DNA from: a virus
Virus record (IMG/VR): IMGVR_UViG_3300032278_000096
Coordinates: 1 to 27,009 of that record
DNA: 27,009 nt
Direction: 5' to 3' (one strand)
Positions 1 through 27,009 of this stretch are shown piece by piece. Positions within the stretch are counted from its first letter, which is position 1; each line of letters begins with the position of its first letter. Made by a program: the position numbers and the translations under genes. The notes below the pieces were generated by a model. It worked only from the letters and a program-made list of their open reading frames with translations, was not told the origin of the DNA and searched no databases.

Positions 1-116
1 TTGATACTTGGCTAGATACTTGGCTTGATACTTGGGTTGATACATAGTTTTATACATGGGTTGATACTTGGGTTGATACTGGAGTTGATACTTGGATTGA
101 TACCTGAATTGATACC
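1..116. repeat. 12-bp tandem repeats, array 1 (window edge)
   Basis: This is a run of almost ten 12-bp direct repeats, each close to TTGATACTTGGG, in perfect register from base 1; the last unit is truncated after TTGATACC. The units here are more diverged than those of the second array, with variants such as TAGATACTTGGC and TTGATACATAGT. The array touches the left window edge and may continue beyond it. In T7, short direct repeats flank the terminal redundancy next to the last late genes, and the position here is equivalent. A role in concatemer processing or packaging is inferred from position only. Confidence 0.9.
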
Positions 117-154
117 AGTTGATATAAATAGACTACAAAGATAAGTATGAATAG

Positions 155-346
155 TTAATACTTGAGTAGATACTTGAGTTGATACTTGAGTTGATACTTG
201 AGTTGATACTTGAGTTGATACTTGGGTTGATACTTGGGTTGATACTTGGGTTGATACATGGGTTGATACATGAGTTGATACTTGGGTTGATATATGAGTT
301 GATACTTGAGTTGATATATGAGTTGATACTTGAGTTGATACTTATA
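155..346. repeat. 12-bp tandem repeats, array 2
   Basis: Sixteen consecutive 12-bp units with consensus TTGATACTTGAG or TTGATACTTGGG lie head to tail without any indel. Base changes concentrate at unit positions 7-8 (CT to CA or TA) and 11 (A or G). The first two units begin TTAATA and TAGATA and the last ends in ATA. A 38-bp non-repeat stretch (117-154) separates it from array 1. Because 12 is a multiple of three, the array is open in all three minus-strand frames and one plus-strand frame, which creates spurious repeat ORFs. The array lies downstream of the whole late operon, and the most likely role is structural (terminal repeat or packaging region). Confidence 0.92.
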
Positions 347-375
347 GTAATAGCTATAGGTTAACCGCTCTCTCA

Positions 376-392
376 CTAATACGGGTACTTAA
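376..392 (-). promoter_or_regulatory. Candidate phage RNA polymerase promoter (phiOR-like position)
   Basis: Read on the minus strand this 17-mer is TTAAGTACCCGTATTAG. It matches the sequence at 8564-8580 at 15 of 17 positions. It lies downstream of the last gene and about 30 bp before the 12-bp repeat array, pointing into the array. That is where T7 carries phiOR. The core resembles the Syn5 cyanophage promoter as I recall it (ATTGGGCACCCGTAA), sharing the ACCCGTA block. The 8-bp palindrome ACTTAAGT overlaps its upstream edge. The promoter assignment is inference from repetition, position and orientation. Confidence 0.5.
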
Positions 393-662
393 GTATTATT
401 GTTTATTGTTATTAAAAAAAAAATAGACTCTATCTCTCATGCACATGAAATAAAACAGCGAGTACAAAATAAAATGACTTGCTCCAATAAATATATTTCC
501 TACTGCAACGGATATATTATCCCTTGCTGTGTATATAGTGTAGATTTTTTTTTGCATGACGAGTTTATTTTCTCGCCGTGTGGGTGAGCGCGCCCACGAA
601 CGGGGGATTTCTGCCCGTTTCTGTACGTTAATACCCTTTCATATTTTTTTATTAAATATTAG
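393..662. other. Non-coding region between last gene and terminal repeats
   Basis: No credible gene is present. On the minus strand, reading away from the last gene, there are two adjacent GC-rich inverted repeats: a 6-bp stem at 599-604/614-619 and a 5-bp stem GTGGG/CCCAC at 580-584/593-597. An A9 tract (T9 on the plus strand) follows near 544-552. A T10 tract (plus-strand A run 414-423) comes right after a short weak stem at 424-434. That last combination could be a poor intrinsic terminator, but the stem has only about four strong pairs. The GC-rich block contrasts with its AT-rich surroundings. Confidence 0.6.
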
Positions 663-1013
663 CTAAGATTGTCGTATTTTAGCCACAGATTGTAGGCGGG
701 TAGCTATATCTGCTGCCCTAGTAGGCATGATTTTTACCCAACTAGAGGATTTCATTAAAACTCCTGCTGTGTGGTACTGTGGGGGGTCTAAATTTAAGGC
801 TGAGACCACCAACTCAAGTTCGGTTGGGTGCTTTTCACTCAGCAAAAACACAAGTTCCACTATAATACCCACAGCTTTGGGGTGAATTGAGGGATTTGTT
901 AGTAGTTTTTCAGCTTTTTTGCACAGTTTAGGGAAGTCTTTTTTAGCTTTTTCGTCCCATGCGGTTATTCGTGCTTTGGTGATTTCTCTACGAATCCCAC
1001 TAAATTTAGTCAT
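663..1013 (-). CDS. Hypothetical protein, last gene of the late region
   Basis: This encodes a 116-residue, lysine-rich and mostly helical-looking protein that I do not recognise. No signal peptide or membrane segment is evident; a hydrophobic stretch around residues 48-58 (VGIIVELVFLL) looks like a buried helix. The start is supported by a strong AGGAG ribosome site 6 nt upstream, directly after the stop of the 41-codon gene at 1023. It is the last gene before the terminal repeat region, the position of T7 gene 19.5 and its relatives, but no sequence similarity is claimed. Translation is well supported; the function is unknown. Confidence 0.8.
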   Translation of the reverse strand: MTKFSGIRREITKARITAWDEKAKKDFPKLCKKAEKLLTNPSIHPKAVGIIVELVFLLSEKHPTELELVVSALNLDPPQYHTAGVLMKSSSWVKIMPTRAADIATRLQSVAKIRQS

Positions 1014-1022
1014 GGTTTCTCC

Positions 1023-1148
1023 TTAACAGTTAGAGAAGCAATATACAGGTTTATATTCGGGGGACGTATAAACTACCCATAAGAAATAGATAGATATACA
1101 CGCTATGCATATTCCGATTATCAGTTCTCGTTTGTTGTAGTTCTTCAT
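1023..1148 (-). CDS. Small membrane protein, 41 aa
   Basis: The ORF starts with MKNYNKRELIIGICIACISI and contains one hydrophobic segment (about residues 9-26), preceded by basic residues and followed by a polar tail with two cysteines near the end. It could be a single-pass membrane or exported peptide. Its ATG overlaps the stop codon of the upstream 47-codon gene as ATGA, a normal sign of translational coupling. Its own stop is followed at once by the ribosome site of the next gene. The overlaps and placement support it as a real gene; its role is unknown. A contribution to lysis is possible because it follows the lysozyme, but that is inference. Confidence 0.6.
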   Translation of the reverse strand: MKNYNKRELIIGICIACISIYFLWVVYTSPEYKPVYCFSNC

Positions 1149-1288
1149 CTAGTTTTTCCACAGCATTTTTTTGGACGCCTTTTCCACCTTTTACCCCATG
1201 CCCAATTACTTATGATTACAGCGTACTTTTCAACAGTTTGTAAAAAGTAGTAGTAGGTGTTTCTCATAATATTATTAAGATGGGTCAT
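1145..1288 (-). CDS. Small basic protein, 47 aa
   Basis: The ORF begins MTHLNNIMRNTYYYFLQTVE and ends in a strongly basic tail rich in Lys, Arg and Trp with a CC pair. The start lies 1 nt after the lysozyme stop (TAATATG) and the stop overlaps the next start (ATGA), so the frame fills the gap between two well-supported genes exactly. A moderately hydrophobic central stretch (YAVIISNWAW) followed by basic residues fits a peripheral or single-pass membrane peptide. No family is recognised. A second in-frame ATG at codon 8 is a possible start. Confidence 0.55.
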   Translation of the reverse strand: MTHLNNIMRNTYYYFLQTVEKYAVIISNWAWGKRWKRRPKKCCGKTR

Positions 1289-1289
1289 A

Positions 1290-1862
1290 TTAGTGTACCT
1301 TATTTTGTACGCTTTTCATTAAGTCGCTCAATGTGGTTGCACGAGTGTTGGTTTGTCTTGCCCACTTACTATCTAACATTTCGTCTCCTGCTTTTTCATA
1401 CTCTCCGTTTTTTACAAACTCTAATGTCTTTTTAAATTTTGATGTTCCATCTACTCCCATTTGATACGCCATTTCGACTAATATACCAAATGCGATAGGG
1501 TGCGTCTTACTTTCGTCTACTAATTTTCTCGTGCCTGTTAATGCGATATTAAAATCTTTTTCAAACACATCTTCCCAATATGCTTTAGTATAATTGAATT
1601 GCTCCCCAGTAATATTTGGATTGTGTTCGCCTTCGTTTATTTTGTGTCCATAGCCGCCTGTTTTAAACGGTTCGTATATCGGTTCACCTTTATCAGTGTC
1701 ATAATCAAGATTATAAGGAAGCTTTCTATATCCTTCGTGTTTTTTAATACGGTCTTTAGTACGTTGATGTCCTTCTTCTGTACTGGCAAAAGGGTATTGT
1801 GTAATAACAATATCTGCAGTGCTCACATATTCTGTGTCTTCACCCATAATCGTTTTGACCAT
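1290..1862 (-). CDS. GH24 (T4-type) lysozyme, endolysin
   Basis: This is a muramidase of glycoside hydrolase family 24, which cuts the glycan strands of peptidoglycan during lysis. The family signature is visible: the catalytic Glu in KKHEGYR (E43), aspartates at 53-57 in the place of the catalytic Asp, and the Thr of KTGGYGH (T68). The C-terminal half carries the typical W-x-R-(x)-TRA pattern (SKWARQTNTRATTL). At 190 residues it is slightly longer than T4 lysozyme (164), with about 25 extra N-terminal residues. No signal peptide is visible, so a holin would be needed for release. A GGAAGG ribosome site lies 8 nt before the start. T7 instead uses an early amidase (gp3.5), so the late position behind the terminase is a difference from T7. 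Confidence 0.9.
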   Translation of the reverse strand: MVKTIMGEDTEYVSTADIVITQYPFASTEEGHQRTKDRIKKHEGYRKLPYNLDYDTDKGEPIYEPFKTGGYGHKINEGEHNPNITGEQFNYTKAYWEDVFEKDFNIALTGTRKLVDESKTHPIAFGILVEMAYQMGVDGTSKFKKTLEFVKNGEYEKAGDEMLDSKWARQTNTRATTLSDLMKSVQNKVH

Positions 1863-1874
1863 TTGTGCGCCTTC

Positions 1875-1952
1875 CTATTTAACTAGCCATGCCATTAAGG
1901 CTATGACTATTAGTATTATTATTAAAATTGTATTAAGTATAAATCCTTGCAT
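1875..1952 (-). CDS. Tiny transmembrane peptide, 25 aa
   Basis: This short ORF (MQGFILNTILIIILIVIALM, then AWLVK) is nearly all one hydrophobic helix with a C-terminal lysine. It fills the gap between terminase and lysozyme: its ATG lies 1 nt after the terminase stop, and its TAG is followed by the lysozyme ribosome site. No clear Shine-Dalgarno sequence precedes it, so it would depend on coupling to the terminase stop. The AT-rich sequence could yield such an ORF by chance, but the exact fit favours a real gene. The role is unknown; holin-like or lysis-regulator peptides have this form. Confidence 0.45.
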   Translation of the reverse strand: MQGFILNTILIIILIVIALMAWLVK

Positions 1953-1953
1953 A

Positions 1954-3606
1954 TTAATCGTTTATCCAACTGTCTCCCTCTAACGGGCGACCTATGGCGT
2001 TCTCCATAAAATTATCTAAGTCGTGTTGCAGTAAATCTTCTTTATGTTGATTGTACGCTAGGGTTTGGTCTCTGTCCATGCGTTCAACCCAGTAATTTGA
2101 ACAAATAGAAAGAGCGTCTATTTGGTCATCATGCCGTAACGCACCTTTGTCTCGTGTAATCCTAGTCATTTGTTTGAATAATTGGTGCTGTGGACTAAGA
2201 GTAAAATCTTCTTTAACGATACTTTCATCTACAACAAGACGGTGTGTATTCATTATAGGTTCTAAGGTATCAATAATACGCTTCTCTTTTTGGATATTAT
2301 GGCGGACTTCTTCAATGTCGCATGGGTGTATCTTTGCCATAACAGGTTTTAACAAGGCAGTTGCCATGCCATCACCGAAGTTTGATTCAATGACTACGTT
2401 ATTTACCTTCTGTTGTTTAGCAATGTCCGCTAATTGTGTTAAGGTTTTATCCGAGTATCCCCCATCAAGAGCACCAACTGCAGTTAGATATAAAATACCG
2501 TGAAGCATTTTAAGCACAGCATAAGCTGTTTTATCTTCTCCACGTCCTGCAGGGTCAATAGACATTGCCACGCCTTCAAATTTGGTAAATTCATCTGACA
2601 TGTATAGCGGGGAAGTGTAATAATCACCTTTTAATCCTACATTGGGTATTTCAGGGTCGAGTGCTTTAATTTGGTCTTGTCCCGAAGCCCATTGAATTTT
2701 CGCAGGAGCTTCGTCCCATGTGCTGCACCCTGATACTATAATTAAATCATTTAATCTGAGTGGGTATCTATTGGTATCTGACATGGTGGTGTCCAACATA
2801 AATTGCAAGTTGAACCCTGAACGCCCATAAGAGGATAGCCGCTCTAATAAGTCAATCTCATCAAATCTATCGGGGTCGGTTGGTTTATTCTCTTTATCTT
2901 TTGCTTTTACTTTAGCAATGAGTGAAGATAATTTGTCTCCATATCCAATACGTTGTTCACTTGTTGGGTAAAGTGCTGTCCATATTGTGGTGTGGAAACC
3001 CCTTTCATCTAAAGAGTTGTAAAGGGACATTTCAGTTTGTGGCGTTCCTAGAAAGATAATACGACCGACTTCAGGTTTAATAATAGCGTCAAATTCTTTT
3101 ACAGTTTCACTTAGGCGGTCTCGCATAAGTTGTGTTTGGGAGTTGTTCGCAGATTCTACGTCATCAGCAATAATTAAATCAGCACGGCTACCCGTTAATT
3201 GTCCCGTAATACCCATTGATTTTACAGAGGGAGAGTGGGACGCTTTTGCAGGAGCAACATCAAAACTTATTTTACTATGACGTTGGTTGTCTTTCGGTTG
3301 TAAATGCTGTAATAACGGCATTTCAGAAATAAGACGCTGTGTAAATGTGCTAAAGTCATCAGCACGGCTTTTACTAGCGGACACCACTAAGATATTTCGA
3401 TTAGGATTTAATAATAACTGGTGGCACACATAAGCAGAAGTAATCCAAGATTTTCCTACACCTCGAAAGGCTTGTATAACTAATCTTCGGTGTTTAGTTT
3501 GGAGATAATCGGCTATGTCATATTGGATTGGTGTCGGTTTTGGTAAGCCTAAATGTCTCCAACATAAATATAAGAAATTCTTAAAATCAATTAATCGTTT
3601 GTCCAT
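1954..3606 (-). CDS. terL: Terminase large subunit (DNA packaging ATPase/nuclease)
   Basis: This is the packaging motor, T7 gp19-like: it binds the portal, hydrolyses ATP to pump DNA into the prohead and cuts concatemers. The 550 residues carry Walker A AFRGVGKSW (46-54), Walker B LIIADDVE (144-151) and an RNase H-fold nuclease with D351 in SIDPAGRG, E407 in VVIESNFGDG and the HDDQIDAL motif (492-499). The length is close to T7 gp19 (586). The start overlaps the stop of the HNH gene by 1 nt (TAATG). The gene sits near the right genome end, as in T7, close to the repeat region where the enzyme should cut. Confidence 0.97.
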   Translation of the reverse strand: MDKRLIDFKNFLYLCWRHLGLPKPTPIQYDIADYLQTKHRRLVIQAFRGVGKSWITSAYVCHQLLLNPNRNILVVSASKSRADDFSTFTQRLISEMPLLQHLQPKDNQRHSKISFDVAPAKASHSPSVKSMGITGQLTGSRADLIIADDVESANNSQTQLMRDRLSETVKEFDAIIKPEVGRIIFLGTPQTEMSLYNSLDERGFHTTIWTALYPTSEQRIGYGDKLSSLIAKVKAKDKENKPTDPDRFDEIDLLERLSSYGRSGFNLQFMLDTTMSDTNRYPLRLNDLIIVSGCSTWDEAPAKIQWASGQDQIKALDPEIPNVGLKGDYYTSPLYMSDEFTKFEGVAMSIDPAGRGEDKTAYAVLKMLHGILYLTAVGALDGGYSDKTLTQLADIAKQQKVNNVVIESNFGDGMATALLKPVMAKIHPCDIEEVRHNIQKEKRIIDTLEPIMNTHRLVVDESIVKEDFTLSPQHQLFKQMTRITRDKGALRHDDQIDALSICSNYWVERMDRDQTLAYNQHKEDLLQHDLDNFMENAIGRPLEGDSWIND

Positions 3607-3833
3607 TAATGTTTGGCACGGTTATATCTTCGTAAAGTAACATGGAGATTTCGAGAACTGTTGTTACGAGGGTTTCCGTCTACATGGTGTACGTCTCGAT
3701 TATCACCTTTCGACACTCGTCCCGAACGTAATAGCTGTCGCCTTACTTTATTGCGGCTTGCTCTATCTTTTTTCGATTTCGTTGACGATTGGAATAAAAG
3801 ATATTCCCGTCTATAGTTTCGTTTTTTAACCAT
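3606..3833 (-). CDS. Small HNH-type endonuclease-like protein
   Basis: This 75-residue, very basic protein has an HNH-like core: DVHHVDGNPRNN around residues 47-58, then NLHVTLRRYNRAKH at the C-terminus. The His-His-x-Asp-Gly-Asn pattern and the final asparagine match the small HNH proteins common next to terminase genes in cyanophages and other marine phages. HNH proteins beside terminases are needed for packaging cleavage in some phages, which is a reasonable but unproven role here. It overlaps the preceding gene by 8 nt and the terminase start by 1 nt, so the three genes are probably co-translated. The cysteines of zinc-binding HNH types are absent. Confidence 0.78.
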   Translation of the reverse strand: MVKKRNYRREYLLFQSSTKSKKDRASRNKVRRQLLRSGRVSKGDNRDVHHVDGNPRNNSSRNLHVTLRRYNRAKH

Positions 3834-4071
3834 TTTCTTCCTCTATATTAAAAGGTAATGTTTCTAAGATTTCATGTGCTTTTTCCACTATGTTTTCTGA
3901 ACTATAGGTTTTACACACCTCTAAACACACTTTCATTTCTGAAGCAGTGAGTTTTCCACCTGATTTTAGTTTTTTATAAGCGTGGGACACCAATAAAACT
4001 GGTAATTCTTCAAGAATTTTTTCAATAGAAGTTTCTTTAGGGACGTTCTCTTTTTGAGTTTTTTCCTTCAT
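3826..4071 (-). CDS. Putative terminase small subunit (DNA maturase A)
   Basis: This 81-residue, charged and largely helical protein has a central SGGKLTASEMKVCLEVCKTY segment, similar in style to small terminases of T7-like marine phages, where a helical domain precedes the motif that presents DNA to the large subunit. T7 gp18 is 89 residues and lies just upstream of gp19; here only the HNH gene intervenes. The assignment rests on size, position and a weak pattern match, so it is tentative. The stop region overlaps the HNH start by 8 nt. The upstream 33-codon gene ends directly before its ATG. Confidence 0.5.
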   Translation of the reverse strand: MKEKTQKENVPKETSIEKILEELPVLLVSHAYKKLKSGGKLTASEMKVCLEVCKTYSSENIVEKAHEILETLPFNIEEENG

Positions 4072-4173
4072 TTAATACTTAGATTTTATTAACCATATTA
4101 TAGCAGCAATCACACAGCCCATAACAATGATTTGTAATAAACGGTAATCCATACCTGTATCTAATGGAGACAT
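4072..4173 (-). CDS. Small membrane protein, 33 aa
   Basis: The ORF starts MSPLDTGMDYRLLQIIVMGC and continues with a hydrophobic stretch to IIWLIKSKY, giving one transmembrane helix (about residues 13-29) with a basic C-terminus. It ends exactly 1 nt before the ATG of the next gene and begins 4 nt after the stop of the 45-codon gene, so it fills the gap. It has no recognisable family. Its setting between holin-like and packaging genes suggests a lysis accessory role, which is inference. Confidence 0.5.
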   Translation of the reverse strand: MSPLDTGMDYRLLQIIVMGCVIAAIIWLIKSKY

Positions 4174-4177
4174 TTAA

Positions 4178-4315
4178 TTAGCCTGCAAGACCTAAAACCC
4201 ATACAATAATACAGAGAGCAATAAACCAGAATAGCACTTTCTTATCAGGTACTATTGTGTTTGTCCAAAATGAGACAATCTTTTGTTTACACTCAACACA
4301 AAGCCATTTCAACAT
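4178..4315 (-). CDS. Small membrane protein with CxxC, 45 aa
   Basis: The ORF starts MLKWLCVECKQKIVSFWTNT and ends in a hydrophobic segment (about residues 27-45). The N-terminus has a C-V-E-C pair, and the C-terminal half is a single transmembrane helix. Its ATG overlaps the stop of the 36-codon gene by 1 nt as TAATG, the same arrangement used several times by confirmed genes in this window, which supports it as real. The function is unknown. The paired cysteines could bind metal or form a disulfide, but that is speculation. Confidence 0.55.
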   Translation of the reverse strand: MLKWLCVECKQKIVSFWTNTIVPDKKVLFWFIALCIIVWVLGLAG

Positions 4316-4425
4316 TACTTTTTTCCTTTCTTAATTTTGTTACCATACTTTTTTGACCATTGTTTAGCAACTTTTGGTTTAGTTTTATACATAGATTTAC
4401 GTTGTTTCACAGATTTAAAAGGCAT
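4315..4425 (-). CDS. Small basic phage protein (MPFKS-type), 36 aa
   Basis: The ORF begins MPFKSVKQRKSMYKTKPKVA and is about one third lysine, with a KQWSKKYG segment behind it. This matches a small conserved phage protein type (MPFKSxxQRxxMxxxxPxxAxxW) found in many phage and prophage genomes near lysis or packaging genes; its function is unknown. An AGGA ribosome site lies 6 nt before the ATG. The stop overlaps the start of the 45-codon gene (TAATG). The conserved pattern makes this the best supported of the very small genes here. Confidence 0.75.
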   Translation of the reverse strand: MPFKSVKQRKSMYKTKPKVAKQWSKKYGNKIKKGKK

Positions 4426-4433
4426 GAGGATTC

Positions 4434-4817
4434 CTATTTCTTTCCGTTTAATAAATTCATTGCGGGTTTCAACCCATAAATACTACCGAAGATTCCTACC
4501 AAAAGCCATTGGTATATCATAGGTAATTCTGAAAAGTAATGAAAATAAATATCTAACTTTTCTTTTGTAGTCTCATCACCAAAGAATACAGCATAAGCCA
4601 AAATAATGAGAGGTAAGGAAATTATAATAAGGACAAATTCGTCCTTCCAACTCGTATCTTGTTGATTTCCAACAACTTTTTTATATTCAAGTTCGCCAGT
4701 AGCCATACGTTCAGCATGGCGTCTTCCCGCAATAGCTTCAAATTGTTTAGTTTCTTGGTGAGTTTTGAAAACCTTAAAAGCTGTTTTAATTCCAAAACCT
4801 AATAAATTAAACCACAT
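4434..4817 (-). CDS. Putative holin (two- to three-segment membrane protein)
   Basis: This 127-residue protein has an amphipathic N-terminal region, then SWKDEFVLIIISLPLIILAY (about residues 56-75) as a first clear membrane segment and YQWLLVGIFGSIYGLKPAMN (about 102-121) as a second. The W-K-D-E-F entry motif and the spacing resemble the phage and gene-transfer-agent three-TM holin-like family. A holin would open the inner membrane to release the lysozyme encoded at 1290. Its position after the tail fibre block and before packaging matches T7 holin gene 17.5. The start overlaps the preceding gene by 11 nt. Confidence 0.65.
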   Translation of the reverse strand: MWFNLLGFGIKTAFKVFKTHQETKQFEAIAGRRHAERMATGELEYKKVVGNQQDTSWKDEFVLIIISLPLIILAYAVFFGDETTKEKLDIYFHYFSELPMIYQWLLVGIFGSIYGLKPAMNLLNGKK

Positions 4818-5121
4818 AGTTTGCGTCCCACTCTTTCTTTAGTTTTTTTGGATACAATGGTATAGGCGGAAGGGGTATCGTTTTAATTGTCGGTTCTTTT
4901 TTTAATGTCTCGTTCTTTTTCTTTAATACTGTTTCGCATTTAAAAGCCATAGTAACCTTGCGTTTTACAAATTCTTTATCTAATTTTAGTATGGACGCTT
5001 TTACATATTCCATACACTCTGCGGTATTCGGGAATAGATGAGGAATATCGGCATTAAAACATAAATTCTGTTGTAGTGAACCCATGCCCAAAAAACAAAT
5101 AAGGGCGGTTATTTTAAACAT
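4807..5121 (-). CDS. Putative exported protein of the lysis cluster
   Basis: This 104-residue protein begins with a signal-like hydrophobic stretch (MFKITALICFLGMGSLQQ) and then has cysteines at about 21, 36 and 62 and a basic, proline-rich tail (IPLPPIPLYPKK, about 82-93). The likely destination is the periplasm. Cys9 lies at a place where a lipobox could be, but the residue before it is Ile, so a lipoprotein is doubtful. A spanin-related role is imaginable from its place between two membrane proteins, but no spanin family similarity is seen. An AGGA ribosome site lies just before the ATG. Confidence 0.7.
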   Translation of the reverse strand: MFKITALICFLGMGSLQQNLCFNADIPHLFPNTAECMEYVKASILKLDKEFVKRKVTMAFKCETVLKKKNETLKKEPTIKTIPLPPIPLYPKKLKKEWDANYVV

Positions 5122-5124
5122 ATA

Positions 5125-5328
5125 TTATCCTATTAATAGTTGACGGACGACAACACATAGTTGCCCAAATAAAACAAAACCTATCGCACCTAAGATTCGG
5201 TAGATAGATGAAACTGATTCTTGTATGTGTTTTAGATGATTAAATTCTATTGTATGTATTGATTGTCGGATTAACTTTATATCTCCCTTCATGCGTTCCA
5301 ATTCTAGTTCATGTTTATGAGTTGCCAT
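5125..5328 (-). CDS. Membrane-anchored coiled-coil protein (XhlA/holin-like)
   Basis: This 67-residue protein has a charged helical N-terminal part (about residues 1-40, with HELELERMKGDIKLIRQSI) followed by one hydrophobic helix (about 43-63, ILGAIGFVLFGQLCVVVRQL). That layout, a soluble coiled coil tethered by a C-terminal membrane segment, is typical of hemolysin XhlA-like proteins found in phage lysis cassettes, where they work with a holin. A clear AGGAG ribosome site lies 6 nt before the ATG. It is followed after 3 nt by the exported-protein gene. The family assignment is by architecture only. Confidence 0.6.
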   Translation of the reverse strand: MATHKHELELERMKGDIKLIRQSIHTIEFNHLKHIQESVSSIYRILGAIGFVLFGQLCVVVRQLLIG

Positions 5329-5336
5329 TGGTACTC

Positions 5337-5684
5337 CTATTCGTCAGGCTTATTAGGAAAGATTACAATATCAGGAGTAGCAAAATCCTGTGGGACGTCT
5401 CTAAGTTCTTGTCTATAGACACGCATAGGTTCTGATAATGATGAGTCAGATAAGGCACAGAAATCAGTTTCTTTTAATAACTGGTCTCGTCTTCCTCGTA
5501 TAAAGTCCCAACTTTGTTCAAAAGGTTCAATTTCATTTCCTTTCTCAACCCATGCTTCAATAGCTTGTCGGTCTTTGTTGCCCATAGAATCAGGAACAGT
5601 TAGTTCTTCACCGTCCATTGTTTCAACTTTAAAAGTTGGCATATTTGTACCTGTTTGATGGTATCTAACCTTTTTTATTTCCAT
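5337..5684 (-). CDS. Tail fibre assembly chaperone-like protein
   Basis: This 115-residue protein follows the tail fibre gene and has the conserved ending of phage tail assembly chaperone-type proteins: W-D-F-I-R-x-x-R-D-x-L-L-K-E-T-D (about 59-74), then YRQELRDVP (90-98), and a C-terminal P-(x)-I-V-I-F-P-N-K-P. In relatives the pattern W..iR..Rd.lL..tDw ... YRq.LRd.p ... wP.kP is nearly invariant. Such proteins are usually encoded directly behind tail fibre genes and help them fold or trimerise. T7 does not need one, so this is an addition to the T7 plan. Codon 15 (MPTFKV) is an alternative start. Confidence 0.8.
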   Translation of the reverse strand: MEIKKVRYHQTGTNMPTFKVETMDGEELTVPDSMGNKDRQAIEAWVEKGNEIEPFEQSWDFIRGRRDQLLKETDFCALSDSSLSEPMRVYRQELRDVPQDFATPDIVIFPNKPDE

Positions 5685-5701
5685 TTTTAATTAAATCCTT
5701 T

Positions 5702-8524
5702 CTATGATATGTCAGCATTAGCTTCAACAGCAGGTGTCCCTGCATTAAGTAAGACTGCCATTTCTTGAGCAGTTGCACCACTAAATCCATCAAGACTAAA
5801 TGCTGTGCCAAGTGGATTAACTTCATGTCCTGATAAGGAACTTCCACTTCCTGTTTTTGAACAACAACCTAATTGAGCAACCACAGGTGAACTATCCAAT
5901 AACGTAATAGTTGGACTTGCTCTCATTTCTACTGGAAAGTTCCATGATAAATTACAAACTGTATCACTGAACCAATTACCACTTACTTCTGCACCTGTGC
6001 ATTGATGGTAATATCTTTTACATAATTGCAGTACATCTCCTTTTGGTAAATGTTCATAATCAGTTTTAGAACTTCCAATTTCAAATTGTATTCCTGTTAT
6101 ATAAAAATTATTCGCATCACTATCCATGCAATTTACTTGTCCTACAGCCGTGTTTGCATTAGTAACTGCAGCCCAAGATGTTGCAAGTGTACCTGAAGAA
6201 TAGGTTGTTCCTGCCATTAACCAAAAGCGTATTCCAAGTCCTGTTGCATTATTATTAGTTAAAGCAGCACTACCACTCGTATCACCTGCAAATGAAATTT
6301 CTTTTTGTTCCCATGTATCTGCAGAATCAACTGTATAAGATTTAGCAATATGGCGTGTTGAAGTATGTCCTCGTAATTCAACAATGTGTACACCTGTCTT
6401 TGGTGATTTAACCCAAAATGATATAGTTGTAGTATATGCACCACCTTCACCATAACGTAATTCTTGAGTTTCAAAACCTTCAAAACGTCTTTCAAGGAAA
6501 ATATAATCACCTGCAGATGGAGAAGCATCAGCAGTTGTTACATCACATTTTAATGCGTAGGAAAATTCATTTATGCCCGCAGCTGCGTCTTGTGATTGTG
6601 TAATTGTTCCAAAACTTGAACCTTGTGTATAAATTCTATCTACCGTATAAGTATCTGACGCAGTAATAGTTGTTTTAGAAGTATTTCGTTGGGCAACTTG
6701 CATATCACCGTTCCAAAATAAATTTCTTCTTGTTCTTCCTGCAGCTACTTCTGCCCATATTGGATTGGCACTCGTACCTTGGGTTTTAAGGAAATAACCT
6801 GAAGTTCCTGCAGCGAGTTCAGAAGGTACTCCACTTGCAGCATAATATTGTACTCCACCTTGAGTTCCATGAGCAGTCTTTGCGAGTGTTACTGCATTGT
6901 CAGCAATAGTTACAGCACCTGCATTTGTCATTGTGGTATCACCACTTAACGCAGCATTAGTAAATCCTGTACCATCACCTATTAAAATTTCTGTTGTTGC
7001 TAAAGCTATGTCAGAAGGCACACCACTTGAGTTTGCATTTCTAACTTTAACTGTATTCGCAGCCATATCTGCAACTGATACTGTAACTTTATCTGTTGCT
7101 CCGACAACTGTATCAATTCCATCTCCACCTTCTATATCTAATGTGTTGCCATTGGCTATTGTTTGGTTTGAACCGCTATCACCTGTTAGAGTAAAGTCGT
7201 TCATTGTACTTGAAGTAATAGAAATCCAACCTGAACCATTATAATATTTAACAACATTTGATGTAGAATTATAAACTAAATCACCTTCATCATTATCACT
7301 TGCAGGGTCAGAACTTGCTACTCTATATCTAGCAGCAAAACTATTTACTCCCGCAATATTGTCAGCACATGTGCTCATTGCTGTAACGTTCGCTGAAGTT
7401 CCTAAAGTATTCATATCTGTAACAACGTCAGCAGTACCGAGAGTATTCATATCAGTAACAACGTCAGCAGTTCCTAAAGTATTCATGTCGGTAACTACAT
7501 CAGCAGTAGCTAAAACGTTCATATCTGTGACTACATCAGCAGTACCCAATGTATTCATATCTGTGACTACATCAGCCGTGCCGAGAGTGTTCATATCAGC
7601 GACTACATCTGTAGTAGCGAGGATTGCCATATCAGCAACACAAGCGGACGTACCTAAGAGTCCCATATCTGTTACGGTATCTGCATTTCCTAAAAGTCCC
7701 ATAGCGGTGACATTTCCTGAAGTTGCAAGTGTATTCATATCACTGACTACATCTGCTGTACCGAGTGTGTTCATATCTGCTACGACATCAGCAGTTCCTA
7801 GTGTATTCATATCCGCCACAACATCTGCTGTACCTAATGTATTCATATCCGTCACAACATCAGAAGTAGCTAAAACGTTCATATCGGTAACAACATCTGA
7901 GGTAGCTAAAGTATTAAGGTCAGCAACAATATCTGAAGTGGCTAGAGTATTCATGTCACTCACAATATCGGCTGTTCCCACAATATTCATATCGGCAATA
8001 GCGTCCGTAGTTCCTAGTAAAGCTATTTCATCTGCGACATCAGCTAATAGATTAATATTAGCAATCGTAGCGGTACTTAAATATGTGCTTGTTAAATAAT
8101 TTTTTGTAACTGCGTCTTGTGCAGCAGTAGGGTCAGCTACACTTTTAATTCGTTTACTGTTAGCGTCCCAGTTAAAATCTGCTTTATCTAATGTAATTTT
8201 ATCGGCAGCGTCATCTACAGCTTCCTGTCCCATAAAGAACGCTTGGTTTGAATCCGTATCCAAATCATTTTCAGTTAAAACTGAACCTGATTCATAATCC
8301 ACTAACCGAGCGGCTTGACTTGTAGTTCTTCTTATTTCTATTTTGGTATCAGCAGCAGGAGCAGAAGTAAAAGTAAGGGTTGTCCCTGCGGCATTATAAG
8401 TAAAGGCAGTAGTCGCAACTCCGTCAATAGTCACAGTTATATCGGTTGTAGCACGATACGAAAATGGAATTGCGTAAGCATCTGTAGAACCGTTGCCTGT
8501 GTATCGAACAAAGCTATTTGCCAT
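5702..8524 (-). CDS. Tail fibre protein (T7 gp17-like N-terminus)
   Basis: This 940-residue protein forms the fibres that bind the host surface. Residues 1-150 match the virion-attachment domain of T7 gp17 (starts MANSFVRYTGNGSTDAYAIP, with TENDLDTDSNQAFFM further on). Residues 172-387 are eighteen 12-residue repeats. A linker domain (about 395-440, with LVYNSTSNVVKYYNGSGW) follows. The C-terminal region from about residue 600 (NGDMQVAQR ... CKRYYHQ) looks like a beta-sandwich receptor-binding domain common in marine phage fibres. T7 gp17 has 553 residues, so this fibre is much longer. AAGGAG lies before the ATG, and a candidate promoter lies about 40 bp upstream. The chaperone-like gene follows. 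Confidence 0.93.
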   Translation of the reverse strand: MANSFVRYTGNGSTDAYAIPFSYRATTDITVTIDGVATTAFTYNAAGTTLTFTSAPAADTKIEIRRTTSQAARLVDYESGSVLTENDLDTDSNQAFFMGQEAVDDAADKITLDKADFNWDANSKRIKSVADPTAAQDAVTKNYLTSTYLSTATIANINLLADVADEIALLGTTDAIADMNIVGTADIVSDMNTLATSDIVADLNTLATSDVVTDMNVLATSDVVTDMNTLGTADVVADMNTLGTADVVADMNTLGTADVVSDMNTLATSGNVTAMGLLGNADTVTDMGLLGTSACVADMAILATTDVVADMNTLGTADVVTDMNTLGTADVVTDMNVLATADVVTDMNTLGTADVVTDMNTLGTADVVTDMNTLGTSANVTAMSTCADNIAGVNSFAARYRVASSDPASDNDEGDLVYNSTSNVVKYYNGSGWISITSSTMNDFTLTGDSGSNQTIANGNTLDIEGGDGIDTVVGATDKVTVSVADMAANTVKVRNANSSGVPSDIALATTEILIGDGTGFTNAALSGDTTMTNAGAVTIADNAVTLAKTAHGTQGGVQYYAASGVPSELAAGTSGYFLKTQGTSANPIWAEVAAGRTRRNLFWNGDMQVAQRNTSKTTITASDTYTVDRIYTQGSSFGTITQSQDAAAGINEFSYALKCDVTTADASPSAGDYIFLERRFEGFETQELRYGEGGAYTTTISFWVKSPKTGVHIVELRGHTSTRHIAKSYTVDSADTWEQKEISFAGDTSGSAALTNNNATGLGIRFWLMAGTTYSSGTLATSWAAVTNANTAVGQVNCMDSDANNFYITGIQFEIGSSKTDYEHLPKGDVLQLCKRYYHQCTGAEVSGNWFSDTVCNLSWNFPVEMRASPTITLLDSSPVVAQLGCCSKTGSGSSLSGHEVNPLGTAFSLDGFSGATAQEMAVLLNAGTPAVEANADIS
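7364..8011 (-). repeat. Eighteen 12-codon repeats in the tail fibre gene
   Basis: The repeat unit is T-A-D-V-V-T-D-M-N-T-L-G with small variations (Ser for Ala; Ala or Ser for Thr at position 6; Ala for the final Gly). There are eighteen units in a row without any indel, residues 172-387. Four are degenerate (TSGNVTAMGLLG, NADTVTDMGLLG, TSACVADMAILA and the last, TSANVTAMSTCA). The coding DNA of identical peptide units differs at synonymous positions: the Leu codon appears as CTC, TTA, TTG and CTA. The conserved peptide suggests a regular shaft built of short repeats; the structure itself is inference. Confidence 0.95.
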
Positions 8525-8563
8525 GTTAGTTTCTCCTTGTTGTGGTTATAAAATGTATTTAAT

Positions 8564-8580
8564 CTAAAAGGGGTACTTAA
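8564..8580 (-). promoter_or_regulatory. Candidate phage RNA polymerase promoter (phi17-like position)
   Basis: Read on the minus strand this is TTAAGTACCCCTTTTAG, 15/17 identical to the motif at 376-392. It overlaps the stop codon of the gp16-like gene and lies about 40 bp before the tail fibre ATG, in one of the few intergenic gaps of the window. T7 has its phi17 promoter in the same place. A weaker version of the motif (12/17) occurs at 24870-24886, inside the gene after the exonuclease, roughly where T7 has phi6.5. The promoter function is inferred. Confidence 0.5.
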
Positions 8581-11500
8581 TAAACTTGTCTACGGAAATG
8601 TTCATCAATTGACGTGCCTTTGTTCGTCCATTTCAGTTTAAATCCTTTTTTTCCGACTTTGCCTTCTTTTATGTGTTGGCGTTGTTCGGCTTCTAAGTTG
8701 AATAAGATGTTTTCCCGTTTAATCTCAGTTTCTTTCAGTATAGGAAATTCGCTTTCCATTTTCTTATAAGCAACTGTTTCAACATCATGTATTAATTTAA
8801 TAATTTCAGCTTGTTGGTAATCTTTGAAACTGTCAACAAGATTATCGGTATAACTGTGTAAAGGGCTTTCAGGGTCAGAGATATAAATTTCAATTAATTC
8901 TTTTAAATAGTAGGGCTTTCCTTTGTATTGTGTTGTCACATATTGTTTCAATTCAAGAAAACGGTCGTATGCTGTTTGTCCTTTTTTATTTCGCAGCGTC
9001 CTTAAATCAATCTGTGACTCTTTGTGCAGTTTATTCGGACGAGTGTACGCCCACTGCCGTGTTTGTTCATGCCTATTTTCTTCTTCAAAGAATTTCCAAG
9101 TCTCATCATTTTTCCAATTTGACATAGCGAAAGGTGACGACCAAATTCCTGTATCTCCGCCTATACCGAATAACCACCCTCGTTTTCGGTCTATTTTTAT
9201 ACCTAAAGCATTTCGTTTAGGCATAATTCTGTCTACATCAGTAAAAGGATTTAACACTCTTAGGCGGTCAGTCATATTCCATACTTCCCGTTCCCAACTA
9301 TCTTTTATTCGATTTTTATAACGTATGCCACTTGATAACGGAGTGATTTTATATATTCCTCTTGCCATTACAGAACCCGCAAAACGGTCAAAATCTCTAT
9401 TATATAAATATGAGTCTCCTGCAATCATTTCTGCACTTTCAATCATGCCTTTTGCATAAAATTTGGAACTAAAATTTCTTGTGAGTCCCATTAATATAGA
9501 AAACGAAATATCGGTTATACGGTCAGCGACAGGTTTAGGTAATTCTTCAGTATGTTTGAAGAAATCATCAAACGCTTCTACTAAATCAGCAGCTACAAAG
9601 AACGGAGTATTGAACGGGTCGCCACGTTCCATTTTTCTAAAGCTTCCACCTGTGACTCTTTCTTTTTCTCCTTCACCTTCGGTTGTCCACTGACTTTCAT
9701 CAGTTTGCATTGCATACGATTGCCAACCTGTGAATTTTGACCTTTCTTCATTTACTCTAAAATCTTTTGACCCACCGCCTGTGACTTTTCCAGTTACAGC
9801 CGCCCATATTGCTGTACCCCACAACGCCCACGCAGCAGATAAACGTGCTTTTGCTTCCATTGCAGCTTCTTGATTAAGGTACTTACCTGTTGCGTCATCT
9901 TTCATAAGCATGTGCCGCATTTGAAATTGATACTTCCCGAATATGGGGACATGTTGTAAATTCCACCTCATTAAGTTAGACGGTGTATTAATAAAATGGA
10001 GACCTAAAGCACGAAGGGCAGGTATTTTATTTGCCAAACCAAGAATCGCTCCCGTAACTCGTCCCTCAGTTTTACCTGTTTTAGGGTTAATGGCAAATGC
10101 TCCTTGTGTATACGTTACTTCACGGGCATAGTTCATAGCGTCATTAACAATGTTTCTATCAGCTTCCGTAAATCCTTCTCTATTCCATTTATGTTTTATA
10201 GGTTTAGGATACATTTCACCTGCAGTTTTTCCTGCTTTGCCTTTTATTTCATGTTTACCGACACGCCCAACAACGGATTCTTTTTCCATATACTTGTTAA
10301 AGTATTGGTCAAATAATTCTTTATATTGTCCTGTTTTTTTACTATACCGTCTTGGTATTGTATCCGACAATAAGTGAGGGTGTGTCCTCGCTATAGCGGA
10401 GTTAATTTGAGCTCCCGCTCTTGCTCTAAAAGCTACGGTCTTTAAAAATTCGTCTCCTGCAGATAAAACACGGATAGGTATAGTTTGTACAAACCCTGCG
10501 GCTGCTCCTATCTTTTCTCCGACTTTACCACCAAAATGTTTACCCATTAATTTTATCCATGCTTGTAATTGTCCCTGTCGTATAGAAGTATCCATTTTGT
10601 TATGTAAAGAATCTAAAAGAGGACGTCCTGCAACTAATGCTCTGCCTGCGGCACGCAAGCCTTCCATTGTATAAACATATTGATAAATTAATGTATCGAA
10701 CGCTTCACGGAGAACAACTCTTGCACGAGCGGAATCTTTTGGTGCTAAATGTGCAGCCCGAATCATCATCACCATAGGTTTCCAGTGCATTTGAAAAATA
10801 CTTGACACTAAATTCAACATGTGGGTATCGGGAGAAGACAGTAAGTTATTGTTAATATATTCTGAAGCTAAATTCCATTTATTTATCTGTCTTGTATCTT
10901 GTAAAGCCGCAATTACCTTATCATCAGTATCTAATTGTCCTACCATGTTCCAAAAATCTTTTATTTCATCTTCTGTGCCTTCCATAAGTATTTTTTTATA
11001 TTTTGGGTCTTCGGGTCTACCCTGCAATTTTGACGCTTTCAATCCTAGTTTTGCTTTTTCAGGGTCAGGTGAAGTTTTACCTAACACTAATGTTTGTGCA
11101 GTGACTCGTTTATGTTCGGACGTTATGTCAGCAAGGAGATTTAGTTCCCCTCTACGTTCTTCTAGTGTTGCGAGCACTTTTGCCATTTTGTTTTTTGAGA
11201 TAGTTTCCCAATTTGTCATGTGTGCTAATTTATAAATATGGTCAGCGTTCTTAACTAACATGTCATTTAAAGCGAGCACTGTTGCAGCGTATTCTCCACC
11301 ACGCCCATTTTTAATATAGTTCATGGCGTCCCGATAAACTTTTTCAGGGTCTTGTCCCAGTTTAGACGCCATTTGCCGAATTTTTTCTTCAGTTAAAATA
11401 TTCCATTTTGATTTAAGTTTTGGGCGGATTTGGTCGCTTAATAGTTTTATAACCTGAATTGCTTCTTTATGTTTTTGCCCTTTTCTTGATAAACGCCAAA

Positions 11501-12752
11501 GATTTAACAATTCTTTAGGCGGTTTAGATTCTTCTGTAATTTTAGTAGGGCTAATTTTTTCTTTCTTCTTCTTCTTCTCTGCGGCTGTCATCTTTTTCTT
11601 TTTTACAGGGCGTTCAGCGTTCTTTATGGTTGTTTCTAAATCAACTTTTTCTGCACCACGTCTAGTATCTACTATATCTTTGTCTATACGATTCAGTCTT
11701 TCTTCTACTGTTGCAGATGTTTCATAAAGTTGGTTTTCAACATTTTCACCAATCTTGAGTTTTTGTTTTTTGGTTTTAAATTCATATAAATCAGTTTTTA
11801 CATGATGGTCACGGGTTACATCTTCAAACAGTTTTTCTCCTCGAATCGTTTTTCCCCACTTCTTATCCATTGTAGCTACGCCATAGTTATGTAAATCTTC
11901 CATATTCTTGCCGTAACGATTTAATTCTCGTCTTCCTTTGTATTTAAAACCCCCATAAGTAAACGCACCACCAAACACTGTGCCAAAACCGAACCCTGCA
12001 CCTGTTGAATACCCAAGACGTTTTAAATCAAATTCGGATTGAGCACCTGTTTCTAAACCAACTTGTTGTGACATCAAATCATGTATCCCTGCAATGCCCG
12101 CATTAATTCCCCCTTCGATTAAAGCACCTTGCTGTACCGTTTTTCGCAAGGCTTGCTGTTGGGCGTCTTTCTTCACATCTTTTAACAGTTCCTTTCTCAT
12201 GGTTGCTGCCGTTTTATCTTTTAACGCCTTTCTCATTGCAGTCCGATATGCGACTTTTGCACCCGCACCGCCAATTCCAAATCCAATAAGATTCACAGGG
12301 TCAAGAACCATAGCACCACCAAAATCTTTCAACCACTCTCCAAAATTGCGATTAGGGTCGTCCCAAAAAGATGGTAATTTGAGATAAACTTCATTGATGT
12401 ATGCTAAATCACCTTTATATGTTTCGTCTCGCTCCCCTGACTTAATATCGTACAACTCTTTTCCCATAGAAACAGTATTTAGATTTTTCCAAGTACGGTC
12501 ATTATAAAAATAATCCAACAAATCAACGTGCGGCATTGTAAGAAATTTACTATCTTCTTCACGTTCTGCATAGAAACGTTTTAAACGTTTATAGAAGTCT
12601 TCCGTTTGCACTTCCGCTAACGCCCATTTTTTAACCTCTATATTTTCTCTTGGTTGTGCTGTTACTGGTTCAGAATCCACCGTAGATGGAGACGTTGCTG
12701 TTCCAGAAGAATATTTTTCTTTGAATCTTTTTAAAAACTCAGGACTAGGCAT
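8577..12752 (-). CDS. Internal virion protein D (T7 gp16-like ejection protein)
   Basis: This 1391-residue protein corresponds to T7 gp16 (1318), part of the inner core that is ejected into the cell and forms the DNA channel across the inner membrane. It is placed as in T7, last of four internal proteins and before the tail fibre. Visible features are Gly-rich hydrophobic stretches (about residues 144-168 with DPVNLIGFGIGGAG, and 248-268), a lysine-rich block at 382-399, and long helical segments. T7 gp16 starts with a lytic transglycosylase domain; I see no such domain here, as the N-terminus is charged and helical. An AAGGAG site lies 14 nt before the start. Confidence 0.85.
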   Translation of the reverse strand: MPSPEFLKRFKEKYSSGTATSPSTVDSEPVTAQPRENIEVKKWALAEVQTEDFYKRLKRFYAEREEDSKFLTMPHVDLLDYFYNDRTWKNLNTVSMGKELYDIKSGERDETYKGDLAYINEVYLKLPSFWDDPNRNFGEWLKDFGGAMVLDPVNLIGFGIGGAGAKVAYRTAMRKALKDKTAATMRKELLKDVKKDAQQQALRKTVQQGALIEGGINAGIAGIHDLMSQQVGLETGAQSEFDLKRLGYSTGAGFGFGTVFGGAFTYGGFKYKGRRELNRYGKNMEDLHNYGVATMDKKWGKTIRGEKLFEDVTRDHHVKTDLYEFKTKKQKLKIGENVENQLYETSATVEERLNRIDKDIVDTRRGAEKVDLETTIKNAERPVKKKKMTAAEKKKKKEKISPTKITEESKPPKELLNLWRLSRKGQKHKEAIQVIKLLSDQIRPKLKSKWNILTEEKIRQMASKLGQDPEKVYRDAMNYIKNGRGGEYAATVLALNDMLVKNADHIYKLAHMTNWETISKNKMAKVLATLEERRGELNLLADITSEHKRVTAQTLVLGKTSPDPEKAKLGLKASKLQGRPEDPKYKKILMEGTEDEIKDFWNMVGQLDTDDKVIAALQDTRQINKWNLASEYINNNLLSSPDTHMLNLVSSIFQMHWKPMVMMIRAAHLAPKDSARARVVLREAFDTLIYQYVYTMEGLRAAGRALVAGRPLLDSLHNKMDTSIRQGQLQAWIKLMGKHFGGKVGEKIGAAAGFVQTIPIRVLSAGDEFLKTVAFRARAGAQINSAIARTHPHLLSDTIPRRYSKKTGQYKELFDQYFNKYMEKESVVGRVGKHEIKGKAGKTAGEMYPKPIKHKWNREGFTEADRNIVNDAMNYAREVTYTQGAFAINPKTGKTEGRVTGAILGLANKIPALRALGLHFINTPSNLMRWNLQHVPIFGKYQFQMRHMLMKDDATGKYLNQEAAMEAKARLSAAWALWGTAIWAAVTGKVTGGGSKDFRVNEERSKFTGWQSYAMQTDESQWTTEGEGEKERVTGGSFRKMERGDPFNTPFFVAADLVEAFDDFFKHTEELPKPVADRITDISFSILMGLTRNFSSKFYAKGMIESAEMIAGDSYLYNRDFDRFAGSVMARGIYKITPLSSGIRYKNRIKDSWEREVWNMTDRLRVLNPFTDVDRIMPKRNALGIKIDRKRGWLFGIGGDTGIWSSPFAMSNWKNDETWKFFEEENRHEQTRQWAYTRPNKLHKESQIDLRTLRNKKGQTAYDRFLELKQYVTTQYKGKPYYLKELIEIYISDPESPLHSYTDNLVDSFKDYQQAEIIKLIHDVETVAYKKMESEFPILKETEIKRENILFNLEAEQRQHIKEGKVGKKGFKLKWTNKGTSIDEHFRRQVY

Positions 12753-12755
12753 TAC

Positions 12756-15230
12756 TTAACGTCCACTCCTTCCCCCACGCTTGGCGGGAAGATTCTTTTT
12801 CAATAATTTAAGAAATTGTAATATATTCGCAGGTGTGGCAACTCCCGTATCATCTGCGAAGCCAAACATTGCTGCTGCGTTCGCAAGCATATCTATTACG
12901 GGTTGATTCTCAGGAGTCGGTGCTGCAACGATAGCGTCTAAAGCTGTTATTGTTCCTCTTGCAGCGTCCCCTAATCCGCTAATCACATCATCTGCCGCAT
13001 TATCTAATGCTTGATTAATTTTCGCTTGATTAGTCATTGTTTGTCGCCCAACTTTTTTTGTTGTTAATGCAGGAACAGGAACTTTCGATACTGTACTTAA
13101 TACATTTCTAACAGCAGGGGTTAGACCAAGACTATGATAATCAAGTACGTCAGGAGCAGGTATATCCTGTTGGGTGTTATCCCCTGTGTCCATTATAGTT
13201 TTGGCTTCCACAACGTCCCCTGTAAATTCGGCTTGATTCTCAATGCGTTCTAATTCTTCTAGTCTATTTAGTTCTTGAATAATATTACCCAATCTTATTC
13301 TGTCTTCAGGTGAAAGTCCATCTAAGGTACCTTGACCTGTGCCTTTGTAATATGCTCCCTTAAAGGGAATAAGATTTTCTTTGTTATTTTCTATTTCTTC
13401 AGCTGATACGACTTCTTGACCTAAGCCTGCTTCTCTCATCAGTTCCTCACGCCTTGTCAACATCTTGTTATAAACATCTGCTTTTTGGGTGTCAGGCACA
13501 TTGTACAAATCACCACTGAGAGCAAGACGGTCAATATCAACAACAGTTGGTTGCTGTCCACCTTCGAGAATAAAATGTTTTCGTGGGATATAATCTCTTG
13601 CCCACTGACCCCACTGAGAATTAATGTCTCCACCTTTGCCTACTATTCCAAACCACTCTTGTGCTAATTCCTTATAATACATTAGTTTTGACTTCCTGTT
13701 ATCTTTCCGCCCTTCGACTTTCACCCATGTTTCGTACTCCAACATACGGTAAGTCATAAACCTATTGAAACTCGTTTCAGCCGCACTTTGTATATAAGTT
13801 GCATAGTCACCCCTGTCTAAAGGACTAAGCTGAGAGTCTTTTCTTATCTGATTCCAAACTAGACCTACCTGTCCTTTTATATCTTCATAAGAAAGAGCTT
13901 TTGCTGAGTTAAAACTTGAATCGTCATTAAAAGGTGAACCACCATGTTTGTCGAACTCTTGTATCATGTTCCATGCTCGTGTATAATCCGTTATATTATA
14001 GTTGTTGTCTAAAAAGTATTGTAGTAATCCGTCAGGGTCAGCACTGAATCTACCGTCCGTTATGTGTTGCCAAATCTCGTCATCATCTAAAGCGACAGTA
14101 TTTTCTTGTGCACTTAGTTTTCGGAAATCAGAAATTAAATAACCATAGCCCTTTTCCCTATATTCAACATATAATGCGTCTAGTTTTTCCTCACGTTCTT
14201 TGCCCGCTTCGGTCGTTGCGTATATTTCTATAAGGGCATTTGTACCTGTTTTTACGGCTTGTTTCATTTCATAGTCTTCGTTAGTGCGTGCTCTAGTTAT
14301 TAATTGTTGTTTTTTTGTTTTTAATTGCTCAAAAAGCGTTGTAACGACTCCATCTGCGTCTCCGCCATATTGTTGTAATAAACTTTTGCGGAAAGTTCCG
14401 TCCTCACCTACTCCTCTGTTTCCTATTAACATTTCTATTGCTATGTCAATCTCGGCTTCCGTTTCTGCTCCTGCACCAATTTGTTGTGCCGTCCTAAGTA
14501 AAATATCTTTTTTATCTTGGTTTGAAATAAAAGAATCAGGTTCACCATACTGATTTAGAAACTCAGGATTAGAATTTTCTAATATTGCATTGATTTCTGC
14601 TGCAGTTGTTACTTCTTTACGAGCGATTTGTGACATCAATAATGCGGATATGTTGGACATTTTTTTGTTATGCGCTGTCTTTCCTCTAAATATAGCGTCC
14701 GCTAATTTTTCTTTTTCAAACCACGGGTTAAATTCGGTAGCAAATCCTTTTGATTCCGCAGAAGACATTGTAGAAAAATCAGGTAAGTATCCACTTTGAG
14801 AAACAAATTCTTCAAAGGATTGCGATTCCCAATTACCTTGTTGGTATTCTATCTTTGCTTTTTCTAAACCATTAATAGCGTCCGTAGCCCGAAAACGTCC
14901 GTCCATACCATCTATGGCAGATTTGGCATACATACTTTCTAATTCAGGGTGTTGTCCACTCATAATTTCTTGGTGTATGTTATCAGCAGATTTTCCTGAC
15001 ATACGCAGTTGGTTTAATTTAATTGTTGCAGTTTCGGACACGTCACTGATATAGTTTTTAGTATAGGCTTCCATAAATGGAGTAGCTTCAGTTTTTAGAG
15101 CGTTCGCCAAATCACCTGCAGGAGTTCGTGTAGGAACTGCGGGTTGACCACCATAAGTAACCCCGCTATATTTTCGACTTACTTGAGAACGATAACGTGC
15201 GTCCCCATAATCTTTTTTAATAATCGGCAT
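12756..15230 (-). CDS. Internal virion protein C (T7 gp15-like)
   Basis: This 824-residue protein is mainly helical and has no signal peptide or membrane segment, as in T7 gp15 (747), which forms the periplasmic tube of the ejection channel with gp16. The assignment relies on size, helical composition and conserved gene order between the gp14-like and gp16-like genes. The N-terminus (MPIIKKDYGDARYRSQ) is basic. The C-terminal 130 residues contain hydrophobic Ala/Val-rich stretches and end in a basic tail. The ATG overlaps the stop of the gp14-like gene by 1 nt (TAATG) and its stop lies 3 nt before the gp16-like start. Confidence 0.82.
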   Translation of the reverse strand: MPIIKKDYGDARYRSQVSRKYSGVTYGGQPAVPTRTPAGDLANALKTEATPFMEAYTKNYISDVSETATIKLNQLRMSGKSADNIHQEIMSGQHPELESMYAKSAIDGMDGRFRATDAINGLEKAKIEYQQGNWESQSFEEFVSQSGYLPDFSTMSSAESKGFATEFNPWFEKEKLADAIFRGKTAHNKKMSNISALLMSQIARKEVTTAAEINAILENSNPEFLNQYGEPDSFISNQDKKDILLRTAQQIGAGAETEAEIDIAIEMLIGNRGVGEDGTFRKSLLQQYGGDADGVVTTLFEQLKTKKQQLITRARTNEDYEMKQAVKTGTNALIEIYATTEAGKEREEKLDALYVEYREKGYGYLISDFRKLSAQENTVALDDDEIWQHITDGRFSADPDGLLQYFLDNNYNITDYTRAWNMIQEFDKHGGSPFNDDSSFNSAKALSYEDIKGQVGLVWNQIRKDSQLSPLDRGDYATYIQSAAETSFNRFMTYRMLEYETWVKVEGRKDNRKSKLMYYKELAQEWFGIVGKGGDINSQWGQWARDYIPRKHFILEGGQQPTVVDIDRLALSGDLYNVPDTQKADVYNKMLTRREELMREAGLGQEVVSAEEIENNKENLIPFKGAYYKGTGQGTLDGLSPEDRIRLGNIIQELNRLEELERIENQAEFTGDVVEAKTIMDTGDNTQQDIPAPDVLDYHSLGLTPAVRNVLSTVSKVPVPALTTKKVGRQTMTNQAKINQALDNAADDVISGLGDAARGTITALDAIVAAPTPENQPVIDMLANAAAMFGFADDTGVATPANILQFLKLLKKNLPAKRGGRSGR

Positions 15231-16039
15231 TATGTAACAACCTTTCCTGTAATAGCGTCTTTACCATACCCACGAAAGAATAAACGTTCACTGGCAGGAT
15301 TACCAAGATAACTGCCAACTGCTCCCGCAATGCCCATACCTAATTTCAATCCACTAGGTTGAACAACAGGAGTAAATTTACTATAAGTACGTTTCATTTC
15401 AGCGTAAGCGTTTCCTTGTTGATTCGACAACATAATCATATCACCAAGATAATCTTCTTGTACTTGGTTATAATCTAAATCCGAAAGAGCACCAATATCT
15501 TGCACCACTCGTGTAGGATTACCAAATCCTGAATTAAGTGCTGTAGCACGGTCTCGTCTTTTCTGTTGTTTAAGTTTAAATTCTGATAAGGCTTTAGAAC
15601 GGGCAGCACGTCCTCTTTCTGTTTCAATTCTTTCTAAATCTGTTAAATAAGCCATATTGGCATTTCGCATAGCTATTCTTTGTGATTTTAATTTCATAGC
15701 CGCCAGTTGTTGTTCGTGTTGATATTCTGCCATAGACCCTAACATTTGCATGCCTGAAGTCATTTCATGGAGTGGGAGTTCCCGACCAATAGATAACATA
15801 GAACCGAATAACGTAGGTTGTGCTACATTGACTAAATGAGGTACTCGAAGGACTCCTGTGGTAAGTGAGGGGAGACTGGAAAGACCCATACCCACACTTT
15901 GAGCACCTGTCCCTGCCATAACCATTTCTGAAGCAGCTAATGGAGCTGCCGACCCTATACCCGCAAACGCACCTGCAGCATAAGGAGCAGCTAACACTAA
16001 TCCTGCTATTGCTAGATTACGTCCCATACTACCGCACAT
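15230..16039 (-). CDS. Internal virion protein B (T7 gp14-like)
   Basis: This 269-residue protein corresponds to T7 gp14 (196), which forms the outer-membrane part of the ejection channel. Residues 8-45 are Ala/Gly-rich and hydrophobic (NLAIAGLVLAAPYAAGAFAG and on). A long charged helix follows (about 100-165, with repeated Arg/Lys, MKLKSQRIAMRNANMAYL), then a second Gly-rich hydrophobic patch near 232-248. This pattern is typical of gp14 relatives. The start has GGAGA 7 nt upstream and overlaps the gp13-like gene by 11 nt. Codon 5 (MGRNLA) is an alternative start. The N-terminus MCG resembles MCF and MCW starts of two other virion-region genes here. Confidence 0.82.
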   Translation of the reverse strand: MCGSMGRNLAIAGLVLAAPYAAGAFAGIGSAAPLAASEMVMAGTGAQSVGMGLSSLPSLTTGVLRVPHLVNVAQPTLFGSMLSIGRELPLHEMTSGMQMLGSMAEYQHEQQLAAMKLKSQRIAMRNANMAYLTDLERIETERGRAARSKALSEFKLKQQKRRDRATALNSGFGNPTRVVQDIGALSDLDYNQVQEDYLGDMIMLSNQQGNAYAEMKRTYSKFTPVVQPSGLKLGMGIAGAVGSYLGNPASERLFFRGYGKDAITGKVVT

Positions 16040-16532
16040 TGTTTGTCTCCATTTCTTTTAACATTAATAAGAAGGGCAGTTTCCCAACCCCAAATTCATT
16101 GAGTTCTTGTTTAGGTTCAAAACCTAAGTGTTGTAACCATTTCAAAACTTTCCAATTTCTACGGTCAACAAAATTATATAAATATTGATAATCTTTACCC
16201 ATTTCCTTTATCCAATGGGGACACTCTTTAATAAAAGTTTTGTTATGCTTAAATAAATCTTCTGCAGCAAGTAGCCATGCAATACCATAAGTATCTAAAT
16301 CGCTAGGTGCGACTCCAAACATACCCACAAGTCCTTCTTTACCTGTTCCTAATATTGAATACACACGAGAATCATCAATAGTAAATGGTGTGACTAATGC
16401 TTCGAGTGGGCTTATATCATCTGCTGCCCGTAGTTCTTCTCTATCGGCTTTACGCATTTTAGGAGCAAGTTCTAAAGCGTCCGCAAGCACTGCAACACGG
16501 ACATACGCTTTTTCTTTTAATTGTTGTTCCAT
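16029..16532 (-). CDS. Internal virion protein A-like (T7 gp13-like)
   Basis: This protein of 167 residues (from MEQQLKEKAY) matches T7 gp13-type proteins in size (138) and position between the tail tube and gp14-like genes. The segment with VYSILGTGKEGLVGMFGVAP and the later WKVLKWLQHLGF strongly resemble an acetyltransferase-like (GNAT) fold, as is known for this family. In T7, gp13 is needed for proper virion assembly. The reading frame extends 13 codons further upstream (to 16571), but the start chosen here has AAGGG with 6 nt spacing and lies 1 nt after the gp12-like stop, so it is preferred. Confidence 0.8.
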   Translation of the reverse strand: MEQQLKEKAYVRVAVLADALELAPKMRKADREELRAADDISPLEALVTPFTIDDSRVYSILGTGKEGLVGMFGVAPSDLDTYGIAWLLAAEDLFKHNKTFIKECPHWIKEMGKDYQYLYNFVDRRNWKVLKWLQHLGFEPKQELNEFGVGKLPFLLMLKEMETNNVR

Positions 16533-16533
16533 A

Positions 16534-19368
16534 TTATACCCTTGTTGAACGACTGTGATAATATCCTTCAATATCGGCTGACGCTATCTGCACAGGCAGA
16601 TGTGAACTGCTTTTAATATCAAAAACAAATCGTGTATTTCTACATTGAATAGGAATATTAATTGTTCCTGAAGTAATAGCAGGAGCGTCTATGGTGCTTT
16701 CTGATGTACCAATCACATACCCGTTCATTTCTTTAGTAAATGTATCTCTATTGTTAGGTGTAACTTCTACTTTGAAAAATCCTGAATCTTGGTAGTCTAA
16801 CGTAATCTGACGAATTTGGTAACGCCCTGTAGTAATCGCCACTTCAGCACGTCCCTTTGTTTGACGAAGATATTGCGTACTTAATGTATATTGGGATTCA
16901 TAAGGAATACCGACATATAAATCTGTATGATTACCAACTAAAGTAAAACTAGTTGCAGGAGTAACAAAATTTGTAACAGCTAATCTTACAGGGTCAGAAG
17001 AAGTCACAGTTAAATTTGAAGCTCCTGCCACTGCTCTTGTAACTGTAATTACATTTGATGCAGGATTAGGAGCTGAATATCCCGCTAAACCATTAATACC
17101 ATAAAGGCTAGAAGCTCCGACAGCAATATTATCTGCTGTAGATGCGGCATCTACTCCTACACTAAATTCATTTGGATTAGTAGTTGGGTTTGTTGCTGTC
17201 CCTGTCATTGTTGTAGAAACACCCGCATTGTCCGTCAATGTGAGAGTAGTTCCGACAGCAATGTTGAGTGCATCTGTAACTGTAATTGTACAAGTTGCAT
17301 TAGCGGCATCTGTAAGAGCATAATTTGTTCCATTAGTTTTATCAACAGCAATTAAACCCTCTTTCCCTGCGTAAGTTGGAGTAACTGTAGTTAGTCCTGT
17401 ACCAGAAGCATACACTCCTGTTTTTGACTCTCGTAAATCAATATGAGGATTAAACCCAATCGTTGAATCTTTTAAATTTCGTAAATCTAGTTTCATTAAT
17501 TTTGTATCTGTATCTTCACAAGTCAGTAAATACACATAACTTTCATGTGCCATACCCCCTAATATTTTCACTCCTGCAAATGTCCATTTAGACCATGCGT
17601 TTTGCACCTTATCCCCGCCCTCAAAAAAGTATTTATAAACATACATTGTTCCTGCATTAGTCACTGTGAGCGGAGTTGTGATGGTGCTTGTGCCTGTCCC
17701 CGAATCAGCAGTATCCGCACAGAATACTAATAAAGTATCTTCTGTCGTATTACTTATAATATTATACGCATTTGCAGGGATTAACGATTGTACTGCGGCT
17801 GTTACATCTACGCCATCATTAGTCAATGTCTCATCATCAGCATAATATTCCCTGACTCCTGTATTCTCATTTCGTTTTTGACAGAAATATGCGTAACGCC
17901 CTGCTGAAACAGGAGCAACGCTGTCATCATGTTCAAAACTAGACACTTCATTTATTATTGCGGTAGTTGGGCTAATAACGTCTCCTGCACCTGCTAATTT
18001 ATATTGTGCCGTATCACTAAATAATAATAATGTTTCATTAAATCCTATTGAATTTTTCAAAGTGTTCACTTGAGTTCCTGAAGCCGATATATCAATCACA
18101 TCAGTATCAAGAACTTGCGTCACTGTTGTTGAAAAGAAATTATAAAAATCTGCATTACCTGATAAGATAAGATTTTCACCTGATAAAATTCCTAATCTAT
18201 TTTTATAGAAAGTCATGTTTTGTATAGCCTTTCCAACAAAAGATGGATTCGGATTTGTGTCAGTATCCCCACATACTCTATCTTCCCATGTAATTTTTTG
18301 AAATGTAAATGTCCCGTCATTATTATTAACAAGAGCGTGCGGCATAGTAGTGTCCGTCAAGCCTACACTTGTAGCAGGAGCGATTGTTTCTGTCCAAACT
18401 CCATCACCGTCAAATTTGACATAATAATCACTTAATGTATCTCCCTCATCACCAGTGATTTTCATAATCACATTTAACTTTCCGTGATATGGCAATTTAG
18501 TAAAATCTTGTATTTTATCTCGAATAATATACATAGAGGTATGACCCGCACCATCTGAACTAGAAAGAGTGTATCCTGAATCCCCGTCCGTTGGTTTTCC
18601 GTAAATAACTGATTCATAATTTCCCCAAGTAAAATGACTTGAAATATCAGTAAGGTTAGCAAGTCCTTGTGTAGTTGAAACATTTGCACCTGTATCGGTA
18701 CGGATTGTTTTAAAAGCAATACCACTTGCTGAAGCGTCCCAATGTGTTGATGATGTGCCGTTTAATAAAATATCCGCAATTTTAGAACTGTCTCTAAAGG
18801 CACTATCGGTTGTAGCAACCGCTCCATCAGGCATTTGGAATATGACTTTTAATTCCCGTGTCATATCAGGGTGATTTATGGTAACAGAATATTCTCGACC
18901 ATAATTAGTTGTTTTCACATAGATGAGAAATTCTTCCACTTTTGCCGCAGAAGTTGAAGTATCCGCAGTAGGGGTAATAGACTTATTTGCAACAAAAGTA
19001 TAATCGGCAATATTAACCATATTAAAATCTGACTTAGGATTAGTGCTAGCGAGATAAGTTGTTCCATCAGGAAAAGAAACAGTTTTTTCATTGCCTGATA
19101 AATCATAAACTTTTACTCCTTCATTATAAAAAGCACATAGATATAAATTATTCTCGTCTCGTTGTATAGACCATGTTTTTATTTTGTTTGAAAAAATCGT
19201 TGTTTCGAGTGTTTTAATATATTCCATTGGCGGGCGTTTGGTTAAACCCCTTACAATGTCATTTTGAAAATTAATTTGTTCTTCACCTTGATTGATATAG
19301 CGTTGAGTTGGTACTTGTTGACTTATTCCTTGATAGAAATTGGGAATAACTTGCGAAACAACAGGCAT
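16534..19368 (-). CDS. Tail tubular protein B (T7 gp12-like nozzle)
   Basis: This 944-residue protein forms the tail nozzle. The N-terminus is diagnostic: IPNFYQGISQQVPTQRYINQ, then EQINFQ...GLTKRPP, matching the family's GGISQQ...RYPDQ...GLxKRPP pattern. The motif FYKNRLGILSGENLILS (about 387-403) is also typical. It is about 150 residues longer than T7 gp12 (794); part of the excess is a Thr/Ala-rich, beta-looking insertion at about 685-800 near the C-terminal domain. The gene starts 2 nt after the tail tube A stop, and the gp13-like gene starts right behind it. Confidence 0.96.
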   Translation of the reverse strand: MPVVSQVIPNFYQGISQQVPTQRYINQGEEQINFQNDIVRGLTKRPPMEYIKTLETTIFSNKIKTWSIQRDENNLYLCAFYNEGVKVYDLSGNEKTVSFPDGTTYLASTNPKSDFNMVNIADYTFVANKSITPTADTSTSAAKVEEFLIYVKTTNYGREYSVTINHPDMTRELKVIFQMPDGAVATTDSAFRDSSKIADILLNGTSSTHWDASASGIAFKTIRTDTGANVSTTQGLANLTDISSHFTWGNYESVIYGKPTDGDSGYTLSSSDGAGHTSMYIIRDKIQDFTKLPYHGKLNVIMKITGDEGDTLSDYYVKFDGDGVWTETIAPATSVGLTDTTMPHALVNNNDGTFTFQKITWEDRVCGDTDTNPNPSFVGKAIQNMTFYKNRLGILSGENLILSGNADFYNFFSTTVTQVLDTDVIDISASGTQVNTLKNSIGFNETLLLFSDTAQYKLAGAGDVISPTTAIINEVSSFEHDDSVAPVSAGRYAYFCQKRNENTGVREYYADDETLTNDGVDVTAAVQSLIPANAYNIISNTTEDTLLVFCADTADSGTGTSTITTPLTVTNAGTMYVYKYFFEGGDKVQNAWSKWTFAGVKILGGMAHESYVYLLTCEDTDTKLMKLDLRNLKDSTIGFNPHIDLRESKTGVYASGTGLTTVTPTYAGKEGLIAVDKTNGTNYALTDAANATCTITVTDALNIAVGTTLTLTDNAGVSTTMTGTATNPTTNPNEFSVGVDAASTADNIAVGASSLYGINGLAGYSAPNPASNVITVTRAVAGASNLTVTSSDPVRLAVTNFVTPATSFTLVGNHTDLYVGIPYESQYTLSTQYLRQTKGRAEVAITTGRYQIRQITLDYQDSGFFKVEVTPNNRDTFTKEMNGYVIGTSESTIDAPAITSGTINIPIQCRNTRFVFDIKSSSHLPVQIASADIEGYYHSRSTRV
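16539..16543 (-). promoter_or_regulatory. Ribosome site deciding the gp13-like start
   Basis: On the minus strand AAGGG lies 6 nt before the ATG at 16532, overlapping the end of the gp12-like gene. No comparable site fits the longer frame starting at 16571. The shorter form also removes an odd 38-nt overlap with the preceding gene. Confidence 0.7.
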
Positions 19369-19370
19369 GA

Positions 19371-19982
19371 TTAATAAGACCTTCTAAATTGGCGATTAAC
19401 AATATTATAAGTGTTAGCGTCACCATCTAATATGTTTACATCAGCACTTCTTGAATCTGCCGCTTTGAAAGCATTGTGTGCTTCTTGTTCATCAGCACCA
19501 GTTAATTTTACAATTTCTTTATCTCCAACATAACGAGCAGCAAAACGTCTTGACGATTTTATAGTAATATAGCTTCGGGCGTATTCAGGTAAATGTTCAA
19601 ATTGTTGAATAAGCACTACATCAAGAGTCGGTAAAGTTAAATCTGTACTCCAAGTATCGGTATGTGTTTCGAGATTGTATAAATAACCATCTCTAATTAC
19701 GACATCTATATAGCGATAATCAGCCGAAGCGTCCGCTTGTACACAGTTGCTTGGAAGGGGTACTTTATTATCGTCATCTCTAGTCACTGTATATTTATAA
19801 TGCGTATTAAAATGCCACCCTTGCGATTGCACTGACATAGTAGTTTCATCAAGAATATTTTTAGCGACACTGACGTCAACGGTAGTATCTCCTGTTATTG
19901 CATTTACAGGTGCTTCCCCAATAACACTCAACATAGTGTTTACCGCTTGTAATTCAGTTGTGGGGGTAATTTGTGTTGCCAT
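19371..19982 (-). CDS. Tail tubular protein A (T7 gp11-like gatekeeper)
   Basis: This 203-residue protein forms the ring between portal and nozzle. The N-terminal segment TELQAVNTMLSVIGEAPVNA is a strong family signature, and length (T7 gp11: 196) and gene order fit. A further typical pattern is ARSYITIKSSRRFAARYVGD (about residues 135-154). The ribosome site AAAGGAGA precedes the ATG and directly follows the T-tract of the terminator at 20001-20035, so this gene is the first one behind the post-capsid terminator and depends on read-through or on a promoter not seen here. Confidence 0.95.
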   Translation of the reverse strand: MATQITPTTELQAVNTMLSVIGEAPVNAITGDTTVDVSVAKNILDETTMSVQSQGWHFNTHYKYTVTRDDDNKVPLPSNCVQADASADYRYIDVVIRDGYLYNLETHTDTWSTDLTLPTLDVVLIQQFEHLPEYARSYITIKSSRRFAARYVGDKEIVKLTGADEQEAHNAFKAADSRSADVNILDGDANTYNIVNRQFRRSY

Positions 19983-20000
19983 TAAATCTCCTTTAAAATT

Positions 20001-20035
20001 AAAAAAAAGGAAAGGCGACCATAAGCCACCTTTCC
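20001..20035 (-). terminator. Intrinsic terminator after the capsid gene (T-phi-like)
   Basis: On the minus strand an 11-bp stem (GGAAAGGTGGC paired with GTCGCCTTTCC, with two G-T pairs) and a 5-nt TTATG loop is followed directly by T8. It lies about 35 nt after the capsid stop. T7 has its main late terminator T-phi in the same position, where partial read-through keeps the tail genes below capsid level. This is the strongest terminator-like structure I found in the window. Confidence 0.92.
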
Positions 20036-20069
20036 AATTTAAGTTATAGTATAAAAAACGTAATAAATT

Positions 20070-21047
20070 CTACGCTTCTTTAATACCAACAGCAGCTTCA
20101 GGTCTCAAATAGGCGTGACCCATAGCATACTTAGCAACCATTAGCGTTCCTTGTCGTCTAATGTCGTATTCCATCTCAGTGGAAAGGTCGAGTAGTTTGA
20201 CCGTACCTACAGCAGATGGGTGAACGACTAGAGCAACGTAGTTCGCAAGATTAACAGCTTGAGGTGCTGAACCACCTTGAGTGGCAGAACCTTGACTTAC
20301 GCCTGCGGGTGCATCTTTGAAGACGTCATGTGGAGTTGAAATAAGTTCAATTCCTGCGACCTTCATAATTTTACCTTCAGCGATAGAACCTTGACCACTA
20401 TAGTCAATGTTCACAGCGTTAGTTGCGTTAGCCATCTTGTAATATTCTTCAGGTCGAATAAAGCACTTACGTCCTTCTTTCGGCACATAGTTATTATCAA
20501 GAGTTTTTGCAGCGTCAAACAATGCATCAATCATTGCTTGAGCAGCAGTGGCGTCAGTAGCTGACGCAATATTAGCGTCAGTTAGAGTTGTTCCTGAACC
20601 GTAAGATGTATCGCCTACGTTTGCAGAACCTTCAGAAGCCATACCCATAGTTTGTAGAACATGCTTATCTTTTTGAAAAGCTAATGCTCTGCCAATTTCT
20701 TGTGAGTAGGCACTTCTTACGTCCCAGTGATTTTTCGCTTCTTCCAAATTTGAAAGAAACACACTTGAGACAAGCAAGTCATTAATAGTTATGACTCTTT
20801 CGTTGTGGTTTATGTCGCTACCTGTGAGTTCCGCTCCAGGTGTATGATAAGCAGCAACAATTCTGCCCATTACTGGGAAGGTTGCCGATTTACCTGAAGA
20901 AATGGTTCGCACCATCTCAGCACCGTTTGTAACTGAAGCTTGCTCGAAGGAAGTAAGAACTTCCCCTGAGAATACCTTCAGAAACAGAGCGTCTTCACTG
21001 CCAGCAGCATTGACACGACCCACACTAGCGGGTGTACTAGCAGCCAT
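20070..21047 (-). CDS. Major capsid protein (T7 gp10-like, HK97 fold)
   Basis: This 325-residue protein builds the icosahedral head. It shows the T7-like capsid signature: ALFLKVFSGEVLTSFEQASV near the N-terminus, SGKSATFPVMGRIVAAYHTPG (about 52-72), and the ITINDLLVSSVFLSNLEEAK segment (about 86-105). The length is close to T7 gp10A (345). AAGGAG stands 7 nt before the ATG. A 150-bp leader precedes it and an intrinsic terminator follows, so it forms its own high-expression unit. I saw no slippery heptamer near the 3' end and no sign of a 10B-type frameshift product. Confidence 0.97.
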   Translation of the reverse strand: MAASTPASVGRVNAAGSEDALFLKVFSGEVLTSFEQASVTNGAEMVRTISSGKSATFPVMGRIVAAYHTPGAELTGSDINHNERVITINDLLVSSVFLSNLEEAKNHWDVRSAYSQEIGRALAFQKDKHVLQTMGMASEGSANVGDTSYGSGTTLTDANIASATDATAAQAMIDALFDAAKTLDNNYVPKEGRKCFIRPEEYYKMANATNAVNIDYSGQGSIAEGKIMKVAGIELISTPHDVFKDAPAGVSQGSATQGGSAPQAVNLANYVALVVHPSAVGTVKLLDLSTEMEYDIRRQGTLMVAKYAMGHAYLRPEAAVGIKEA

Positions 21048-21165
21048 GTTAATTCTCCTTTAAGTTAAGAGGTTAATGTTAATGAAAGCATCACACGTCC
21101 TTCAGTTTCACAATCAAGATTGTCGCCCTCAGGCGGTCAGGATATTCTACTTGGTCATGTTATGC

Positions 21166-21193
21166 AGTTGCCACCTAGATAGGTAGCACAACT
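21166..21193 (-). promoter_or_regulatory. Strong hairpin in the leader before the capsid gene
   Basis: On the minus strand the stem GCTACCT/AGGTGGC with loop ATCT extends by T-A and AGT/ACT pairs around a 2-nt bulge, starting 4 nt after the stop of the 120-codon gene. No T-tract follows, so it is not a typical terminator. Two smaller hairpins (CGCC/GGCG with loop TGAG; ACAAT/ATTGT with loop CTTG) lie between it and the capsid ATG. An RNA processing site or a 5' stabiliser of capsid mRNA is possible; T7 late mRNAs are cut by RNase III in such places. Function is inferred. Confidence 0.5.
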
Positions 21194-21197
21194 AATT

Positions 21198-21560
21198 TTA
21201 TCTCCAATAATCTCGTGGAGTTTTTGATACACGTCTTAAAGATAACGAACGTTCTTTTGCTGCAGCAATTGCAGCAGCTTCGGATTTATGTATACTGGTA
21301 GCTTTTATTTGCCCTCGATTATACATATCGAATAAATCGTCTCCACTATACTGCCGCCCACCGTGTATAGATGGGATATTTAACCACTCCCCTGATTTTA
21401 ATGGGAACGTTACGGATTTTTCGGATACATTTTCTCCACCATTTATAAGTTCGCCCATTATTGTTGTAGCTGATGGAGTTCGATAAACAGTGCGTCCATA
21501 TTGAGTCATATTCCCTGTATCGCTCCCAACACGAGGGGGTTGATTACCTGCCCAACACAT
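21198..21560 (-). CDS. Unknown protein between scaffold and capsid, 120 aa
   Basis: This gene sits in a place where T7 has no gene. The protein starts MCWAGNQPPRVGSDTGN, is unstructured-looking for about 45 residues, and then has SGEWLNIPSIHGGRQYSGDD (about residues 56-75), followed by YNRGQIKATSIHKSEAAAIA. The 'W-x-N-I-P-S/T-I-x-G-G' element, an S-x-D-(x)n-Y segment and a C-terminal 'A-A-A-K-E-R-S' helix resemble a short motif seen in various phage virion-associated proteins. A virion or assembly role is likely from its setting, but nothing more can be claimed. It starts 8 nt after the scaffold stop. Confidence 0.82.
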   Translation of the reverse strand: MCWAGNQPPRVGSDTGNMTQYGRTVYRTPSATTIMGELINGGENVSEKSVTFPLKSGEWLNIPSIHGGRQYSGDDLFDMYNRGQIKATSIHKSEAAAIAAAKERSLSLRRVSKTPRDYWR

Positions 21561-21568
21561 TTTCTTCT

Positions 21569-22360
21569 CTACAAAGAACTGTTAGCAAGTTTATCTTTTA
21601 CTTCTTTTTGATAAGCAAGGTCTTTAGAATAACGGTCATCTGACATGGCTTTTGTAACTTGTGCCCATGATTGAAAACCTTGCGAACCTGTAGGGGACGC
21701 TTTACCTTCCACAAGATTCGGTTCACTACCTACTGCATGGTCATAACGTGCTTTAAGCCCTGTTACTGCAAATTTTACAGATTCAATATCTGTACTATTG
21801 ACAGATTGATTAAATGCAGTTTGTTCGGCTTCCGTTAAATTCTCAAGTGACCATTGCATAAGGTCTTGATACGATTTCTCGCCACCTATAGTATTTTTAA
21901 CTTCCGTAACTTTTTGAGTAGCCACAGCTTGTTGACCTGAAATAAAAGCGTCAACATAATCTCTTGTAATTCCTGCTTTCTCTAATTTTTGGTAAGACTC
22001 ATCAGCTAATTTACCGTTTTCAGCATATTCGGTTTGCAAGGAATCCATATCTAACCCTGCTTTATCTGCTGCCTTTTTAGCAATCTCCAAATCATTGGGT
22101 TTTGAATCGTCTTCTTTTGTTTTGGTTTCTTCTTTAGGAACATCTTCTTTTGGAGCACCTAATTTCTTTTCTAATTCTGAATAAGATTGTGCCATTTCGT
22201 CAACAGTTTTAAATTTGTCAGGCAACCCTTCAGGACGTGCGGGAGTTTCTTTTGAATCTTCCGTAGTTACGTCTTCTTTAAGTTTTGCTCCTTCGGGAGT
22301 TTTTTCTGCAGGTTTTTCTGAAGTAGTTTCTTCTTCTTTTATTTCAACTTTTTCAACCAT
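21569..22360 (-). CDS. Capsid assembly scaffolding protein (T7 gp9-like)
   Basis: This 263-residue protein is highly acidic and rich in Glu, Lys and Pro in its first 90 residues (EEETTSEKPAEKTPEGAK), then helical. T7 gp9 (307) has the same character; it templates prohead assembly and leaves before DNA enters. The segment PEGLPDKFKTVDEMAQSYSE (about 43-62) is the recognisable family element, found near the N-terminus of T7-like and other scaffold proteins. AAAGGA precedes the ATG. It lies directly between portal and, one gene later, capsid. Confidence 0.92.
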   Translation of the reverse strand: MVEKVEIKEEETTSEKPAEKTPEGAKLKEDVTTEDSKETPARPEGLPDKFKTVDEMAQSYSELEKKLGAPKEDVPKEETKTKEDDSKPNDLEIAKKAADKAGLDMDSLQTEYAENGKLADESYQKLEKAGITRDYVDAFISGQQAVATQKVTEVKNTIGGEKSYQDLMQWSLENLTEAEQTAFNQSVNSTDIESVKFAVTGLKARYDHAVGSEPNLVEGKASPTGSQGFQSWAQVTKAMSDDRYSKDLAYQKEVKDKLANSSL

Positions 22361-22375
22361 AAGATTCCTTTACTA

Positions 22376-23947
22376 TTATTGTTGTTGTGGTGGTTTAGTT
22401 AGATTATCGGCAACTGCGGGAACAGCTTCTTTAGCCATATCCGCCATTTGCTGTTGTTGTTGTGCTTGGGCTTCAGCTTCTTGTTCTGCCATTAATTCGT
22501 CAGCAGATTTAATTAAGCCCTCAGTTTCAACACCAAGACTTGTCGCAATACGTTTAATCAAATCGGAGTGATTAATGGCACGGATAACTTCGGGATTGAC
22601 TTGAGCGAAATTAACAATTTCCGCTACAAATTCTCGTAATTTCTGTAAATCGTTTCCCCTACCTAATGCTTCAATTCCTGTAATAATAGTAGGTTGAACT
22701 GAATCTTTCGGTATCGTAGGGATTTCTTTTGCTTGTTGCATACGTTGCATTAAAACCGATACTAAAGGTAATTGAAATTCTTGAGACAATAATGAATAAA
22801 TACCACCCATACTTGTTTCTAATTGTTCTGCCATATACCTAATTTCTTGAGCGGTAACTCGTTCAGCATCTCTTTGAATCGCAGTATGAAGAAGAAAAGC
22901 ATAAGACATACGTTCTTCTAACCGTCTAATACTGTCCGCAACAACTTGTAAATCATATTGTTTATCTGTTTGCAGAACAGAAACATCATCTTTCATACCT
23001 GTTATAATATCACCATTTCTAGTAGCAGCTAAATCTCTTTTACGAGTCACGGCATTTGGTCGTATCATAAATACCACTTTAGAACTTGCAGCAGCACTTT
23101 CTACTAATGCTTGTGAAAGTCCTTCTAATGATTTTAAATCTCCTAAAAATTCTTCTACATATCCTCGTCCATAATCTTCTCCGTCTACTCGCACCATACG
23201 GAGACATAAATACGGCATTTTTTCTGCAAGCAACGTGCCAATCGTTTGCGGTATTTTGTACCCCATTATTTCTTGGCAAATATAAAATTTCTTTTCATCT
23301 AATTTATAAATATGAGTATAGAGTTCACAATCCTCATCTTCCTTAAAATCTCCTTGTTTTCCAACTTCCTCTCGAATTTCAGGAGATAAACTTAAAGCAG
23401 AAACCTTTTCTTTAATAACAATTTCTAATATTTTCCCTGCGGAATCTCTGCGGCAAACATAATGAGAAAGAGCAAACACTTTCATAGCACCGTCTTTTGG
23501 AAGATAAGTTAATACATTACCACTAATGATAAGATGTTTTAATGCTTCAAAAACAGATACTCGAATTGCTAATTGTTCAATTTTCGCAGAAACTTCTCGT
23601 TCTATCGTTGCTAAAGATTTTTCTATTTCTGATTTTAATTCTTTCTGATTTTCTAATTCTTGTTTCGTTTTGCCACTTACTGCTAAACGGAAAAAGGGAG
23701 AATTAGGGGGGAGAAGTAAAAGGAGAAGTTTAGACGCTAAATTATTTACTCCCCGTGCACCAATAGATTGGAAAGGAGTGTATAATTCGCTTGTAGATTC
23801 AAACCCGTCATCAGGAACAAGAGCGGGAATTGTTAATTCAGAACACTCTCTTGCTCTATCAAGATAATGTTGACGATTGATTTTCAAACGTTCATAACGT
23901 TCTTTAGCGGTTTCAGGTTTAATTGAAGTTGTATTATTATCTTTCAT
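22376..23947 (-). CDS. Portal protein (T7 gp8-like head-tail connector)
   Basis: This 523-residue protein forms the dodecameric ring through which DNA enters and leaves (T7 gp8: 536). Family features are the N-terminal RYERLKINRQHYLDRARECS and PFQSIGARGVNNLASKLLLL (about 58-77), LPPNSPFFRLAVSG soon after, and VTAQEIRYMAEQLETSMGGI (about 365-384). The C-terminus is Gln/Ala-rich, as in relatives. No clear Shine-Dalgarno sequence precedes the ATG, 13 nt after the stop of the small upstream gene, so translation may depend on re-initiation. Confidence 0.96.
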   Translation of the reverse strand: MKDNNTTSIKPETAKERYERLKINRQHYLDRARECSELTIPALVPDDGFESTSELYTPFQSIGARGVNNLASKLLLLLLPPNSPFFRLAVSGKTKQELENQKELKSEIEKSLATIEREVSAKIEQLAIRVSVFEALKHLIISGNVLTYLPKDGAMKVFALSHYVCRRDSAGKILEIVIKEKVSALSLSPEIREEVGKQGDFKEDEDCELYTHIYKLDEKKFYICQEIMGYKIPQTIGTLLAEKMPYLCLRMVRVDGEDYGRGYVEEFLGDLKSLEGLSQALVESAAASSKVVFMIRPNAVTRKRDLAATRNGDIITGMKDDVSVLQTDKQYDLQVVADSIRRLEERMSYAFLLHTAIQRDAERVTAQEIRYMAEQLETSMGGIYSLLSQEFQLPLVSVLMQRMQQAKEIPTIPKDSVQPTIITGIEALGRGNDLQKLREFVAEIVNFAQVNPEVIRAINHSDLIKRIATSLGVETEGLIKSADELMAEQEAEAQAQQQQQMADMAKEAVPAVADNLTKPPQQQ

Positions 23948-23960
23948 TAGCGTTAATCAG

Positions 23961-24182
23961 TTAATATACATTAACACCAGAAGAACTACCTGTCGGTATA
24001 CTTAACCCTGATGTTTGTAATGCTTTTGTACCTGATTTTTTAGCTTTTTTCTTCCCGTACGAAGGGTCTACTTCGTCTTGAAGTTTTAATTCAGGTGCTA
24101 AATCTTCCGTTACAGGTGATGGGTTCATCACAGGAGCAGGCGGAACAGGTTGAGCAGGCATTTTAGGTGAACCAAAACACAT
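23961..24182 (-). CDS. Small proline-rich protein upstream of portal, 73 aa
   Basis: This encodes a 73-residue protein starting MCFGSPKMPAQPVPPAPVMN, Pro-rich at the N-terminus, with a basic KKKAKKSGTKAL block (about 44-55) and a Gly/Ser-rich end. Short MCFG...P-rich proteins of this kind are common just upstream of portal genes in T7-like phages and some are virion-associated. The function is unknown. AAAGGA precedes the start. Low complexity prevents any fold prediction from sequence alone. Confidence 0.8.
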   Translation of the reverse strand: MCFGSPKMPAQPVPPAPVMNPSPVTEDLAPELKLQDEVDPSYGKKKAKKSGTKALQTSGLSIPTGSSSGVNVY

Positions 24183-24206
24183 TTAAATTTGTCCTTTCTA
24201 ATAAAA

Positions 24207-24425
24207 TTAAGATTTAGATTTAAAAAATTTCTCTTTTAAATCGGCTTGGAGATGATTAAGAAAACGGACTACATCACGTTGACCCGCTTGAAAATAAAGA
24301 TTTTTCGGGTTATCCGTCAAATTCGGAGATTGTTCAGGAAATAATTTATTGAGTAATTTAATTAAATCTTCTGTCTTCGTTGGTAATGCGATTTCTTCTT
24401 CATTATTAATAGGGGTGTTAGCCAT
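24207..24425 (-). CDS. Conserved small phage protein, 72 aa
   Basis: This 72-residue soluble protein has an acidic N-terminus and the segment LYFQAGQRDVVRFLNHLQAD (about residues 43-62), which I recognise as a recurring element (F/Y-x-A-G-Q-R-D-V-V-R-F-L) of short proteins near the structural genes of marine T7-like phages. Its role is not known to me. The AAGGA ribosome site lies 7 nt before the ATG. It stands between the TSCPD-like gene and the small gene before portal. Confidence 0.8.
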   Translation of the reverse strand: MANTPINNEEEIALPTKTEDLIKLLNKLFPEQSPNLTDNPKNLYFQAGQRDVVRFLNHLQADLKEKFFKSKS

Positions 24426-24450
24426 GTTTAATCCTTCTACATACGGGCAC

Positions 24451-24774
24451 TTAATATGTTTGTTCCAATTCTATTAATTTTATAATTCTCCCAATTAATG
24501 ATTTTGCACCTTCACTCCTACCTTTATATAAACTGTGCATTAATTGTTTTAAAGAAATATTGTATTGTAATGCAAGAGATAAGACAATAGAAACATCATC
24601 TAATAAACTATCCATATCACTCCCAACTTTAGCACCGCTTATAAAAATTTCCCGTAATTCAAAAGAAAACGGGTGGTAGCCTAATGAGACATGAAACCGT
24701 TCTGTACCCACTACAATCGTGTGGGTAATAGTAGGTCTCCGAGAAGGTAAAACGTGGCGGGGAGTTGCGGTCAC
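24451..24774 (-). CDS. Stand-alone TSCPD-like protein (RNR-associated domain), no cysteines
   Basis: This 107-residue protein resembles the TSCPD domain found at the C-terminus of class II (B12-dependent) ribonucleotide reductases and as a free protein in alphaproteobacteria: LPSRRP near the N-terminus, FHVSLGYHPFSFELREIFIS (about 27-46), GAKVGSDMDSLLDDV, and VLSLALQYNISLKQLMHSL (about 64-82). The protein contains no cysteine at all, so the zinc-binding cysteines of the reductase domain are missing. There is no reductase gene in the window. It overlaps the upstream gene by 4 nt (ATGA). A role in nucleotide metabolism is only a guess from the family. Confidence 0.72.
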   Translation of the reverse strand: MTATPRHVLPSRRPTITHTIVVGTERFHVSLGYHPFSFELREIFISGAKVGSDMDSLLDDVSIVLSLALQYNISLKQLMHSLYKGRSEGAKSLIGRIIKLIELEQTY

Positions 24775-24986
24775 GATTCATCTTCTTTCTTAATTAACAA
24801 CTCTAAATAATGTTTCGCTTTTTCCAAATCCTGTAAACGTCCTTTTTTGGTTGCGTGTTTTACTTCTCGCCTTAAAAGGTACTTAATAATACACGCTTCC
24901 GCAAAGGGAATATTATTTGTCATAATAAAAGTTACAGGTTCTATTTCATATTGTGTGTAGTGTAACTGTTCTCTTACATCTTCCAT
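24771..24986 (-). CDS. DUF3310-like small protein, 71 aa
   Basis: This 71-residue protein fits the DUF3310 pattern: H-Y near the start (LHYTQYEIEPVTFI), a helix with the C-I-I-K-Y-L-L-R-R core (residues 32-40), and DLEKAKHYLELLI at the end. Family members are widespread in phages, often close to DNA-metabolism genes, and are sometimes called nucleotide kinase-like without firm evidence. The gene starts inside the last 13 nt of the exonuclease gene and its stop overlaps the TSCPD-like start. A weak copy of the promoter-like motif (24870-24886) lies inside it. Confidence 0.75.
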   Translation of the reverse strand: MEDVREQLHYTQYEIEPVTFIMTNNIPFAEACIIKYLLRREVKHATKKGRLQDLEKAKHYLELLIKKEDES

Positions 24987-25720
24987 AATTTCACTTCTCC
25001 TGTTTTTTCATTGTACTCTCCGTGTCGCAAAATCTTAGCAACTCTCGCTTGTTGTAATACTTCTTTTTCGGAAAACCCTTTCTTTTTATACGCAGTAACA
25101 ACTTTTTCCCACAATTCTGCAATAGGGAGTTTAATATTATCTCCTAAAATTTTTAAAGCAGTTTTAACTCCACAAGTCGGGAGTCCTGTGTACCCATCAA
25201 CATTATCCCCTGCGAGTGTTTGCACCATAAACCAATAATCTGCCTGTTCAGGACTTATGTTGATTATGTCCTGCCCATTACTAGATATGAACGAGGGAAT
25301 TTGTCGAAAATCTTTATCTATAGATACAATAACTTGTTTTGATTTGTTAGGAGTAGTCGCTAAAATTCCAAGCACATCATCAGCTTCTAATCCTTTATAA
25401 ATAACTGCTTTATATTTTTCTAGCAAATATTCCCGAAGTGCAGGTAAGGTAAGTGGCTTTCTTCGACCAAGACGATTAGATTTATAAGATGGTAAAACAT
25501 CTTTACGAAAATTCTTTTCATCAGTTAATGCAATAGTAAATGTTTCAGCGTCTAAGTTGTGTTGCAACGTTTTTAATACATTTTCAATATTACCAATACA
25601 AGTTTTAGCGTCCGCATGGAGCGTCCAAAACCCGTCTCCCCAATGTGTAGCTTCTTCGGACGCTGTTGCTATTTTGTAAATAAGAATATCTCCGTCTATT
25701 AATAAATGATTTTTTGACAT
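24974..25720 (-). CDS. 5'-3' exonuclease (T7 gp6-like, FEN superfamily)
   Basis: This 248-residue nuclease degrades host DNA and removes RNA primers in T7-like phages. The metal-binding acidic residues of the FEN fold are visible: D9 and D11 in LLIDGDILIY, EADD at 112-115, D135 and D137 in VSIDKDF, and D172 and D175 in AGDNVDGY. YKSNR (79-83) is the conserved arch-region element, and GLPTCGVKTALKIL (178-191) is the helix-hairpin-helix DNA-binding segment. T7 gp6 has 300 residues. Its start overlaps the stop of the nuclease-like gene by 1 nt (TAATG). Confidence 0.94.
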   Translation of the reverse strand: MSKNHLLIDGDILIYKIATASEEATHWGDGFWTLHADAKTCIGNIENVLKTLQHNLDAETFTIALTDEKNFRKDVLPSYKSNRLGRRKPLTLPALREYLLEKYKAVIYKGLEADDVLGILATTPNKSKQVIVSIDKDFRQIPSFISSNGQDIINISPEQADYWFMVQTLAGDNVDGYTGLPTCGVKTALKILGDNIKLPIAELWEKVVTAYKKKGFSEKEVLQQARVAKILRHGEYNEKTGEVKLWKM

Positions 25721-26148
25721 TAATCTGTCCCTTCGTTCATAGGATTAGTTCGTTTATTGTTTAATAAATTTTTTGGAGAGAACAATTCCGATAAAGGAAC
25801 AAGCACGAAACGGCTTCTTCCCCCGTCCCCGCCACTTCGTAAAGTATGTTTATAATTTTTTGCTAATTTCTTTACAGTAGACGTATCGAATATAAGCCGA
25901 CACACATCTTTATCACCGTCCGCTAAAATATGAATCCACCAATCTGCTTTTGTTACCATAATACCGCTTTCCTTTCCATTACACGAGATTTCAATAGCAA
26001 TATTACCTGTCTTCTGCCACCAATCCCGTTCTGTTTTAATTTCAGCTTTAGTTTTTTTAGCGTCTAATATCGCCACAATTCTATTTTCTCTTTCTAACCC
26101 GAATCGTAAATCTTTATCAAACCCTGTTTCAAATTTCTTTTTCGTCAA
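25720..26148 (-). CDS. PD-(D/E)XK nuclease-like protein of the replication block
   Basis: This 142-residue protein has the layout of a small conserved phage family with a PD-(D/E)XK-like core: FGLERENRIVAILD (about 16-29), E-I-K-T-E-R-D (36-42) as the candidate E-x-K motif, TGNIAIEI (47-54), KESGIMVTKADWWIHIL (about 58-74), and GGDGGRSRFVLVPLSELF towards the C-terminus. T7 has its gp3 endonuclease (a resolvase of the same superfamily) elsewhere, before the polymerase. This gene might serve the same purpose of resolving branched DNA, which is inference. It overlaps the polymerase by 4 nt (ATGA) and the exonuclease by 1 nt. Confidence 0.7.
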   Translation of the reverse strand: MTKKKFETGFDKDLRFGLERENRIVAILDAKKTKAEIKTERDWWQKTGNIAIEISCNGKESGIMVTKADWWIHILADGDKDVCRLIFDTSTVKKLAKNYKHTLRSGGDGGRSRFVLVPLSELFSPKNLLNNKRTNPMNEGTD

Positions 26149-27009
26149 TGTGTCTCACTCCAATTCTCCCCAACTTTATAGCCACCAGTTAATGGTAGAC
26201 GTAAGTTAAAATGTTCCCCTGATTTTGTAATCGCCTGTACAGCAAGTTCCCCAATATCGTTAGCGTCTTTTTCTTCACACTCAATTTGAATCTCATCATG
26301 CACCCATACCACTTGTTGTGCGTTTAAATACTTTCTTGTTAATTTATCAAATTCTACAAGCCATTGTTTACACACTAATGCTCCACTAGATTGTAAAAGC
26401 GTATTTAACGCAGCGTGGACAGAACGGACTTTAATGTGTCTTTTATCTAACCCCACCAAATAGCCACGTTCTGCCACACTTTGAACCTGCAAAAGTAATT
26501 TATTTAATGCAGGTAAATTATTTAAAAAACGAGTCTTAATCCGTTTAGCATCAATATAACTTTTTCCTGTAACGAACGCAATCTTCTTAATCCCGCCACC
26601 ATATAAAAAACAATAGTAAAAACGTTTCGCAACATCACGAGATTCTAAACCTGCCATCTTTCGTGTAGCTTCGTGAATATCCCCGTCCAATACAATTTTA
26701 GCATATTCGCCTTCATCAAAGCGGGACAAGAAGTGGGCAAGCATACGCACCTCTAATCCCGCAACGTCTATCCCCACAAGTTTCTTTCCTTTTGGAACTG
26801 TGAATAATTCCCGACACTCTTTACCATAAGGAACAGCAACACTAGGGACTTGCCCTAAATTTGGGAACGAGTGTGAAGCACGAGCAGTTACCGTTGAATT
26901 AGTATTACAATTATGATGTATCTTTCCGTGTAATTCCATTTTTAACCACGCACATTTTCCTGTTGCTAATTGAGCAAGTCTTTTTTCAAGTAGAAAATGT
27001 TTACATAGG
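26145..27009 (-). CDS. DNA polymerase I family (T7 gp5-like), C-terminal part, cut at window edge
   Basis: The reading frame is open through the right edge, so this is the C-terminal 288 residues of a longer replicative polymerase. An internal ATG at 26939 is not the start, because conserved sequence (QLATGKCAWLK, T7-like) continues upstream of it. Motif A is GIDVAGLEVRMLAHFL (catalytic Asp at 26766-26768), motif B is RDVAKRFYYCFLYGGG, and motif C is WVHDEIQIE (catalytic Asp at 26295-26297). The motif B tyrosine equivalent to T7 Tyr526 is present. HAALNTLLQSSGALVCK also matches T7 closely. The stop overlaps the nuclease-like gene start. Confidence 0.97.
   Translation of the reverse strand, partial: LCKHFLLEKRLAQLATGKCAWLKMELHGKIHHNCNTNSTVTARASHSFPNLGQVPSVAVPYGKECRELFTVPKGKKLVGIDVAGLEVRMLAHFLSRFDEGEYAKIVLDGDIHEATRKMAGLESRDVAKRFYYCFLYGGGIKKIAFVTGKSYIDAKRIKTRFLNNLPALNKLLLQVQSVAERGYLVGLDKRHIKVRSVHAALNTLLQSSGALVCKQWLVEFDKLTRKYLNAQQVVWVHDEIQIECEEKDANDIGELAVQAITKSGEHFNLRLPLTGGYKVGENWSETH

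Follow-up and report, generated by a model that had tools for sequence, protein, structure and literature searches.

A 12-bp repeat array of at least 38 units beside the predicted packaging cut of a Pelagivirus-type phage

Gene content of the locus and extent of the array

The DNA analyzed here (the window, 27,009 bp) is one whole IMG/VR record. Its main genes all lie on the minus strand and encode a T7-type large terminase (1954..3606), lysozyme, tail, head and connector proteins, a 5'-3' exonuclease and the C-terminal part of a family A DNA polymerase. The terminase is approximately 83% identical to that of HTVC109P, and identities to HTVC109P and HTVC019P, both Pelagibacter phages of the genus Pelagivirus, range from 77 to 83%. 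A lysozyme-like gene occupies 1290..1862, and the last late ORF, encoding 116 aa with no family match, occupies 663..1013 (both on the minus strand). The G+C content of the window is 35-39%. Its tail-fibre gene (5702-8524) holds 36-bp (12-codon) tandem repeats at 7397-7969, and similar repeats of 30-36 bp were present in contigs of several relatives.

Positions 1-346 carry 26 units of 12 bp each, reading TTGATACTTGRG on the plus strand. With at most four mismatches to TTGATACTTGAG allowed, units were fitted at 1-120 and 155-346. TRF returned a period of 12 with 28.8 copies at 1-343, and the self-match at lag 12 reached 0.78, whereas in 2000 Markov simulations no lag from 5 to 30 exceeded 0.42. 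The 26-unit array claimed by an earlier sequence-only reading of this DNA was thus confirmed by unit fit, TRF and simulation. Block 1 (1..120) comprises ten units of the TTGATACTTGGG type, which become degenerate towards an interruption at 121..154; block 2 (155..346) comprises sixteen units of the TTGATACTTGAG type, with the sense unit GTATCAACTCAA. The sense unit of the array is also written GTATCAACYCAA. The interruption breaks the 12-bp register and closes two of the three sense frames by stop codons. It had been described as 38 bp long, a value obtained if the degenerate last unit is trimmed, but 34 bp lie between the fitted units. Likewise, the register described as perfect is exact within each block but is lost across the interruption, where the unit starts at 109 and 155 are 46 bp apart (10 modulo 12).

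A pattern scan of IMG/VR identified a second record, IMGVR_UViG_3300032278_000300 (L103; 13,753 bp), that terminates in 12 units of the same array. Block 1 continues there, at L103 13607-13753, so the array is indeed cut by the window edge, as had been noted. L103 1-115 matches window 26895-27009 with 100% identity over 115 bp, inside the DNA polymerase gene. Because of this identical overlap, the two records are fragments of one phage of about 40.6 kb. The sole gap in the joined map lies inside the array, where the ends of the window and of L103 share no exact overlap of at least 10 bases. With 26 units in the window and 12 in L103, the array thus comprises at least 38 units (about 480 bp). 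The same scan returned a record (L009) identical to window 121-1483 over 1363 bp.

L103 encodes a helicase-primase, endonuclease I, a ssDNA-binding protein, an RNA polymerase, a tyrosine integrase and an ArdC-like anti-restriction protein (10213-11190, among the early genes), and its array end adjoins early genes. A 22-bp direct repeat, TGACAAGATTAAGGTCTTTTCC, stands directly next to the array on its early side, at L103 13554-13595; about 1.9 kb further in, near L103 11609, there is a related copy. The T7-type terminase, family A DNA polymerase, single-subunit RNA polymerase and Pelagivirus gene order place the phage in Autographiviridae/Pelagivirus. The window is most of a Pelagivirus-type autographivirus genome.

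Variation within the array is limited to a few unit positions, as the earlier reading had observed. Across window and L103, positions 1, 4, 5 and 6 are invariant in 38/38 units (P=0.00015 when calculated on distinct unit types), and most changes fall at positions 8, 11 and 12. The accompanying argument that such a step would keep a binding site on one face of the helix does not stand. At 10.5 bp per turn, 12 bp correspond to 1.14 turns; each site is thus rotated by about +51 degrees from the previous one, and the series winds around the helix.

The predicted packaging cut and the left end of the genome

The first and last 162 bp of the HTVC019P record are identical, forming an exact terminal repeat, and an IMG/VR record of 40,166 bp (G003) also has an exact terminal repeat of 162 bp. 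The right edges of both repeats fall within 4 nt of TCTGTTTTTTT. Among contig 3' ends of relatives falling in an interval of about 400 bp, 8/38 mapped within 3 nt upstream of the [A/G] that precedes TCT, which is what genuine DNA ends at this point would produce. T7 and SP6 carry ATCTGTT at the position equivalent to this pelagiphage motif. The comparison defines a packaging-cut motif in pelagiphages.

In the window, the counterpart is GTCTATTTTTTTTTT (414..428, minus strand), which corresponds to GTCTGTTTTTTT in relatives and to ATCTGTT in T7 and SP6; the motif reads GTCTATT here, versus GTCTGTT, a difference that speaks against the proposed placement. By homology, the terminal-repeat right edge and packaging cut are predicted directly before [A/G]TCT[G/A]TTTTTTT, at about window 428/429, where GAGAGATAGA adjoins GTCTATTTTTTTTTT. 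The predicted direct terminal repeat extends over 429..630 (minus strand, about 202 bp), with both edges placed by homology. It is bordered by a conserved left-edge motif, AATATTTAATAAAAAAATATGAAAGGGTAT (631..660, minus strand), in which AAAAAAATATGAAAGGGTAT ends at window 631/630. Between cut site and array lies a conserved box, AAGTACCCGTATTAG (376..390, minus strand), which relatives carry as AAGGTACCCGTATAAG or AAAGTACCCGTATTAG just ahead of their own 12-bp arrays. Inverted copies of a box (TATCTTATACGGGTACC, AAGGTACCCGTATAAGATA) flank the predicted terminal repeat in relatives (L037 7930-7950 and 8267-8290; Eistla L093 is alike), and the window seems to retain only the downstream copy.

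The first GTATC of the array lies 87 bp past the predicted cut, on the early-gene side. It follows that the mature genome carries the array at its left end, not at its right. The earlier description of the array as lying just beyond the last late gene is correct on the assembled or concatemer map only; a predicted genome end separates that gene from the array. In the mature linear genome, the array is predicted to lie about 290 bp from the left terminus. P-SSP7 offers a precedent: experiments there corrected a misplacement of this kind, in that 728 bp believed to follow the last ORF actually precede the first one (PMC3350473).

The short-repeat arrays of T7 are named SRL (short repeats left) and SRR. 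Homology to HTVC019P and G003, together with L103, puts the array just inside the right edge of the left terminal repeat and before the early genes. We therefore regard it as very probable that the array occupies the SRL position of T7. The earlier likening to the T7 short repeats beside the terminal redundancy is upheld by the 87-bp distance and by arrays at the same place in relatives. Neither of the two findings named there as refuting was obtained: the terminus predicted by homology lies close to the array, and relatives do have arrays.

Arrays in related phages

Periodicity was assayed in the 480 bp after the cut motif of 39 nonredundant Pelagivirus-type relatives. A significant 8-13-bp periodicity was detected in 26 of them and in none of 117 random control segments taken from the same contigs; about one third of the 39 post-cut regions had no significant array. 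The relatives' arrays are short, with a step of 10-13 bp. Arrays at the corresponding site in close relatives, anticipated by the sequence-only reading, are therefore present. Two types are common: a cut-proximal one of the CACAG/ACACATAGC type (10-12 bp), and another that follows the box AAGGTACCCGTATAAG. The window has the box and the second type only, with no CACAG/ACACA array.

The shared core was sought with the window left out. GTATC was the top-ranking 5-mer at an exact 12-bp recurrence in post-cut regions (17 lineages), and 24 such pairs were counted in 27 kb of post-cut sequence versus 0 in 402 kb elsewhere. The aligned GTATC units of relatives read GTATCTCTTWAA, in which the five leading positions are fixed by construction, the sixth is nearly fixed and the others vary. 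As in the HTVC019P-type arrays, GTATC recurs every 12 bp in the window, within about 300 bp downstream of [A/G]TCTGTTTTTTT. Since its sense unit GTATCAACTCAA holds the GTATC core, the array is taken to be the same element as that of the relatives, in expanded form.

The HTVC019P-type array (GTATCTCTTTAA, 2-3 copies) and the window array share their site, the 12-bp step and the GTATC core. They differ in spacer, which is TCTCTTA-like in the former and AACTCAA in the window, and in copy number, 2-6 among relatives versus at least 38. Most relatives also have a second, CACAG/ACACA array (10-12 bp) between the cut and the GTATC array, which the window lacks. The six copies belong to L160, where nearly perfect GTATCTCTCTGG units stand at the corresponding site. 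L160 6361-6730 contains two expanded 12-bp arrays, GCACAGGCCAAC in 6.7 copies near the cut and GTATCTCTCTGG in 6 copies further on; expansion thus occurs in the cut-proximal array too. AC dinucleotide runs aside, the next largest array in the survey has 6.7 copies, a figure biased downward because long arrays break assemblies.

No array was detectable in P-SSP7, LUZ100, phiKMV or gh-1, all with known terminal repeats, and that of T3 was weak. Hence, this packaging mode can do without the element. Pelagiphages are among the sea's most abundant phages, and many of them have an array with a GTATC core and a 12-bp step beside the cut.

Possible function, alternatives and comparison with T7 and SP6

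The general account of T7 concatemer processing, which is broader than the papers cited here, forms the background to the proposed function. The process has been described for T7 (PMC3350473, PMC3276506), and completion of the left repeat is still not fully understood in T7-like phages (PMC3350473). Our literature search, limited for T7 to open-access papers, turned up no study of what the short-repeat arrays next to the cut do.

If the concatemer is cut at the right-hand edge of its single terminal repeat, the array-side fragment would lack a terminal repeat, which would have to be re-made. The array is the first unique feature of this fragment; therefore, a protein array formed there could mark, hold or protect the incomplete left end. 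Each 12-bp unit would be a putative protein-binding site, and the array would load its putative binding protein beside the concatemer junction. The bound array might also pause the phage RNA polymerase and transcription at the junction, or recruit the terminase or the replication complex. Its high copy number would have arisen by slippage or unequal recombination from an ancestral element of 2-3 units. A role in terminase pausing or concatemer processing, which the sequence-only reading had put forward, is possible. In our interpretation, the greatly expanded SRL-class array probably provides binding sites for a protein, which serve in processing the concatemer and completing the left end. Its position, homologous placement, core and copy number are supported by sequence evidence. 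Taken whole and with function included, the explanation as an SRL-class left-end array of at least 38 units with a role in concatemer processing and left-end completion appears to us evenly balanced between right and wrong.

The strongest rival is neutral expansion, in which a noncoding element of 2-3 copies grew by slippage or concatemer recombination and the extra copies are idle. The block middles are uniform and the edges degenerate, as unselected slippage would also give; moreover, copy number among relatives ranges from 2 to at least 38, period and sequence differ between lineages, and several related phages have no array. However, arrays are confined to one site (0/117 control segments), the GTATC core and the 12-bp step have been kept in 17 diverged lineages while spacers vary, and four unit positions are invariant (P=0.00015). 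On this evidence, we consider neutral expansion a serious possibility, but not a probable one.

The array could also be an operator or another transcription-control array for early promoters, with a repressor or host protein bound to the GTATC repeats and acting on lysis/lysogeny or on host RNA polymerase loading. In L103, the early genes follow immediately downstream of it, and the integrase gene of the phage makes a lysogeny regulator plausible. Nevertheless, the 40.6 kb contain no further occurrence of the motif as a regulatory site (outside the array, two one-mismatch matches were found in the window and none in L103). Arrays also keep to the edge of the terminal repeat, and equivalents exist in T7 and SP6, which are strictly lytic. 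A sigma-70 scan of the early side gave no excess over shuffles. We judge transcription control unlikely. A phiOL-like phage promoter at ACTATG^GTATC was considered as well and is not supported: the motif occurs once in HTVC019P and is absent from the genome of the window phage.

Translation of the array (12 bp being four codons) is highly improbable. All three sense frames are open within block 2 and the L103 array, and an open frame from the latter runs into the first early ORF. In HTVC019P (KC465901, L185), the first annotated gene, a CDS at 376-618 (80 aa), begins inside the GTATC array. Against translation, two of the three frames in the window are stopped by the interruption, while the remaining one meets a stop in block 1 and lacks an ATG, GTG or TTG start ahead of it; furthermore, frame, start codon and ORF length are inconsistent among relatives. 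Since start and frame are not kept, the HTVC019P ORF may be spurious. Least credible is an integrase arm-site array or attachment region: L103 does carry a tyrosine integrase gene (6545-7372), but about 6.2 kb from the array (13607-13753), arrays also exist in the integrase-less T7 and SP6, and a tRNA/attP search found no tRNA genes in window or L103. An RNA element was rejected, the sense strand showing no excess structure (z -0.40), the antisense strand being weakly structured (z -1.75) and no Rfam match being found.

Returning to protein-binding sites at the left end, we tentatively consider a further reading, itself rather doubtful, in which GTATC-N7 arrays are a dedicated Pelagivirus-type cis-element. 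A dedicated phage or host protein would organise the incomplete left end on it, forming here a filament over at least 38 sites. If so, the array of the window phage would be a natural high-copy version of the unexplained SRL of T7. So extreme a natural expansion could serve as bait for the putative binding protein.

Like the SRL of T7, the window array is noncoding and lies just inside the left terminal repeat, after the junction motif and before the early promoters. The steps are alike as well, 12 bp in the window and 12-13 bp in T7 (a 13-bp array after ATCTGTT). The sequence-only reading had set the 12-bp unit against a 7-bp unit in T7; this contrast falls away, since the 7-bp motif of T7 recurs every 12-13 bp and the SP6 unit is 12 bp. 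The motif, however, is CCTAAAG in T7 and GTATC in the window phage, and T7 has about a dozen imperfect copies versus at least 38. Since the unit is TTGATACTTGRG and not CCTAAAG, the array has the SRL position but is no sequence homologue of the T7 repeat. T7 also has right-side copies (SRR), whereas in the window the stretch from the last genes to the predicted terminal repeat is free of them, and TRF detected no SRR-type counterpart at 347-4880. The left-end repeats of SP6 (CCTTAGTAGCTT type) resemble the window array in their 12-bp step and in beginning tens of bp after ATCTGTT, at position 174 in SP6, but they have another unit sequence and fewer, more diverged copies. Altogether, arrays beside the terminal repeat are already known from T7, and our comparison shows their step to be 12-13 bp in T7 and SP6; as far as the literature searched shows, the Pelagivirus-type GTATC-12 element, the shared cut motif, which contig ends support, and an array expanded to 38 units or more are new.
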